The notes under the pieces were generated by a model. It searched no databases, was not told where the DNA came from, and saw only the letters and a program-made list of their open reading frames with translations. Shown piece after piece: positions 1 through 64,000 of a DNA stretch of 64,000 nucleotides (positions are counted from its first letter, which is position 1; the number at the start of each line of letters is the position of its first letter). A program made the position numbers and the translations under genes. The DNA is from Amycolatopsis sp. NBC_01480. Lineage in GTDB: Bacteria > Actinomycetota > Actinomycetes > Mycobacteriales > Pseudonocardiaceae. The stretch covers positions 1,364,001 through 1,428,000 of the forward strand of contig NZ_CP109442.1 of assembly GCF_036227205.1 (NCBI RefSeq), in the 5' to 3' direction.

Positions 1-597
1 GTCCACGTGGGTGGCGATGCTGTTGGCCGCGGCGACGGCCAGGCGCGGGGGCAGCCCAAGACAGTCCACTATGGACAACAGGTACTCCTGCCCGGCGAGC
101 TGCCCCGGGCCCAGCGCCGGCCGCACGCGGGACATCTCGCGCAGCCACGGGTGCCGTCGATGGACTTCGCGCGTGCGGTCGGAGTAGAGCTTCACCTGTG
201 CGCGCCAGTCGCCGAGCCGGGGCTCGCCGGGCTTGGGCAGGCGGCGTTCGACCAGTGCGTCGTCCACCATCAGGTCGACCAGCTCGGTTTTTCCCGGCAC
301 ATAGGTATAGAGGGTCATCGTGCCCGCGCCCAGTTCCTTGGCCACGCGGTGCATCGACGTGGCGGCCAGGCCGTCGGCGTCGGCGACCGCGATGGCCGCG
401 GCGACGATGCGGGCGACGGTGAGCGTGGGACGCCGCCCCCGCGCCGGCTCGCCCGCGCGGACCTCCCGGTCCCGCCAGAGCAGGCGCAGGGTCCGGTCGA
501 TCTGGTCGTCGACGGTCGGCTCTTCGCCGCACGAACCGGCCGGCATGGGCCTCAGCGCGGCCGTGTCCTTGCCGGTCCGCTCGCCTTCGACGGTCAT
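1..597 (-). CDS. TetR/AcrR family transcriptional regulator (3' end cut by window edge)
   Basis: Reads from an ATG at 597, with GGGGAG about 11 bases upstream, off the window edge; 199 codons are visible. A basic linker is followed at about residues 58-105 by a TetR-type helix-turn-helix (VARIVAAAIAVADADGL, then MHRVAKELGAGTMTLYTY). The ligand-binding half follows with a region typical of the TetR_C tetracyclin-repressor-like class. It is probably a ligand-responsive repressor. It is divergent from the DUF1992 gene at 715, so the shared 117-bp gap could hold its operator. The ligand cannot be told. Confidence 0.85.
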   Translation of the reverse strand, partial: MTVEGERTGKDTAALRPMPAGSCGEEPTVDDQIDRTLRLLWRDREVRAGEPARGRRPTLTVARIVAAAIAVADADGLAATSMHRVAKELGAGTMTLYTYVPGKTELVDLMVDDALVERRLPKPGEPRLGDWRAQVKLYSDRTREVHRRHPWLREMSRVRPALGPGQLAGQEYLLSIVDCLGLPPRLAVAAANSIATHVD

Positions 598-714
598 CGC
601 GCAGCCCGCTCCCCTGCCCCGGCGCCAGTGGTCACCGGCGATCCTACCGGCCGATCCGGGACCTTCGACCCATCCGCCGCGGACCTCACCCGGCTACCGT
701 CAGTAGAACTGGAG

Positions 715-1131
715 GTGGTTCCCGCGACCAAGCGCAAGCCGATCGGCGCGTCCTTCGGGTCCTGGGTGGACCGGCAGATCAACGCCGCGCAGGAACGCGG
801 CGACTTCGACGATCTGCCCGGCGCGGGCAAGCCCCTGCCGAAGCCCACGGGCCGGGACAGCGCCACCGAGTGGGTGCGGCAGCGGCTGAAGGAAGACGAC
901 CTCAGCGCCATCGACCTGCTGCCGCCGTCGCTCGCGTTGCCGCGGGAAATCCAGGACCTGCCCGCGAAGCTGGCGAAGGTCCGCGCGGAACGGCGGGTGC
1001 GCGAGATCGTCGAAGACCTCAACGCCCGGATCCGCGACGCCCACCGCCGCCCACAGGTCGGGCCGCCGCTGACCGCCGTGCCGCTGGACGTCGAGGAAAC
1101 CGTGCAGGAGTGGCGCGCCGCGCGCGGGTGA
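715..1131 (+). CDS. DUF1992 (DnaJ homologue subfamily C member 28 domain) protein
   Basis: About 138 residues with the DUF1992 signature: FGSWVDRQINAAQERGDFDDLPGAGKPL near the N-terminus, then an Arg/Lys-rich helical tail. In eukaryotes this domain sits in DNAJC28; the bacterial stand-alone form has no assigned biochemical function. The GTG at 715 is the first start next to the conserved block, but its GGAG lies directly against the codon, so the true start could be a little upstream. It ends 5 bp before the convergent VOC gene. Confidence 0.75.
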   Translation: MVPATKRKPIGASFGSWVDRQINAAQERGDFDDLPGAGKPLPKPTGRDSATEWVRQRLKEDDLSAIDLLPPSLALPREIQDLPAKLAKVRAERRVREIVEDLNARIRDAHRRPQVGPPLTAVPLDVEETVQEWRAARG

Positions 1132-1136
1132 GCGGG

Positions 1137-1595
1137 TTACGCGGCTCGGGTTTCCATGGCCTGGATGAGTGCGCCGTCGGGGTCGTAGAACAGGAAAGAC
1201 CGGAGCCCGGGTGAGGGGGACCAGATGTAGCCGGTCTGGGTCTCGTGACCGGCGGCCTTGACCCGCTGGAAGAGGTCGTCGATGTCGGTCACCGCGATCG
1301 CCAGCTCCGCCAGGCCGGTCGCGCCGTAACGCAGGTATTCGTCCGGGGTCTTGGTGGTGCGCGGATTGTGCGCCTGTTGCAGCTCCAGTGTGGCGCCGGA
1401 ATCATCGGCGACGATCACGATCCGGTTCGACGCGTTTTTCGTGCCGAGGATGTCGTCGAGCGTCGGGGCGTCGAACCAGCCGCCGCCGGGCTCGGCGTGG
1501 TCGGCCAGGACGTTCTTGAATCCCAGCAGGTCCCGGTAGAACGGCAGCGATCGGTCCAGATCGCTCACCATGACGCAGATGTGGTGGAAAGGCAC
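1137..1595 (-). CDS. VOC superfamily (glyoxalase/bleomycin resistance-like) protein
   Basis: 152 residues, the usual length for a single-chain two-repeat VOC protein. It begins MPFHHICVMVSDLDRSLPFY, the typical first beta-alpha-beta repeat with a metal-ligand His near position 5. The second repeat ends DPDGALIQAME, where the last Glu is the usual fourth metal ligand. It could be a dioxygenase, isomerase or glyoxalase-like enzyme; the substrate is not readable. It lies 43 bp downstream of the quinone oxidoreductase on the same strand and may be co-transcribed with it. Confidence 0.8.
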   Translation of the reverse strand: MPFHHICVMVSDLDRSLPFYRDLLGFKNVLADHAEPGGGWFDAPTLDDILGTKNASNRIVIVADDSGATLELQQAHNPRTTKTPDEYLRYGATGLAELAIAVTDIDDLFQRVKAAGHETQTGYIWSPSPGLRSFLFYDPDGALIQAMETRAA

Positions 1596-1638
1596 GGGTT
1601 TCTCCTCGGTGAAGTGACGGGACTCCGGCTACGGCTGG

Positions 1639-2574
1639 TCACCTATTCCTGCGGTTCTCCAGGACGACCTTGCCCCGGACGTGGCCGCCGGCCAGCAGCC
1701 GCTGGGCGTCCGCCGCCTCCTCCAGTGGGAAGGCGCGGTCGACGTGCACCGTGACCTTGCCCGACTCGACCAGCTCCACCAGCCCGGTCAGGTCCTCGCC
1801 GTCGAGTTTGAGGTAAACGGCGATGGTCCCGGGATAATCGGTGAGGGACTGCGTGATGGAAGCGGCCCGCACCCCCGGGGCGGCGAGCGCCGGCGTCGTG
1901 GCCAGAGAGCCGCGGCCCGCGGTGTCGAGCACGGCATCGACTCCGTCCGGAACGATCTTCAGCACCTGGTCGACGAGTTCGTCGCCGTACCGCACCGGCG
2001 TCGCGCCGAGTGACTCGATGAACGCCTGGCTGGCCTCGGAGCCCGTGCCGAGCACCCGGGCTCCCTGTGCCACGGCGATCTGGACGGCGAGGTGCCCGAC
2101 TCCGCCTGCCGCACCGTGGACAAGGACCGTGTCGCCTTCCGTCACCCGGAGGCTGTGCAGGATCGCCTGGTACGCGGTGAGCCCGGCGACCGGCAGCCCG
2201 GCGGCCTGGGCCCAGGTCAGGTTCTTCGGCTTGCGGATGAGCTGGTGCGGTTCGGCCCAGATCTTCTCCGCGTAGGTGCCGTAGTGCATGGCCTTGCCGC
2301 GGACGTACCCGATCACCTCGTCGCCGGGCCGGAATCCGGTCGCCGAGGCGCCGAGCCGCTCGACGACCCCGGCCAGGTCCCAGCCGGGCGTCACGGGGAA
2401 GAGGGAATCCACGAGAAAGTCCACGGCTCCGCTCTGGTACGCCAGATCCGCCGGATTGAGCCCCGCCGCCTCGATCCGCACCAGGACGAAATCAGCGAAC
2501 GTCTTCGGTTCCGGGAGGTCGACGATTTCGAGGACCTCGGGTCCACCGAAGGTCCGGTACTGAACAGCTTTCAT
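1639..2574 (-). CDS. NADP-dependent zinc-independent quinone oxidoreductase (MDR family)
   Basis: 311 residues starting at ATG 2574 (MKAVQYRTFGGPEVLEIVD), with GGAG just upstream; an upstream extension in this frame is not protein-like. GroES-like N-terminal domain, then a Rossmann domain with the nucleotide-binding stretch VLVHGAAGGVGHLAVQIA. Structural zinc cysteines are absent, as in the quinone oxidoreductase/zeta-crystallin branch of the medium-chain family. It would reduce quinones or enones with NADPH in the cytosol. It is divergent, across 100 bp, from a LysR regulator that probably controls it. Confidence 0.85.
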   Translation of the reverse strand: MKAVQYRTFGGPEVLEIVDLPEPKTFADFVLVRIEAAGLNPADLAYQSGAVDFLVDSLFPVTPGWDLAGVVERLGASATGFRPGDEVIGYVRGKAMHYGTYAEKIWAEPHQLIRKPKNLTWAQAAGLPVAGLTAYQAILHSLRVTEGDTVLVHGAAGGVGHLAVQIAVAQGARVLGTGSEASQAFIESLGATPVRYGDELVDQVLKIVPDGVDAVLDTAGRGSLATTPALAAPGVRAASITQSLTDYPGTIAVYLKLDGEDLTGLVELVESGKVTVHVDRAFPLEEAADAQRLLAGGHVRGKVVLENRRNR

Positions 2575-2674
2575 GACTCCAGCTTTTCTAGTGGTTCGGG
2601 TTGGCACCTCCAGCTGACCAGGGCGTGCGTGGCGCGGCAATGACGGTCTGGGCAACGGGTAATACCGTGGAGGC

Positions 2675-3619
2675 ATGAATCAGCTGGAGACCCGGGAGCT
2701 GGCCTATTTCGTGGCGGTCGCCGAGACGCTGCACTTCGGCCAGGCCGCGGAGCGCCTCGGCATCACCCAGCCGCCGCTTTCCCGCGCCATCGCCCAGCTG
2801 GAACGGCGCGTCGGCGTCCCGCTGCTGGAGCGCACCACGCGCCAGGTGACGCTGACCGCCGCGGGCGAGGTCTTCCTGGCCGAATGCCGCGCGATCCTGG
2901 CGGCGATGGACACCGCCGTGCGTAAGGCGCACAAGGCCGCCGATCGGCAACGGATCACCGTCGCTGTCCGCCCGTCGGCCGGCCCCGGCGTCCTTCCTGC
3001 CCTGCTCGCCGCCGGCACGCAGGGGGTGCTCGTCGACGTCGTTTTCACCTACGACGAGATCAGCGCCCTCCGGGACGGCACTGCGGACATCGCCCTCATG
3101 TGCCAGTCGGCCGCCATCCCCGGTCTGGAGCTGATGGAGCTGGGACTGGAACAGCCGATAGCGCTGCTTCCGGCGGGCCACCCACTGGCCGACCGGCCGT
3201 TCGTGACCCTCGCCGAGGTCGAGGCCCTGCCGGGCTACGCGGCGCAGATGCCGAACGAGGCACTGGACACCATGGTCGACCGCGTCGCGCTCGGACAGCT
3301 GGTGGTCGTTGTCGGGGACAGCGTTCGCGACCGGCTCGGCGGGACGGTGCGGGTGGTGCCGGTTCGGGGATACCCTGCCACGCAACTGGTTCTGGCCTGG
3401 CTCCCGGCCGCACGCACGACTGTTTCTCGGCTTACTGCGGCTGCTCAGGCGCTGTTGGCGGCGCAGGCTGCGACTGTTGGGGTGGGGAGCGCTGGGGTGG
3501 GAGATGCCGACCTCGGCGACACCCAGCCACTCGGCGGGACCCGCAATCAGCAGGATGCGGCGCGGGCGGCAGCACCCGTCGGCAGCGAGGCGAGCCCTGG
3601 CGGTCAGCCCGACGCATGA
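2675..3619 (+). CDS. LysR family transcriptional regulator
   Basis: 314 residues. The N-terminus has the LysR winged helix (ELAYFVAVAETLHFGQAAER then LGITQPPLSRAIAQLE), followed by the periplasmic-binding-protein-like effector domain to about residue 265. The last 50 residues are Gly/Ala/Gln-rich and look like an extension beyond the normal LysR fold, running into a repeat region. ATG 2675 has GTGGAGG just upstream. Its position divergent from the quinone oxidoreductase fits the usual LysR pattern of autorepression plus neighbour activation. Confidence 0.88.
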   Translation: MNQLETRELAYFVAVAETLHFGQAAERLGITQPPLSRAIAQLERRVGVPLLERTTRQVTLTAAGEVFLAECRAILAAMDTAVRKAHKAADRQRITVAVRPSAGPGVLPALLAAGTQGVLVDVVFTYDEISALRDGTADIALMCQSAAIPGLELMELGLEQPIALLPAGHPLADRPFVTLAEVEALPGYAAQMPNEALDTMVDRVALGQLVVVVGDSVRDRLGGTVRVVPVRGYPATQLVLAWLPAARTTVSRLTAAAQALLAAQAATVGVGSAGVGDADLGDTQPLGGTRNQQDAARAAAPVGSEASPGGQPDA

Positions 3620-3657
3620 GCGGGTGGCGGGTTTGCACGGTCCGGGCAGCCCGGCCG

Positions 3658-3762
3658 CATGCGCGATCCGGCTCTCCGCATCAGCAGTCCGGCTCGCTGC
3701 ACCAGCAGCCCGGCTCTCCAAATCAGCGGTTCGACTCGCTGCGTCAGCAGTCCGAATCTCCG
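3658..3762. repeat. Five imperfect 21-bp tandem repeats
   Basis: Units start at 3658, 3679, 3700, 3721 and 3742, and a partial sixth at 3763. The consensus is roughly CATCAGCAGTCCGGCTCTCCG. The 21-bp period keeps every frame open, so both strands read as heptad-like peptides, but no start, ribosome site or codon bias supports a protein. The tract follows the LysR stop directly. Confidence 0.85.
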
Positions 3763-3821
3763 CATGAGCGGCTGGCCGCATGAGCCCCCTGGCCGCCTTC
3801 ACCCCATCAAGCGACTGCCAT

Positions 3822-3837
3822 TCGCTCATGTGTTCGA
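3822..3837. promoter_or_regulatory. SOS (LexA)-box-like sequence before the DUF222 remnant
   Basis: TCGCTCATGTGTTCGA matches the actinobacterial SOS box TCGAAC-N4-GTTCGA in the whole right arm and in four of six bases of the left. It lies 12 bases before the ATG at 3850. SOS boxes in front of 13E12-type DUF222/HNH genes are known in mycobacteria. The damaged left arm fits the decayed state of the gene behind it. Confidence 0.45.
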
Positions 3838-3849
3838 TATCGTAGAACC

Positions 3850-4194
3850 ATGAAACCACCCCGCCGAACCACCGAAGTCACCCGCCGCCTCGCCCTGTCC
3901 GCCACGGAGATAGCTGCCATGACCGCCCTCGCCACAGCACTCGCCAACGACCTGCCGGAGACCCAAAAAGCCTTACAGGACGGCGAAATCGACATCGGTG
4001 TGGCCGCGGAACTAGCCGCCCTCGCCGGCTACCTGACCCCACACCAGGCCCACCTGGCCGCCGACGTGATGAATCCCGGCACCCCCGAATGGCGCTGGCT
4101 CAACCCGACACCCGAACCCACCCCGGTCGCCCCCACCACCTCGGCCACCCCAACTGCCCCGACTATCCCTGCCACTCCAGCGGCTTCGACCTAG
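3850..4194 (+). pseudogene. Remnant of a DUF222 (13E12-type HNH endonuclease) gene
   Basis: 114 residues. Positions 8-75 (VTRRLALSATEIAAMTALA … LPETQKALQDGEIDIG … LTPHQAHLAADV) resemble the central helices of DUF222, where full proteins of 400-500 residues carry an HNH domain after a Pro/Ala linker. Here the DUF222 N-terminus is missing. The linker becomes a Pro/Thr tail that ends in a TAG contained in the first unit of a 40-bp repeat tract, and no HNH motif (HHxxxxxxGG-type) follows. Family assignment rests on pattern likeness and is moderate. Confidence 0.5.
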
Positions 4195-4471
4195 CCACGC
4201 CAACATCCCAGCCATTCCAACAGTTTCGACCGAGCCGCCCCGACATCCCAGCCATTCCAGCGGCTTCCACCTAGCCGCCCCAACACCCCGATCAGCCCAG
4301 CGGCCTCCGCCTAACGCCCCGACATCCTGGCCACTCCGGCGGCTTCCACCTAGCCACCCCAACACCCCGGTCAGCCCAGCGGCCTCCACCTAACTCCCTG
4401 ACATCCCGGCCACCTCAACGGCTTCCACCTGGGCACCCCAACATCCCAGCCGCCCCAATGCCTTCCGCCGA
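4154..4471. repeat. Eight ~40-bp tandem repeats
   Basis: Units of 40, 40, 40, 40, 39, 40, 39 and 40 bp start at 4154, 4194, 4234, 4274, 4314, 4353, 4393 and 4432. A common core is GCCRCCCCAACAYCCC near the start and CGGCTTCCACCTA at the end. Units at 4274+4314 and 4353+4393 match as 79-bp pairs, so the latest amplification step was a dimer. The 39/40 period breaks every frame, and CTAG stops recur at the joints, so this is not coding now. It starts inside the DUF222 remnant. Confidence 0.9.
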
Positions 4472-4815
4472 GCTGCCCCAGCCAATCCGACTGCCCGAAC
4501 CACGCCCGGAGGTTCCCCTCAGCCCCCTGACCGCTTCAGCCGCTCAGCCCCAGCCGCTCCAACCAGTGCGGCCGCACCATTTGCTTCCGCTCCAGCCGCC
4601 GCGGCCACTCCAGTTTCCTCCAGGAAGCCATCCCAGGCACCCCAACCAGCCCGGCCGCAGCAACCGCTTCGGTCCCAGGCACCGCGGCCACTCCAGTTGC
4701 GTCCATGTAGCCGCCGCAGGCACCACGGGTACTCCAGCGGCTTCGACCTTGCCGCCACAGCCACCGCGGCCGTCCCGGTCACTCCAACCGTTCCATCTTC
4801 CCCACAGGAGGCCCA
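4472..4815. other. Gene-free Pro-codon-rich DNA
   Basis: C-rich sequence with recurring CCAGCC, CCACTCCAG and CGGCTTC words continuing the adjacent tandem repeats in a more degenerate form. One + frame stays open here, but it gives a Pro/Leu/His-rich chain with no ribosome site, no domain and no third-position bias. I see no gene. Confidence 0.6.
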
Positions 4816-5307
4816 TCAGTCCTTTGAGGACAATGCGTAATGCTCCCGCATCCCCGCACTAGCGCCGGGACCCGCGGCAAAACCCACATCAAGCTCGTCG
4901 AGCGGCAGGCCCGTGCGGCGGTCGACGAGCACGGCGTCCACCGGTTCGCCCGAAGTTCGGTTGATCAGCTGGATGCTCCGGGAATCAGCTGGCACGTGAC
5001 GGTCACCGAAACCTGCCAGGGTGATCAGCACCGGCAAGAACTCGCGGCCGCGGGTGGTGAGCACGTACTCGTGTCGAGGCGGGCGGGCCTGGTAGCGGCG
5101 GCGTTCCAGCAAACCCCCGTCGACGAGTTTGCGGAGGCGGCGGGTCAGCATGTTCGGTGCGATGCCGAGGTTTCGCTGGAACTCGTCGAACCTTGTGTAC
5201 CCGTCGAAGGCGTCACGGAGGATGAGCATGCTCCACCATTCCCCTACGTCGTCCAGGGAGCGCGCGATCGGGCACTCCGCGCCGCCGAGATCTGTGCGCG
5301 ACGCCAT
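4816..5307 (-). CDS. HxlR family winged-helix transcriptional regulator
   Basis: 163 residues from ATG 5307. It has the HxlR pattern: a Cys near the N-terminus (GGAECPIARSLDDVGEWWSM), then LRDAFDGYTRFDEFQRNLG, IAPNMLTRRLRKLVDGGLLE and a wing ending in YVLTTRGREFLPVL. The Cys at about position 12 is the residue that some family members use to sense aldehydes or redox stress. It overlaps the aldo-keto reductase stop by one base (TGATG), so the two are translationally coupled. It is expected to repress its own operon through the palindrome at 6373-6395. Confidence 0.88.
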   Translation of the reverse strand: MASRTDLGGAECPIARSLDDVGEWWSMLILRDAFDGYTRFDEFQRNLGIAPNMLTRRLRKLVDGGLLERRRYQARPPRHEYVLTTRGREFLPVLITLAGFGDRHVPADSRSIQLINRTSGEPVDAVLVDRRTGLPLDELDVGFAAGPGASAGMREHYALSSKD

Positions 5308-6356
5308 CAGACGACCGGGATCGGGTTGCGGACGAAAGACTCGCCGACGATGTCCGTTGACACGCCGGCCGCGGCCTCGTGCGGATTGCCCAACGGCACC
5401 GCGCTCACCTCGCCGAGCCGCGACAACTGCTCGGCAGACAAGGAAACGTCCAGTGCGCCAAGGTAATCCTCGAGTTGCGCGACGTTGCGCGGGCCGATCA
5501 CCGGCACCAGCGTCGTGGGAGACTGCTGGGCGAGCGAAAGCTGCCACGCCGCGGCGGCCTGCGACGGTGTCACGCCGGCTTCGCGCGCGACGTCCAGCAG
5601 TACATCGACCACCGCGGTCTTCTGCGTGCTGTCCTCGGTGTGCACCAGGCGGCCCCAGTCCTCCAGCCGACCCGACGCGCCGGCGCGATACTTGCCGGTC
5701 AGCAGACCGCCGCCGAGGGGCGACCACAGCGCGACACCCAGCCCCAGCGCCTCGGCCATCGGCAGCAGTTCACGGTCCGCGGTTCGCTCGACCAGGCTGT
5801 ACTCCACCTGGATCCCGGCCAGCGGCGCCCAGCCACGCAAGTCCGCCGTCGCCGCGGCCCACGAAACGCGCCAGGCCGGGAAGTTCGACAGGCCGGCGTG
5901 CAGGATCTTGCCCGACGAGACCAGGTCGTCCAGCCCGCGCAGGATCTCTTCCATCGGCGTCACGCCGTCCGGGAAATGCACCCAGTACAAATCAATCCGG
6001 TCGGTCTTCAGCCGCGTCAGGCTCTCCTCCACCGAGCGCACCATGGTCCGGCGGCTGTTGCCGCTCGCGGTCACCGAGCCACGGCCGGGCGAGGCGCCGC
6101 GCGTGTACTTGGTGGCGACGACGAAGTTGTCCCGCTCCGCGCCGAGGAATTCGCCGAGCAGCTTCTCCGACTCGCCGAACTGGTAGCCGTCCGCCGTGTC
6201 GATCAGCGTGCCGCCCGCCTCGGCGAAGCGGTTGAAGACCTTGCGGGACTCGCTTGCGTCGGCGCCCGCGCCCCAAGCCGTGCCGAAGTTGCCCGTGCCC
6301 AGCGCGTACTCCGAAACCCGCAAACCCGTGCGACGCCCGAACGTCCGGTAACGCAT
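5307..6356 (-). CDS. Aldo/keto reductase
   Basis: 349 residues from ATG 6356, with GGAGGTGG five bases upstream. TIM-barrel reductase of the voltage-channel-beta/YajO-like branch. It shows the catalytic tetrad Asp/Tyr in DTADGYQFGESE, Lys in VVATKYT and His in YWVHFPD. NADPH-binding positions near the C-terminus (VPVIGPRNVAQLEDYLGAL) are intact. It reduces aldehydes or ketones; the substrate is not known. It is the first gene of an operon with the HxlR regulator. Confidence 0.88.
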   Translation of the reverse strand: MRYRTFGRRTGLRVSEYALGTGNFGTAWGAGADASESRKVFNRFAEAGGTLIDTADGYQFGESEKLLGEFLGAERDNFVVATKYTRGASPGRGSVTASGNSRRTMVRSVEESLTRLKTDRIDLYWVHFPDGVTPMEEILRGLDDLVSSGKILHAGLSNFPAWRVSWAAATADLRGWAPLAGIQVEYSLVERTADRELLPMAEALGLGVALWSPLGGGLLTGKYRAGASGRLEDWGRLVHTEDSTQKTAVVDVLLDVAREAGVTPSQAAAAWQLSLAQQSPTTLVPVIGPRNVAQLEDYLGALDVSLSAEQLSRLGEVSAVPLGNPHEAAAGVSTDIVGESFVRNPIPVV

Positions 6357-6372
6357 GGTCCACCTCCGCCTA

Positions 6373-6395
6373 GTGACTATCAATATGCAAGTTAC
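6373..6395. promoter_or_regulatory. Imperfect palindrome, candidate HxlR operator
   Basis: GTGACTATCA-ATA-TGCAAGTTAC. The two 10-base arms match at 7 positions as an inverted repeat. It is AT-rich in a GC-rich genome and sits 17 bases before the start of the aldo-keto reductase/HxlR operon, overlapping where the promoter must be. HxlR proteins bind palindromes of this size. Confidence 0.5.
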
Positions 6396-6491
6396 CACGT
6401 AAACGGCAGTGCCTCGAGGGGTAACAGCCCATCGGGCCGTTAGCCGGCGATTCCGGCTACGCTGGGTTGTCCAGGGACCGGATGACGAGGG

Positions 6492-7646
6492 ATGGCCACT
6501 GTGATGCGTCGAGTTCGCCTGGCCGCGATGCTGGTGATCGCCCTGCTCCTGTTGTTCGGCGAGCCGTGGACGGTGTTCGTGCTGCTGCCGGACTGGCCGG
6601 TGGCGGGCACCGTCATCGGCACGGTCGTGTTCGCGGCGGCGATGATCGGGTTCCCGCTCCTGATGTTCCGCGGCCACGGCCCGGCGCAGAGCGACGCGGC
6701 CGCCCGCGCCGGCGACGTGGTGCTCGGCTCGATCTGGGTGCTGTTCACCTGGAGCGTGCTCGGCCACGTGCTGCGGCCGGCGCTCGCACTGTCCGGTGTG
6801 GACGATCCCGCCCGCCCGCGGATCGTCGCGGGCGCAGTGCTCGTCGTTTCGGCCGTCTTGCTCGTGACGGGCAACCGGATCGCGATGCGCGTGCCTCCCG
6901 TCAAGGAGGTCGACGTCGTGATCCCGCGGCTCGGCGCCGGCGTCGACGGGCTGCGCGTCGCGGTGATCACCGACACCCACTACGGCCCGATCGACCGCAC
7001 GAAGTGGTCCGAGCGGGTGGTGGCCGAGCTGAACCGGCTGCAGGCCGACGTCGTCTGCCACGCGGGCGACCTCGCGGACGGCTCGGTGGCCAGGCGCCGC
7101 AAGCAGGTCGACCCGCTCGGCGGCGTCGAGGCCCGGCTCGGCCGGTTCTACATCACCGGGAACCACGAGTACTTCGGCGAGGCCCAGGCCTGGCTCGACC
7201 ACATGACCAGCCTCGGCTGGGACGCGCTGCACAACCGCAGCACCGTCATCGAGCGAGACGGCGACGGAGTGCTCTTCGCGGGCATCGACGACCCGACCGG
7301 CGCGACGTCCGGCCTCCCCGGCCACGGCCCCGACCTGCCCGCCGCGCTGGCCGGCGCGGACCCGGAGCTGCCCGTCGTGCTGCTGGCCCACCAGCCGAAG
7401 CAGGTGACGCAGGCCAGCGAAGCCGGCGTCGACCTGCAGATCTCGGGACACACCCACGGTGGCCAGATCTGGCCGTTCCACCTCCTGGTCCGCCTCGACC
7501 AGCCCACCCTGTCCGGCCTGACGCGCCACGGCGACCGCACCCAGCTCTACAACAGCCGCGGCTCCGGCTTCTGGGGCCCGCCGTTCCGTGTGTTCGCGCC
7601 AAACGAGATCACGCTGCTCACGCTGCGCCGCGAAACCGCGCACTGA
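6492..7646 (+). CDS. Membrane-anchored metallophosphoesterase
   Basis: 384 residues. The first 130 hold about four hydrophobic helices; the calcineurin-like domain follows: VAVITDTHYGP (D-x-H), HAGDLADG (GD), ITGNHEYFGE (GNHE), LLAHQPK and ISGHTHGGQIWP (GHxH). This is the full two-metal site of the YkuE/YaeI-like phosphodiesterases. The catalytic domain is predicted to lie on one face of the membrane next to lipids. Ribosome site GAGGG before ATG 6492. The substrate is unknown. Confidence 0.88.
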   Translation: MATVMRRVRLAAMLVIALLLLFGEPWTVFVLLPDWPVAGTVIGTVVFAAAMIGFPLLMFRGHGPAQSDAAARAGDVVLGSIWVLFTWSVLGHVLRPALALSGVDDPARPRIVAGAVLVVSAVLLVTGNRIAMRVPPVKEVDVVIPRLGAGVDGLRVAVITDTHYGPIDRTKWSERVVAELNRLQADVVCHAGDLADGSVARRRKQVDPLGGVEARLGRFYITGNHEYFGEAQAWLDHMTSLGWDALHNRSTVIERDGDGVLFAGIDDPTGATSGLPGHGPDLPAALAGADPELPVVLLAHQPKQVTQASEAGVDLQISGHTHGGQIWPFHLLVRLDQPTLSGLTRHGDRTQLYNSRGSGFWGPPFRVFAPNEITLLTLRRETAH

Positions 7647-7700
7647 GCCGCCCGCCACTCCGCCTTGCCGCCCCGGGACGCGGTGCGGCAGTCTGCCGGA

Positions 7701-8360
7701 GTGGTCACGCGAGCTTTGATCTTCGACTTCGACGGCACGCTGGCCGACACCGAAGCCGCAGTACTCCAGTCCTGGCAGGAGACCTTCCGCAAGCACGGCG
7801 CGGAACTGCCGCTGGACGTCTGGCACACCGTCATCGGCACGCAGAACACGGCGTCGACGATGCTGGCGCTGCTGGGCAAACACGTGCCGGACCCGGAGAC
7901 CCTGCGCCCCGGGATGCGCGCCCGGGTCCTGGAACTGCTGGAAACCGGCGGCCCGCGCGAAGGCGTGCTCGACTACCTCGACGCGGCGGACGCGCGCGGG
8001 CTGCGGCTCGGCGTGGCGTCCAGCTCGTCCGGCACCTGGGTGCACGGCCAGCTCGATCGGCTGGGCCTCGCCGCCCGCTTCACGTCCGTGGAGACTGGCG
8101 ACCGGCACGCGGCCAAGCCCCATCCGGACACTTACCTCGCGGCCCTGGCGACGCTCGACGTCACCGCTGACGAAGCCATCGCGTTCGAAGACTCGCCGCA
8201 CGGTGTCAGCGCCGCGAAAGCCGCCGGGATCACCACCGTCGCGGTGCCGAACCCGATCACGGTGGACCTGGACTTCGGCCACGCCGACCTGATCCTGCCG
8301 TCCTTCGCCGACCGGCCGCTGGACGATCTGCTCGCGGTGCTCGGACGCGGAGCCGGCTAG
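7701..8360 (+). CDS. HAD family hydrolase (beta-phosphoglucomutase/phosphatase-like)
   Basis: 219 residues from GTG 7701, the start closest to motif I. Motifs: ALIFDFDGTLADTEA (I), VASSSSGTW (II), Lys in HAAKPHPDTYLA (III) and AFEDSPHGVSAAKAAG (IV), with an alpha-helical cap between I and II. It is most like the beta-phosphoglucomutase subgroup, which includes sugar-phosphate phosphatases. It converges on the NUDIX gene and shares the four bases CTAG as both stops. Confidence 0.85.
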   Translation: MVTRALIFDFDGTLADTEAAVLQSWQETFRKHGAELPLDVWHTVIGTQNTASTMLALLGKHVPDPETLRPGMRARVLELLETGGPREGVLDYLDAADARGLRLGVASSSSGTWVHGQLDRLGLAARFTSVETGDRHAAKPHPDTYLAALATLDVTADEAIAFEDSPHGVSAAKAAGITTVAVPNPITVDLDFGHADLILPSFADRPLDDLLAVLGRGAG

Positions 8361-8818
8361 AGCAGCTCGACGAGCCGGTCCAGCAACGGCAGCTGGCCCT
8401 TCAAGAGCTTCTCCCGCGCCGCGGTCAGCCCGAACCACTCGACCCGGTCCATTTCCGGGAACTCCTGCCGGCGCCCGGATCGCGGCGGCCACTCCATCTC
8501 GAACGTCCCGGGCTCCACCGCGGCCGGGTCCAGGTCGCCCTCGACGGCCCAGGCCGTGACGACCTTCCCGCCCGACTGCTTGACCTCGCCGAGCGGCCGG
8601 TACTCACCGTCGGGTGCCGGCAGCCCCAGCTCCTCGGTGAATTCGCGCCGCGCCGCGGTCTCCGGCTCCTCGTCCGGCTCCAGCTCGCCCTTCGGCAGCG
8701 ACCACGAGGCCGCGTCCTTCTTCGCCCAGAACGGGCCGCCCATGTGCCCGAGCAGCACCTCGACCCCGGTGTCGTGACGGCGGAAGAGCAGCAGCCCGGC
8801 ACTGCGTTTGGCAACCAT
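8357..8818 (-). CDS. NUDIX hydrolase
   Basis: 153 residues from ATG 8818. It carries a complete Nudix box with key residues G-E-L-E-P-D-E … R-R-E-F-T-E-E-L-G-L at about positions 43-65. The flanking SAGLLLFRR and MDRVEWFGL are typical of house-cleaning NUDIX enzymes that hydrolyse nucleoside-diphosphate-linked compounds. No class-specific motif for MutT or ADP-ribose pyrophosphatase is evident. Its start region is divergent from the DoxX gene. Confidence 0.88.
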   Translation of the reverse strand: MVAKRSAGLLLFRRHDTGVEVLLGHMGGPFWAKKDAASWSLPKGELEPDEEPETAARREFTEELGLPAPDGEYRPLGEVKQSGGKVVTAWAVEGDLDPAAVEPGTFEMEWPPRSGRRQEFPEMDRVEWFGLTAAREKLLKGQLPLLDRLVELL

Positions 8819-8956
8819 CGGCACAGTCTGCCGGGCCGCGCCGACCGGGATCGAAGACGGTGCGAAAAAAGTTTCCGGGCGGATGTCGATCCGCGGCCGG
8901 GCCGTTCGACGCCTCGGTGAAAGCACGGAGAACGCCCCTACGGAAGGACCCCAGCC

Positions 8957-9460
8957 ATGAGCATCACCACCACCACCGCGACCCGCACCCAGTCCGGCAC
9001 CACCAGCCAGGACACCCGCGAAGACCGGACCACGAGCCACGGCATCCGCGGCAAACTCACCGCCGCCGTCCGGGCCCAGGGCCGCCCCGGGGTGCTGGCC
9101 GCCTTCCGCGTCGTGGTCTCGTTCCTGTTCCTCTGCCACGGCCTTCAGGGTTTCGGGCTGCTCGGCGGGATCGACGGGGCCGGGATGGCCGTGCCGTTCG
9201 GGCAGTGGCCGGGCTGGTGGGCCGGGGTGATCGAGGTCGTCGGCGCGGTGTTCGTGCTGGCCGGGTTCGCCACGCGGCCCGCGGCGGTGCTGCTGTCCGG
9301 CACGATGGCGTACGCCTACTTCACCGTGCACGCGCCGGTCGGCCTGCTGCCGTTGCACAACATGGGCGAGCCCGCCGCGCTGTACTCGTGGATCTTCCTG
9401 CTGATCGCGGTGTTCGGGCCGGGCTCGTTCGCACTGGGGCGCAAGCGCCGCGCTCAGTGA
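8957..9460 (+). CDS. DoxX family membrane protein
   Basis: 167 residues. A Thr/Ser-rich 50-residue leader precedes four hydrophobic helices with the DoxX pattern (FRVVVSFLFLCHGLQGFGLL, WPGWWAGVIEVVGAVFVLAG, ALYSWIFLLIAVFGPGSFAL). DoxX proteins are small inner-membrane proteins linked to redox and sulfur homeostasis in mycobacteria. GGAAGG lies ahead of ATG 8957. A 13-bp direct repeat (CTCAGTGACCGGG) spans its stop and the stop of the convergent cvnD. Confidence 0.82.
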   Translation: MSITTTTATRTQSGTTSQDTREDRTTSHGIRGKLTAAVRAQGRPGVLAAFRVVVSFLFLCHGLQGFGLLGGIDGAGMAVPFGQWPGWWAGVIEVVGAVFVLAGFATRPAAVLLSGTMAYAYFTVHAPVGLLPLHNMGEPAALYSWIFLLIAVFGPGSFALGRKRRAQ

Positions 9461-9466
9461 CCGGGC

Positions 9467-10069
9467 TCAGTGACCGGGGTGGGCCGCAGCGAGGTCGTTG
9501 CGGTCCATCACGTGTTCCATGAGGATCGTCAGCACCTGCTTGGTGGAGTCCCGCTCGCGTGCGTCGCACAGCAGCAGCGGGACTTCCTGGCTGAGGTCGA
9601 GCGCCGCGCGCACCTCCTCGGTGCCGTAGCGGTACGCGCCGTCGAAGCAGTTGACACCAACGACAAACGGCAAACCGCGGCGCTCGAAGAAGTCCACAGC
9701 CGCGAAGCAGGACTCGAGCCGTCGCGTGTCGGCGAGGACCACGGCGCCGAGCGCGCCCTCGGCCAGCTCGTCCCACATGAACCAGAACCGGTCCTGTCCC
9801 GGGGTGCCGAACAGGTACAGGATCAGCTCGGGGTTGATGGTGATCCGGCCGAAGTCGAGCGCGACGGTGGTCGTGGTCTTCTGCTCGACGCCGGCGAGGT
9901 CGTCGACGCCCTCCGAAGCGGTGGTGATCACTTCTTCGGTGCGCAGTGGCGCCACCTCGCTGACCGAGCCGACCATCGTCGTCTTGCCGACCCCGAAGCC
10001 ACCGGCGATCAGGACCTTGACCGCGGTCGCGGTCAGGGTCCGCCGGGGCTCAGAGCTTTCGGATGCCAT
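9467..10069 (-). CDS. Conservon GTPase (CvnD-type Ras-like ATP/GTP-binding protein)
   Basis: 200 residues from ATG 10069, overlapping the DUF742 gene by 20 bases. P-loop LIAGGFGVGKTTMVGSVSEV at residues 20-39; GTPase switch II-like FGTPGQDRFWFMWDELAEGA and the guanine-base motif region VGVNCFDG follow. Last gene of the four-gene conservon. Conservons assemble a membrane-associated complex resembling a eukaryotic G-protein-coupled switch; in Streptomyces they affect development and antibiotic production. Confidence 0.92.
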   Translation of the reverse strand: MASESSEPRRTLTATAVKVLIAGGFGVGKTTMVGSVSEVAPLRTEEVITTASEGVDDLAGVEQKTTTTVALDFGRITINPELILYLFGTPGQDRFWFMWDELAEGALGAVVLADTRRLESCFAAVDFFERRGLPFVVGVNCFDGAYRYGTEEVRAALDLSQEVPLLLCDARERDSTKQVLTILMEHVMDRNDLAAAHPGH

Positions 10070-10421
10070 CAAGAACCGCCTGGAGTACGTGGTGACTGGG
10101 GGCTTCACTCACCGGCGCCGCGGTACGGAACAGCACCAGGTTCTGCTCGATCAGGTCGCTCAGCAGCACCTTCACCACCGGCAGCGGCAGGTCGACGCGA
10201 GCGGCCACTTCCGCGACGGAAGTGGGCTTCTGGCACAGCGAAAGGATCCGCGCGTACTCCGGCTCGCCGACACCGGACTCCCGCGCCGTGCGCATGGCAA
10301 CGACCAGGGTGATCAGGTCCAGGGCGAGCGTGCCGGACCGCGTGCGCCCGCCGGTCACCGCGTAGGACCGGACCAGCGGGCCGGCCTCGTCGTCGTACCA
10401 GGACTCGTGCCGTGCGCTCAT
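10050..10421 (-). CDS. Conservon DUF742 protein (CvnC-type)
   Basis: 123 residues. DUF742 signature: LVRSYAVTGGRTRSG near the N-terminus, then LSLCQKPTSVAEVAARVDLP, a winged-helix-like segment, and a C-terminal APSHHVLQAVLDGIRKL. It overlaps cvnB by four bases (ATGA) and cvnD by 20. In known conservons this protein binds the roadblock and GTPase partners. Confidence 0.92.
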   Translation of the reverse strand: MSARHESWYDDEAGPLVRSYAVTGGRTRSGTLALDLITLVVAMRTARESGVGEPEYARILSLCQKPTSVAEVAARVDLPLPVVKVLLSDLIEQNLVLFRTAAPVSEAPSHHVLQAVLDGIRKL

Positions 10422-10834
10422 GGCGAAGTCCGCTGGACCACCCCGGCCCTCGGCGCCGCGGTGAGGACCGCGCCCACCCGCTTGACCATCAGGTTCATCT
10501 CGTACGCGACCAGGCCCATGTCGGCGTCCTCGCTCGCCAGCAGGGCGAGGCAGGCGCCGCGGCCGGCGGCGGTGACGAAGAGGAATGCGTGGTCCATCTC
10601 CACCATGGTCTGGCGGACATTGCCGCCGCCGAAGTGCCGGCCGGTGCCGCGGGCCAGGCTCTGGAACGCCGAGGCCACCGCGGAAAGGTGCTCGGCGTCC
10701 TCTTCGGACAGTGTGCCGGACCGGCCGATCAGCAGCCCGTCCGAGGACAGGACCACGGCCCGGTCGGCACCGGCGACCCGCTTGACGAGGTCGTCGAGCA
10801 GCCAGTCGAGCTCATTGACGCCGTTGTTGGCCAT
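10418..10834 (-). CDS. Conservon roadblock/LC7 protein (CvnB-type)
   Basis: 138 residues with a roadblock/LC7 fold: LDWLLDDLVKRVAGADRAVV, SSDGLLIG, AFLFVTAAGRGACLALLA. Roadblock proteins regulate small Ras-like GTPases, here CvnD. ATG 10834 overlaps the cvnA stop by one base (TAATG), so translation is coupled. Confidence 0.92.
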   Translation of the reverse strand: MANNGVNELDWLLDDLVKRVAGADRAVVLSSDGLLIGRSGTLSEEDAEHLSAVASAFQSLARGTGRHFGGGNVRQTMVEMDHAFLFVTAAGRGACLALLASEDADMGLVAYEMNLMVKRVGAVLTAAPRAGVVQRTSP

Positions 10835-13260
10835 TACTCGCGATCTCCGTACCTGGTGTCGAAGTAACCGGATCCGGCGTCCGTCGCGCGGGCGCGCCGG
10901 GTGCCCTGCTGGAACGCCGCCAGCCGGTCGCGGACGATCTCCGGCGAGTCCTCACGGGTTTCTTCCCGCTCCGGTTCGGGCCGGTCCGCCCGCAGCTGCG
11001 GGACGAGGTTCTGCTGACGACGGCGCTGCGGCAGCGGCGGCCGGCCGGGCGCCTCGGGCCGGCGCGGCTGCTGCGGCCGGCCGTTTTCCGGCGTGGGCTC
11101 GCGGGCCGGCCACGCGGGCTGCGGCGGACGCGGCGGCCGGGCGGGCGGCTGCTGTTCCGGCTGCGGGACGGCGGCGACCGGAACCGGCGGGACCGCGACC
11201 GGGGCGGGCGGAACTGCGACTGGGCCGGGCGGCATGGCGCGGTGCCGCGAGCGTCGTCCGATCCGCGTGACGTCCGCGACGGCCGGCTGGTCCGGGATCG
11301 GCGTGTCGGCGGGCTCCCCGGGCTCGGGGTCCGGCGTCACCTCGCTGATCGGGGCGAGCAGGTCGGTCCGCACCAGCACGATCGCCCGGGTGCCGCCGTA
11401 CGCGGATTCGCGCAGGTGCACGGAAATCCCGTGCCGCGAAGCCAGCCGAGCGACCACGAACAGGCCGAGGCGGGGCTCGTCGGACAGCGCCATGATGCCG
11501 AAGTCGGGCGGGTCCGCCAGCATCTCGTTGAGCTCTTCGGTCTGCTCGCGCTCCAGGCCGAGGCCCTGGTCCTCGACCTCGATGACCACGCCCTTGCCGA
11601 CCACGTTGCCGCGCAGCTCCACCCGCGACTCGGGCGGGGAGAACGAAGTCGCGTTGTCGATCAGCTCCGCGAGCAGGTGCACGAGGTCGCCGACGACCGG
11701 GCCGCGCACGGCGATCGACGGCAGCGTGGCCGTCTTCACCCGCGCGAAGTCCTCGGTCTCGGCCGCGGCGCCGCGGACCAGCTCGGCGAGCCCGACCGGC
11801 TGCCGCCACTGCCGTCCCGGCTGGCCGCCGCCGAGGATGATCAGGTTCTCGGCGTTGCGGCGGGCGCGGGTGGACAGGTGGTCGAGCTGGAACAGCGTGT
11901 CCAGCTGGTCCGGGTCCTCCTGCTTGCGCTCGGCCTGGTCGAGCACCTTCAGCTGCCGGTGCACGATCACCTGGCTGCGGTGGGCGATGTTGAGGAACAC
12001 CGCCTTGGTGCCCTCCCGGGTCTTGGCCTCTTCGACGGCGGCCGCGATGGCCGCCGACTGCGCCTTGTTGAAGGCCTCGGCGACCTGGCCGATCTCGTCG
12101 GTGCCGTGGTCGAGGAAGTGACCGCCGGCTTCGAGGTCCACGGGCTGTCCGGCGCGGACCTGCTCCACCAGTTCGGGCAGCCGCACTTCGGCCGCGTCGA
12201 GGGTGTCCTCCCGCAGCCGCGCGAGCCGCGCGATGAAGCGCCGGGACAACCGCAGGGCGACGAGCACGACTGCGATCGCGATCAGCATCGCGACGACACC
12301 CGCGATGATCGAGTTCACCAGGGTGCGGTCGGCGTCGCTGATGGCCGCGTTGGTCGCATTCGCGCTCTGCGTGACGAAAAGCGTCATCATCGTGGTCGCC
12401 ACCTGGTGGGCGGCGGTGCGCCACTGCTCCTGCGGAACGGGCAGCTGGTTCGCCCCGCCGGCCAGGAACGCCGCCTCGACCTGGTTCACGGTCTTCCAGT
12501 CCGGGCTCGCGACGAGCTTGTCGTAACTCGCGCGCACCTCGGGGATCATCTGCGGCACGGACTGTTCGAGCTGGGCGTGGTACGCGCCGACCTCGCCGAC
12601 GTACGCCCGCAGCTCGTCACCGCGGAGGCCGCCGGCCGCGAGCCCCGCAGTGGAGAGCGCGTCGCTGCGCTGCATCTCCTCGGCGGCGTTGAAGATCGGG
12701 ATGGCCGAAAGCCGCGCGAAAGCGTTCTCCGCGCCGCGGGCGGCCTGGGCCAGACCGGCGACGCCCTGGGTGAACTGGTCGATGATCTGGTTGTAGAAGG
12801 TGAACGCCTGCAGCAGCGGGAGCTGGCCGGCGTCGACCTGCTGGCGGAGTTCGTGGATCTTCCCGTACAGCGAGGCGAACGTGGCGATGTTCTGCTTCAC
12901 GCTCGCCGGCACCGTGCTGTCGTCGGCGAAGCTGCCCTGCAGCAACGCGCTGATCTGGCCGGCCGCGGCGTCGGTCTTCGGCCGTGTCGCCAGCAGCGTC
13001 GGGCGCGCCGAGCCCTGCCCGGCGAGCACGCTCATCGTCAGCTGGCGCTCCTGCTCCGCCGCGACGATGAACGAGATGCCCGGGTTCTCCGACGCGCGGA
13101 TCTTGTTCGCGTAGTCACGCGCCTTCACCGCGTCGGTGATGAGGTAGCCCGCCAGCGCGATCCCGACGAGCAGTAGAGCGACGCTCGGAATCAGCGCGAT
13201 CGAGAGCACGCGTGATCGAATCGACGACCCTCGGTTGCGTCGAACAGAATTCTGCTTCAC
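10834..13260 (-). CDS. Conservon sensor histidine kinase (CvnA-type, nitrate/nitrite-sensing domain)
   Basis: 808 residues. TM1 at about 20-42, a large extracytoplasmic NIT-type sensing domain (about 60-300), TM2 about 310-335, a HAMP-like linker and a GHKL ATPase domain with N-box LLAELIDNATSFSPPES and G-box VIEVEDQGLGLE. The last 170 residues are Pro/Arg-rich. As in other CvnA proteins, no classical HisKA phospho-acceptor block is seen and no response regulator follows. First gene of the conservon operon; its promoter lies in 13261-13724. Confidence 0.92.
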   Translation of the reverse strand: MKQNSVRRNRGSSIRSRVLSIALIPSVALLLVGIALAGYLITDAVKARDYANKIRASENPGISFIVAAEQERQLTMSVLAGQGSARPTLLATRPKTDAAAGQISALLQGSFADDSTVPASVKQNIATFASLYGKIHELRQQVDAGQLPLLQAFTFYNQIIDQFTQGVAGLAQAARGAENAFARLSAIPIFNAAEEMQRSDALSTAGLAAGGLRGDELRAYVGEVGAYHAQLEQSVPQMIPEVRASYDKLVASPDWKTVNQVEAAFLAGGANQLPVPQEQWRTAAHQVATTMMTLFVTQSANATNAAISDADRTLVNSIIAGVVAMLIAIAVVLVALRLSRRFIARLARLREDTLDAAEVRLPELVEQVRAGQPVDLEAGGHFLDHGTDEIGQVAEAFNKAQSAAIAAAVEEAKTREGTKAVFLNIAHRSQVIVHRQLKVLDQAERKQEDPDQLDTLFQLDHLSTRARRNAENLIILGGGQPGRQWRQPVGLAELVRGAAAETEDFARVKTATLPSIAVRGPVVGDLVHLLAELIDNATSFSPPESRVELRGNVVGKGVVIEVEDQGLGLEREQTEELNEMLADPPDFGIMALSDEPRLGLFVVARLASRHGISVHLRESAYGGTRAIVLVRTDLLAPISEVTPDPEPGEPADTPIPDQPAVADVTRIGRRSRHRAMPPGPVAVPPAPVAVPPVPVAAVPQPEQQPPARPPRPPQPAWPAREPTPENGRPQQPRRPEAPGRPPLPQRRRQQNLVPQLRADRPEPEREETREDSPEIVRDRLAAFQQGTRRARATDAGSGYFDTRYGDRE

Positions 13261-13724
13261 CGTGGCCCGTATTCCTTCCGGCAGTAGCTGCGGTTCGGGT
13301 CACCCCGGGGCTTTCTCACCCGGTTCCGACCAGCCGGATCAACCACCGTGGTCCGCATCGCCCGCGACGACGGTATGAGTAGCCGAGAGGCACGTCAAGT
13401 CCGGATGCGTTTCGTGAGCAGCATCGCGTGATTGACTCACAACCCCGTGCCAGGCTTCGGAAATCGACCACGGCAGAACTGACGCCAAACGGACGGGCGC
13501 GGTGTCCCGGCGACGATGGCGGGGTGACCTGCGGCGCAGTGCCGAGCGTCAGAAGTGTACGTACACCGGCCCTGAAACGGTTCGGTGAGATCCGTCACGG
13601 ACTTCCCGGACGTTCGGTGATGATCGGCTTACCGGCGACCTCGGCAGCCCATGCCGAGAGAAAAGGGTGAAATTGCCGACACTCGCCACGGAATCGCCGC
13701 TTTGCGCGGTCGGATTACCACTTT
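13261..13724. other. Gene-free region upstream of the conservon, with a perfect 12-bp palindrome
   Basis: No convincing gene; the short open frames here lack ribosome sites and third-position bias. It must hold the cvnA promoter. A perfect palindrome GTGTACGTACAC lies at 13555-13566, about 300 bp upstream of cvnA and 160 bp downstream of the small membrane protein gene, and could be an operator. No other structure stands out. Confidence 0.5.
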
Positions 13725-14042
13725 TCAGTGCCGAACGCCGTTCGGATGCCGGTGGTTCCGGTCGCTCTGATGAGGCAGTGACAGCCGCGGGTAGCCGGTC
13801 CCGGCCGGGCCCGGCTCGCTGTGGCCGGGATCGGCCCCGCGCTTGAAAAGGTCGCGCAGCATCTCCCGGCACGCCCAGGCGAGCACCGCGACCGAGCAGA
13901 CGAGCACGGCGACGAGCACCGCCTCCACCGGGTAGCGCACGAGGATCCGGCCGAATTCGGCGAGCAGGAGTCCGAGCGCCACGCCGGCCAGAAGCGTTAC
14001 GAGATAGGAGATCGGCACCTCACGACCACGCGCCTCAGTCAT
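13725..14042 (-). CDS. Small membrane protein of unknown function
   Basis: 105 residues from ATG 14042, with strong ribosome site GGAGGGGG. Two hydrophobic helices (SYLVTLLAGVALGLLLAEF and VEAVLVAVLVCSVAVLAWAC) with a short charged turn, then a Gly/Pro/His-rich cytoplasmic tail. I recognise no family. It is transcribed towards the conservon, 465 bp away. Confidence 0.6.
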   Translation of the reverse strand: MTEARGREVPISYLVTLLAGVALGLLLAEFGRILVRYPVEAVLVAVLVCSVAVLAWACREMLRDLFKRGADPGHSEPGPAGTGYPRLSLPHQSDRNHRHPNGVRH

Positions 14043-14281
14043 CTGGCATCCCCCTCCAGCCGGTTTTCCCGCAGCACGATTTCCATTTCCCCGCGGGCCG
14101 GTGATCCTGCCCCGGCAAGGCCACGACCAGCGGGAACCAGGTGGCGATCATAACCGGCGAGACCGGGAAAAGACCCCAGCAGCTCACCCGAAGGGGCGAT
14201 GCGTGGATCAATTCCGCAGCCTGGTCCGGCCATTATCGCGAATTACGTTCACCACGATTTCCGCCTCGGCGTGGGCGGGCG

Positions 14282-14938
14282 TCACGCCGAAAACTCCTCC
14301 GCGAGGGTGTTCCAGAACATCAGCTCGTAGCCCTGGAACAGCCGGGCGTACGTCCGGGCGCGGCCCGCGTCGAGCCGGCCGGCGTCGAGGCCTGCCTGGA
14401 TCGCCGCGAGGGCCTGGTCCTCGAGCCCCGGCGCGTCGGCGGCGAAGAAGTCGAAGAACGCGCAGGCGTCGTCGTCGAAGCCGTAGTGCTCGCGCATGCC
14501 CGCGGCGATGGCGCCGCAATACCGGCCCCACGCGGCGAAGTTCGCGAAAATGGCGACGGCGACTTCGGCCGATTCGCCGTTCAGCGCCAGCCACGCGAAG
14601 TACGCCGGGTACGCCTGGCAGCCCACGCGCGGCAACTCGGTGCCGGGGTCCGGGCCCGCAGCCGACGCGAGGGCGTCGAGCTTGCCCAGCGCGAGTTGCT
14701 CCCCCGGCGCGAGCCCGCCGAAGAACTCCCGCGCCCGCAGCTCGTCCGCGCGCGCCGCCAGTTCGTGAAAACTGCGCCAGTCACTGCGCACGATCCACTT
14801 CTCCTCGGCGGCGATCGCGGCGAACACCGCCCGGTCCGCGCGGCCGGCGGACACCAGCGGCACGAGCCGGTTGCCGTCGTCGCGAGGCGCCAGCTCCGCT
14901 TGGATGGTGTCGAGCAGCTCGCGGGCCAGGCTGGTCAT
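14282..14938 (-). CDS. TenA/heme-oxygenase-fold-like protein
   Basis: 218 residues, all-alpha, from ATG 14938 (MTSLARELLDTIQAELAPRD). The order of helices and the segments AAEEKWIVRSDWRSFHELA, YPAYFAWLALNGESAEVAVA and FDDDACAFFDFFAADAPGLE resemble the TenA/THI-4/PqqC fold. The active-site Cys of thiaminase II, usually in an LPC motif, is not at the expected place; the segment reads FANFAAWGRYCGAI. A thiamin-salvage role is therefore unproven. Single gene, divergent from the acyl-CoA synthetase. Confidence 0.65.
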   Translation of the reverse strand: MTSLARELLDTIQAELAPRDDGNRLVPLVSAGRADRAVFAAIAAEEKWIVRSDWRSFHELAARADELRAREFFGGLAPGEQLALGKLDALASAAGPDPGTELPRVGCQAYPAYFAWLALNGESAEVAVAIFANFAAWGRYCGAIAAGMREHYGFDDDACAFFDFFAADAPGLEDQALAAIQAGLDAGRLDAGRARTYARLFQGYELMFWNTLAEEFSA

Positions 14939-15132
14939 GGGCACTCCTCGAGGTCTGGGCGGCGAGTCTCCAGTCAATCAGGCCGGCCGGATCCACGCGG
15001 TGGGTAAATGACCGTTTCGACCGGTTCACCGCCAGGTCCACGCCGGTGCCGAAGCTGGCCTCGATTCTCTATCCACACCGGCGGGGAGCCCCTACAGTGA
15101 CGTGATCAGCCACCGTTGGAGGAGGGTCAGCG

Positions 15133-16992
15133 TTGACCACGCCCAAGTCCGTCGCCGAGCAGGCCGAAGGCCAGACGATCCCGGGTCTGCTGTTCCGCAA
15201 CGCCACCGAGTACGGCGACCGCCCCGCGGTCACCTCGCTCGACCTCGAAGGCCACCCGACGCTGACCTGGAGCGAGTTCCGCACCGCGATCGCCGAGGTG
15301 TCGCGCGGCCTGGCCGGGCTCGGGCTCGGCGCCCGCGACCGGATGCTGATCATGGCGCCCGGCAGCCCGGACCACCTCATCGCCGACCTCGCCGCCGTGC
15401 ACCTCGGCGCCATCCCGTGCACCGCGTACGCCACCCTCAGCCCGGACCAGATCCGTTACGTGGCAAGGCACAGCGCTGCCCCAGTGGTCGTCCTCGCGGG
15501 CGCCGGAGAGCTGGAGCGCTGGCTGCCGGTACTCGACGACCTGCCGGCCCTGCGCCACGTCGTGGTGCTGGACGCCGGGTCGATCCCGGCCGGCGACCAG
15601 CGGTTCGCCTCGTTCGCCGAAGTGCGCGAAACCGGCCGCGCGGCGATCGCCGCCGACCCGGACGTCTTCGAAAACTCGTGGTCCTCGATCAAGCCGGACG
15701 ACCCGCTGTCGATGATCTACACCTCCGGCACCACCGGCGACCCGAAGGGCGTGGTGCTCTCGCACCGCAACGCCATCCACGAGGGTTACGCGGTGCAGGT
15801 GATGCACGGCTCCCCCATGCACGTCACCAACATCGCCTACCTGCCGCTGGCGCACATCGCCGAGCGCGAGATGTCGGTGTACATGCCGATCATGTGGGCG
15901 GGCCACGTGCACACGCTCGCCGACCCGTCGGCCGTCGTCACGGCGCTCGGCCAGGTGCGCCCGCAGAGTTTCTTCGGCGTGCCGCGGGTCTGGGAGAAGA
16001 TGGTGGCGGGGCTGAAGAACATGCTCGGCGGCGTCCCCGAAGACCGGCGGGCAGCGCTGCTGGCGGCCAACGCCTTGCTGCAGGAGGGATACAAGCTCCG
16101 CAGCGAGGGCCAGGAGGTCCCGGCCGAGCTGGCCGAGCGCATCGCGAAAACCGACGAAGCCGTGCTCGCCCCGGTCCGCGCGCTGCTCGGTCTCGACCAG
16201 ATCCTGGTCCCCGCGAGCGGCGCGGCCGCGCTGCCGCTCGAGGTGCTCTACTTCATCGCCGGGCTGGGCATCGAAATCCTCGAAGTCTGGGGGCTGTCCG
16301 AGACGACCGGCGCGGTGACGGCGAACGGCGCGGGCGCGTTCCGCGCGGGCACCGTCGGGCGGACGCTCGACGGCGTCGAGGTGAAGATCGCCGAAGACGG
16401 CGAACTGCTCGTACGCGGGCCCATCGTGTTCCTCGGCTACCTCCAAGCCGACGGCTCGATCGAGAAGGCGACCGACGACGAGGGCTGGTTCGCCACCGGC
16501 GACATCGGCACCGTCGACGAAGACGGCTACGTGCGGATCACCGACCGCAAGAAGGAACTGATCATCACCTCGAGCGGCAAGAACATCGCGCCGACGCACA
16601 TCGAGGGGCTGCTGAAGGAGCACCCGCTGATCGGCCAGGCGGTCGCGATCGGCGACGACAAGCCGTACGTCACCGCGCTGATCGTGCTCGACGACGAAAT
16701 CGCGCCCGGATGGGCGGCGGCGAACGGCATCGAGGGCGCCGACACCCTGGAAGCGTTGGCCGTCCACGAAAAGGTCCGCGCGGAGATCGAGCGAGCCGTG
16801 GAATCGGCCAACAGCCGGCTGGCGCGCATCGAGCAGATCAAGCGCTACCAGGTGATCACGCGCGTCTGGACGCCCGAGTCCGGCGAACTGACGCCGACGC
16901 TCAAGCTCAAGCGGCGCGTGATCAACGAGCGCTACGGCGACGACATCGCCGGGCTGTACACCGGGAGCCCGGCGCCGGCCGCCGGCGCCTGA
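15133..16992 (+). CDS. Long-chain fatty acid-CoA ligase (FadD15-like)
   Basis: 619 residues from TTG 15133 with GGAGGAGGG upstream. ANL adenylating enzyme: P-loop IYTSGTTGDPKGVVLSHRN (about 195), A5 motif VWGLSETTGAVTANG, A7 TGDIGTVDEDGYV and A8 ITDRKKELIITSSGKNIAP with the adenylation Lys near the C-terminus (TPTLKLKRR). Length and motifs fit the long-chain FadD15-type ligases of actinobacteria. It activates fatty acids to acyl-CoA via acyl-AMP. It is followed by a large hairpin that separates it from the convergent SDR gene. Confidence 0.92.
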   Translation: MTTPKSVAEQAEGQTIPGLLFRNATEYGDRPAVTSLDLEGHPTLTWSEFRTAIAEVSRGLAGLGLGARDRMLIMAPGSPDHLIADLAAVHLGAIPCTAYATLSPDQIRYVARHSAAPVVVLAGAGELERWLPVLDDLPALRHVVVLDAGSIPAGDQRFASFAEVRETGRAAIAADPDVFENSWSSIKPDDPLSMIYTSGTTGDPKGVVLSHRNAIHEGYAVQVMHGSPMHVTNIAYLPLAHIAEREMSVYMPIMWAGHVHTLADPSAVVTALGQVRPQSFFGVPRVWEKMVAGLKNMLGGVPEDRRAALLAANALLQEGYKLRSEGQEVPAELAERIAKTDEAVLAPVRALLGLDQILVPASGAAALPLEVLYFIAGLGIEILEVWGLSETTGAVTANGAGAFRAGTVGRTLDGVEVKIAEDGELLVRGPIVFLGYLQADGSIEKATDDEGWFATGDIGTVDEDGYVRITDRKKELIITSSGKNIAPTHIEGLLKEHPLIGQAVAIGDDKPYVTALIVLDDEIAPGWAAANGIEGADTLEALAVHEKVRAEIERAVESANSRLARIEQIKRYQVITRVWTPESGELTPTLKLKRRVINERYGDDIAGLYTGSPAPAAGA

Positions 16993-16999
16993 ACCAGCT

Positions 17000-17046
17000 G
17001 TCAAGGCCCCCTTACCCGCGTCGCACGCCGGTAAGGAGGCCTTGAC
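17000..17046. terminator. 47-bp nested palindrome (family B), bidirectional terminator-like
   Basis: Arms GTCAAGGCCCCCTTACC (17000-17016) and GGTAAGGAGGCCTTGAC (17030-17046) pair over 17 bp with one mismatch. The 13-base loop holds an inner GCGT/ACGC pair. It sits between two convergent stops (fadD 16992 and SDR 17067). A near-copy is at about 41100-41140. The size and place fit a two-way transcription stop. Confidence 0.8.
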
Positions 17047-17066
17047 GGACTTGGCCGGACCCGCCG

Positions 17067-17963
17067 CTAAGCGATGCGGCTGGGGGTTTCCGTCCACTTG
17101 CGCAGGCGCGGCGGCACGCGCTTCTCCAGCCCGTAGTTCTCCAGGTGCGCGCTGAACACCTCGTCGAACGCCTTCTGCACCGTCTCGGTGTCCCAGACCG
17201 GCCGTTCGAGGATCGGCTGTTTCAAGTACGGCTGGCCCATCACGTGCAGCTGCGGGCCGTTGCACCGGATCATCTGGCCGGTGATCCCGGCCGAGCCGCC
17301 GCCGAGCAGGAACAGCACCACCGGCGCGATCTTCGACGGCGTGCGGTCCGGCGGGCAGGCCCGCAGCGCGCGCTCGGACTTCCACACCATCCGCGTGTGC
17401 GCCACCGGGCACACGGCGTTGACGCGGATCCCGGCCTCCTCCAGGTCGAGCGCCCAGGAGTAGGTGAGCGACGCGACCGCGCCCTTGCTCGCCGCGTACA
17501 CGCCGAGCTTGCGCTGGCCCAGCGAAGCACCCGAGGAGATGTTCACGATCGACCCGCCGGTGCCGCGCGCGACCATCGCCTTGATCGCCGCGAGCCCGGT
17601 GTACATCACGCCGAGGACGTTGACTTCGACCAGCTCCCTGGCCTGCTCGACGTCGTCCTCCCACGGCAGCGCCTCGTAGTTCAGCCCCGCGTTGTTGACC
17701 AGCCCGTCGATCCGGCCGAAGGCCCGCAGGCACTCGTCCACGATCGCCTGCGCCTGGGCCGGGTCGGCCACGCTGTGCCCGCTGGGCACCGCCCGGCCGC
17801 CGTACGCGCGGATGTTCTCCGCCGTGCGCTCGGCCAGTTCCACGTCGACGTCGTTGACCAGCACGGCGCCGCCCGCGCGCGCCACGTGCACGGCGAACGC
17901 TTCGCCGAGTCCCCGGCCGGCGCCGGTCACGATCACGGCCTTGTCCTGCATCAGCCCGTCCAT
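17067..17963 (-). CDS. SDR family oxidoreductase
   Basis: 298 residues from ATG 17963, with GGGGAGAGG upstream. Classical short-chain dehydrogenase: TGAGRGLGEAFA (cofactor loop), DGLVNNAGLNYEAL, catalytic Ser in VNISSGASLG and YAASK. The C-terminal 60 residues (HLENYGLEKRVPPRLRKWTE) extend beyond the core fold. With the neighbouring acyl-CoA ligase and its likeness to hydroxyacyl-CoA dehydrogenases, a role in lipid metabolism is possible but not shown. Confidence 0.88.
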   Translation of the reverse strand: MDGLMQDKAVIVTGAGRGLGEAFAVHVARAGGAVLVNDVDVELAERTAENIRAYGGRAVPSGHSVADPAQAQAIVDECLRAFGRIDGLVNNAGLNYEALPWEDDVEQARELVEVNVLGVMYTGLAAIKAMVARGTGGSIVNISSGASLGQRKLGVYAASKGAVASLTYSWALDLEEAGIRVNAVCPVAHTRMVWKSERALRACPPDRTPSKIAPVVLFLLGGGSAGITGQMIRCNGPQLHVMGQPYLKQPILERPVWDTETVQKAFDEVFSAHLENYGLEKRVPPRLRKWTETPSRIA

Positions 17964-18342
17964 AACCTCTCCCCACTGCGTGCGCCGGCGGGCGAGGGGC
18001 CGCTCCGCCGGGCTCCCCACCAGTCTTGGTCCATTCGGCGCAGCGGACAGGGCGATGGCGACGAACGGTGCCGGACCTGCGCCGAGCGAGTAACCGTCGA
18101 TCAGTCCACCGGTACCTCCCGACGGGTCAGTACCACCGGAAGACGCGGTCCACCCGGCGTAGCCCGATCGGCTCAACAGCCGACGACATCCCCGTTCCCG
18201 GTCCACCTCCGGGTAATCAGCGGCATACTGGCTGTCGTCCCCGGTCACCGAACCTGTGACGCGCCGACCGGCGCTGTCACGGCACAGGCAGAATGCGGGA
18301 ACGCCACGTTCGCCCGACCGGGGAGGGGGGAATGGTCACCCC
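17964..18342. other. Divergent promoter region between SDR and MFS genes
   Basis: 379 bp with no gene. It must contain the promoters of both divergent genes. GGGGAGGGGGG at 18320-18330 is the probable ribosome site of the MFS gene. I see no clear palindrome or repeat. Confidence 0.5.
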
Positions 18343-19557
18343 GTGACGACCCACGCCAGTGCACCGCTGACCGCACCGCTGCGGAACGTCGAATATCGCG
18401 TTCTGTGGGCGGCCGAGGCCATCTCGAGCGCGGGCGACCAGCTGGCGAAGGTGGCGCTGTCCATCCTCGTCTACAACCGCACCGGCTCGGCACTCTGGGC
18501 CGCGGTGGTCTACGCGCTCACCTTCCTGCCCGCGCTGGCGGGTGGGCTCGGGCTGTCCTTCCTGGCCGACCGCTATCCGCGACGAGCGGTGCTGGCCTCG
18601 AGCGCGACGGTCCAGGCGGTGCTGGTGGGGCTGATGAGCATCCCGGGAATGCCGCTCGGCGTGCTGTGCGGGCTGCTCGTCGCGGTGCAGCTGGCCGCTT
18701 CGCCGGCGAACGCGGCGCAGAACGCGATCACCCGTGAGGTGTTCGACGACGACGAGCTGTACCTGCGCAGCCAGGACCTGCGCGGGATCACCACCAACAC
18801 GGTGATGCTGCTGGGGCTGGCCGGCGGCGGACTGCTGGTGACGGCGGTCGGCTCGTCGTGGGCGCTGGCGATCGACGCGGTGAGCTTCGCCGTGGCCGCG
18901 GCCATCGTCCGGGTCTGGGTGCAGGACCGGCCCGCGGCGGGCGGAGAGCAGACGACCTGGTTCGGGGCGACTCGGTGGGTGTTCGGGCAGCGGCGGCTGC
19001 GGGTGCTGATCGCGCTGTCCTGGCTGGTCGGGCTCTCGGTGGTGCCGGAGGGGCTGGCCGCGCCGCTGGCCCGTCAGCTCGGCGCGCCGTCCGCGGCCGT
19101 CGGCTGGCTGCTCGCCGCCGACCCGCTCGGCTTCGTGATCGGGGCCTACCTGCTGTCCAAATTCGCCTCGGCGCCGACGCGGCAGCGGCTGCTCGGGGTG
19201 CTCGCCACCCTGTCGCTGGCCCTGCTCGCGCTGTTCCTGCTGCGGCCGAATTTGCCGGTCGCGCTGGTGCTGCTGGCACTGGCGGGCGCCATGGGGGCGT
19301 ACATCATCACGGTCACCGCGACGTTCGCCACCTGGGTGCCGAACGAGATGCGCGGCGGCGCCGGCGGGCTGTATCGCACGGGGCTGCGCGTCGCGCAGGG
19401 TGTCGGCGTCGCGATCGGCGGGGTGGTCGCGCAGGCGACCGGCTCGGCCGTCACTGCCATCGCACTCGCCGGGGTGGCCGGCGTCGTACTGGCGATCCCC
19501 ACCGCGTTCTCCTGGACCCGGGTCCGGCACGCGGTCGCCGCCGACTCCGGGCTCTGA
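18343..19557 (+). CDS. MFS transporter
   Basis: 404 residues from GTG 18343; the frame is open further upstream but without a ribosome site. About ten to twelve hydrophobic helices. The loop-2 motif LGLSFLADRYPRRAVL is the MFS G-x-L-a-D-r-x-G-r-r signature. Similar to drug and macrolide exporters of the actinobacterial MFS group. The substrate cannot be told. It is followed by a 500-bp gene-poor stretch with micro-ORF repeats. Confidence 0.85.
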   Translation: MTTHASAPLTAPLRNVEYRVLWAAEAISSAGDQLAKVALSILVYNRTGSALWAAVVYALTFLPALAGGLGLSFLADRYPRRAVLASSATVQAVLVGLMSIPGMPLGVLCGLLVAVQLAASPANAAQNAITREVFDDDELYLRSQDLRGITTNTVMLLGLAGGGLLVTAVGSSWALAIDAVSFAVAAAIVRVWVQDRPAAGGEQTTWFGATRWVFGQRRLRVLIALSWLVGLSVVPEGLAAPLARQLGAPSAAVGWLLAADPLGFVIGAYLLSKFASAPTRQRLLGVLATLSLALLALFLLRPNLPVALVLLALAGAMGAYIITVTATFATWVPNEMRGGAGGLYRTGLRVAQGVGVAIGGVVAQATGSAVTAIALAGVAGVVLAIPTAFSWTRVRHAVAADSGL

Positions 19558-19626
19558 ATCATGGCCGGATCACTGCCGCCGGCCCGGCGAAAGAGGTCCG
19601 GGCATCGAAGCCGGACCGAACTGTTT

Positions 19627-19808
19627 TCACGCCTCGCGGTCACGCACGGAATCCACCTCCGCTCAGAATGTCACGGAACAAGCATGGTCAGGTCCAGCTC
19701 AGGCTTCACGGTCCGACATCGTCCGGCACCTCCTCGTGACTGCAATTCGGACGGAAAAGGGGCGGGAACGATTCAGGCCTCACGGTCCGACATCGGGAAA
19801 ACACCTCC
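19627..19808 (-). repeat. Three tandem Shine-Dalgarno plus micro-ORF units, M(S/R)DREA-stop
   Basis: On the minus strand three units repeat at 72-74 bp spacing. Each has GGAGGTG, then 6-8 bases, then a seven-codon frame. Unit 1 (19660-19627): GTG-start MRDREA-TGA. Unit 2 (19733-19699): ATG-start MSDREA-TGA. Unit 3 (19808-19773): ATG-start MSDREA-TGA. The frame, stop and ribosome site are the conserved part; the sequence between units is not. The last two micro-ORFs differ by a synonymous GAA/GAG change. No known gene lies downstream on this strand. The rest of 19558-20053 holds no convincing gene. Confidence 0.7.
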
Positions 19809-19874
19809 TGTGGCACACCGCGGGGATGCGGAAGAAGCCGGTGCCGCAATTCGCATTCGGCATTCACCAGCCAT
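19773..19874 (-). CDS. Possible 33-residue peptide ending in MSDREA
   Basis: The third micro-ORF is in frame with an upstream ATG at 19874 that has GGAGG about 11 bases before it. The longer reading is 33 residues with two cysteines (MAGECRMRI … SPRCATGG). It may be real, or the short six-residue frame may be the translated one. Evidence for translation is weak. Confidence 0.2.
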   Translation of the reverse strand: MAGECRMRIAAPASSASPRCATGGVFPMSDREA

Positions 19875-20053
19875 CGGGGGAAGGTACCTCCGGGGTGCGG
19901 AGGCACGCGAGTGGGCGGAACACGAATTCTGTCCTCGGGGAGGACTCCCTGCCGGGAAGTCGGTGAGTGCGATGATACCGGTAAGGCATCCCACCACCAC
20001 AGCGGGAACCATCACACGCCGACGACCCGAGAGACCGGAGGAGGCCGAGCCCG

Positions 20054-21508
20054 ATGCCCGAGAACGGACACGCGCGCGGTGAACCGACGGACTCCGGTGA
20101 CGGAGTACCCAAAGCCGCCCATGATCACCCTGCCCGGAACCAGAATTCTCCGAGTGGTGCACAAACCGCGACCGAACGGTCGCAGGGTGTCGGCGGCAGG
20201 CTGCGCTCGCTGATTTCCGCGAATCCGGTGTCCTCGTGGGATCTGTGGACGAAGCCGCGCCCGATGATCATTTTCCTGCTTTCCTGGGAAGCGGTCGCGG
20301 TCGCGCTGCTGACGTTCGCGATCGTCACCACCGGCGCCACCACTCTCGTCGACTGGGCGCGGTTCGGGATCCTCGCCGCCTGCGCGACGGTGCACATCCA
20401 GCTGACCCGGCGGCAGGAAGAGCGGCGGCGCAACCGGGTCACGGCCGTCCACATCGACCTGTCCGGCATCTGGGTCTTCCCGGGCGCGCTGCTGCTGCCG
20501 ATCCACCTGACCCTGCTGCTGATCGTCATCGTGCGGACCCAGCGGTGGTTCAACTCGCGGCGGCCGCCGCACAAGTTCGTCTTCACCTCGCTGACCCACG
20601 CCGTTTCGGCATTGCTGGCCCATCAGCTCTACCAGAGCTTCGCGTCGGCGGAAGTGGCCCGGCTGAGCCCGGCGAACTCACTGCAGGTCTTCGGCATCCT
20701 GATGCTCGTCGGCTTCTGTTACGCCGCGTTGCAGGCGATCGTCATCGGCGGCCTGCTCGCGCTGGGCGGCACCTCGGCGCCGACGCTGAGCAATGTGCTG
20801 GGCACCAAGGACGACAACCTCCTGGAGCTCTCGACGATCGGGCTCGGCACCATCGCCACCATCCTGCTCGTGGACATCCCGCCGGCGATCGTGATCCTGG
20901 TGCTGATCACCGTGCTCGGCAACCGGCTGGCGGAGATCAACCAATTGCAGTCGGAAGCGCGGACGGACCCGAAGACGGGGATCTTCAACGTGCGCGGCTG
21001 GTCCGAATCGGCCGAGCGCGCGCTGGCCCGCTCCGCGCGCGGCGGCGAAATGCTGGCGCTGCTGATGATCGACCTCGACCATTTCAAGTGGATCAACGAC
21101 ACCTACGGTCACCCGGCGGGCGACGACGTGCTGCGCACCGTCGCGCAGACCCTCGACGAGATCACCCGCCCCAAGGACATCATCGGCCGGTTCGGCGGCG
21201 AGGAGTTCCTGATCCTGCTGCCGGACGTCGACGAGACCGCGTCGAAGGTGACGGCCGAACGCATCCGCGTCGCGATCGCCGAACAGCAGATCGTCAGCAC
21301 CGACAAGCGCGGCGGCCAGGCCCGGATCAGCGGGCGCACCGCGTCGATCGGGGTGGCGCTGCTCGGGCCCAACGGGGCCACTGTGGAACAGCTGCTGCAC
21401 GCCGCGGACGCCGCCGTTTACGCGGCTAAAGAGGGCGGCCGCAACCAAGTGCGGTTCGCCGACGCGGACCAGTCGTTCACCGAGGGCCAGTCCTTCACCG
21501 AGAACTGA
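20054..21508 (+). CDS. Membrane diguanylate cyclase (GGDEF)
   Basis: 484 residues from ATG 20054, with GGAGGAGG upstream. A polar 60-residue N-terminus, then about six hydrophobic helices (70-295; for example LSTIGLGTIATILLVDIPPA), then a GGDEF domain at about 310-475: DPKTGIFNVRGW, LMIDLDHFKWINDTYGHPAG and the active-site loop RFGGEEFLILLPD. The GGEEF site is intact, so c-di-GMP synthesis is expected. No EAL domain or clear I-site RxxD is seen directly before the loop. Confidence 0.9.
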   Translation: MPENGHARGEPTDSGDGVPKAAHDHPARNQNSPSGAQTATERSQGVGGRLRSLISANPVSSWDLWTKPRPMIIFLLSWEAVAVALLTFAIVTTGATTLVDWARFGILAACATVHIQLTRRQEERRRNRVTAVHIDLSGIWVFPGALLLPIHLTLLLIVIVRTQRWFNSRRPPHKFVFTSLTHAVSALLAHQLYQSFASAEVARLSPANSLQVFGILMLVGFCYAALQAIVIGGLLALGGTSAPTLSNVLGTKDDNLLELSTIGLGTIATILLVDIPPAIVILVLITVLGNRLAEINQLQSEARTDPKTGIFNVRGWSESAERALARSARGGEMLALLMIDLDHFKWINDTYGHPAGDDVLRTVAQTLDEITRPKDIIGRFGGEEFLILLPDVDETASKVTAERIRVAIAEQQIVSTDKRGGQARISGRTASIGVALLGPNGATVEQLLHAADAAVYAAKEGGRNQVRFADADQSFTEGQSFTEN

Positions 21509-21771
21509 GCGCCCGTTTCCGGGCCCTCGCGTTTCCGGCCCGCCCTAACCTCCGGACGCCGAATCCGATTAATCGCGTTCGGCTCCAGCCCCGGGCGAGC
21601 GGCGGCCGAATTCGCTTTCCGCCAGGTTTCCCGCGGGTTTCGCGAGCCGTTATTCATCAACGCCCGAAATAAGCGGTATGTTCGGCGCCGTCGGCATCGG
21701 GGGCTATCCCCCGGCCGCGCCGGGGGCTGTCACCGTGCCGTCCCGGCGGGCGGGCTGGCACTCTAGGACCC

Positions 21772-23943
21772 ATGCCAGCCATCGACGACCGCGCCCCGGC
21801 CGCCGCGCGCCCACGACGTCGCTGGTCGACGTCGGGGTGGCTGCTGCTTGTCCTGTTCACCGTGTTCGCCTTCGGGCTGATCGCCTCGCGCCCGGCGTCG
21901 CCGCCGGACCAGGGGCCGCCGACCGGTGACGTGCTGGCGGCGCAGAACGCCATCGCGGCGCTGGTGCACCCCGGCCCGCAGCCGAGCGCGCTGGCCCTGC
22001 TGCCCAAGGACTTCACCGCCGTGATGGACGTGCTGCCGGGCGTGCTGACCGCGCGCGACGGGACGGTGCGGGCCGTGCACGTCGACGGCGGCTGCTCCGC
22101 GCCGTGGGGTGACGACAACACGAAGTGGGACTACTCCGTGCCGTGCAAGGCGCACGACCTCGGCTACGACCTGCTGCGTTACGCCGACAAGAAGGGCCAC
22201 CCGCTGGACCAGCAGGTCCGCGCGTCGCTCGACGCCCAGCTGTCGAAGGACATGCACCACACCTGCGCGCTGAACCCGATGGACTCGCCGCGCACCTGCC
22301 AGCTCGTCGCGACGCTGTACTCGGCCGGGCTGGTGGTGAACTCGTGGCATCAGCGCTGGGGCCCGCCGGTGGGCGACCCGATCGGCGCGATGGTCATCGG
22401 CGTGCTGGTCATCGGGGTGCTCCTGGCGTTCCGGCTGCGCGGCTGGCCCGCGGCCCGCCGGACCCGGCCCGCGGTTCGCCGGACCGGCCCGCCGACGCGA
22501 TGGGCGCTGCTCGGCGCGGGCGGCGCGGCGTTGCTGATGCTCGGCGAATCCGTGACCGCGCTCTTCGACTGGGCGGGCGCGCCGGAACAGGCGTTGTGGC
22601 CGTTGACCTGGCTCGCGCAGCTGACCCCGCTGCTGTTCTTCGCCGGCGGCCACGCCAACGAGGCGGGCTGGCAAGCCGAACGCGATCGCGGCTACCGGCA
22701 CTACCTCGCCGAGCGCGCGAGCCCGTTGCTGCGGCCCGCGCTGATCTTCGCCGTGGTCGCGCTACTCGTGCCGCTGGCACTGGAGCTGCTCGGGATCCCG
22801 GCGGGCACCAACGCCACGGTGATGCGGATCGCGCTGCACCCGCTGTGGCTGCTGGGCGTGTACCTGCTGATGATCGTCTGCGCGCCGGCGCTGCTGGCGC
22901 TGTACCGCCGGGCGCGGCTGGCGTCCGTGCTCACGCTGCTGGCCCTGGTCGTCGCGGGCGAGCTGGCGGCGACCTGGTCGGGCTCACAACTGCCGCGTTA
23001 CGGCGCGACGCTCGCGCTGGCGCTGCTGGCCCAGCAGCTGGCCTTCGCGCACGCTGACGGCGTCCGGCCGTCCCGGCGGGTGCTGGCCGTGGCGGCAGTG
23101 GTGGGCGTCGGCGGGCTCGCGGTGGCGAGCTTCGTGCTGGGCGCCTCGCCGACGCTGCTGGGCAGCCCCGGCGCACCCGCGGCCCTGTCCGCCGCGCCGT
23201 GGGAAGTGCTGCTGCTGGGCGTCACGCAGCTGAGCCTGGCCGGCCTCTTCGTGACGCCGTTGCGGCGCTGGGCCGCGCGGCCGTTGGTCCGGCGGGCAGC
23301 TGGGCTGGTGCTGCGCGCGCCGATGAGCCTGTACCTGGCGTTCCTGGCGGCGATGCTGCTGCTCGTCGCCGTGGTCTACCTGCCGGGCCCGATCGCGGAC
23401 GGCCTCAGCTGGCTGGTCCGGCCGCGGACCGCGATGGCCGTGGCGCTGCTGGCCGTGCCCGCGATCGCCGTGTTCTGGTGGTTCGAGCGGCACCCGGGCG
23501 CGCCGGCCGCGGACGCCGTCGAGCCGCCGGTCCGCGTCCGCAGCGGCCCCGGCTGGCACGCGATGCTGCTGACCAGGGCCGCCGCCGTGCTCGGCATCGG
23601 CTACGCGACGGCCGGCGTGTTCGGTCTCGCGCTGGCCCGCTTCGGCGACGTCGCCGCGGACGCCGACCTGCTCGGCCTCCGCTTCGACCCGGTGCAGAGC
23701 CTGGTCCACCTCCTGCTCGGCGTGCTGCTGCTGCACACCATCCGGACCGGCGCGACCACGGCGGCGAGCACCTGGCTGGCCTGCGCGCTCGGCAGCATTC
23801 CCGCGCTGGTGGCCGCTTCGGACGGCGAGCCCTCGGGCGCCGCCACGGTCGTCCTGCATGCCGGGACCGCGGTGTTCGCCCTGATCGCCGCGGCATCGTG
23901 CCTGGTCCCTGACCGGCGGGCGGCCGGGGCGACGCCGGGCTGA
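21772..23943 (+). CDS. Phospholipase A2 domain fused to membrane acyltransferase-like and DUF4383 regions
   Basis: 723 residues. TM1 at 22-38 leads to an extracytoplasmic domain at 80-195 with the bacterial secreted PLA2 signature: four Cys (108, 125, 165, 176) and the catalytic His128-Asp129 pair in VPCKAHDLGYDLLRY. From about 204 there are about ten hydrophobic helices; the segment PLWLLGVYLLMIVCAPALL resembles acyltransferase-3 membrane enzymes. The last 110 residues (ATAGVFGLALARFGD, DPVQSLVHLLLGVLLL) match DUF4383. The frame is continuous with normal codon bias throughout. The secreted lipase end could feed fatty acids or lysolipid to the membrane part. Confidence 0.7.
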   Translation: MPAIDDRAPAAARPRRRWSTSGWLLLVLFTVFAFGLIASRPASPPDQGPPTGDVLAAQNAIAALVHPGPQPSALALLPKDFTAVMDVLPGVLTARDGTVRAVHVDGGCSAPWGDDNTKWDYSVPCKAHDLGYDLLRYADKKGHPLDQQVRASLDAQLSKDMHHTCALNPMDSPRTCQLVATLYSAGLVVNSWHQRWGPPVGDPIGAMVIGVLVIGVLLAFRLRGWPAARRTRPAVRRTGPPTRWALLGAGGAALLMLGESVTALFDWAGAPEQALWPLTWLAQLTPLLFFAGGHANEAGWQAERDRGYRHYLAERASPLLRPALIFAVVALLVPLALELLGIPAGTNATVMRIALHPLWLLGVYLLMIVCAPALLALYRRARLASVLTLLALVVAGELAATWSGSQLPRYGATLALALLAQQLAFAHADGVRPSRRVLAVAAVVGVGGLAVASFVLGASPTLLGSPGAPAALSAAPWEVLLLGVTQLSLAGLFVTPLRRWAARPLVRRAAGLVLRAPMSLYLAFLAAMLLLVAVVYLPGPIADGLSWLVRPRTAMAVALLAVPAIAVFWWFERHPGAPAADAVEPPVRVRSGPGWHAMLLTRAAAVLGIGYATAGVFGLALARFGDVAADADLLGLRFDPVQSLVHLLLGVLLLHTIRTGATTAASTWLACALGSIPALVAASDGEPSGAATVVLHAGTAVFALIAAASCLVPDRRAAGATPG

Positions 23944-24121
23944 GCCGGACACTCCGGGTACGACCGGCATTCCGCCGGTCGGGCGAGCAAGGCGCGGATG
24001 GCGGAACATGGGTGGTGCGTGCCACACCAAGAAGGGGATGTGTAAACCTACGGCAACCACGTCCCGGCACCATGCGTCTTCAACACCGGGACTTGCAGGA
24101 CTGACGAGAAGGAGCCGTCGC

Positions 24122-25819
24122 GTGGATTACCCGCCTCGGAACGGGCAAGGCGACCGCCGCCCCGCCCGCCCCTGGCAGGACCCGCCGGGGCGCGGCCAGG
24201 CCCGCCGCGTCCCACCGTCCGGGCGCCCGCCCCGCGAAAACGCCGAGTACGGCGCGCCCCGCGACCCGCGCAAGGCCCCGCCCCGCCGTCCCGGCCCGCC
24301 GCCGGAGCGCCGGCCCGCCCGCCGGGTCCGCCGCAACTCCTTCCGCGGCGCCAAGATCGCCCTCACCGTGGTGTCGCTGCTGGTCATGGGCCTCACCGGG
24401 TACGCGTGGGCCTCGTTCCAGGGCCTGGTCAACGGCCTGAACTACGCCGACGTGATCGACCCGAAGTCCGGCGGCGACCAGCCGGCCGACGGTGCCCGCG
24501 ACATCCTCCTGGTCGGCCTCGACAGCCGGACCGACGCGCAGGGCAACCCGCTCTCCCAGGAACTGCTCGACCAGCTGCGCGCGGGCGAGTCCGACGGCGA
24601 GCTGAACACCGACTCGCTGATCTTCGTGCACATCCCGAACGACGGAAGCAAGGCCGTCGCCATCTCGCTGCCGCGCGACTCGTACGTGGACATCCCCGGC
24701 GGCTACGGCAAGCACAAGATCAACTCCGCGTACGCCCGCGCGATGCTCCAGGCCCGCAAGGACCTGCAGAAACAAGGCGTCACGGACCCGAAGGAGCTCG
24801 ACGTCAAGGCCAACCAGGCCGGCGCGAAGGAGCTGATCTCCACCGTCGAGGCACTCACCGGGTCCACGATCGACAACTACGCGGCGATCAACCTGCTCGG
24901 CTTCAGCGATATCACGCAGGCCATCGGCGGCGTCGACGTCTGCCTGGCCGACAACGTGAACGACACCTACTCCGGCGCGAACTTCACCAAGGGCGTGCAC
25001 ACCATCTCCGGCGTGCAGGCGCTCGAGTTCGTCCGGCAGCGCCACGGCCTGCCCCGCGGCGACCTCGACCGCGTCGTGCGCCAGCAGGTGTTCATGGCCG
25101 GCATGGCGCGCAAGGTGCTCTCGGCGGGCACGCTGACCGACCCGACGAAGCTGAACGCGCTGATCGACGCCATCAAGAAGTCCGTGGTGCTCAACCAGAA
25201 CTGGGACATCTTCGGCTTCGCCGAGCAGATGAAGGGCCTCACCGGCGGCCAGCTCGAGTTCCGCACCATCCCGGTGCAGAACGTCGACTACCAGACCCCG
25301 AGCGACGGCTCCGCGATCCAGGTGGACCCGGCCGCGGTCCGGGCGTTCGTGCAGGGGCTGGTCCCGAAGCAGCAGGGCCAGCAGCAGGCGCCGCCCGCCG
25401 CTGACAGCGCGAACAAGGCGACCACCGTCGACGTCCGCAACTCCTCGGGCCGCACCGGCCTGGCGGCGAGCGTCTCCAAGGAGCTCGCCGGCAAGGGCTT
25501 CACCGCGGGCGACACGGCGAACGGGACCTCGCGCAAGACCACCGTGATCTGGGTGCCGAAGGGCGGCAAGAACACCGGGCAGGCGGTCGCGGACGCGCTG
25601 GGCACGAAGGCCACGGTCCAGGAGGACAAGAGCGTCAGCGCCGGCCACGTGATGATCTTCCTCGGCTCGGACTACTCCCCGTCCACCTCGAGTTCCGGCG
25701 GCTCGAACGCGGCCGGGGCCCCGGCCAGCGCCCCGGCTTCCTCCCCCGCGGCCCCGCCCGCCGGGGACTCCGGGGGCGACAAGCCGATCACGGCCGACGG
25801 GGTCCCCTGCGTCAACTGA
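24122..25819 (+). CDS. LytR-CpsA-Psr (LCP) family cell-wall glycopolymer ligase
   Basis: 565 residues from GTG 24122, with AGGAG upstream. A 70-residue Arg/Pro-rich cytoplasmic segment, TM at about 77-96, the LCP domain (ILLVGLDSRTD, ISLPRDSYVDIPGGYGKHKI, FVRQRHGLPRGDLDRVVRQQ) with the conserved Arg/Asp residues for polyprenyl-pyrophosphate binding, then a LytR_C domain (TTVDVRNSSGRTGLAASVS) and a Ser/Ala/Pro tail. In mycobacteria LCP enzymes attach arabinogalactan to peptidoglycan; the same role is expected here. Confidence 0.92.
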   Translation: MDYPPRNGQGDRRPARPWQDPPGRGQARRVPPSGRPPRENAEYGAPRDPRKAPPRRPGPPPERRPARRVRRNSFRGAKIALTVVSLLVMGLTGYAWASFQGLVNGLNYADVIDPKSGGDQPADGARDILLVGLDSRTDAQGNPLSQELLDQLRAGESDGELNTDSLIFVHIPNDGSKAVAISLPRDSYVDIPGGYGKHKINSAYARAMLQARKDLQKQGVTDPKELDVKANQAGAKELISTVEALTGSTIDNYAAINLLGFSDITQAIGGVDVCLADNVNDTYSGANFTKGVHTISGVQALEFVRQRHGLPRGDLDRVVRQQVFMAGMARKVLSAGTLTDPTKLNALIDAIKKSVVLNQNWDIFGFAEQMKGLTGGQLEFRTIPVQNVDYQTPSDGSAIQVDPAAVRAFVQGLVPKQQGQQQAPPAADSANKATTVDVRNSSGRTGLAASVSKELAGKGFTAGDTANGTSRKTTVIWVPKGGKNTGQAVADALGTKATVQEDKSVSAGHVMIFLGSDYSPSTSSSGGSNAAGAPASAPASSPAAPPAGDSGGDKPITADGVPCVN

Positions 25820-26018
25820 GCCGCTTGCGCCGACTGGCCTGTTCAGGCCAGCGCGGTACTCCGTTCGGAGCAGCTGGCGAAATCGTCACCAAAGTCTTCG
25901 GCGAAACCGCGTAAGGAAAAGCGCACTGCCCACTTTCATACACGTGAGACGCGCACGCGTTCGCAGCAACGACAGCGGACGCGACGCGGTGGAGCGTGAT
26001 CAGGGCAGGGGACGAGGA

Positions 26019-26501
26019 GTGGTGATCGACGTTGAGCACTACCAGCGGATACTCGGGGACGAGCTCCGCAAGCTCAGGCGCGGGCGCGGCTGGACGCGCA
26101 AGGAGCTGAACCGGCATCTGCAGAGCGAAATCTCCCTGCAGACGCTGGCGACGTACGAGCTGGGCACGCGCCAGTGTTCCGTGGTGCGCCTGGTCGAGCT
26201 GTGCGTCGCCATGGACGAGCTTCCCCAGGACCTGCTGGCGAAGGTGCACAGACGCGTATTCGTGGAAGAGCCCGGCCGCGTCCGGGTCGATCTGCACCGG
26301 GTGATCGCGGAGGCCGCCCCGGAGCTGCTGCCGCTGCGCCGCTGGGCGGAAGACCGCCTCCGCCAGGCCGCCGACCCGGGCCCGGACTCGAGTTCGGCGG
26401 AAGTGTCGCTCGACCTCGCGGCGCTGGAACGCATGGCGGAACTCTGTGACTTGCCGACTGTCGAGTTGATTACCCACCTTCGCAAGCTCCAACCCAGCTG
26501 A
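26019..26501 (+). CDS. XRE-type helix-turn-helix regulator
   Basis: About 160 residues from GTG 26019 (another GTG follows at 26022 and the frame is open upstream, so the exact start is uncertain). N-terminal HTH: LRKLRRGRGWTRKELNRHLQ, ISLQTLATYELGTRQCSVVR, LVELCVAMDELPQDLL. A helical C-terminal domain follows. The pattern recalls BldD-like actinobacterial regulators with an N-terminal XRE fold, but the BldD c-di-GMP motif (RxD … RxxD) is not evident. It is followed by a terminator at 26533. Confidence 0.75.
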   Translation: MVIDVEHYQRILGDELRKLRRGRGWTRKELNRHLQSEISLQTLATYELGTRQCSVVRLVELCVAMDELPQDLLAKVHRRVFVEEPGRVRVDLHRVIAEAAPELLPLRRWAEDRLRQAADPGPDSSSAEVSLDLAALERMAELCDLPTVELITHLRKLQPS

Positions 26502-26532
26502 GGGGTTCGAGCCTGACCTGGTCTGGCACGAG

Positions 26533-26568
26533 GGGGACTTTCGCGTCGTCGAGGGCCGCGAAGTCCCC
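26533..26568 (+). terminator. Hairpin terminator after the XRE gene
   Basis: GGGGACTTTCGCG … CGCGAAGTCCCC forms a 12-bp stem with one bulged T and an 11-base loop, 32 bp after the stop at 26501. T-poor tail, as is usual in actinobacteria. The remaining gap to 26880 shows no gene. Confidence 0.65.
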
Positions 26569-26880
26569 TTCACCGCCGGGCACTCGGGCTTCGGCGCTGC
26601 GCAGGCCACCGACGCCGCACCAAGCGGACCTCTGTCGCTGAATCACGTCGATCTCCGCCCACTGGAAAGTTCCCGCTCCGCCACCGGCGACGCCGAGTGG
26701 TCACCGCAACGCGCCCGGCGGCCGTCTGCCCTCGGACCGCCGGGCCACCCCTGACCGCTCGGCGGCGCGAACGTCCCCCTCGCGCCGCCGAGCACCGGAT
26801 GGCCGTGGACGTCGCCAGTTGTTGTCACCCCGCCGAGCAGCCCTCGCGGCGGATCGGTGCGCTTGCCCGTCGGATCCGGG

Positions 26881-26899
26881 AACTTACTCAGAGTAGGTT
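26881..26899. promoter_or_regulatory. 19-bp palindrome, candidate TetR operator
   Basis: AACTTACTC-A-GAGTAGGTT. The arms match at 8 of 9 positions as an inverted repeat. It lies 20 bp before the TetR gene start, over the expected -35 region, so binding would shut the promoter. Autorepression through such a site is the rule in TetR regulators. Confidence 0.6.
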
Positions 26900-26907
26900 A
26901 CCGCCGG

Positions 26908-26913
26908 TAGAGT
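26908..26913 (+). promoter_or_regulatory. -10 element of a leaderless promoter (TetR gene)
   Basis: TAGAGT ends six bases before GTG 26920. With this spacing transcription would start at the first codon, and no ribosome site is present. The operator palindrome lies just upstream. Confidence 0.45.
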
Positions 26914-26919
26914 GCTCCC

Positions 26920-27519
26920 GTGACCACCGCGAAACGCAAGCGCATGCCTCGAGCCGAGCGAGAACGGCAGATGCTCGAGGTCGCGGAGCGGGTGTTCAGC
27001 GAGCGCGGCTACGCGGCGGCCTCGATGGACGAGATCGCCGAGCTGGTGGGCGTCTCGAAGCCGATGCTGTACGAGTACTTCCGCTCGAAGGAGGGCTTGC
27101 TGCTGGCGTGCATCGCGGAGTCGCGGGCGGCGTTGCGCGAGGTCACGGAGCGGGCGACGGTCGGCGCGGAGACCGCGGAAGAGGCGCTGCGGCGTGGATT
27201 GCTGGCGTTTTTCGTGTTCATCCGCGAGCGCCGTCAGGCCTGGTCGCTGCTGCGGCACGAAATGGCCTTGATCGGCACGCCGGCGGCCGACGAAATCGAG
27301 CAGACCCGCCGCCAGCAGACCGACCTGATCGCGGCCCTGGTGAGCGGCCACCTCGACAGCGAGGACGAGATGCGCGCCGGAGCGTCCGCCGAACTCGTCG
27401 TCGGCGCCTGCGAGCGGCTCGCGATCTGGTGCGAGCGCTTCCCCGACGTCACCCCCGAAATGGCGACCGGCTACGCCATGGACATGCTCTGGTCCGGACT
27501 GTCACGACCGGGCCGCTGA
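26920..27519 (+). CDS. TetR/AcrR family transcriptional regulator
   Basis: 199 residues from GTG 26920. HTH at about 12-58: RERQMLEVAERVFSERGYAA, SMDEIAELVGVSKPMLYEYF, RSKEGLLLACI. The C-terminal ligand domain is helical (RQAWSLLRHEMALIGTPAAD). Apparently leaderless and preceded by a 19-bp palindrome. The target beyond itself is unknown; the next gene on the strand is 211 bp away. Confidence 0.9.
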   Translation: MTTAKRKRMPRAERERQMLEVAERVFSERGYAAASMDEIAELVGVSKPMLYEYFRSKEGLLLACIAESRAALREVTERATVGAETAEEALRRGLLAFFVFIRERRQAWSLLRHEMALIGTPAADEIEQTRRQQTDLIAALVSGHLDSEDEMRAGASAELVVGACERLAIWCERFPDVTPEMATGYAMDMLWSGLSRPGR

Positions 27520-27730
27520 GACGCCCGTGAAGATGCGCGTGCATTAGGCCATTCGGTCGTCACTCAGCGCTCATTCCCTCTCGTTACTTGTGACACAGAG
27601 TTTTCCTACGGTATCGATGACACTGTAGAAAGACTGATGGAGAGTCGCGGGGAGCAGAAAATCGCGTCATGAACGTGCGGTGGCCGAGTCCCGGCCAGTA
27701 ACGCATGCTGATGACGAGAGGGGTGGGACA

Positions 27731-28399
27731 GTGGTGGAGACGATCACAGCGACGTACCTGCACGACGACGAAGACTGGACGATCACCGTCAACGGCCGGG
27801 GCAAGGAGCTGTCGGCGAAGGCGCCGGGGATCATCGCTGCCCGTGACCGCGCCGACCAGCTGGTCGAACAGGTCGCCCCGGACGGGCGACCCACGGTCGT
27901 GCACCTGCTCAACGGCAGTGCGCTGGAGTTCACCAGCACCTACATGACCGCCCGGCTGACCCTCCCGGAGATCGAACCCCTGCAGGTCCCGCCCGCGGGG
28001 ACGAAGTCCGCTGCTGGTGCCGCGCCTGCTGGTTCTGCGGTTTCTGCTGGTGACGCGGCTGCGGGTTCGGCGGCTGGAGATCCCGCCTCCGCCGGTGCTA
28101 CTTCTGCTGGTCCTGCCTCCGCCGGTCCCGCGCCTGCCACCACTCCGGTCGACCGGGCCCCGTCCTCGGCCGGGACCTCCGCGACTCCGGCCGAGGGCCC
28201 CGCGAACGCCGACGCCACGGCCGACTCGGTGTCCGTGCCCGGCCAGGCTTCCGCCTCCGCGACCCCGAGGGCGGCCAAGCCGCAGCTCCCGTCGAGCAAG
28301 CAGCTCTCGAAGGAGGTCGAGGACCGCAAGCCCGAGGCGCCCAGCCGTCCCGGCGTCCCCGCGGGTGCCTCGGCGAAGCCACCGGTAACTCGCGCCTGA
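27731..28399 (+). CDS. Actinobacterial hypothetical protein with Ala/Pro/Ser-rich tail
   Basis: 222 residues from GTG 27731 (GTG 27734 also possible). The first 78 residues (ETITATYLHDDEDWTITVNG, KELSAKAPGIIAARDRADQL, VEQVAPDGRPTVVHLLNGSA) form a compact alpha/beta unit that I do not assign to a family. The next 110 are low-complexity Ala/Gly/Ser/Pro, with a charged end (QLSKEVEDRKPEAPSRP). Codon bias is normal through the N-terminal part. No signal peptide. Confidence 0.65.
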   Translation: MVETITATYLHDDEDWTITVNGRGKELSAKAPGIIAARDRADQLVEQVAPDGRPTVVHLLNGSALEFTSTYMTARLTLPEIEPLQVPPAGTKSAAGAAPAGSAVSAGDAAAGSAAGDPASAGATSAGPASAGPAPATTPVDRAPSSAGTSATPAEGPANADATADSVSVPGQASASATPRAAKPQLPSSKQLSKEVEDRKPEAPSRPGVPAGASAKPPVTRA

Positions 28400-28465
28400 C
28401 CAGTACAAACACCAGCCTCGGCTGGATCGCGGGCCCCGCCGAGATCGCGGACCCGCTAGAGAGTC

Positions 28466-28489
28466 GCGCCCAGTAGAACCACTGGGCGC
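28466..28489 (+). terminator. Hairpin terminator
   Basis: GCGCCCAGT-AGAACC-ACTGGGCGC, a perfect 9-bp stem with a 6-base loop, 66 bp after the stop of the hypothetical gene. Confidence 0.65.
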
Positions 28490-28630
28490 GCAGAGCCTCA
28501 CAGAACCGCTCGCCCGCGGAGTCCGAGCGGGACCTAGGGCATGCCACGAAACGGCGCTGCCTTCAGCCGGTCCGCAAATTAGCGGTGCGGGTTCCCAGCC
28601 AGGCGCGCGAAGCAGCACAGGGTCTCAGCA

Positions 28631-28850
28631 AGACTGCGAAAGCTGCGCAGGACGAAGCGAGATCTCCACTGCGCCGCGGACCTGCCATGAAGTATTGCCG
28701 GGTGTCGGCGAGACCGTGAAGCTGCCGCGGTGCGAGCGGGATCTCAAGCAGGGCTGCGGACCTGCCACCAAGCCGCGGCGTGCCAGCGAACCGCCACAGA
28801 CCGGCGCGTCAGCCAGACCGCGAAGCTGCCGCAGGGGCAGCGGGGTCTCA
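28631..28850. repeat. Three degenerate ~36-bp repeats in a gene-free interval
   Basis: Related blocks near 28631-28667, 28711-28746 and 28815-28850 share an AGACCGCGAAGCTGCCGC-like start and a GCGGGATCTCA-like end. A second word, GCGGACCTGCCA, occurs at 28676 and 28756. The whole interval 28400-28847 holds no gene; the last copy touches the stop of the DUF3618 gene. Confidence 0.55.
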
Positions 28851-29069
28851 GCGGAACAGTTTGCGAACCAGCAGCACGGCGATCAGTGCGCCGGCGCCGA
28901 TCAGGGGGTACTTGACCTTCGGGTTGTCCAGCTTGGCGCGAAGGCCGTCCTTGGCCGCGTTCGCGAGCTTCTGCGGGTTGGCCTTGGTGCCCAGCTGGTC
29001 GAGCGTCGCCACCAGGTTGGTCCTGGCCTGCTCGATCTCACGCTCGATAGTCTCGGGGTCGCGAGCCAC
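28848..29069 (-). CDS. DUF3618 small membrane protein
   Basis: 73 residues from GTG 29069, with GAGGAGGG just upstream. MARDPETIEREIEQARTNLV is the DUF3618 signature, followed by an amphipathic helix and a C-terminal TM (YPLIGAGALIAVLLVRKLF). Found widely in actinobacteria; function not established. Divergent from the tRNA. Confidence 0.85.
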   Translation of the reverse strand: MARDPETIEREIEQARTNLVATLDQLGTKANPQKLANAAKDGLRAKLDNPKVKYPLIGAGALIAVLLVRKLFR

Positions 29070-29190
29070 GTGCCCTCCTCGCCGCATGGACTGTAGGCGC
29101 CCACGTTAGAGGACTCCCCGCCCACGACGGCCACTGGCCACGCCGAGCCGACCCGAACGTGGTGCACGCTACGATTCCCGGAGGTTCCCG

Positions 29191-29264
29191 GGGGCCGTAG
29201 CCCAATTGGCAGAGGCACACGGTTTAGGTCCGTGCCAGTGAGAGTTCGAGTCTCTCCGGCCCCA
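29191..29264 (+). tRNA. tRNA-Leu (anticodon UAG), short variable arm
   Basis: 74 nt. Acceptor GGGGCCG/CGGCCCC, D-arm GCC…GGC with AATTGGCAGA loop, anticodon stem CACGG/CCGTG, loop TTTAGGT with anticodon TAG, variable region CCAGT of only 5 nt, T-arm GAGAG-TTCGAGT-CTCTC, discriminator A. CCA is not encoded. UAG reads the Leu codon CUA, and A73 is the leucyl-tRNA synthetase identity base. Bacterial tRNA-Leu normally has a long class II variable arm, so this is an unusual molecule; a specialised or non-canonical tRNA is possible. Confidence 0.8.
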
Positions 29265-29390
29265 CTCGCAGGCTCTGACCTGCACGGCGACTATCAGCCC
29301 GGAAGGCCCTCAGGGGCCTGTGCCACCAACGTGCCACGCCCAGAGGAGTTGGCCTACGGCAGCGGCCAGGGCTGCCCGCACAGGGATCTG

Positions 29391-29610
29391 TTATGCAGGC
29401 TGCGAGCTTCGCTGTCGCGAAATCGCGGCTCGTCGTGGGCGAAGACGACTTGGCCGGCCGCGGCAGTGGACGCCGGTCTTGTCGAAGATGCTCTTCAGGT
29501 GTCGCTGGACGGTGTGCGCGGGCACCAGCCAGCTCGGCCACGATCTGGGTGGTCAACGCGCCCTGCGGAACCAGTCCGGTGAGCGCCAGGACGGCAAGGC
29601 CGTCCTGGTG
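29391..29610 (-). pseudogene. Decayed LuxR-type regulator C-terminus
   Basis: Read on the minus strand in three successive frames, the sequence gives LTTQIVAELAG, then VPAHTVQRHLKSIFDKTGVH, then GQVVFAHDEPRFRDSEA. In order, these are the HTH and C-terminal tail of a LuxR/NarL-type regulator, broken by at least two frameshifts. The N-terminal part is not found. The rest of 29265-29813 has no gene; it lies between the tRNA and the LLM oxidoreductase, a place where mobile DNA often enters and leaves. Confidence 0.65.
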
Positions 29611-29813
29611 GACCCGGCCCCGGGACAGGTCGGTGCGGCCTTACAGGCAGTGCTCGACGCCGGCGCCTCGGCGTTCGACCTCAAGCTGAAGAGCACCGGT
29701 GGCCAGCCGGCGAACCTCGAGCTGGACGCCGTCGGTCTGTCCAAGATCCAGTTCGCTGATCCCGGCGCCGATATCTGGTTGCCCCGCCCTGCGCGGCGAA
29801 GCACGATCGGGGC

Positions 29814-30683
29814 ATGCGCTTTTCGATCAACATTCCGAACTTCGGGGAGTTCGCCGACGCCAGGACGGTCGCGGCGGTGGCCGCGGCGGCCGAGCAGGCG
29901 GGCTGGGACGCGTTGTTCGTGTGGGATCACGTGGTGCACGACAAACGCGAGCGCCAAGGACAGCCGTTCGGCGATCCTTGGATGCTGCTGACCGCCGCCG
30001 CGCTGGCGACTTCGCGGATCAAGCTGGGCACGCTGGTCACCCCGGTGGCGCGGCGACGGCCGGAGCAGCTGGCCCGGCAGGTGGCCACCCTGGACTCGGC
30101 GAGCGGCGGGCGGGTGATCTTCAGCGCCGGCCTCGGCGGCCCGATCGCGGACGAGTTCGGCAGCTTCGGCGAGCCGACCGACCCGGTGGTGCTGGCCGAG
30201 CGGCTGGACGAAGGCCTGGGCCTGCTGGAGCGTTATTGGACCGGCGAGCCGGTGGACCATCAGGGCCGGCACTACCAAGTCCACGACGTCACATTGCTGC
30301 CCGCCTCGGTGCAACGCCCCCGCCCGCCGGTCTGGATCGCCGGGTACTGGCCGCACCGCCGGCCGATGCGCCGGGCCGCGCGCTGGGACGGCGTGGTCCC
30401 GATGTTCGCCGACGCCGGGCACGGGCGCGCTCCGCAGGCCGGCCAGGTCCGCGAGCTGGTCAGCTACGTCCGCCAGCATCGTGACGGACGGGAGAACGAG
30501 CCGTTCGGGGTGGTCGTCGGCGGGATCAGCCCGGGTGATCGGGCCCAGGCCCGCGACCTGATCGGACCGCTGGCCGACGCGGGCGCCACCTGGTGGGACG
30601 AACGCCAGCTCCAAACCGGCGAAGACCTCTCCCGCCTGGAGCCGACCCTGCGCCGGATCGAGCAGGGGCCGCCCGTTCTGTAG
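29814..30683 (+). CDS. LLM class flavin-dependent oxidoreductase
   Basis: 289 residues. Luciferase-like TIM barrel: MRFSINIPNFGEFADARTVA, AEQAGWDALFVWDHV, SRIKLGTLVTPVARRRPEQL, ARQVATLDSASGGRVIFSAG and PPVWIAGYWPHRRPMRRAA. Similar to FMN- or F420-dependent members; the cofactor cannot be fixed from motifs alone. The first codon follows directly on the degraded region upstream. Confidence 0.87.
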   Translation: MRFSINIPNFGEFADARTVAAVAAAAEQAGWDALFVWDHVVHDKRERQGQPFGDPWMLLTAAALATSRIKLGTLVTPVARRRPEQLARQVATLDSASGGRVIFSAGLGGPIADEFGSFGEPTDPVVLAERLDEGLGLLERYWTGEPVDHQGRHYQVHDVTLLPASVQRPRPPVWIAGYWPHRRPMRRAARWDGVVPMFADAGHGRAPQAGQVRELVSYVRQHRDGRENEPFGVVVGGISPGDRAQARDLIGPLADAGATWWDERQLQTGEDLSRLEPTLRRIEQGPPVL

Positions 30684-30778
30684 CCGCACAGGTTGCAGCG
30701 GCCCGGATTTCACGCGGCCAGGTTGTAGCGATCCGGCTTGCGGACACAGGCCGCCGACGCTTGTGGCAGCCTTCAGCC

Positions 30779-31294
30779 ATGTCACCACTTCTCGTCCGCC
30801 CGGCCGACCTCGCCGCGGAGGCGGACGCGGTCGGCGACCTCATGGTCGAGTACATGACCTGGGCCACCAAGCAGTTCAGAGCCACCTTCGGTCTCGACGC
30901 CCCCACCGATCCCGCGCAGATGCGGGACGGTCTCGACGATTACGCCAAGCCGTCGAGCGCCCTGCTGGTCGCCGTCACCGCGGACGGGGACCTCGCCGGG
31001 GCCGGGGCGCTGCGGACCCTGGAACCGGGGATCGTGGAGCTCAAGCGGATGTACGTCCGCCCGGCCTGGCGCGGCCGGCACGTTGGGTCCCGGCTGCTCG
31101 ACGGGCTGCTGGACCAGGCGGCCGAGCTGGGCGCCTCGACGATCCGGCTCGACACCGCGCGCTTCATGCAGGACGCCCATGGCCTGTACCGATCGCGGGG
31201 CTTCGTGGAGCGGGACCACTATCAGGGCACCGAAATCCCCCCGGACTTCCAGCAGTACTGGGCCTTCTTCGAGCGGTCCGTCACGGGCGCCTGA
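30779..31294 (+). CDS. GNAT family N-acetyltransferase
   Basis: 171 residues from ATG 30779. Acetyl-CoA-binding motif A: ELKRMYVRPAWRGRHVGSRL (R-x-x-G-x-G/A type), then LDTARFMQDAHGLYRSRGFV. The C-terminus YQGTEIPPDFQQYWAFFER is common in GNATs that act on small amines. Upstream, the words CAGGTTG(C/T)AGCG recur twice in the 95-bp gap. Confidence 0.88.
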   Translation: MSPLLVRPADLAAEADAVGDLMVEYMTWATKQFRATFGLDAPTDPAQMRDGLDDYAKPSSALLVAVTADGDLAGAGALRTLEPGIVELKRMYVRPAWRGRHVGSRLLDGLLDQAAELGASTIRLDTARFMQDAHGLYRSRGFVERDHYQGTEIPPDFQQYWAFFERSVTGA

Positions 31295-31330
31295 GCACTT
31301 TTCACCGCAGCAGGGCGGTCGCGGCACGGC

Positions 31331-31336
31331 TATCGT
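31331..31336 (+). promoter_or_regulatory. -10 element of a leaderless promoter (toxin-antitoxin operon)
   Basis: TATCGT ends six bases before ATG 31343; no ribosome site lies between. Transcription from here would start at the first codon of the antitoxin. Confidence 0.45.
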
Positions 31337-31342
31337 CTTCCC

Positions 31343-31546
31343 ATGGGGCAGACACTTCCGGTCGAGTTCACCGCCGACGAGGTCGAGGAGATCCAGCGGG
31401 AGGCCGCCGCCGCGGGACGGAGCGTGCAGGACTTCGTGCGCGAGACGCTGATGGTCGCCGTGACCTCGCGGGGAGGCCGGCGCTGCGCCGCGCTCGACCA
31501 CGTGCTCGAAGCCAGCACCGGCCTCAACGAACGGCTCGCGCGGTGA
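31343..31546 (+). CDS. Ribbon-helix-helix antitoxin of a Doc-type toxin-antitoxin pair
   Basis: 67 residues: LPVEFTADEVEEIQREAAAA, GRSVQDFVRETLMVAV. The short beta strand followed by two helices fits the CopG/RHH fold that binds operator DNA. It overlaps the Fic/Doc gene by four bases (GTGA), the usual antitoxin-first order. The C-terminal half would neutralise the toxin. Confidence 0.78.
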   Translation: MGQTLPVEFTADEVEEIQREAAAAGRSVQDFVRETLMVAVTSRGGRRCAALDHVLEASTGLNERLAR

Positions 31547-31917
31547 TCGACTACCTCACTGTGCACGACCTGATGGTCGTCGCGCGGCGGGTGGTCACCG
31601 GGGAGCTGGCGGTGCGCGACACGGGCATCCTGGCGTCCGCCGCCGCGCGGCCGCAGACGTGTGTGTTCGGTGAGGACGCCTACCCCGGCGTCTGGGAGAA
31701 GGCCGCGGCGCTGATGGAGTCCCTCGGCCGCGGTCATCCCCTGATCGACGGCAACAAACGCCTCGCCTGGACCGCCACCTGGTTCTTCCTCGGCCTCAAC
31801 GACCACCCGCTGCGCGCGCCGCTGGACGAGGACGCGGCCGAGCCGTTTGTCCACGACGTCGTCCAGGGCCGGCTCGACCTGCCGCGCATCGCGGCCCGGC
31901 TCCCCGATTTCGCTTAG
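31543..31917 (+). CDS. Doc-type (Fic family) toxin
   Basis: 124 residues from GTG 31543. The Fic motif reads HPLIDGNKRLAW at about residues 66-77, the H-x-x-x-D-G-N-K-R form of Doc toxins. Doc phosphorylates elongation factor Tu and stops translation. Length matches phage P1 Doc (126). Other features are the N-terminal YLTVHDLMVVARRVV and LDLPRIAARLPDF at the end. Confidence 0.88.
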   Translation: MIDYLTVHDLMVVARRVVTGELAVRDTGILASAAARPQTCVFGEDAYPGVWEKAAALMESLGRGHPLIDGNKRLAWTATWFFLGLNDHPLRAPLDEDAAEPFVHDVVQGRLDLPRIAARLPDFA

Positions 31918-32033
31918 CCGCGAAGCCACACTTTAGTCCTAAGTAGACGGTCCCGCGAAGGACCGGCTGCTTCACCACACGGCCACCGGACCCGTAGGCT
32001 GGCCATCCGAAGCGAAATACGGGGAGGTGCGCC

Positions 32034-32216
32034 GTGGCGAAGGGCGGCCCGCTGAGCTGGCTCCGCCGGTGGACGGACTGGTTCGAGAACCGCGGCGTCT
32101 ACATCCCCGGCGAGGAGAGCCGCGCCGTCGACCCCGTGCGTGACTTCGGCTGGCTGATGGTCGCGTGGGGCGCGGGCGTCGCAGTCTTCATCCTCCTGTT
32201 CGCCTTCGCCGTTTAA
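32034..32216 (+). CDS. Small single-span membrane protein
   Basis: 60 residues from GTG 32034, with GGGGAGGTG upstream. A basic N-terminal part (WLRRWTDWFENRGVYIPGEE) and one C-terminal TM (FGWLMVAWGAGVAVFILLFA). Function not recognised. Confidence 0.65.
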   Translation: MAKGGPLSWLRRWTDWFENRGVYIPGEESRAVDPVRDFGWLMVAWGAGVAVFILLFAFAV

Positions 32217-32396
32217 GTGGCGTTTCGGTGACGACTGTCACCCGGTGTGCCCTTTCGGTCACGGATCGGCCACGGGTCGACACCAGGTGCGCGTCTTCGC
32301 CCGCGCGCACGTGCATGTACGGCCACAGTGGAGCGGGTCCGCTTCGGCAGCTACGCCGAACGGCCCCCGCACACACCCCGACTGGAGTACCCCGCG

Positions 32397-32933
32397 ATGG
32401 CGCCCGCGCGCACCCCGAAGCTGTTGCTGTCCGCCTTCCTGCTGTTCGGGGTGGCGGCCTGCGGGGTCGACGCGCGCGAGGGCACGGCGGCGCTCGGCGG
32501 TGGCGGCGCCCCGGCGAAGGCGGCGGCCGCGCAGTCCTCGAACGAACTGCAGTTCGGCGCCGAGCACCGGTTCGCCAGCGGCATCACGATCTCCGTTTCG
32601 GCCCCGCAGTCGTTCCAGCCGAGCCCGGCGGCATATCCGCGTAGCCCGCGAGCGGCGTCGTTCGACATCGCGGTGACGAACAACGGCGCCGATGCGTACA
32701 AACTGTCCGGCCTCGCGGTCACGGCGACCATCGCCGGACGGCCGGCCAAGCAGGTCGTGGACGCCACGCAGGGGTTGAACGGCATCTTCGACGCGGGCAA
32801 GGACCTTCAGTCCGGCCGCACGGCGCAGATGACCCTCGCGTTCGCCGTGCCCGCGCAGACCACGCAGCTCAAGGTGCAGCTGCGGCCCAGCGGCGCCGAG
32901 CCTGGCGTGGTCACGTACTGCGGCGACGCCTGA
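32397..32933 (+). CDS. Secreted lipoprotein, DUF4352-like domain
   Basis: 178 residues from ATG 32397. Lipoprotein signal LLLSAFLLFGVAACG, with the lipobox V-A-A-C. After a Gly/Ala linker comes a beta-sandwich-like domain (FDIAVTNNGADAYKLSGLAV, LQSGRTAQMTLAFAVP), as in DUF4352 or telomeric-repeat-like extracellular proteins. It is anchored in the membrane and faces the cell wall. Role not known. Confidence 0.75.
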   Translation: MAPARTPKLLLSAFLLFGVAACGVDAREGTAALGGGGAPAKAAAAQSSNELQFGAEHRFASGITISVSAPQSFQPSPAAYPRSPRAASFDIAVTNNGADAYKLSGLAVTATIAGRPAKQVVDATQGLNGIFDAGKDLQSGRTAQMTLAFAVPAQTTQLKVQLRPSGAEPGVVTYCGDA

Positions 32934-32948
32934 ATTAGTCTCGGAGTC

Positions 32949-33422
32949 ATGACCGAGCGACTTTCCCAGGGCGACGCCGCCCCCGACTTCACCCTGTCCG
33001 ACAGCACGGGCAAGGACGTCTCGTTGAGCGACTTCCGCGGCCAGGCCGTGGTCGTGTACTTCTACCCCGCCGCCGGCACGCCGGGCTGCACCAAGCAGGC
33101 CTGCGACTTCCGCGACAACCTGGCCGAGCTGAACGACGCCGGTTACCAGGTGCTGGGCGTCTCGCCGGACAAGCCGGAGAAGCTCGCCAAGTTCGTCGCG
33201 GCCGAGCAGCTGACCTTCCCGCTGCTTTCGGACCCGGACAAGACGGTGCTCACCGCGTGGGGCGCGTTCGGCGAGAAGAAGAACTACGGCCGAGTGGTGC
33301 AGGGCGTCATCCGCTCCACGTTCATCGTGGACGCCGAGGGCAAGATCGCGAAGGCGCTCTACAACGTCCGCGCCACCGGGCACGTCGCGAAGCTGATCAA
33401 GGACCTCGGCCTGGCGGCCTGA
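32949..33422 (+). CDS. bcp: Thioredoxin-dependent thiol peroxidase (Bcp/PrxQ)
   Basis: 157 residues. Peroxiredoxin of the Bcp class: GDAAPDFTLSDSTGKDVSLS, YFYPAAGTPGCTKQACDFRD with the peroxidatic Cys in TPGCT and the resolving Cys five residues later, and VIRSTFIVDAEGKIAKALYN. It reduces H2O2 and organic peroxides with thioredoxin. GGAG precedes ATG 32949. Its 3' end is followed by a hairpin later split by an IS element. Confidence 0.92.
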   Translation: MTERLSQGDAAPDFTLSDSTGKDVSLSDFRGQAVVVYFYPAAGTPGCTKQACDFRDNLAELNDAGYQVLGVSPDKPEKLAKFVAAEQLTFPLLSDPDKTVLTAWGAFGEKKNYGRVVQGVIRSTFIVDAEGKIAKALYNVRATGHVAKLIKDLGLAA

Positions 33423-33431
33423 CCTGTACCA

Positions 33432-33464
33432 GGCTCGTGAGTGTTTAGACCGGTTCTAACCGTC
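33432..33464. repeat. Left half of an IS-split hairpin (family A) with target duplication
   Basis: GGCTCGTGAGTG (33432-33443) is the left stem; ACCGGTTCTAACCGTC (33449-33464) is the inner part, repeated exactly at 34775-34790 after the IS. It starts 10 bp after the bcp stop. Confidence 0.8.
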
Positions 33465-34774
33465 TGTTGCAGTTCAGGACTTCGTGGACAGTTGATGTTT
33501 CAGGACATCGTGGACACTGACCGGCCTGTCGGCGTGGTGACCAGGGCGTGTGTGGTGATCATGCGGCGATGGGCAGAGCAGGGTTTTCGATGGATCCTGA
33601 GTTCGTTGCCGCGGTCGCGCAGGTCGCGGCGGGCGAGAAGGTCAACATTGCGCGGTTCTGCCGCGAGCACGGCGTGTCCCGGGGGTGTTCCACAAGTACC
33701 TGGCCCGGTTCCGGGCCGAGGGCGCGGACGGGTTCACCCGCCGCAGCACCGCCCCGCACCACCATCCGAGGGCTCTGGGCGCCGGGGTGGCCGAGGCGGT
33801 GCTGCGAGCGCGCAAAGAACTAGCCGGTGAGGGCCTGGACAACGGGCCGATCTCCATCCGCTGGCGGCTCGAGGACACCGGGGTCACCCCGCTGCCGTCG
33901 CAGTCCGCGGTCTACCGAATCCTGTGCGAGCACGGCCAGATCGTCCCGGAACCCCGCAAGAAGCCCCGGACCCGGCGCCGGTTCGAATACGCCGACCCCA
34001 ACGGCTGCTGGCAGATCGACGGCATGGAGCACTACCTCGCCGATGGCACCAAGGTCTGCATCATCCAGATCCTCGACGACCACTCCCGCCTCGACGTCGG
34101 CTCCTACGCCGCGGCCAGCGAGAACGGCGCCGACACCTGGACCGCGCTGCAACACGCCTTCGCCGGCTACGGCCTGCCCGTGAAAGTGCTGTCCGACAAC
34201 GGACTGGCCTTCTCCGGCAAACACCGCGGGAGGACGGCCGAGCTGGAACGCCACCTCGCCGAACGAGGCGTGGCCGCCATCGCCTCCTCGGTCTATCACC
34301 CGCAGACCTGCGGGAAAAACGAACGCTCCCACCAAACCCTGCAAAAATGGCTCCGCGCCCGGCCCACGCCCACCACGGTGCCCGAGATGCAACAACTTCT
34401 CGACGAGTACCGGACGATCTACAACCACCGCCGCCACCAAAGCCTGGACGGCGAAACCCCGCAGCAACGCTACGACGCCACCCCCAAAACCGCCCCCAGC
34501 ACCGCCGCCCACCGGCCCAGCGGCGTCACCACCCGCCCCGTCTCCACCACCGGCGTGATCGCCTTCTCCGGCTGCTCCATCGTCCTGGGCCGCGCCTGGG
34601 CCGGCCACACCGCGACCGTTTACTGGCAAGGCGACCGCGTCACCGTCATGATCAACAACACCGTCGCCCGCCACCTCACCCTCGACCGATCAGTACGCTA
34701 CCAACCACTGACCAGCCACAAACCGTCCACGAAGTCCTGAAACACATCTGTTCACGAAGTCCTGAAACATGACA
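33465..34774 (+). mobile_element. IS481-like insertion sequence, 1310 bp
   Basis: Bounded by a direct repeat of 15-16 bp (33449-33464 and 34775-34790). Both ends start TGT and each carries two copies of TTCAGGACTTCGTGGAC (left 33472 and 33500 region, right in inverted orientation near 34706-34770), the probable transposase sites. One transposase gene, read rightwards, with a frameshift. IS481 elements use a DDE transposase and make duplications of 4-15 bp. Confidence 0.88.
33569..34740 (+). CDS. IS481-family DDE transposase with a -1 frameshift
   Basis: The N-terminal HTH (VNIARFCREHGVSRG) lies in one frame up to a G5 run at 33681-33685. The rest (from GTG 33685: FHKYLARFRAEGADGFTRRS onward, 351 codons) is one frame back. 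Reading the last G twice restores HGVSRGVFHKY without loss. Integrase core residues: Asp in CWQIDGMEHYL, Asp in VLSDNGLAFSG, Glu in CGKNERSHQTLQKWL. It may be a mutation or a programmed -1 slip at GGGGG. All catalytic residues are intact. Confidence 0.8.
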
Positions 34775-34807
34775 ACCGGTTCTAACCGTCATAGCCACTC
34801 ACGAGCC
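34775..34807. repeat. Right half of the IS-split hairpin (family A)
   Basis: ACCGGTTCTAACCGTC (34775-34790), then CACTCACGAGCC (34796-34807), the exact complement of the left stem 33432-33443. The right stem contains the stop codon of the histidine kinase (34799-34801). Without the IS this would be one hairpin between convergent bcp and the kinase. Confidence 0.8.
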
Positions 34808-36559
34808 GTTCATGGGGAAGCGGAGCGTGAACGTCGAGCCGTGGTCCGGGGTGCTGGTGACCGCCGCGGTGCCGCCGTGCGCTTCGGCCAGGTTGCGGAC
34901 GATGGCCAGGCCCAGCCCGCTGCCGCCGGAGCCGCGGGTGCGGGACCGGTCCGCACGCCAGAACCGGTCGAACACGTGCGGCAGGTCCTCGGGCGCGATG
35001 CCGACGCCGGTGTCGGCCACCTCGAAGACGACGTCGCCGCCGTCGCGTCGGCCGGTCACGGTGACCGAGCCGCCGCTCGGGGTGTGCCGCACCGCGTTGG
35101 ACACGAGGTTGTCGAGGGATTGGCGCAGCCGCACCGGGTCCGCGGTCAGCTCGGGCTCGGCCATCAGCGGGACGGTCAGCCGGACGCCCGCCGCGTCGGC
35201 GCGCTGGGCGTGGGCCGCGGCCAGCTGGGTGAGGAGCACGTTCGCGTCGATCGGCTCCGGGTGCACGCGCAGGGAGCCGGCGTCGGCGAGCGCCAGGTCC
35301 TGCAGGTCGTCGACGATGTGCTGCAGGTGCAGCGCCTCCTCCAGCAGTGACGCGACGAGTTCGTCGTCGAGCCGGCTGATGCCGTCCTGCGTGGCCTCCA
35401 GCCAGCCGCGGATGTTGCTCAACGGCGTGCGCAGCTCGTGCGCGACGTCGCTGACCATCGCCTTGCGCGCGGCCTCCAGCCGCTCGCGCGCCTCGGACAT
35501 GTCGTTGAACGCGACGGCCAGCCGCGCGATCTCGTCCTTGCCCCGGACCCGCACCCGCGCGCCGCTTTCGCCCGCCTTCATCCGCTGGGCCGCGCCGGTG
35601 AGCGCGTGCAGCGGCCGGATCAGCCGGATCGAGGCGAGACCGGTGACGACGATGGTGAGCAGCAGGATCAGGCCCGCCACCTTGACCAGGCGCACCCGGT
35701 TCTCCGCGGACAGCGTGAACCCGCTCGGCGGCTGGTCACTGCCCTTTTCGGTGATGTAGAGCCACGCGGCCGGCGCGACGTACGGCGTCAGCTGCTCACG
35801 CCGGGCCGAGGTCACGCAGTTGCGGGCGGCCGGGTCGGTCGCGCCGGAGACCGGGCCCGCGAACGTCCAGGTCACCGGCGCGAGCTGGACGGCGGCCCCG
35901 GACTGCGCGTTACGGCCGAAGCAGGCGCTGACGAGCTGGTTCAGCTTGTCCAGCGCGGCCTCCTCGGTGTCGACGGGCTGCTCCAGGGAAAGCTCGCCGC
36001 ACCGGGTCATCGCGAACGGGTCCTGCACGGTCACGCGCGGGTGCCCGCCCGGGCTGACCTCGATGTCGGCGAAGCCGGCGTAGCGCTCCATGCACGCCTG
36101 CACTTTGTGCGCGACGTTCATCAGCGCCTGCTTCTCTTGCGCAGTCAGCTCGTACGGCCCGACGGCGGCGGGGTCGATCCGGTCCGGCGTCGACGGGACG
36201 CCGAGGCCCGGGTCCACCGAAAGCGGGTCGATCACCACCGACGGCTGCGCCGGCAGCCGGCCCGGGTCCGGGTCCGAGCTGGCGATCACCTTGCCCTGCG
36301 GGGTGGTCAGCACGACGCGGCGGCCGGTGGCGTCGGCGTACTTCCGCACCACCGGGCCGGCGCCGTCCCAGTTCGGGTGGGTGGCGGCGTAGGACAGCAG
36401 GCCCTGGTAGATGGTGCCGTCGTCGGCGAAGACCTGCCCCTGCTCCTGCTGGATCGCGCCCGAAGTGGTCTGCGCGGCGAGCCACGCGGTGGCCGCGATC
36501 GCGGCCACCGCGACCAGCGCCGACACCGCGATCCAGCGGATCAGCAGGCTACGGCGCAT
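34799..36559 (-). CDS. Two-component sensor histidine kinase (BaeS-like)
   Basis: 586 residues. TM1 at 8-30, a 250-residue extracytoplasmic sensor with several Cys, TM2 at 291-313, HAMP (314-366), HisKA with His374 in VSDVAHELRTPLSNIRGW, N-box LDNLVSNAVRHTP, G1 VADTGVGIAPED and G2 GSGLGLAIVRNL. All catalytic boxes are present. Its start overlaps the response-regulator 3' end by 11 bases. The sensed signal is unknown; the large cysteine-bearing external domain suggests an envelope cue. Confidence 0.93.
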   Translation of the reverse strand: MRRSLLIRWIAVSALVAVAAIAATAWLAAQTTSGAIQQEQGQVFADDGTIYQGLLSYAATHPNWDGAGPVVRKYADATGRRVVLTTPQGKVIASSDPDPGRLPAQPSVVIDPLSVDPGLGVPSTPDRIDPAAVGPYELTAQEKQALMNVAHKVQACMERYAGFADIEVSPGGHPRVTVQDPFAMTRCGELSLEQPVDTEEAALDKLNQLVSACFGRNAQSGAAVQLAPVTWTFAGPVSGATDPAARNCVTSARREQLTPYVAPAAWLYITEKGSDQPPSGFTLSAENRVRLVKVAGLILLLTIVVTGLASIRLIRPLHALTGAAQRMKAGESGARVRVRGKDEIARLAVAFNDMSEARERLEAARKAMVSDVAHELRTPLSNIRGWLEATQDGISRLDDELVASLLEEALHLQHIVDDLQDLALADAGSLRVHPEPIDANVLLTQLAAAHAQRADAAGVRLTVPLMAEPELTADPVRLRQSLDNLVSNAVRHTPSGGSVTVTGRRDGGDVVFEVADTGVGIAPEDLPHVFDRFWRADRSRTRGSGGSGLGLAIVRNLAEAHGGTAAVTSTPDHGSTFTLRFPMNGS

Positions 36560-37247
36560 CGGCCGGCCCCGCCGTCAGCTTGTAGCCGACCCCGTAGACG
36601 GTGACCAGCCGCGCGGGCTTGCGCGGGGACACTTCGATCTTCTTGCGCAGGTTCATCACGTGCACGTCGATCGCGCGCTGGGTGATGTAACGGTCGAAGC
36701 CGTGCAGGTGCTCCAGCAGCTGCCCGCGGGTGAACACCTGGTCCGGGTGCGCGGCCATCACCTCGAGCAGCCGGAATTCCCCCGGCGTGGTGTCCACCGG
36801 CTTCTCGTTCACGCTCACCTCGTGCCGCCCGACGTCCACCGACAGCGCGCCGACGCGCATCGGCCCGGCGTCCCGCTCCGCGGCATGGGTGCGGCGCAAC
36901 AGGGTCCGCACTCGGGCCATCAGCTCACGCGGGCTGTACGGCTTGGTCATGTAGTCGTCGGCGCCGAGGTCGAGGCCGCGCAGCAGGTCGTCCTCTGTGG
37001 ACCGTGCGGTGAGCATCAGCACCGGCACGTCGGACTCCGCGCGCAGGATCCGGCAGACCTCGAGGCCGTCCAGCCCGGGCAGCATGACGTCGAGCACCAG
37101 CAGGTCGGGCCGGCGGCGGCGGACGAGCTCCAGCGTCTCGCGGCCGTCGGGCACGACCACCACCGAATGGCGCTCCCGCTCGAGGTAGCGGCGGACGAGC
37201 TCCGCTTGTTTCGGGTCGTCCTCCGCCAGCACGATGTCAGCACACAT
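36549..37247 (-). CDS. OmpR/PhoB-family response regulator
   Basis: 232 residues from ATG 37247. Receiver domain with acidic pair EDD near residue 10, phospho-acceptor Asp in LLVLDVMLPGLDGLEVC, Thr in MLTARS and Lys in MTKPYSP. Winged-helix DNA-binding domain at about 130-225 (TTPGEFRLLEVMAAHPDQVF, IDVHVMNLRKKIE, VYGVGYKL). First gene of the operon with the adjacent kinase. Confidence 0.93.
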   Translation of the reverse strand: MCADIVLAEDDPKQAELVRRYLERERHSVVVVPDGRETLELVRRRRPDLLVLDVMLPGLDGLEVCRILRAESDVPVLMLTARSTEDDLLRGLDLGADDYMTKPYSPRELMARVRTLLRRTHAAERDAGPMRVGALSVDVGRHEVSVNEKPVDTTPGEFRLLEVMAAHPDQVFTRGQLLEHLHGFDRYITQRAIDVHVMNLRKKIEVSPRKPARLVTVYGVGYKLTAGPADAP

Positions 37248-37297
37248 GCAGCGAGCATATGGATCACCGCGGCCCCGGGCGAGCGGCCCCGCTCGCG

Positions 37298-37328
37298 GGC
37301 CCGGCGAGCGGAACGCCCTCGCCGGGCC
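37298..37328 (-). terminator. Hairpin terminator of the rph-rdgB operon
   Basis: GGCCCGGCGAG (37298-37308) and CTCGCCGGGCC (37318-37328) pair perfectly over 11 bp around a 9-base loop, just after the rdgB stop at 37335 in the minus direction. A smaller hairpin, CGAGCGG/CCGCTCG, lies next to it near 37280-37295. Confidence 0.7.
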
Positions 37329-37334
37329 GCGGCC

Positions 37335-37943
37335 TCAGGAACCGGCGAGCTTGCGCAGGTCCGGGACCAGTGCGCGCAGGGCCCGGCCACGGTGCGACGA
37401 CGCGTCCTTCTCGGCCGGCGGCAGCTCGGCGGACGTGCGCGCCCCGCCGTCCGGGACGAAGATCGGGTCGTAGCCGAAGCCGTTGGTGCCACGGCGTTCC
37501 CGGATCAGCGTGCCGCGCCATTCGCCGCGGACCACCGTCTCCTCACCACCCGGGAGGACCAGCGCGGCAGCGCACACGAAGGCGGCGCCACGGCGTTCGT
37601 CGGGGGTGTCGGTGAGCTGGCCGAGCACCAGGTCGAGGTTCGCCTCGTCGTCGCCGTGCCGGCCGGACCAGCGGGCGGACAGCACACCCGGCATGCCGTT
37701 CAGCGCGTCGACCGCCAGGCCCGAGTCGTCGGCGATCGCGGGCAGCCCGGTGGCCGCCACGGCGTCGCGGGCCTTGGCCACGGCGTTGCCCTCGAAGTCC
37801 GGCGCGGTCTCCGGCGCCTCGGGGAACTCCTCGACCTCGTTCAGCCCGACGACCTCGATGCCCGAGATGCCCTCGGCCTCGAGGATCCGCCGCAGCTCGC
37901 CCAGCTTCTTCTGGTTGCGGCTGGCGAGCAGCAACCGGGTCAC
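37335..37943 (-). CDS. rdgB: RdgB/HAM1 non-canonical purine NTP pyrophosphatase
   Basis: 202 residues from GTG 37943, overlapping the rph stop by four bases (GTGA). HAM1 motifs: [52 protein letters not shown] and [14 protein letters not shown]. It hydrolyses ITP, dITP and XTP to the monophosphates, keeping deaminated purines out of DNA. Same order after rph as Rv1340-Rv1341. Confidence 0.95.
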
Positions 37944-38716
37944 TTCGAGCCCTTCTTGCGGTCCGGGCGCGGCTCCGGCAGCTCGCCGGGGTACGGCAGC
38001 GCCAGCGCCTCGTTCTGCATCCGGGTCAGGTCCGCGCAGCCGGCCAGCGCAATGTCCAGCATGGTGTCCAAAGTGGACCGGGCGAAGGTGGCGCCCTCGC
38101 CGGTGCCCTGCACCTCGATCATCGTGCCGGCGTCGGTGGCCACCACGTTCATGTCGACCTCCGCGCGCGAGTCCTCCTCGTACGGCAGGTCGAGGCGCAC
38201 CCGGCCGTCCACCACGCCGACGCTGATCGCGGCGACCGAGGACGACAGCGGCTGCGGGTCGTTCAGCCGGTTCGCCGCGCCGAGCCAGGTGATGGCGTCG
38301 GCGAGCGCGACGTAGCCGCCGGTCACCGCGGCCGTGCGGGTGCCGCCGTCGGCCTGGATCACGTCGCAGTCGATCACGATCGTGTTCTCCCCCAGCGCCG
38401 CGAGGTCGATGCAGGCGCGCAGGGACCGGCCGATCAGCCGGGAGATCTCGTGGGTGCGCCCGCCGATGCGGCCCTTGACCGACTCGCGGTCGCCACGGGT
38501 GTTGGTCGCCGACGGGAGCATCGCGTACTCCGCCGTGACCCAGCCCAGCCCGGACCCGGCCCGCCAGCGCGGCACGCCCTCGGTGACGCTGGCCGCGCAC
38601 AGCACCCGGGTGTTGCCGAACTCGATCAGCACCGAACCGGCGGGCCACTTCTGGAAGCCGCGGGTGATCTTGACTTCGCGGAGCTGGTCGTCGTTCCTGC
38701 CATCTTTTCTCGACAC
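37940..38716 (-). CDS. rph: Ribonuclease PH
   Basis: 258 residues, start GTG 38716 (the exact start is uncertain because no strong ribosome site is seen). RNase PH features: [79 protein letters not shown]. It trims tRNA 3' ends using phosphate. Conserved actinobacterial partner of rdgB. Confidence 0.94.
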
Positions 38717-38754
38717 GCGGTGCACTCTAGAACGTGGCACCGACAGTCTGCCGT

Positions 38755-39522
38755 TCAGATGTCGTAGACCGAGCCCTGCCGCACGGCTTCGGTGTCCGGG
38801 AACACCGCCGAGGCCTCGGCGAGCACCGCGCCCCGGTCGGTCCACGGCGCGATGTGGGTGAGCAGCAGCCGCCCGACGCCGGCGTCCTTGGCCAGCTCGC
38901 CCGCCTGCTTGCCGGAGAGGTGGACGCCGCCGGGGCGGTCGGCCGCGTCGGTCCAGGAGGCTTCGGACAGCAGCACGTCGACGCCGTCGGCCAGCTCGCC
39001 GAGCGCGGCGCACGGGCCGGTGTCACCGGTGTACGCGAGGATCCGGCCGCCGTAGGAGACGCGCAGCCCGAACGCCGGCGTCGGATGGTGCACGGCGACA
39101 GCGGTGACCTCGAACGGGCCGATCGACAGCCGTTCTTCGCGCAGCGCATGGAACTCGTAGACGTCCGAGAGGTCGGCGCCGGCCCGCTCATCCGCGTCTG
39201 CGGCGTACAGGTGAGCGAGGCGCGAAGGCGCATCCGGCGGCCCGTACAACGGCAGCCGCTGCGGCCGGGCCGGGTACGGCGGCGCGGGGTGGTAGCGGCG
39301 CAGCACGGTGAGCGCGTTGACGTCCGCGCAGTGGTCCGAGTGCAGGTGCGAAAGGACCAGCGCGTCCAGGTCGAACGGGTCCAGCACCGTCTGGAGCTGG
39401 GCGAACGCGCCGTTGCCGAGTTCGAGCCCGAGCTGGAACCCCTCCGCCTCCAGCAGGTAACCGGAGGCTGCGGTGTTCGGCCCGGGAATGCTGCCCGAGC
39501 ACCCGAGGATCGTCAGTCGCAC
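38755..39522 (-). CDS. MBL-fold phosphodiesterase (Rv1339-like)
   Basis: 255 residues. Metallo-beta-lactamase fold: [20 protein letters not shown], metal motif [16 protein letters not shown] (HxHxDH), [14 protein letters not shown] and [15 protein letters not shown]. By position and sequence it corresponds to Rv1339, described as an atypical class II cAMP phosphodiesterase in M. tuberculosis. RNase Z-like enzymes share the fold, so the substrate should be checked. Confidence 0.85.
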
Positions 39523-39552
39523 GTCCCTCAGCCTAAACTTCCCCGGCCGGTT

Positions 39553-40353
39553 CTACGCGCTGGTGGGAGCGAGGACACCCGGCGCGAAGCCCATGAAGCG
39601 CTGGGCGAGGCGGGTGAACGGCTCCGGCGAGCCGGTGGCCAGGAACTCGTGCTGCGGCGGGGTGTCCCGCTCGGACAGCAGGTCGAGTTCGGTGAGCACG
39701 CGGAACAGGTCCTTGGCCGTCTCGTCGGCGCTGGAGACGAGCGTGACCTCTTGGCCCATCACGATCTGCAGCACCCCGGACAACAGCGGGTAGTGCGTGC
39801 AGCCGAGCACCAGAGTGTCCACTTCGGCGTCCAGCAACGGTTCCAGGTAACCCTGCGCGAGCCCGAGCACCTGGCGTCCGGAAGTGATGCCGCGCTCGAC
39901 GAAGTCGACGAAGCGCGGGCACGCGACACTCGTGAGCTTCACGTCGGGCGCCGCGGCGAAGGCGTCTTCGTACGCGCGTGAGCGGACCGTTCCCTCCGTG
40001 CCGATGACCCCGACGCGCTTCGAGTGCGTGGCCACCACGGCGCGGCGCGCGGCGGGCAGCACGACCTCGATCACCGGCACGTCATAACGCTCGCGAGCGT
40101 CGCGCAGACAGGCGGCCGAAGCGGTGTTGCAGGCGATCACGAGGGCCTTCACGCCGCCTTCGACGAGGTCGTCGAGCGCCGCCAGCGCGTACTCACGGGC
40201 CGTGGCGATGGGCAGTGGGCCGTACGGGTTGTGCGCGGTGTCGCCGACGTAGCGAAGCTGCTCCGACGGCAGCAGCTCCAGGATCGAGCGGGCGACGGTG
40301 AGACCGCCGACGCCGGAGTCGAAAACACCGATGGGCGCGTCCGGGGAGGTCAC
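39553..40353 (-). CDS. murI: Glutamate racemase
   Basis: 266 residues. [29 protein letters not shown], first catalytic Cys in [12 protein letters not shown] and second in [12 protein letters not shown]. It makes D-glutamate for peptidoglycan. It overlaps the rhomboid gene by four bases (ATGA). Confidence 0.95.
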
Positions 40354-41021
40354 ACCCCGAGGTTACCGCCGGGCGCCGCCGGGATGGCCTTGGCGCCCCT
40401 GCGATCGCCGCGCGAGGTCAGCCAGGCCGCGAGGATGCCGGCCAGCGCGCCGAACAGGTGGCCCTGCCAGGAGATGCCGGTGTTGCCCGGCAACAGGCCC
40501 CAGAGCATGCCGCTCCAGATGCCGAGCAGCACCACGGCCACCAGGATCTGGCCGACCGCGCGGTTGAAGATGCCGCGCACCAGCAGGTAGGCCAGCCAGC
40601 CGAAGGCGAGCCCGGAAGCACCCACGGTGTAGGTGTTGGCCGGCCCGACCAGCCACACGCCGACGCCGGAGATCACCCAGATGATCGCCGTGACCACGGC
40701 CCAGCGCCCGATGCCCGCCGCCATGGCCAGGAAGGAGAACACCAGCACCGGCACCGTGTTCGAGAACAGGTGCGACCAGTTCGCGTGCAGCAGCGGCGCC
40801 CAGAGGATCCCGTCGAGCCCGGACAGCCGCCGCGACACGATGCCGCCGTGGTCCAGGTTCGCCGGGAGGATCACGTCGATCAGCTCCACCAGGTACAGGA
40901 CCAAGGTGAACGACAGCGCCACGATCGCCGCCGCCTTCGGGTTCGGCGGCAGGATCCGCTTCGCCACGTCGGTGGGCTGGTCACCGGACGGCGCGGGCAG
41001 AGGAGACAGTGGTGTGCTCAC
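40350..41021 (-). CDS. Rhomboid family intramembrane serine protease
   Basis: 223 residues, six to seven TM helices. Catalytic Ser in [16 protein letters not shown] (GxSG) and His in [37 protein letters not shown] is the conserved L1/TM2 segment. An intact serine-histidine dyad. Position matches Rv1337. The substrates are unknown. Confidence 0.9.
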
Positions 41022-41099
41022 TTGTCCAGGTTACGACGGTCCTGGTACATCGCGCCTCGGGTGAAATCCCTGATACTCGGCCCCGGGACAACCGCCGCT

Positions 41100-41140
41100 A
41101 AGGCCTCCTTACCTGCGTGGGACGCGGGTAAGGAGGCCTT
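41100..41140. terminator. Nested palindrome (family B), second copy
   Basis: AAGGCCTCCTTACC (41100-41113) and GGTAAGGAGGCCTT (41127-41140) pair perfectly over 14 bp; the 13-base loop TGCGTGGGACGCG has an inner GCGT/ACGC pair. Same arms and loop design as 17000-17046. It lies just after the stop of the racemase gene (41152, minus strand) and 79 bp before the rhomboid start. Confidence 0.8.
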
Positions 41141-41151
41141 GACGGCGCCGC

Positions 41152-42818
<1,667 letters not shown>

Positions 42819-43097
42819 TCAGCGTGCGCCGCCGGCCACGGCGGGCAGGATCGTCAGCGTGTCGCCGTCCTTGACCTCGGCCTCGAGGCCGCCGGCGAAG
42901 CGCACGTCCTCGTCGTTGACGTAGACGTTGATGAAGCGGTGCAGCTTCTCCTCCTTGACCAGGCGCGCCTTGAGCCCGGCGTGGCGCGACTCGACGTCGT
43001 CGATCACCTCGAGGACGGTCTTGCCCGCCGCTTCGACGGACTTCTCGCCGCCGGTGTGCGTGCGCAGGATGGTCGGGATGGACACGGTCACGGCCAT
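42819..43097 (-). CDS. cysO: Sulfur-carrier protein CysO
   Basis: 92 residues, ubiquitin-like fold: VTVSIPTILRTHTGGEKSVE, LHRFINVYVNDEDVRFAGGL, GDTLTILPAVAGGAR. Mycobacterial CysO ends in the Gly-Gly that is thiocarboxylated. Here two more residues (AR) follow the GG, so processing would be needed before activation. It lies between mec and cysM. Confidence 0.94.
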   Translation of the reverse strand: MAVTVSIPTILRTHTGGEKSVEAAGKTVLEVIDDVESRHAGLKARLVKEEKLHRFINVYVNDEDVRFAGGLEAEVKDGDTLTILPAVAGGAR

Positions 43098-43161
43098 GGG
43101 TTTCTACCTCCGGTGGGTTCTCACAGGCTGACGCGCGGGACGCCGCCCTTATTCCGGGAGC

Positions 43162-43569
43162 TCAGTCGAGGATTTCGACCGGCTCCTCGGTGATCTCGGC
43201 GTCCACGATCCGGTACGAGCGGAACTCGTGCGAGTCGGGGTCCCGCGTGGAGACGAGCACGTAGTGCGCTTCCGGCTCGGCGGCGATGTTCGCGTCGGTG
43301 CGCGACGGGTAGGCCTCCGTCGCGGTGTGCGAGTGGTAGATGACCACCGGCACCTCGTCGTTCGCGTCCATCTCGCGGTAGAGCTTGAGTAGGTCGCCCG
43401 AGTCGAACTCGTAGAACGTCGGCGAGCGGGCCGCGTTCAGCATGGGGATGAAGCGTTCGGGCCGATCGAAGCCCTCGGGCCCGGCGATCACCCCGCACGC
43501 CTCGTCGGGGTGGTCACGGCGGGCGTGGGCGACGATCTCGTCGACGAGTTCACGGCGGATCCGGAGCAC
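43162..43569 (-). CDS. mec: Mec JAMM metalloprotease
   Basis: 135 residues. JAMM zinc motif HSHTATEAYPSRTD, with an upstream Glu in DHPDEACGVIAG. In M. tuberculosis Mec+ frees cysteine from the CysO-cysteine adduct. First gene of the mec-cysO-cysM series; cysO starts 64 bp downstream. Confidence 0.94.
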   Translation of the reverse strand: MLRIRRELVDEIVAHARRDHPDEACGVIAGPEGFDRPERFIPMLNAARSPTFYEFDSGDLLKLYREMDANDEVPVVIYHSHTATEAYPSRTDANIAAEPEAHYVLVSTRDPDSHEFRSYRIVDAEITEEPVEILD

Positions 43570-43651
43570 ATCGACATCTTAGGTGGTGGACGCGGCGCGT
43601 CCACATGGTGAGAGCTTCCGCTCACCGGCCCGATTCGGGAGAATCGTCCGC

Positions 43652-44032
43652 GTGCCGGTGCCGTCGAAAGTCCGTGAAAGCTGCCGCCCGTTCCTGGCCG
43701 AGGGCGACGTGGTCCAGTACGTCTTCCCGGGCACTTCGCTGATCCTCGGCGGAATGGCCGCGCAGCACAGCTTCCTGGTGGTGGTCACCGACCGGCACGT
43801 GACGGTGCTGGCGTGCAGCCGGTTCCGCCGGTCACGGCCCAAGTCCGTGTGGGAGCAGCTGCCGCGCACCACCGAGCTGGGCCCGGTGGACGTCCACCCG
43901 TCGCTCGGCCCGACGGTCTCGTTCGGCGGGCTGGTGCTGGAGATCGACGAGGAGTTCGTGCCGGCGATCCGGGCCGCGGACCTGGAACGGGGCGGTGTCG
44001 GACTGCCGGACGACCCGCTGCCCGGCCTCTAG
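43652..44032 (+). CDS. Hypothetical protein in the mec/P1 peptidase gap
   Basis: 126 residues from GTG 43652, with CGGGAG upstream. Mostly beta strands (FLAEGDVVQYVFPGTSLILG, HSFLVVVTDRHVTVLACSRF, TVSFGGLVLEIDEEFVPAIR), as in small PH-like domains of actinobacteria. No catalytic motif. It is on the opposite strand to the block around it and is not in the mycobacterial order, so it is an insertion. Confidence 0.7.
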   Translation: MPVPSKVRESCRPFLAEGDVVQYVFPGTSLILGGMAAQHSFLVVVTDRHVTVLACSRFRRSRPKSVWEQLPRTTELGPVDVHPSLGPTVSFGGLVLEIDEEFVPAIRAADLERGGVGLPDDPLPGL

Positions 44033-44038
44033 AAACCC

Positions 44039-45034
44039 TCAATACGCCTCGGGCCAGACGTCCCGGTAGGCCACGACGCCGCCGGCCGCGGTGGCCGCCA
44101 GCAGTCCGTGCACCATCGCCCGCGCGAACACCCGGGCGGCGGCCGAGCACAACACGTCGAGGGCGGCCGCGCGCTGGCCGTCGGCGAACGTGCCCGTGGC
44201 CACGGGCAGCTCGCGAGCGCCGGTGGCGAGCGCGAAAACCGTGTCGCCGTCGAACATCGTGTGCGCGGGGCGGACGGCGCGGGCCAGCCCGTCCTGCGCG
44301 GCCACCGCCAGCCGTCGCGACTCGGCCTTGGACAGCGCGGCGTCGCAGGCCACTACGCCGATCGTGGTGTTCAGGTCGGTCCCGGCCGGGGGCACCGAGC
44401 CGGGCCGGTCCGGCCAGCGGACGCCGAACTCGCCGTCCACCTCGTGGTCGGCCGCGAACGGGCGGCCGGTGGCGAAGTCCACGGCCTGGCCGGCGGCGTT
44501 CACCGCGGCCAGCGCGCCCACGGTGAACCCGTCGACGACCTCGCTCGCGGTCCCGATCCCGCCCTTCAGCGAGCCGACGACAGCACCCGCCCCGGCCCCG
44601 ACGGTCCCCTGCGTGATCGCGCCCGAAGCGGCGGCTTCACAAGCGGCGTAACCGAAAGACGCGTCCGGCCGGTTGCCCCACTCGCTGCGCGGCAGGTCGA
44701 ACAGCACCGCCGCGGGCACGATCGGCACCACCTCGTGCGGCGCCGCGCCGACCGGGAAGCCCAGGTTCCGCTCGCCGAGCCAGCGCATCACCCCGTCGGC
44801 CGCCGCGAGCCCGTACGCGCTGCCGCCGGACAGGCAGACCGCGTTGACGCGCTGCACCAGGTTCTCCGGCTCCAGCAGGTTCGTCTCGCGGGTGCCGGGG
44901 GCGCCGCCGCGCTGGTCGACCGCGCCGGTCGCGCCGCCCGGCACCAGCACCACCGTGGTGCCGGACGCCCAGCCGTCGCCGACCCGCTGGTGGTGGCCCA
45001 CCAGCACGCCGGGCACATCCGTCAGCCCGCTCAC
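44039..45034 (-). CDS. P1 family (DmpA-type) peptidase
   Basis: 331 residues from GTG 45034, overlapping the DUF2017 stop by four bases (GTGA). LTDVPGVLVGHHQRVGDGWA and AVCLSGGSAYGLAAADGVM are typical. The probable self-cleavage site is in TDLNTTIGVVACDAALSK, leaving an N-terminal Thr nucleophile. Equivalent to Rv1333. Ntn-fold hydrolases of this type cleave aminoacyl or beta-peptide bonds. Confidence 0.88.
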   Translation of the reverse strand: MSGLTDVPGVLVGHHQRVGDGWASGTTVVLVPGGATGAVDQRGGAPGTRETNLLEPENLVQRVNAVCLSGGSAYGLAAADGVMRWLGERNLGFPVGAAPHEVVPIVPAAVLFDLPRSEWGNRPDASFGYAACEAAASGAITQGTVGAGAGAVVGSLKGGIGTASEVVDGFTVGALAAVNAAGQAVDFATGRPFAADHEVDGEFGVRWPDRPGSVPPAGTDLNTTIGVVACDAALSKAESRRLAVAAQDGLARAVRPAHTMFDGDTVFALATGARELPVATGTFADGQRAAALDVLCSAAARVFARAMVHGLLAATAAGGVVAYRDVWPEAY

Positions 45035-45588
45035 GCGGTCAGCGCCTGGATCAGCGTTTCCTGCACCCAGGTCAGCCAGTGGTAAACGCCGAGGTGCGGG
45101 GCGCGCGGATCGTCGTCGGGCAGCTCGTCCGGCATGTCCTCGGTGACGTCGAGGGCGGTGCCGAGCGCCAGGCGCACGTCGTTGAGCGCGCCCAGCCAGG
45201 CGTCGGCCTGCTCGAAGCTCAGCCGCACGTTGCCGCCGTCGCGGGGCAGCGTGTCCAGCACGATCTTCGCGACGCCGACCTTCGTCTCCAGCAGCTCCGG
45301 CTCGTGCAGCGACCGCATCGCGGCGGCGGAGTCGAGGTCCTCGCGCGTCGGGTTGTCCGGGTCGAGCTTGTGGAAGTCGGGCAGCAACCGCGAGAGCACC
45401 GGGTCGTCCGGCGATTCCGACGGGCCGGTGCGGATGCCGGTGAGCTCGGCCAGCTCGTCCTGCGGCGCCTCCTCGGCGCGCGCGGTGAGCATGTCCTCGA
45501 GCTGGCTGACCAGGCCCCGCAGCACGGCGGCCTCCTGCTGCTCGAAACCCGCCAGAATCGACTCGCCCTTGCGGCGCCAAGGCTTCAT
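45031..45588 (-). CDS. DUF2017 protein (AosR/Rv1332-like)
   Basis: 185 residues from ATG 45588, overlapping clpS by four bases (ATGA). Segments [52 protein letters not shown]. By family and position it matches Rv1332, described as the redox-responsive regulator AosR of the cysteine genes. The protein here has no cysteine at all, so it cannot sense oxidants by a disulfide as reported for AosR. Confidence 0.88.
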
Positions 45589-45884
45589 GAAGGCTGTTCC
45601 ATGGTCGCCCACAGGCCCGCCGCGTGCAGCTTCGCCACGTCGACCTCCACCTTCTCCTTCGAGCCCGACGACACGATGGCCTTGCCCTTGTGGTGCACGT
45701 CGAGCATCAGCTTCGTGGCGTGGTCCCGGCTGTAGCCGAAGAGCTTCTGGAACACGTACGTCACGTACGACATCAAGTTGACCGGGTCGTTCCACACGAC
45801 GGTGCGCCACGGCTTGTCCTCCTCGGCGACTTCGACCCCGAGTGGATCAACCTGCGTCTGTTCGGATGCGACAGGCGTGGACAT
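45585..45884 (-). CDS. clpS: ATP-dependent Clp protease adaptor ClpS
   Basis: 99 residues from ATG 45884, with GGAG five bases ahead. ClpS features: [48 protein letters not shown]. It delivers N-end rule substrates to ClpC/ClpA. Divergent from pncB, as in mycobacteria. Confidence 0.94.
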
Positions 45885-45946
45885 GCACTCCATGGTGTCA
45901 CGGGGGTCACCGGGTACGCCGCGCCAGGTCCGGCCATGTGGGTGAA

Positions 45947-45952
45947 TAGGCT
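45947..45952 (+). promoter_or_regulatory. -10 element of a leaderless promoter (pncB)
   Basis: TAGGCT ends six bases before ATG 45959 with no ribosome site between, placing the transcript start at the first codon. Confidence 0.45.
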
Positions 45953-45958
45953 GACCCC

Positions 45959-47263
45959 ATGGGTTCACCCGAGCCGGTCACCAGCGCCAGCACGGCGCTG
46001 CTCACCGACCACTACGAGCTGACCATGCTGAGCAGTGCGCTCGCCGACGGAACCGCCGAACGCCCTTGTGTGTTCGAGGTCTTCGCGCGCCGCCTGCCCG
46101 ACGGCCGCCGCTACGGCGTCGTGGCCGGGACCGCGCGGGTGCTCGACGCGATCGCGGACTTCCGGTTCACCGACGCCGAGCTGACGCAGCTGGAGCAGAC
46201 CGCCGTCGTCGACGACGCGACGATCGCCTGGCTCGCCGACTACGAGTTCTCCGGGGACATCGACGGCTACCCCGAGGGCGAGCTGTACTTCCCCGGCTCG
46301 CCGCTGCTGACCGTCACCGGCGGCTTCGGCGAGGCGGTGCTGCTGGAGACGCTGGTGCTCTCGATCCTCAACCACGACAGCGCGATCGCGTCCGCCGCGG
46401 CGCGGATGTCCGGCGCCGCGCACGGCCGGCCGATCATCGAGATGGGCGGCCGTCGCACGCACGAGTACGCCGCCGTCGCCGCCGCGCGCGCCTCGTACCT
46501 GGCCGGTTTCGCCACGACGTCGAACCTCGAGGCCGGCCGCCGCTACGGGATCCCCACGCGCGGCACCGTCGCGCACGCCTTCATGCTGCTGCACGACAAC
46601 GAGGAGCAGGCGTTCCGCGCGCAGGTCGACAAGATGGGCGCGGACACCACGCTGCTGGTGGACACCTACGACATCACCGCGGGCATCGAAGCGGCCGTGC
46701 GCGTGGCCGGGCCGGAGCTGGGCGCGATCCGGATCGACTCCGGCGACGTCGGCCCGCTCGCCCGCAAGGCCCGGGACCAGCTCGATTCCCTCGGCGCCAA
46801 GGACACCCGCATCGTGGTTTCCGGCGACCTCGACGAGCACGCTATCGCGGCGCTGCGCGCGGAGCCGGTGGACGCGTACGGCGTGGGCACCTCCGTGGTC
46901 ACCGGCTCGGGCGCGCCGACCGCCGGCATGGTCTACAAGCTGGTCGAGGTCGACGGCCGGCCGGTCGCCAAGCGCAGCGCGCACAAGGAGTCCCGCGGCG
47001 GCCGGAAGTCCGCGCTCCGCCGCCACCGCGTCACCGGGACCGCGATGGAGGAGGTCGTCTGGACGGCCGCTTCCGGGCGTCCCGAGCCCGAGGAGCACGA
47101 CCGCGAACTCCAGATCCCCCTGGTCCGCGGCGGCCGCGCGGTGGATGATTTGCCCACGCTGGACGACGCGCGGGCCCGGCTGCGGCGCGCGCAGGTCAGC
47201 CTGCCGTGGGAGGGCCTCAAGCTTTCGCACGGCGAGCCCGCGATACCGACGACGTTTCTGTAG
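45959..47263 (+). CDS. pncB: Nicotinate phosphoribosyltransferase
   Basis: 434 residues. [18 protein letters not shown] is the family start; then [58 protein letters not shown] with the catalytic His, [15 protein letters not shown] and [20 protein letters not shown]. First step of the Preiss-Handler NAD route. Followed after 12 bp by the nicotinamidase. Confidence 0.95.
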
Positions 47264-47275
47264 AGGGAGCCGACC

Positions 47276-47854
47276 ATGGGAACCGCGCTGATCGTGGTGG
47301 ACGTGCAGAACGACTTCTGCGAAGGGGGTTCGCTCGGCCTGCCGGGCGGGGCCGCCGCCGCGGAGGCGATTTCCGCGCGGGCCGCCGAGGGCGGCTACAG
47401 CCACGTGGTCGCGACCCGCGACCACCACATCGACCCCGGCGACCACTTCAGCGACACGCCGGACTTCAACACCAGCTGGCCGGTCCACTGCGTCGCGGGC
47501 ACGCCGGGCGCGTCGTTCCACCCGGCGCTCGACGTGGTGCCGATCGAGGCGGTCTTCTCGAAGGGCGAGTACACCGCCGCGTACTCCGGCTTCGAAGGCA
47601 AGTCACGCGAAGGCAAGACGCTCGAGGAATGGCTTCGTGCCAACGAAGTCACCGACGTGGACGTGGTCGGCATCGCCACCGACTTCTGCGTACGCGCGAC
47701 AGCGCTCGACGCGGCGAAGGCGGGCTTCGGCGTGCGCGTGCTGCTGGACCTGACCGTCGGCGGCTCGCAGCCCACCGTGGACGCGACGCTGAAGGACTTC
47801 GAGGAAGCCGGCGTCGCGTACTCCGGCAAGGCCGCGGTGCCGCCCGCTGCCTGA
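47276..47854 (+). CDS. pncA: Nicotinamidase / isochorismatase family
   Basis: 192 residues. Asp in LIVVDVQNDFCEGGSLG, metal His cluster in TRDHHIDPGDHF, Lys in FSKGEYTAAYSGFE, nucleophile Cys in GIATDFCVRATALDA. All residues of the nicotinamidase site are present. It makes nicotinate, the substrate of pncB upstream. Its stop lies inside the hairpin at 47851-47915. Confidence 0.92.
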   Translation: MGTALIVVDVQNDFCEGGSLGLPGGAAAAEAISARAAEGGYSHVVATRDHHIDPGDHFSDTPDFNTSWPVHCVAGTPGASFHPALDVVPIEAVFSKGEYTAAYSGFEGKSREGKTLEEWLRANEVTDVDVVGIATDFCVRATALDAAKAGFGVRVLLDLTVGGSQPTVDATLKDFEEAGVAYSGKAAVPPAA

Positions 47855-47915
47855 CCTCGGACTCGTGAGTGTCTATGCCGGTTCTAACCGTCATAGACAC
47901 TCACGAGGAGGTCAG
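47851..47915. terminator. 65-bp nested palindrome (family A), bidirectional terminator
   Basis: Stem CTCGTGAGTGTCTATG (47862-47877) with CATAGACACTCACGAG (47892-47907), 16 bp perfect; outer arms CTGACCTC/GAGGTCAG (47851-47858, 47908-47915) and an inner CGGTT/AACCG in the loop. It contains both convergent stops (pncA and the secreted protein). It matches the element split by the IS at 33.4-34.8 kb. Confidence 0.85.
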
Positions 47916-48583
47916 CTCTGCGGCGGGGCCGGCGCGCCGCCCTTGCCGAACGGGTTGCAGGCCGCGGTGCCGAGGTAGATGTCGCCGCTGGCCGGGCCGC
48001 CCTGCGGGAACAGCTGGATGTGCACAGCGTGCGTAACCAGGCTGCCGTCGGCCGGCTGCGGGGTCACGGTCTCGTTGAGCGTGACCGTGGCCAGCGCCGT
48101 GCCGGCCGCGCCGCCGGGGATGGCGACCCGGTAGTTCGCCGGGATCGACGAAGGCACGGTGATGCCCTCGACCGTGCCGATCGAGACGTCGCCGGTGCTG
48201 CCGTTCTGCGTGGTGCTGCAGCCCACCGAGTAGGTGCGGACCTTCAGCACCGGGCCGCCGTAGCGCTTCAGCACGTCCGACTCGAAGCGCTGGCCGCCGG
48301 CCTGCACCGTGGTCACGGCGTCCTTGCGGCCGCAGGTCGTGCCGCCGAGGCCGAACACGGCGACGTCGCCTGTCTTGCCGCCGTCGCTGCGGGCGGTGAC
48401 CGGCCCGTCGGCGTCGCAGCGGGCAAGGTCGCCGGTGGTCACGTGCTCGCCGTCGGCCAGCACGTCGACGCTGCCCGAGGCGCCCCACCCGGTGGAGGTG
48501 ACCTGGTCCGCCCGCGCCACGCCGGGCAGGACCGCCAGCGCCAGCGCCGTCACCATCAGGACCCGTCCGTGCTTTCCCGGCAT
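47912..48583 (-). CDS. Secreted protein, resembles choice-of-anchor P family
   Basis: 223 residues from ATG 48583. Signal peptide VLMVTALALAVLPGVARADQ, with cleavage after ARA. The mature part is beta-rich with four cysteines; HAVHIQLFPQGGPASGDIYL followed by GTAACNPF at the end is like the actinobacterial choice-of-anchor P proteins. No enzyme motif. Exported, probably to the cell surface. Confidence 0.7.
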   Translation of the reverse strand: MPGKHGRVLMVTALALAVLPGVARADQVTSTGWGASGSVDVLADGEHVTTGDLARCDADGPVTARSDGGKTGDVAVFGLGGTTCGRKDAVTTVQAGGQRFESDVLKRYGGPVLKVRTYSVGCSTTQNGSTGDVSIGTVEGITVPSSIPANYRVAIPGGAAGTALATVTLNETVTPQPADGSLVTHAVHIQLFPQGGPASGDIYLGTAACNPFGKGGAPAPPQS

Positions 48584-48707
48584 GCCCGCACTCCTCTCCG
48601 TCGTGCTTCGACATCGGCAGCGCGGCACCCCGCCCAAACGTCGCAACCCCTACACCACCCGGACGAGTGGCGTGGTGAGGAACGCAACTTGTGGGGTTCC
48701 GGCGAAC

Positions 48708-48719
48708 TAACGAGCGTTA
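48708..48719. promoter_or_regulatory. 12-bp palindrome ahead of bioY
   Basis: TAACG-AG-CGTTA, perfect over five bases per arm, 37 bp before the bioY start. It overlaps the expected promoter. Biotin genes in actinobacteria are controlled by TetR-type BioQ through short palindromes with a TTAC-like half; the match to BioQ is only partial. Confidence 0.4.
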
Positions 48720-48756
48720 ACCTCCTCGGACGTCCGTTCTCGTTCTGGGAGGTCCC

Positions 48757-49362
48757 GTGTCGTCGTTGTCCCTCACCGGCCGCCGCCAGGTGCTCGCCGA
48801 CCTCGTCCCCGGCACCCTCGCGCGCGACCTGGCCCTGGTCGCCGGCGGTGCCCTGCTCACCGGCGCCGCCGCGCAGCTGGTCATCCCGGTCCCGGGCAGC
48901 CCGGTGCCGATGACCGGCCAGACGTTCGCCGCGCTGCTCGTGGGCGCGTCGCTCGGCATGCGCCGCGGCGCCGCCTCGATGCTGCTGTACCTGCTCGTGG
49001 GCGCGGCCGGCGTGCCGTGGTTCCAGGGCGCCACCTCGGGGCTGTCCGGCGCCTCGGCCGGTTACATCGTCGGCTTCGTCTTCGCCGGTGCCCTCGTGGG
49101 CGCGCTCGCCCGCCGCGGCGGTGACCGCACCCCGCTGCGCATGGTGGGGACCATGGTGGCCGGCAACGTGGTGATCTACGCGTTCGGCGTGCCGTGGCTG
49201 ATGGCCGCCACCGGCTTCGACCTGGCGACCGCGTTCGACAAGGGCGTGACGCCGTTCCTGATCGGCGACGCGCTGAAGACGCTCGTCGCGGCGGGTGTGC
49301 TGCCGCTGGCGTGGGCCGCCGTTTCGCACCTCGGTAAAGAACACAGCCGCAAGGAAGACTGA
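48757..49362 (+). CDS. bioY: Biotin transporter BioY
   Basis: 201 residues from GTG 48757, with GGGAGG upstream. Six TM helices, BioY signature PVPGSPVPMTGQTFAALLVG and GYIVGFVFAGALVGALA. S-component that binds biotin in the membrane; no EcfA/EcfT genes are adjacent, as with solitary BioY proteins. Confidence 0.93.
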   Translation: MSSLSLTGRRQVLADLVPGTLARDLALVAGGALLTGAAAQLVIPVPGSPVPMTGQTFAALLVGASLGMRRGAASMLLYLLVGAAGVPWFQGATSGLSGASAGYIVGFVFAGALVGALARRGGDRTPLRMVGTMVAGNVVIYAFGVPWLMAATGFDLATAFDKGVTPFLIGDALKTLVAAGVLPLAWAAVSHLGKEHSRKED

Positions 49363-49383
49363 GCCACCAGGAAGATCCCTGCG

Positions 49384-49416
49384 GTTCCGGCGCGAACGGC
49401 CCGTTCGCGCCGGAAC
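49384..49416 (+). terminator. Hairpin terminator after bioY
   Basis: GTTCCGGCGCGAACG-GCC-CGTTCGCGCCGGAAC, a perfect 15-bp stem with a 3-base loop, 21 bp after the bioY stop. Confidence 0.75.
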
Positions 49417-49441
49417 GCGCGGTCCTGTCGGACCCGGCGGC

Positions 49442-49447
49442 TATCGT
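49442..49447 (+). promoter_or_regulatory. -10 element ahead of dinG
   Basis: TATCGT ends eight bases before GTG 49456, with no ribosome site, so the transcript is probably leaderless or nearly so. Confidence 0.4.
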
Positions 49448-49455
49448 GTCTCGCT

Positions 49456-51507
49456 GTGCCCGTCCGAACAGATTTCCCCGGCGTCCTCGAGCTCTTGACC
49501 CACGCGGTCGAGTCGGTGGGCGGTACCGAGCGCCCCGGCCAGGTCGAGATGGCCGACGCCGTCGGCCGCGCCATCCGCACCGGTGAGCACCTCGCCGTCC
49601 AGGCCGGCACGGGCACCGGCAAGTCGCTGGCCTACCTGGTGCCCGCGATCCGCCACGCGGTCGAGAAAGAGGCCACGGTCGTGGTCTCCACGGCCACCAT
49701 CGCGCTGCAGCGCCAGCTGGTCGACCGCGATCTGCCGCGCCTGGCGAAGGCGCTGAAGAAGCCGCTCGGCCGCGAGCCGACCTTCGCGATCCTCAAGGGC
49801 CGCCGCAACTATCTCTGCCTCCACCGGCTCGACACGGGCGCGCCCGACGAGCCGGAGGACGCGCAGCTGTTCGACCCGTTCGCGGTGTCACGGCTGGGCA
49901 AGGAGGTCACGCGGCTGCGGGAATGGTCCTCCGACACCGAAACCGGCGACCGCGACGAGCTGGTGCCCGGCGTCAGCGACCAGGCCTGGCGGCAGGTTTC
50001 GGTCACGGCCAGGGAATGTCTGGGCGCTTCGCGCTGCCCGATCGGCACGGACTGCTTCGCCGAGCGCGCGCGGGCGGAGGCCGGGCGCGCCGACGTGGTG
50101 GTGACCAACCACGCGTTGCTGGCCATCGACGCATTGCAGGGCTACCAGGTGCTGCCCGACCACGACCTGGTGATCATCGACGAGGCGCACGACCTGGTCG
50201 ACCGCGTCACCTCCGTCGCCACCGGCGAGCTGAGCAGCGCCATGGTGTCCGCCGCCGCACGCCGCAGCGGGCGGGTGATCGACGCGGACGTGGCCGACCG
50301 CCTGCTGGAGTCGGGCGACGGGCTCGCGCTGATCCTCGACGACCTGCCCGCGGGCCGGATGGACACGCTGCCGCAGGCGTTGAAGGGCGCCGTCCCCGCG
50401 GTCCGCGACGCGGCCAAGGCCTGTCTCACCGCGCTGGGGTCCGACCGCAAGGAAGACGTCGAGGGAGCGACCGCGCGCAAGCTCGCGCGCACGCTGCTGG
50501 AAGAGGTGCACGACACCGCCGTCCGCCTGCTGGAGGCGTACGAAGAGGACCAAGCGCACCAACGAGACGTGGTCTGGCTGACCGGCGACAAGTACTCCTC
50601 GAACCCGCGCCCGCCCGCGTTGAAGGTCGCGCCGCTGGGCGTCGCCGGGCTGCTGCGCGAGCGCGTGTTCAACCTCAGCACCACGGTGCTGACCTCGGCC
50701 ACGCTGACCCTCGGCGGCACGTTCGACACGATGGCGCGTCAGTGGGGCCTGCCCCCGGCGCAGGCGAGGGTGGAGAAGGCGCCGGGCACCGCCACGGACA
50801 AGGAGGCGCCGTCCGACGAGGACAAGGGGCCCAAGTGGACGGGCCTCGACGTCGGCTCGCCGTTCGACCACAAGCGCAACGGGATCCTGTACTTGGCCAA
50901 GCACCTGCCGCCGCCGGGCCGCGACGGGCTGGCGGAGTCCACAATGGACGAGCTGGCCGGGCTGGTCGAGGCCGCGGGCGGGCGCACGCTCGGGCTGTTC
51001 TCCTCGATGCGCGCGGCGAAGCAGGCCGCCGAAGCCATGCGGGAGCGGCTGGACCACCCGATCCTCTGCCAGGGCGACGACGCCACCTCGCTGCTGGTGC
51101 GCAAGTTCGCGGACGACCCGCGCACCTGCCTGTTCGGCACGCTGACCCTGTGGCAGGGCGTGGATGTGCCGGGCCCGTCGCTGCAACTCGTGGTGGTGGA
51201 CCGGATTCCGTTCCCGCGCCCGGACGACCCGGTGTCCTCGGCGCGCCAGCGGGCCGTGGAAGCCAGGGGTGGCAACGGGTTCCTCACGGTCGCGGCCACC
51301 CACGCGGCGCTGCTGCTGGCCCAGGGCACCGGCCGGCTGCACCGGTCGATCACCGACCGCGGCGTGGTGGCCGTGCTCGACTCGCGGCTGGCCACCGCGC
51401 GGTACGGCGGATTCCTGCGCGCTTCGCTGCCGCCGTTCTGGCCCACCACGGATTCGCAGGTCGCGCGGGATGCGTTGAAGCGGCTGGACGCTGCCGCGCC
51501 CGCGTGA
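49456..51507 (+). CDS. dinG: DinG-like ATP-dependent DNA helicase
   Basis: 683 residues. XPD-type superfamily 2 helicase: Walker A AGTGTGKSLAYLVPA, Walker B DEAH in VIIDEAHDLVDRV, motif VI QGTGRLHRS. Iron-sulfur cysteines in RRNYLCLHRL and CLGASRCPIGTDCFAE. It unwinds damaged or R-loop DNA 5'-3'. Same neighbourhood as Rv1329c (dinG) next to pncB. Confidence 0.93.
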   Translation: MPVRTDFPGVLELLTHAVESVGGTERPGQVEMADAVGRAIRTGEHLAVQAGTGTGKSLAYLVPAIRHAVEKEATVVVSTATIALQRQLVDRDLPRLAKALKKPLGREPTFAILKGRRNYLCLHRLDTGAPDEPEDAQLFDPFAVSRLGKEVTRLREWSSDTETGDRDELVPGVSDQAWRQVSVTARECLGASRCPIGTDCFAERARAEAGRADVVVTNHALLAIDALQGYQVLPDHDLVIIDEAHDLVDRVTSVATGELSSAMVSAAARRSGRVIDADVADRLLESGDGLALILDDLPAGRMDTLPQALKGAVPAVRDAAKACLTALGSDRKEDVEGATARKLARTLLEEVHDTAVRLLEAYEEDQAHQRDVVWLTGDKYSSNPRPPALKVAPLGVAGLLRERVFNLSTTVLTSATLTLGGTFDTMARQWGLPPAQARVEKAPGTATDKEAPSDEDKGPKWTGLDVGSPFDHKRNGILYLAKHLPPPGRDGLAESTMDELAGLVEAAGGRTLGLFSSMRAAKQAAEAMRERLDHPILCQGDDATSLLVRKFADDPRTCLFGTLTLWQGVDVPGPSLQLVVVDRIPFPRPDDPVSSARQRAVEARGGNGFLTVAATHAALLLAQGTGRLHRSITDRGVVAVLDSRLATARYGGFLRASLPPFWPTTDSQVARDALKRLDAAAPA

Positions 51508-51565
51508 CGGCGCGCACAACCCCAGCGGGTACGGTAAAGAGAACGAACACGACAGGGAGCACCGG

Positions 51566-51898
51566 TTGACCCAGGATTCGTCCAGCGCACGATCCCGGAC
51601 CGTCAGTGTCGACGACACCGGGGTGCGGCGCGTTCTCGCCGATGGCAGCGAAGAAGCCGTGACGTGGTCGGACCTCTCGTCCGTGATGGTCAGGGTGATC
51701 CCGGACGGCCCCTGGAACGAGGACGTCTTCTTCATGCTCGTCGGCCACGACGGCAAGGGCACCGCGGTGCCGAGCGGCGACCCGGCGGCCGACGCGCTGA
51801 TCGAGCGGCTCCAGTCGCTGCCCGGCTTCGACAACGACAAGTTCATCGAAGCCATGACGACGGACGCCGACCAGGCCTACGTCGTCTGGCAGAGCTGA
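51566..51898 (+). CDS. Conserved hypothetical protein
   Basis: 110 residues from TTG 51566, with GGGAG upstream. VDDTGVRRVLADGSEEAVTW, DLSSVMVRVIPDGPWNEDVF, DKFIEAMTTDADQAYVVWQS. The form resembles small actinobacterial proteins with a PH-like domain. No motif shows its activity. Confidence 0.7.
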   Translation: MTQDSSSARSRTVSVDDTGVRRVLADGSEEAVTWSDLSSVMVRVIPDGPWNEDVFFMLVGHDGKGTAVPSGDPAADALIERLQSLPGFDNDKFIEAMTTDADQAYVVWQS

Positions 51899-51989
51899 CC
51901 TGATCCGTCTGAGCTGACCCGTTTGAGCCCGGCCCACCGCCCGGTCCGCAGCAACACCAGCGGGCCGGGCGCATTCACGTGCGCCGGGT

Positions 51990-52394
51990 TCAGGCGGTCG
52001 GGAACGTCTCCGTTACCGGGACGCCCTTCTTGAGCGTCCGGCTCACCGTGCACAGGCGCTCGATCGCGCGGTCCACGGCGGCGGCCAGCGCCTCGCGCTG
52101 AGCCGGCTCGAGGCCGGACACGTCGACGTCGAAGGCCAGGTGCACCGCGTCCAGCTCGGAGGCGCCCTCCCGCCGGTCGGCGGTGACGCCGACGCGGAAC
52201 TTGGAATCCTCGCCCACGCGCCGGGTGATCAGCTCCTCGGCGGTGACGGCGGCGCAGCCGGCCGCCGCGATCTGCAGCAGCTCGGCCGGGGAGAACGCGC
52301 CCTCGGCGCCCTTGCGGCCCAGCCGCACCTGCGCGCCGCGCTCATTGCGCCCGACGAAACTGTGCTCACCTTCGCGCTGCACTTCCAGGGTCAC
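51990..52394 (-). CDS. OsmC/Ohr family protein
   Basis: 134 residues. The peroxidatic Cys is in AELLQIAAAGCAAVTAEEL; the second Cys is in RAIERLCTVSRTLKKGVPVT. This two-cysteine arrangement is the organic-hydroperoxide-reducing type. OsmC/Ohr enzymes detoxify lipid peroxides with lipoylated proteins. Confidence 0.88.
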   Translation of the reverse strand: MTLEVQREGEHSFVGRNERGAQVRLGRKGAEGAFSPAELLQIAAAGCAAVTAEELITRRVGEDSKFRVGVTADRREGASELDAVHLAFDVDVSGLEPAQREALAAAVDRAIERLCTVSRTLKKGVPVTETFPTA

Positions 52395-52484
52395 GTCAAG
52401 CTCCTCTTGCTCAAGGGAAAACGCCTCACCTGCATGAACCTCGGCCCGGACGGCGATGTTCCGTGTCCCGCCCCACGGGCCGGC

Positions 52485-54481
<1,997 letters not shown>

Positions 54482-54542
54482 CTATCCCTCGTTCGGCGCG
54501 GGCTGCGGGCAACGATCAGTCTGGACTGCCGGACCGGGACAC

Positions 54543-54589
54543 AAAAAGGGCGCGTGCCCGGCTTCACACCAGCCGGGCACGCGCCTTTT
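54543..54589 (-). terminator. Rho-independent terminator of ctaD
   Basis: In the minus direction: a GGCGCGTGCCCGGCT stem, a 7-base loop and its complement with one bulged base, followed by TTTTT. It lies 16 bp after the ctaD stop, a classical intrinsic terminator separating ctaD from serB. Confidence 0.88.
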
Positions 54590-54604
54590 CGAAATCAACG
54601 GGTC

Positions 54605-56380
54605 TTAGTGCTCGCCCGAGTTGTCCTTGTCGTGGTCACCCGGCATGGTCGCGTCGACCAGCTTCTGCGACGGCGCGCCGTGGCCGTTGCGCGGCTTGCC
54701 GAAGAAGCCGATCTCACCCTCGGCGTGCAGCCGCTCCACCATGTGCGGGTAGTGCAGCTCGAACGCGGGCCGCTCGGACCGGATCCGGGGCAGCTCGGTG
54801 AAGTTGTGCCGCGGCGGCGGGCAGGACGTGGCCCACTCGAGCGAGTTGCCGTAGCCCCACGGGTCGTCGACCGTGACGATCTCGCCGTAGCGGTAGCTCT
54901 TGAACACGTTCCAGATGAACGGCAGCGTCGAGGCGCCGAGGATGTACGCGCCGATCGTGGAGATCGTGTTCAGCGTGGTGAACCCGTCGCTGGCCAGGTA
55001 GTCGGCGTACCGGCGGGGCATGCCCTCCGCGCCCAGCCAGTGCTGGACCAGGAAGGTGCCGTGGAAGCCGATGAACGTGGTCCAGAAGTGCCACTTGCCG
55101 AGCTTCTCGTCCATCATCCGGCCGGTGATCTTCGGGAACCAGAAGTAGATCCCGGCGAAGGTCGCGAACACGATCGTGCCGTAGAGGACGTAGTGGAAGT
55201 GCGCCACCACGAAGTAGCTGTCCGACACGTGGAAGTCGATCGCCGGCGCGGCCAGCAGGATGCCGGTCAGGCCACCGAAGAGGAACGTGACGATGAAGCC
55301 CATCGAGAAGATCATCGGCGTCTCGAAGGACAGCTGGCCCTTCCACATCGTGCCGATCCAGTTGAAGAACTTCACGCCGGTCGGGACCGCGATCAGGAAC
55401 GTCATGAAGGAGAAGAACGGCAGCAGGACCGCGCCGGTGGCGTACATGTGGTGCGCCCACACCGCCACGGACAGGGCCGCGATCGCCAGCGTCGCGAAGA
55501 CCAGGCCCTTGTAACCGAAGATCGGCTTCCGGCTGAACACCGGGAAGATCTCGGAGACGATCCCGAAGAATGGTAGAGCGACGATATATACCTCTGGATG
55601 GCCGAAGAACCAGAACAGGTGTTGCCAGAGGATGACCCCGCCGTTGGCTGGATCGAAGACGTGCGCGCCGAGGTGCCGGTCCGCCAGCAGGCCCATCAGG
55701 GCCGCGGTCAGGATCGGGAACGCCAGCAGGATCAGGATGCTGGTGACCAGGATGTTCCAGGTGAAGATCGGCATCCGGAACATCGTCATGCCCGGGGCGC
55801 GCAGGCAGATCACCGTGGTGATCATGTTGACGCCACCGAGGATGGTGCCCAGGCCCGAGACGACCAGACCGGAGATCCACAGGTCCGCGCCGACGCCCGG
55901 CGAGTGGATCGCGTCCGACAGCGGGGTGTAGGCGAACCAGCCGAAGTCGGCGGCGCCACCCGGGGTCAGGAAGCCGGACAGGACGATCAGGCCGCCGAAG
56001 AGGTACAGCCAGTAAGAGAACGCGTTCAGCCGCGGGAACGCCACGTCCGGCGAGCCGATCTGCAGCGGCAGGATGAAGTTCGCGAAACCGAACAGGATCG
56101 GCGTCGCGTACAGCAGCAGCATGATCGTGCCGTGCATGGTGAACAACTGGTTGTACTGCTCAGACGACAGGAACTGCTGGCCCGGGCGGGCCAGCTCCGT
56201 GCGGATGAGCATCGCCATCGCGCCGCCCGCCATGAAGAAGGCGAACGACGTGACCAGGTACATGATGCCGATCTGCTTGTGGTCCGTCGTGCGGAACAAC
56301 CGCAGCAGGTACGAACCCTTAACCGACTCGCGCGCGGGATACGGGCGCGTTGCGATCGGCTTGGGGGCTACGGCCGTCAC
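54605..56380 (-). CDS. ctaD: Cytochrome c oxidase subunit I (aa3 type)
   Basis: 591 residues from GTG 56380, with GGAGG five bases ahead; an ATG 15 bases upstream lacks this spacing. Twelve TM helices. CuB/heme ligands: His in [11 protein letters not shown], the His-Tyr pair in [26 protein letters not shown] and the two His of [12 protein letters not shown]. It is the catalytic core of the terminal oxidase. A charged C-terminal tail ends in [10 protein letters not shown]. Confidence 0.96.
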
Positions 56381-56505
56381 TCCTGCCTCCAACACTGAAA
56401 CCTTGTGGTGGTCAACATCCGGGACACCGAAGGGTCAGGCGGGCCTGATCCGGCGGCTAGGTGGGATCGTAGCCCTCGCTACCGACAGTCGCGCGCACCG
56501 GCTGG

Positions 56506-56511
56506 TTAGAT
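56506..56511 (+). promoter_or_regulatory. -10 element of a leaderless promoter (phosphotransferase)
   Basis: TTAGAT ends six bases before ATG 56518, with no ribosome site between. Confidence 0.45.
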
Positions 56512-56517
56512 CACCGC

Positions 56518-57348
56518 ATGACCGACCCCTACACCGCTTCGGCGGTGCTCGCGGCCACCGCGGTGGCCCGGAGGCTGGGGTTGCCGGCGGACTCGCCCGA
56601 GGTGCTCCACGAGCGGTCGAACGTGCTGGTGAGAATAGGTCACGTAGTCGCGAGAGTGCCTGGCACGACGCTGCTCCTGCGCCCCGACGCGACGGCCTGG
56701 CTGGCGCGGGACGTGGCCCTGTCGGCCTTTCTCACCGAGCGTGATGTGCGCGTCGTCTCACCCACCACGGATCCCCCGGCCGGCCCGCATTTCGCCGAGG
56801 GCCTGCCGGTCACGCTCTGGCACTGGACGCCGCACGATCCGGACCATCGGCACAGCCCGGGCGAGGTCGCGGATTCACTCGCCCGGGTCCATTCAGTACT
56901 GCGCGACTTTCCCGGCGAACTGCCCATTCGCGGGCCGTTCGACGAAGTGGAGACGATGCTCCGGCTCCACGGCGACGCCATGGACGGGGCCGCGGACCGG
57001 ATCCGCGAGGAGGCCGCCCGGATCGAGGCGGAAGTGCCGCTGGCCCCCGTCCAGGCGCTGCACGGGGACGCGCACCCGGGCAACCTCATCGCGACCGCGG
57101 ACGGGCCGTGCTGGCTCGACTTCGAAGACACCTGGCGCGGCCCGCTCGCGTGGGACCTGGCGATCCTGGCGAAGCAGGGCGGACCGGACCTGCTCGCCGC
57201 GTATCCGGCCGAAGTGGACGAAGCCGCCATCGCGTCGTATCTGCGGCTGCGTTCGCTTTTCGCCGTGGGCTGGCGGTTTCTGATCGCGAAGCGGTTCCCG
57301 CACCGGCTCGGCGACGCCCGCGCGGCGCTGGCCGAATACTTCAGCTGA
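56518..57348 (+). CDS. Aminoglycoside phosphotransferase-family kinase
   Basis: 276 residues. Protein-kinase-like fold with Brenner motif ALHGDAHPGNLIATADGP (HGDxHxxN), then CWLDFEDTWRGPLAWDLAIL (DFE in place of DFG/DFD). The family includes kinases of small alcohols and amino sugars, and some resistance enzymes; substrate specificity cannot be read, and resistance is not implied. It converges on the alpha/beta hydrolase with an 8-bp stop overlap. Confidence 0.88.
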   Translation: MTDPYTASAVLAATAVARRLGLPADSPEVLHERSNVLVRIGHVVARVPGTTLLLRPDATAWLARDVALSAFLTERDVRVVSPTTDPPAGPHFAEGLPVTLWHWTPHDPDHRHSPGEVADSLARVHSVLRDFPGELPIRGPFDEVETMLRLHGDAMDGAADRIREEAARIEAEVPLAPVQALHGDAHPGNLIATADGPCWLDFEDTWRGPLAWDLAILAKQGGPDLLAAYPAEVDEAAIASYLRLRSLFAVGWRFLIAKRFPHRLGDARAALAEYFS

Positions 57349-58084
57349 TCGGGTACCAGACGAGGATCGCCTCCACGACGCCCGCGGGGTCCTCCAGCGG
57401 AGTCAGGTGACCGACGCCGGGAAGCACGACGAGGGTGGCGTCCGGCAGCGCGCCGACCATCGTGTTCGCCGCTTCGAGCGGGGTGATGGCGTCCTGCTCG
57501 CCGACGATCACCAGCGCCGGAACGTTGGTGTCACGCAGTAATTCGACGGAATCCGGCCGGGCGCGCAGGGCGCGCGCGGCCCAGGCGACCCCAGCGGGCG
57601 GCTGCTCGTCGATCAGCCCGCGCACGCGCTCGACGACGTCCGGCGCGGCGGTCGAAGCCAGCAGGTTGGGCAGATTGGCCTCGGCGAGCCACCCGGCGAC
57701 GCCGTCGGTCTCGGCCCGCTCCGCCACATCCAGCCGGGCCCGCGCGGCTTCGGGCGTGTCGGCCGTCGCCTTGGTGTCGATGAGCACGAGGCCGCCGACG
57801 CGTTCAGGGGCCAGCCGCAGCACGGCCATCGCGAGGTAGCCGCCCATCGAACAGCCGCCGAGCACCACGCGATCCAGTTCGAGGCGGTCGAGCAACGCGA
57901 CGACGTCCCGGGCGGCGTCGTCGAGGTTAGGCTCGCGGCCGCTCTCGGGCAGCGGGCTGCGGCCCAGCCCGCGCTGGTCGGGCGTGACGAGCCGGACGCG
58001 CTCGGCGAGCGGCGCGCGCACCGGGTCCCACATCCGGGCGTCGAGGGGGAAGGCGTGCAAAAGCAGCAGGGGCAGTTCGGTCAT
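57341..58084 (-). CDS. Alpha/beta fold hydrolase
   Basis: 247 residues from ATG 58084 (MTELPLLLLHAFPLDARMWD). Nucleophile Ser in VVLGGCSMGGYLAMAVLRLA (GxSxG with Cys in the first variable place), Asp in VIVGEQDAITPLEAA, His in LPGVGHLTPLEDP: a full catalytic triad. Similar to 3-oxoadipate enol-lactonase-like hydrolases; the substrate is not fixed. Confidence 0.88.
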   Translation of the reverse strand: MTELPLLLLHAFPLDARMWDPVRAPLAERVRLVTPDQRGLGRSPLPESGREPNLDDAARDVVALLDRLELDRVVLGGCSMGGYLAMAVLRLAPERVGGLVLIDTKATADTPEAARARLDVAERAETDGVAGWLAEANLPNLLASTAAPDVVERVRGLIDEQPPAGVAWAARALRARPDSVELLRDTNVPALVIVGEQDAITPLEAANTMVGALPDATLVVLPGVGHLTPLEDPAGVVEAILVWYPIS

Positions 58085-58124
58085 GCCCGCCATTTTGTCG
58101 GACCCCGGGGCTACCTTCGGGGAT

Positions 58125-58625
58125 GTGCTGACGGAGATCAAGACCGAACGGCTGCTGCTCCGCCCCTTCACCGAGGCGGACCGGCAGGAGATGGTGGCCA
58201 TTGAGACCGACCCGAGAACCAACCGCTTCCGCGTGAACCCGCCGGACGAGCCGGCCGCGCAGCGCATGTTCGACGCCTGGCTCGCGCACTGGCGAGAACA
58301 CGGCTACGGCTACCTGGCCGTGCGCGACCACCACGGTCCCGCCCTGCTCGGCATGTCGGGCGTCCGCCTCCGCGACTTCCAGGGCGAGAAGGTGCTGAAC
58401 CTGGGCTACCGCTTCCACCCGTCGGCGTGGGGCCAGGGCTACGCGGTGGAAGCGGCGAGCGCCTCGGTGGACTGGGCGGAGCGCGAACTGGCCCAGGCCC
58501 CGGTGCTGATCTCGGTGAACGTCATCAACAAACCGTCGCTGCGCGTCGTCGAACGGCTGGGATTCACGAACTACGAGGAGGTGACTTACGAGGATGGTGC
58601 GGTGGTGCGCAACTTCCGGCGGTGA
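58125..58625 (+). CDS. GNAT family N-acetyltransferase (RimJ/RimL-like)
   Basis: 166 residues from GTG 58125. EIKTERLLLRPFTEADRQEM is the RimJ/RimL start; NLGYRFHPSAWGQGYAVEAA is acetyl-CoA motif A; ISVNVINKPSLRVVERLGFT is motif B. TACCTT ends seven bases before the start, so the gene may be leaderless. Divergent from the hydrolase. Confidence 0.88.
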   Translation: MLTEIKTERLLLRPFTEADRQEMVAIETDPRTNRFRVNPPDEPAAQRMFDAWLAHWREHGYGYLAVRDHHGPALLGMSGVRLRDFQGEKVLNLGYRFHPSAWGQGYAVEAASASVDWAERELAQAPVLISVNVINKPSLRVVERLGFTNYEEVTYEDGAVVRNFRR

Positions 58626-58987
58626 CGGGGTCTGGTTGCCGGGTGAGTGGGTGGTTCGGCGCCGGTCGTGACCTGCCTGGCTCCTGGTGGCAGCGCCGGG
58701 ATCGCGGTGGTGTGGGCGCTGTCGTCACCAGCGGCGGGTTGGTCGACGCGGGCCTCACCAACGGCGGCGGGGCGTGGCGGGTCCCAGCCGACTGGGGTTG
58801 GCTGGCGGGATCCCCATCCACGGCAGGCTGACTGGCAGATCCCCCACCAACGGCGGGCGGGTCAACGGTTCTCGCCAACGCCCGGTTGACTGCCTGGGCT
58901 CTACCGGCAGCGAGTCGGCTGGCGGCCGTCGCCAACGGTGCGGCGACAGGCGGGTCCTCATCAGCGGTGCGGCGACAGGCAGGGACG
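58626..58987. other. Gene-free, GGCGG-rich repetitive DNA
   Basis: Short words such as CACCAACGGCGG, TCACCAGCGGCGG and GGTGCGGCGACAGGCGGG recur irregularly. Both strands are open in several frames, but they give Ala/Pro/Thr or Gly/Arg chains with no start signal or domain. No gene seen. Confidence 0.55.
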
Positions 58988-59293
58988 TCACCAGCGGCGG
59001 GTGGGCCGGCGGCGGCCGCGCGCGTCCCAGCAGGCGCGATGCCAGTGTCGCCGGTCGGCGACAGAGCCGGTTTCGTCGGCGGGCCAGACCACCACGTGCG
59101 GGGTGCCGGGGCGGATCTCGTGGTCGCAGCCTGGGCAGCGGTAGGTCTTGGTGGCGTGGGCGCCGGGCACGGTGCGGACCAGCCAGTCCCCGTCCTGACC
59201 CGACTCGGAATGCGCCCAGCCACTGGTGCCGCCGACGTCGGGACGGTCGGCGCGATCGGGACGGTCACGCCCGGGGCGGTTACGTCGGGGCAC
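58988..59293 (-). CDS. Small Cys/His-containing actinobacterial protein (zinc-ribbon-like)
   Basis: 101 residues from GTG 59293. An Arg/Asp-rich N-terminus (MPRRNRPGRDRPDRADRPDV), then GDWLVRTVPGAHATKTYRCP, GCDHEIRPGTPHVVVWPADE and RRHWHRACWDARGRR. CxxC and a HWHxxC pair are good zinc ligands. Actinobacterial genomes often label such genes ATP/GTP-binding, with no known function. It is the only protein-like island in 58.6-60.1 kb. Confidence 0.72.
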   Translation of the reverse strand: MPRRNRPGRDRPDRADRPDVGGTSGWAHSESGQDGDWLVRTVPGAHATKTYRCPGCDHEIRPGTPHVVVWPADETGSVADRRHWHRACWDARGRRRPTRRW

Positions 59294-59401
59294 ACCGAAA
59301 ACGGTAACCGTCGGCTGGGCACGCCCGCGCAGGAGTCTCGCCACACCCGCGGAAATCAGCCTGCCATCAGGCACCCGCCGGACCTGCGCCTGCCAACCAG
59401 A

Positions 59402-59736
59402 CACCCTCGAACACGCACCCGCTAAGGGAGCCGCCGGGCATGGACCCACCAATCGGCACCCGCGGACACGCACCCGCCACCGGACGCCCACCGGATATGC
59501 GCCTGCCAACCGGGCACCCTCGAACACGCCCGCCAAGGGAGCCGCCGGACACGCACCCACCAATCGGCACCCGCGGGCACACAACCACCAACAGACGCCC
59601 ACCGGACCTGCGCCCGCCAACCAGGCACCGTCGAACACGCGTCCGCCAAGGGACCCGCCGAGCACGCACCCACCAATCGGCACCCACGGGCACCCACCAC
59701 CAACAGACGCCCACCGGACCTGCGCCCGCCAACAAA
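59402..59736. repeat. Three 111-113-bp tandem repeats
   Basis: Units start at 59402, 59515 and 59626. Each begins CACC(C/G)TCGAACACGC and includes GCCGCCGGACACGCACCC, ACCAATCGGCACCC and GCCCACCGGACCTGCGCC. Partial copies flank the tract (from 59371, and after 59737). The first period is 113, not a multiple of three, and no strand has a gene-like frame through it. Confidence 0.85.
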
Positions 59737-60119
59737 CACCCGGCGGATCCGCGCCTGCCAACAGACACCCGCGGACACCCGCCCGCTAACAAGCACCCGC
59801 CAGGTATGCGCCCGGCAACAGGTACTCCGGGCACGTGCACCACCATCGGCTTTGGGCGAGGGTCGGCGGCCCTCGCTTTCCCTCGCGGCGCCGCCGAAGT
59901 CAGACTCGGGTTCCTGCGCAGCGCCCGCGGACGTCAGACTCGGGCTCCTTCGCAGCGCCTCCGAAGTCAGGATCGGGCGAGGGTTGACGTTCCCCCTCTC
60001 CGCAGCACGCCCGCGCCCAGCACCCTCCGCGCCACAACCCTCGGTGAGCGTTGTCCCGCAGGCCTGCGGCCAGCCCCTGTACAAGGACCAGCCGCCCGCC
60101 CTCCGGAAACGCCCAGCGG
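59737..60119. other. Degenerate continuation of the repeat tract
   Basis: ACACCCGC- and CGCGGACACCCGC-type words continue to about 59,830. From 59,880 the sequence has three TCAG-AC/TCGGG-CTC words spaced 45-50 bp (near 59900, 59937 and 59970). No gene; it ends at the stop of the phosphatase-family gene. Confidence 0.5.
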
Positions 60120-61250
60120 TCAGCCTTGTGCGAGCGCCAACGGGACCAGTTGCTCGGCCTCGGTCAGGGAGCCGTGCTGGCCGATGAGGGAGGACTCGAC
60201 GGCCTCGGCGAGTTCGCGGACCAGGCCGAAAGTCCCGGTCGCCGCTGCGACGACGTCGCCGATGCGCGGGCGGATGCGGTCGCTCACCGGGTGGCCGAAC
60301 CAGCCGCGTTCGATGGCCTCGTCGCGGGGCAGGACCCAGGCACGGTCGCCGAGGACGGTGCGCCACGCGGCCAGCACGTCGGCCGCCGCGCCGGGTTCGG
60401 TGTAGACGTGGCGGGCCCGCACTTCGCCGCCGAACGCGCGGACGCCGGCGAGCAGGTCGGGCGTGTCGTCGAGGTCCAGCTTTTCGTCGACGGTCACCAT
60501 TCCGTGATCCGCCACCACCGCCAGCAGCGCACCGGGCGGTAGTCCGTCCACAATGGACTCCACGAGCCGGTCGACGTGCCGAAGCTGCATGCGCCACGCC
60601 GTCGAGCCGGGTCCGTACAGATGCCCCAGCAGGTCGAGTTCGCTGTGGTAGGCGTAGCAGAACGAGCGTGACGACAACACGTCCAGCGTCCGCGCGGCCA
60701 GGTCGCCCAGGGCGTGCACGCCGGCGTAACGCGCGCCGCTCTGCGTCGCCCGGGTCAGGGCCGTGTCCGCGAACTGCGCCGACGACACCACCACCGCGTC
60801 GATCCCGGCGGCCGCGGCGCGTTCGAACGTCGTCGGCAACGGCTGCACCTCCCGCGGCGGCAGGGCGCCGCGCAGGTCGCTGCCGTCGGTGTGGGAACGC
60901 CAGCGCAACGCGTTCAGCACGCCGGTCCCGGGCATCTCGAAGGTGTAGCCGACCATGCCGTGCTCCCCGGACGCCAGCCCGGTCCCGATCGCCGCGACCC
61001 CCGCCGCGGTCGTCGACGGAAAGCCGACCCGCAGCGGCCGCTTCGCGAGTTCCGCGAGCACCGGCGCGTCGGCGGCGTGTTCGGCGAGCAGCTGCCAGCC
61101 GAGCCCGTCGATGAGCAGCACGCACGCACTGCTCGCCTCGGGCAGGGCGAGGCTGCTCACCTCCCCCGGCACGCCGAGCGAGCCGAGCAACGCCGGGACA
61201 ACCTGGCCAAGGTGCGGGAGATCCGCAAGCTGGGGAACATCCACCACCAC
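60120..61250 (-). CDS. Alkaline phosphatase superfamily nucleotide pyrophosphatase/phosphodiesterase
   Basis: 376 residues from GTG 61250. ACVLLIDGLGWQLLAEHAAD (metal Asp), nucleophile Thr in VGFPSTTAAGVAAIGTG, SELDLLGHLYGPGSTAW and VVADHGMVTVDEKLDL: the metal ligands of the NPP branch. It hydrolyses phosphodiester or pyrophosphate bonds; the natural substrate is unknown. Confidence 0.88.
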   Translation of the reverse strand: MVVDVPQLADLPHLGQVVPALLGSLGVPGEVSSLALPEASSACVLLIDGLGWQLLAEHAADAPVLAELAKRPLRVGFPSTTAAGVAAIGTGLASGEHGMVGYTFEMPGTGVLNALRWRSHTDGSDLRGALPPREVQPLPTTFERAAAAGIDAVVVSSAQFADTALTRATQSGARYAGVHALGDLAARTLDVLSSRSFCYAYHSELDLLGHLYGPGSTAWRMQLRHVDRLVESIVDGLPPGALLAVVADHGMVTVDEKLDLDDTPDLLAGVRAFGGEVRARHVYTEPGAAADVLAAWRTVLGDRAWVLPRDEAIERGWFGHPVSDRIRPRIGDVVAAATGTFGLVRELAEAVESSLIGQHGSLTEAEQLVPLALAQG

Positions 61251-61637
61251 AGCTTCCCACCGGACAGCGCCACCCGGACATCACCCCGGCCACACAGGCC
61301 GACTGGCCGTTTCCTGTCCGGCCCCGTGGCCCTTGGCTGCTCCGGCAATGCTTGCCACCAACCACTTCACCGTCACGGCGACCGGCAGAAGCAGCAGACA
61401 GCCAAGCGGCAAGCCCGGCGCGACAGCCACCCGGGCCACCTACCGCCCGGACAGCTCGGCCCATGTCGCAGGGCAGACAGCGTGGCCCGCCCGCACAACA
61501 GCCGACCCCGCCGCTGCCAAGGCGACCCGGCCAAGGCAGCAGGCAGCCGATGAGGCCTGCCCGACTCAGGAGTCCACCGGTCGCCCTCCAGAAGGGCGGT
61601 GCTTCCCCTGCGGCACCCCGGCGGCGATAATCCCGCC
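61251..61637. other. Gene-free divergent region
   Basis: 387 bp between divergent genes. Rich in CCCGGACAGC, GGCCACC and CAGGCAGCC words, without a regular period. A + frame of about 90 codons here is Pro/Arg/Ala-rich with no ribosome site. The FmdB promoter (GATAAT at 61626) is at its right end. Confidence 0.5.
61626..61631 (+). promoter_or_regulatory. -10 element of a leaderless promoter (FmdB-type gene)
   Basis: GATAAT ends six bases before ATG 61638. It is the closest match to TATAAT in the window, and no ribosome site is present. Confidence 0.5.
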
Positions 61638-61841
61638 ATGCCCACCTACGCCTACCGCTGCCGCGACTGCACCGGGACGTTCGAGTTGCAACGGCCGATG
61701 AGCGAGTCCGCCGCGCCGGCGCCCTGCCCTGAGGGGCACACGGACACGGTGAAGCTGCTGACCACGGTCGCGCTCACGGGGTCGGCCGCGGCTCCCGCTT
61801 CCTCGGGTGGCGGCTGCTGCGGTGGCGGTTGCTGCAGCTGA
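61638..61841 (+). CDS. FmdB-type zinc-ribbon protein
   Basis: 67 residues. MPTYAYRCRDCTGTFELQRP has the CxxC of the FmdB regulatory-protein family; the second pair is C and H in PAPCPEGHTD. The C-terminus is a glycine/cysteine tail, GGGCCGGGCCS. Often annotated as a putative regulator; function unproven. Confidence 0.85.
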   Translation: MPTYAYRCRDCTGTFELQRPMSESAAPAPCPEGHTDTVKLLTTVALTGSAAAPASSGGGCCGGGCCS

Positions 61842-62338
61842 CGAACAAACGCTTGCGGTCAAGCGCCCGAGTCGGTGCGCGGCCGTACGGGGTCGCCACC
61901 GCAACCACCGGGACCGCACGTCGACACCGGGTCGCCAGCACGACCACCGGCGCCCGCACTTCGCTACCGAGCCGCCACCGTGGCAACCAGCAACTGCACC
62001 GTGACGTCCGGCCGCCACAACTCGACGCCCGGGCACCACAGGCAATCGCACCGTGGCACCCGGCAATGACCTCAACCGCCGGTAACCGCACCAGCCCTCT
62101 GGCAGCCGTAAATCGGCACCCGGTCACCGCCGGCAACCGCACCGTGAGCCCCGACAGCCGCACTTCGATACCCGGCCATCGCTCCGACCACCGGCAACCG
62201 CCTCGCGGTGGGCGGCAGGCACGCCTCGACGCCCGGATGCCACCCCAGTCACCGGCAAGCCACGTGTCGGCAGCGGCCGCCACGCCTCGGGTCGCCAGCG
62301 CAACGAGCGCGGGGCGGCGAGTGGGTGCGGCCCGGGTG
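61842..62338. other. Gene-free repeat-rich DNA
   Basis: ACCGGCAACCGCACC-like words recur near 62077, 62128 and 62192, with GCACTTCGAT/GCTACC and CGACGCCCGG words between them. The array is irregular and strongly degenerate. No gene, promoter or RNA structure is clear. Confidence 0.5.
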
Positions 62339-63451
62339 TCAGCAGGCTTTCAGGGCCTGGTCCAGGTCATGCCACAGGTCTTCGACGTCTTCCAGGCCGG
62401 CGGAGAGGCGGATCAGGCTGGCGGTGATGCCGGCTTCCTCGCGGTCGGCGGCGGGCACTACTCGGTGGGTCAGGGAGGCGGGGTGCTGGATCAGCGTGTC
62501 GACGCTGCCGAGGCTTACCGCGGGCGTGATCAGGCGGACGGCGCCGATCAGGGCGTGCGGGTCGCCCGTTAGCTCGAAGGCCACCAGGGGGCCGCCGAGT
62601 TTCGGGTAGTGCACGGTGCGGACCGCGGGGTGCGAGGCGAGGCGCTCGGCCAGGGTGGCGGCCGTGGCGGAGGCCGCGGTGACGCGCAGGGGCAGCGTCG
62701 CGAGGCCGCGCAGGAGCAGGTAGCCCGCGAGAGGGTGAAGGACACCGCCCGTTGCGAAGCGGATTTGGCGTAGGCGCGCGGCTTCTTCGGCGTCGCAGGC
62801 TACGACGCCGCCCATGACGTCTCCGTGGCCGCCGAGGAACTTCGTTGCGCTGTGCAGGACGATTCGGGCGCCGAGACGGCCGGGGCGTTGGAGGACGGGC
62901 GTCGCGAAGGTGTTGTCGACCAGGAGGGGAACTTCGCCGCACGCCGAGGCGAGGGCAGCGATGTCCAGCTCGGTCAGGGTCGGGTTCGCGGGCGTCTCGA
63001 CGAACACCAGCCCCGTGTCCGGCCGGATCTCCCCCGCCACGTCCTCGGGCGCGACCCAGGTGACCTCCGTGCCGAGCAGGCCCGAGGTGAGCAGGTGGTC
63101 GGTCGAGCCGTACATCGGCCGGACCCCGACGACGTGACGTTTCCCTTGCGCCACAGCGGAAAGCAGGCACGCGGAGATCGCCGCCATACCGCTGGCGAAC
63201 GCGACGCCGTGCTCGAAGCCCTCCAGCTCGGCCAGCGCCTGCTCGAACCGCTCGACCGTCGGGTTGCCGATGCGCCCGTAGATGCCGGTGACGTTGCCGC
63301 CCGAGGTGAACTCGTCGATCCGGCGCGCCTCCTCCGCGCTGTCCCGCGAGGGGTACGTCGTGGAGAAATCGAGCGGGGCGACGTGCAGGCCCAGGTCGGT
63401 CAGGTCGTCCCGCCCGGCGTGGACGGCTCGGGTGCGCAGCACAGAAGTCAT
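62339..63451 (-). CDS. Cys/Met metabolism PLP-dependent lyase (cystathionine/methionine gamma-lyase type)
   Basis: 370 residues from ATG 63451. TRAVHAGRDDLTDLGLHVAP, YGRIGNPTVERFEQALAELE, FASGMAAISACLLSAVAQGK and the PLP Lys in VLHSATKFLGGHGDVMGGVV. Gamma-synthase, gamma-lyase and methionine gamma-lyase share this fold and are not separable here. Divergent from an Lrp/AsnC regulator 58 bp away, which suggests amino-acid-controlled catabolism. Confidence 0.9.
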   Translation of the reverse strand: MTSVLRTRAVHAGRDDLTDLGLHVAPLDFSTTYPSRDSAEEARRIDEFTSGGNVTGIYGRIGNPTVERFEQALAELEGFEHGVAFASGMAAISACLLSAVAQGKRHVVGVRPMYGSTDHLLTSGLLGTEVTWVAPEDVAGEIRPDTGLVFVETPANPTLTELDIAALASACGEVPLLVDNTFATPVLQRPGRLGARIVLHSATKFLGGHGDVMGGVVACDAEEAARLRQIRFATGGVLHPLAGYLLLRGLATLPLRVTAASATAATLAERLASHPAVRTVHYPKLGGPLVAFELTGDPHALIGAVRLITPAVSLGSVDTLIQHPASLTHRVVPAADREEAGITASLIRLSAGLEDVEDLWHDLDQALKAC

Positions 63452-63485
63452 TTGCAAAGGCTCGGTCAAAGCACGGCGGCAAAGC

Positions 63486-63504
63486 AATGATCTCGGATAT
63501 CATT
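63486..63504. promoter_or_regulatory. 19-bp palindrome, candidate Lrp/AsnC operator
   Basis: AATGATCTC-G-GATATCATT; arms match at 8 of 9 positions. It lies between the divergent genes and covers the probable -10 of the regulator (TATCAT 63498-63503, six bases before ATG 63510). Binding would block the regulator's own promoter and could influence the lyase. Confidence 0.6.
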
Positions 63505-63509
63505 CGCGG

Positions 63510-63983
63510 ATGACTGGATCCGTCGAACTGAGTCCGGTTGATCTCGACATCCTGCGCCTCCTGCAGAACGACGCCCGGATCTCCAACAAGGACCTCGCCG
63601 CCGAGGTCGGGCTCGCGCCGTCCACCTGCCTCGACCGCGTGGCCCGGCTGCGCGAGTCGGGCGTGATCACCGGCCAGCACGCGTCCGTGGACGCGGCGAA
63701 GCTGGGCCGTCCGCTGGAGGCCTTCCTGTTCGTGCAGGTCCGCCCGCACCGGCGGCCGCTGGTGGACCCGTTCGTCAAGCACCTGCTGGCGCTGCCGGAG
63801 GTCCGCGCGGTCTACCACCTCACCGGGCCGGACGACTTCCTCGCGCACGTGGCCACCAGCTCCGCCGCCGAGCTGCAACGCCTGGTGCTGGACGAGCTGA
63901 CCGCCCGCGACGAGGTCGCGCGCGTGCACACCAACCTCGTCTTCCAGCACTGGAGCGGCGGTCCGCTGCTGCCCCCGGCGTGA
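63510..63983 (+). CDS. Lrp/AsnC family transcriptional regulator
   Basis: 157 residues. N-terminal HTH: LSPVDLDILRLLQNDARISN, KDLAAEVGLAPSTCLDRVAR, LRESGVITG. The C-terminal RAM domain (VRAVYHLTGPDDFLAHVATS) binds an amino acid. It probably controls the divergent PLP lyase. Apparently leaderless. Confidence 0.92.
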   Translation: MTGSVELSPVDLDILRLLQNDARISNKDLAAEVGLAPSTCLDRVARLRESGVITGQHASVDAAKLGRPLEAFLFVQVRPHRRPLVDPFVKHLLALPEVRAVYHLTGPDDFLAHVATSSAAELQRLVLDELTARDEVARVHTNLVFQHWSGGPLLPPA

Positions 63984-64000
63984 GCATCAGTCGATCCGCA

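Follow-up and report, generated by a model that had tools for sequence, protein, structure and literature searches.

The locus raises the question of what is encoded by three minus-strand micro-ORF units that lie in tandem, at positions 19627-19808, between an MFS gene and a divergent GGDEF gene for a diguanylate cyclase (DGC), in the 64-kb stretch of DNA analysed here, referred to below as the window. Each unit follows the pattern GGAGGTG-N6..8-(A/G)TG-NNN-GAY-CGN-GAR-GCN-TGA (whole units 19773-19808, 19699-19733, and 19627-19660), the start-to-start distances are 74 and 72 bp, and the third unit begins with GTG, giving VRDREA, read as M. The first-pass annotation had described three tandem micro-ORFs with ribosome sites, a spacing of 72-74 bp, codon differences between the units, and non-conserved spacers, and it was correct on all these points, coordinates included. 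The reading favoured here, with moderate confidence and from comparative sequence data, is that the units are free micropeptide genes whose product would be the cognate ligand or regulator of the divergent DGC.

Table 1. Features of the array and its flanks in the window.
Feature	Position	Strand	Basis
Unit 1 micro-ORF MSDREA (ATG...TGA)	19773..19793	-	sequence and pattern search
Unit 1 ribosome site GGAGGTG	19802..19808	-	sequence and pattern search
Unit 2 micro-ORF MSDREA (ATG...TGA)	19699..19719	-	sequence and pattern search
Unit 2 ribosome site GGAGGTG	19727..19733	-	sequence and pattern search
Unit 3 micro-ORF V/MRDREA (GTG...TGA)	19627..19647	-	sequence and pattern search
Unit 3 ribosome site GGAGGTG	19654..19660	-	sequence and pattern search
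Divergent membrane diguanylate cyclase (DGC)	20054..21508	+	Pfam PF00990 E 6.4e-43; alignment; AlphaFold model
MFS transporter, convergent with the array	18256..19557	+	closest named models, under cut-off in each case: TIGR00900 (H+ antiporter) and EntS
Promoter-like block GGTATCATC, TATCAT as putative -10	19971..19979	-	186 nt before first start codon
Weak hairpin and short T-run 3' of unit 3, putative terminator	19590..19619	-	sequence and RNA fold

The core of the units is far more frequent at this place than chance would give. The core GAYCGNGARGCNTGA occurs in the window only at the three units, where 0.03 occurrences are expected from shuffling and three were reached in none of 100 shuffles, and the full unit pattern is found nowhere else in the 10.1-Mb genome, with a reversed-pattern control of zero. 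A motif-agnostic scan, which looks for at least two micro-ORFs with identical last three residues no more than 200 nt apart, picks out a single array in the window; 20 other stretches of the same genome, which amount to 400 kb with 225 micro-ORFs, yield no array. The definition of a micro-ORF (ribosome-site words, start, and length) varies slightly from script to script. Just upstream, at 19773-19874 on the minus strand, an additional ATG with a GGAGGT site starts a 33-codon frame that enters unit 1 in frame, and in the relatives L006 and L018 its place is taken by a short frame reading MAGEP-stop. This frame may be one more unit that has diverged, or it may have arisen by chance.

Within the genus, the place of the array is conserved far better than its peptide. 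The first-pass annotation had proposed a pattern search of related genomes, and such a search finds the DREA pattern in 20 of 80 same-genus genomes, with a reversed control of zero. In all 20 the array lies, by its coordinates, beside the MFS gene, and the DGC gene on its other side was confirmed in 18 of the 18 DREA genomes checked, the window included; in the near relative Amycolatopsis saalfeldensis, the MFS protein is 96% and the DGC 98% identical. Each of the remaining 60 genomes encodes an MFS homologue that is at least 62% identical, and the stretch past its 3' end was inspected in every one. A DGC is present there in 57; none of these lacks an x-R-[DE]-x micro-ORF, and 50 have at least two. 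In the other three the stretch holds no DGC and is in one case just 115 bases long. Taken together, micro-ORFs occupy one conserved place in 77 of the 80 genomes, the other three not allowing an assessment. The peptides themselves vary, and include SRDF, NRDF, NRDL, NRDG, SRDW, DRDF, GRDY, ARDF, and others.

Beyond the genus, a strict class-wide pattern with GAGGTG finds nothing in 393 other genomes; its pattern was too restrictive, for the DGC later led to arrays in that class whose peptides and ribosome sites are different. A looser family-wide pattern matches 98 of 386 genomes and 14 of 46 genera, with a reversed-pattern control of zero in all rows. The matches listed include MRSRDW arrays in a different genus and, within the genus of the window, a second locus where MRNRES/VRNRES units number up to ten. 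A scan of a named genome collection gave loci from 80 of 82 stretches. Seven with non-actinomycete titles (L181, L201, L216, L219, L233, L235, and L236) were excluded before counting, and 73 actinomycete loci remain, with 74 arrays of 2-23 units and 421 units in all, as counted by a search pattern that requires R-[DE] near the peptide end. They belong to Amycolatopsis, Prauserella, Thermocrispum, Haloechinothrix, Actinokineospora, Actinophytocola, Crossiella, Tamaricihabitans, Qaidamihabitans, Herbihabitans, Fodinicola, and one Pseudonocardiaceae genome. The median period is 70 nt, and most units have six residues (369 of 421) or five (50). One C-terminal tetrapeptide dominates each locus (DREA, NRES, SRDW, NRDN, GRDF, and so on), the label being the majority tetrapeptide where units disagree; among units, the final position can be W, F, S, N, A, Y, T, H, or another residue.

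Three of the seven excluded loci (L181, L201, and L233) have array-like rows as candidates. In L201, an Aequorivita MAG, three tandem frames ending in VREL lie at 4063-4168, the 4-kb stretch has no DGC match, and the frames may be chance or unrelated. In the Actinokineospora loci L173, L174, L182, and L226, long open frames run on the complementary strand of the MRSRDW arrays and would be annotated as repeat proteins (VTSRGTSGAPS-like) of the DGC gene; these long frames are artefacts, mirror images of the arrays.

The first-pass annotation had offered as one option that the units are three truncated 5' ends of a lost gene, to which a chance duplication can be added. All that speaks for such an origin is that three similar short frames sit together. 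Intact frames of the same length recur at the same place in many genera, with diverged spacers, which makes this origin very unlikely, the least credible of the explanations considered.

That the frames are kept as coding sequences can be seen from how the units of an array differ from each other. At the two codons that the search pattern leaves free (the fourth from last and the last), adjacent units show 163 synonymous and 4 non-synonymous changes. Among these changes are 36 switches between TCN and AGY serine codons, two sets separated by no fewer than two base changes. With every pair of units included, the counts are 873 synonymous to 65 non-synonymous, against 1887 to 7493 for random placement, and the 12 bases 3' of the stop are 41% identical within arrays. 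A first codon test gave 1662 to 65 but was partly forced by the search pattern, so the restricted test on two codons is relied on instead. On this sequence evidence, the bias would be very hard to explain by a function of the DNA or RNA alone. The coding selection suspected from the three units of the window thus holds across hundreds of units. The first-pass annotation would have given up its view on finding relatives with a broken frame and a preserved DNA repeat; the opposite is seen, with spacers diverged and frames kept. Exceptions are two lost start codons in otherwise intact arrays (GTT in L210 and ATA in L226), noted by eye in a permissive scan and not a systematic count, as the fuzzy search for broken units gave 196 hits that were mostly spacer. 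Such losses are as expected of genes in excess copy number.

The same changes bear on the idea that the repeats are DNA sites, such as operators, or a plus-strand 5' leader of the DGC gene. The repeats do sit in the gap upstream of that gene. However, the variation falls at synonymous positions and includes the serine codon switches, ATG and GTG starts interchange (223 and 178 units, besides 18 TTG and 2 CTG), the stop is TGA in 409 of 421 units (TAA in 8 and TAG in 4), the spacing of the ribosome site varies, and different peptides occupy the same place beside related DGCs. A role as DNA sites is accordingly judged highly improbable.

A regulatory RNA is a more serious competitor, if still an unlikely one. 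Here the array would be a translated leader, a ribosome trap, or a target mimic, in which translation rather than the peptide matters, for example through transcription interference with the DGC or the MFS gene. The strong ribosome sites are in keeping with this, as are the placement between divergent and convergent genes and the possible promoter block. This block, GGTATCATC, is found 97-245 nt ahead of the first unit in 29 of 74 arrays, which are 29 of the 33 classed as the window locus type, and it may be a promoter; a consensus scan of 19400-20300 for promoters and terminators called nothing. Against a regulatory RNA, the peptide sequence is preserved through synonymous change, the window array has no excess of RNA structure (z 0.72), an Rfam search of the window at gathering scores returns one tRNA only and no match at the array, and the array strand has no consistent downstream gene family. 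The decoy or ribosome-trapping leader named in the first-pass annotation is disfavoured because the identity of the peptide, and not the ribosome site alone, is conserved. Leader-peptide attenuators, of which the tandem attenuators of mgtCBR are an example (PMC3641672), likewise have short ORFs with their own ribosome sites. They differ in acting on a downstream gene of the same strand, whereas the next gene in the window is the convergent MFS gene and neighbour clustering finds no co-directional family that is constant across loci, and the frames of the arrays are many and nearly identical.

The constant neighbour of the arrays is the DGC. Six of the 73 loci are truncated on the DGC side, and a divergent GGDEF gene is present in all 67 others, its first match lying 119-525 nt from the array. 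Since six genomes of the genus have only 9-19 GGDEF matches each, chance adjacency is negligible. When the genes near the arrays are clustered into families, the DGC accompanies 15 of 15 peptide types and the MFS transporter 13, and the next families no more than 6; in our own count the MFS gene is directly convergent at 37 of 67 loci, and NRES loci have no adjoining MFS gene. In the window, the DGC has helices at residues 69-301 followed by a GGDEF domain with GGEEF and RxxD motifs. All 30 aligned members of the family match PF00990, with R372, D375, and G381-E384 invariant; gene starts in the relatives were set by script. Membrane-sensor DGCs of the MASE type likewise combine a polytopic N-terminal part with GGDEF. 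A weak hint of PF20972 (MASE9) is seen in 4 of the 30 members, at E 0.02 for the best of them; the window protein gives no such hint, and its membrane part is without a Pfam match. A structure comparison with the whole DGC covers little past residues 269-473, the fold search being filled by the GGDEF part. On the far side of the DGC, at 21772-23943 of the window, is encoded a large membrane protein, one segment of which matches prokaryotic phospholipase A2 (PF09056, E 9.4e-08), and this protein family adjoins the DGC in 20 clustered array loci.

The size of the units and the MFS neighbour call for comparison with ribosomally made natural products. In such a case the micro-ORFs would encode precursors like those of microcin C or the biarylitides, modified and then exported by the MFS protein, and the DGC would only time production. 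The microcin C export gene mccC does encode an MFS protein, and an efflux-type MFS gene is what converges on the arrays at the 37 loci counted above. The precursor genes of both groups are close to the array units in size: the passages of PMC6495379 on mccA describe a free micro-ORF of 7 codons with a strong Shine-Dalgarno site that encodes the whole peptide, and those of PMC13417212 on bytA a five-residue micro-gene of 18 bp, missed by annotation, with up to six copies in Lysinibacillus. Multiple micro-genes as such are therefore not new, going by those passages, and tandem mccA arrays do not appear in the microcin C literature passages searched. In vitro, one ribosome completes about 71 rounds on mccA without dissociation, as reported in the part of PMC6495379 consulted, which suggests that frames this short suit a dose-multiplied micropeptide.

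The two systems are the nearest by size, but their products are modified by dedicated enzymes, and clustering finds no such enzyme family recurring beside the arrays. Microcin C precursors need a C-terminal Asn and the adenylating enzyme MccB, according to the passages of PMC6495379 used here. The array units end in Asn in just 47 of 421 cases and in the window in Ala, their partner is a diguanylate cyclase, and no third family, ThiF-like or other, goes beyond 6 of 15 peptide types by neighbour clustering, profile scans having covered part of the neighbours. In the biarylitides, as the same parts of PMC13417212 have it, a cytochrome P450 cross-links aromatic residues of the pentapeptide. Most array units have six residues, the DREA, NRES, NRDN, and NRDS types have no aromatic ones, and a P450 is absent from the five window neighbours scanned by profile and from the recurring families, as judged elsewhere by clustering. 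A natural product remains unlikely on this balance, on a level with a regulatory RNA, and a further point against it, discussed next, is that residue 3 of the peptide tracks a residue of the DGC and none of the MFS protein.

If the peptides were ligands of the DGCs, both might be expected to diverge jointly, and in the sequences they appear to have changed together in evolution. In a DGC tree of 83 rows the peptide type tracks the DGC clade and not the host; Thermocrispum agreste, for instance, has DRDF in one DGC clade and NRDN in another. Among 87 orthologues of the first locus, all 58 with Asn or Ser at peptide residue 3 have His at DGC residue 164, and all 29 with Asp, Gly, or Ala there have Arg, as in the window, these peptide classes being chosen post hoc, after the column had been seen. 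Residue 164 is the only DGC column that splits perfectly. On the full tree, it and peptide residue 3 each change three times, and the branches involved are identical; when the tree is built from the GGDEF part, five of five changes are shared. Simulated alignments match as well in 2 of 1000 cases with the full tree and in 3 of 1000 with the GGDEF tree, in a test that runs over every DGC column and every way of splitting the residues at three peptide positions, with FastTree trees and a simple null. The same test with 86 MFS orthologues gives no perfect split or identical set of changes, the best column sharing 3 of 5. Eight further columns for the D/E position, seen on the GGDEF-only tree, are absent with the full tree and were taken as tree error.

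The model (mean pLDDT 84.5, pTM 0.66) predicts a helix at residues 150-168, with residue 164 close to its end, in a segment rich in Arg and Lys that the positive-inside rule would place in the cytoplasm. This predicted position speaks for sensing on the inner side, or for sensing of a peptide after its entry into the cell, and leaves export open.

Several other DGCs of the family have micro-ORFs for other putative peptides beside them. The window genome has 13 GGDEF matches, six of them in this membrane DGC family, and five of the six have divergent micro-ORFs with an MFS gene beyond, namely xDREA in three copies, MRDNNWT in one together with MRDNNWTR in four, and MRGQNW, MRSKDQ, and MRNKDL in one copy each; these last three could individually be chance. 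The sixth has neither micro-ORF nor MFS gene, and five other GGDEF genes examined in this genome have no array. Next to other GGDEF genes in the genus, a scan that presupposes no motif finds, besides the four MRDNNWTR units of the window genome, MSDKGW in four and in three copies and two units ending in ENNW. Paralogous MFS-DGC loci with other micropeptides (MSDKGW, MRGQNW, and MRDNNWTR) are seen in L257, L259, L247, and L252, so that one genome appears to carry several peptide-DGC pairs.

Across the class, a DGC homologue at E 1e-40 or better is found in 27 of 148 genomes, the window genome included; 30 of the 43 homologue places listed were made into loci, the other 13 falling outside the class-locus search. 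The 28 homologue loci outside the window genome comprise 12 with repeated micro-ORFs, 7 with a single candidate, and 9 with none. The repeated peptides include MRDTTWS in 12 copies, MRDNTWT in 5-8, and MRDNNWN in 8, as well as MRDNTWS, MRDNHWTP, MRSVQWA, VRGWKWS, MRANSWD, and MRHTSWS; the single candidates are MRDVHWG, MRDNNWT, MRDTTWI, MSSTQWG, and others. By eye, M-[RS]-x-x-x-[W or other] is a core common to these peptides. In the family f19, six of nine loci have no micro-ORF and three a single candidate. An MFS gene lies beyond the array in 9 of the 16 loci followed further, and the 7 without an MFS hit include four on short contigs.

The favoured mechanism would then work as follows. Each unit would be a complete micro-gene, with its own ribosome site, start codon, few codons, and stop, and its product a free peptide of about six residues, the dose of which the tandem array would multiply. 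The units would be transcribed and translated, and the peptide, acting in the cell or exported, perhaps by the neighbouring MFS protein, would bind the divergently encoded membrane DGC and alter its synthesis of c-di-GMP. Each DGC of the family would read its own peptide, and for this reason peptide and receptor would change together. The nearest systems by logic are the peptide pheromones of Gram-positive bacteria (Phr, PapR, SHP, and AIP), in which a small peptide is paired with its own receptor, sometimes with a transporter, in type-specific pairs. The arrays resemble them in that one ruling peptide per DGC locus and the co-change suggest specific, jointly diverging pairs, and the MFS neighbour is suggestive of secretion, although no MFS column tracks the peptide. 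Those pheromones are cut from longer precursors, usually have one copy, and are read by transcription factors or histidine kinases, whereas here the peptide would be encoded at about its final size, in tandem, beside a DGC. The passages on c-di-GMP inputs taken from a 2022 review name no pheromone (PMC8846402).

Several observations count against a DGC ligand. Micro-ORFs are absent from 9 of the 28 outside homologue loci and from one of the six membrane-family DGCs of the window genome, and the NRES loci have no neighbouring MFS gene. The predicted cytoplasmic position of residue 164 fits an exported signal poorly, and a short unmodified peptide would be exposed to peptidases. Among the options put forward in the first-pass annotation, coding selection, the nearly uniform peptide of each locus, the DGC pairing, and the co-change favour the multi-copy short signalling peptide, signalling itself being what we infer from these.

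A search of the open-access literature, which excludes preprints and subscription papers, found no description of such arrays, and the exact peptide words occur in no paper; as far as searched, arrays of up to 23 units paired with a DGC are new. The chances are about even that they amount to a signalling language, made of free, unprocessed peptides of 5-8 residues encoded at final size, in tandem arrays that reach 23 micro-genes, each array being matched to a membrane DGC of its own and with several pairs per genome (in the window genome apparently xDREA, MRDNNWTR, MRGQNW, MRSKDQ, and MRNKDL), in which peptide codes would set c-di-GMP levels, possibly between cells via the MFS protein. Frames this short escape ordinary annotation, and a gene class present in several actinobacterial families would thus have been missed; predicted long "repeat proteins" antisense to such arrays should serve as a warning of the reverse error. 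The match between residue 164 and peptide residue 3 makes a direct test of receptor specificity possible. If the proposal is true, a signal peptide can be encoded at its final size while the number of tandem copies sets the dose, and the arrays would provide natural peptide ligands for a family of membrane DGCs that has no known input, as well as a handle on c-di-GMP in antibiotic-producing actinomycetes.
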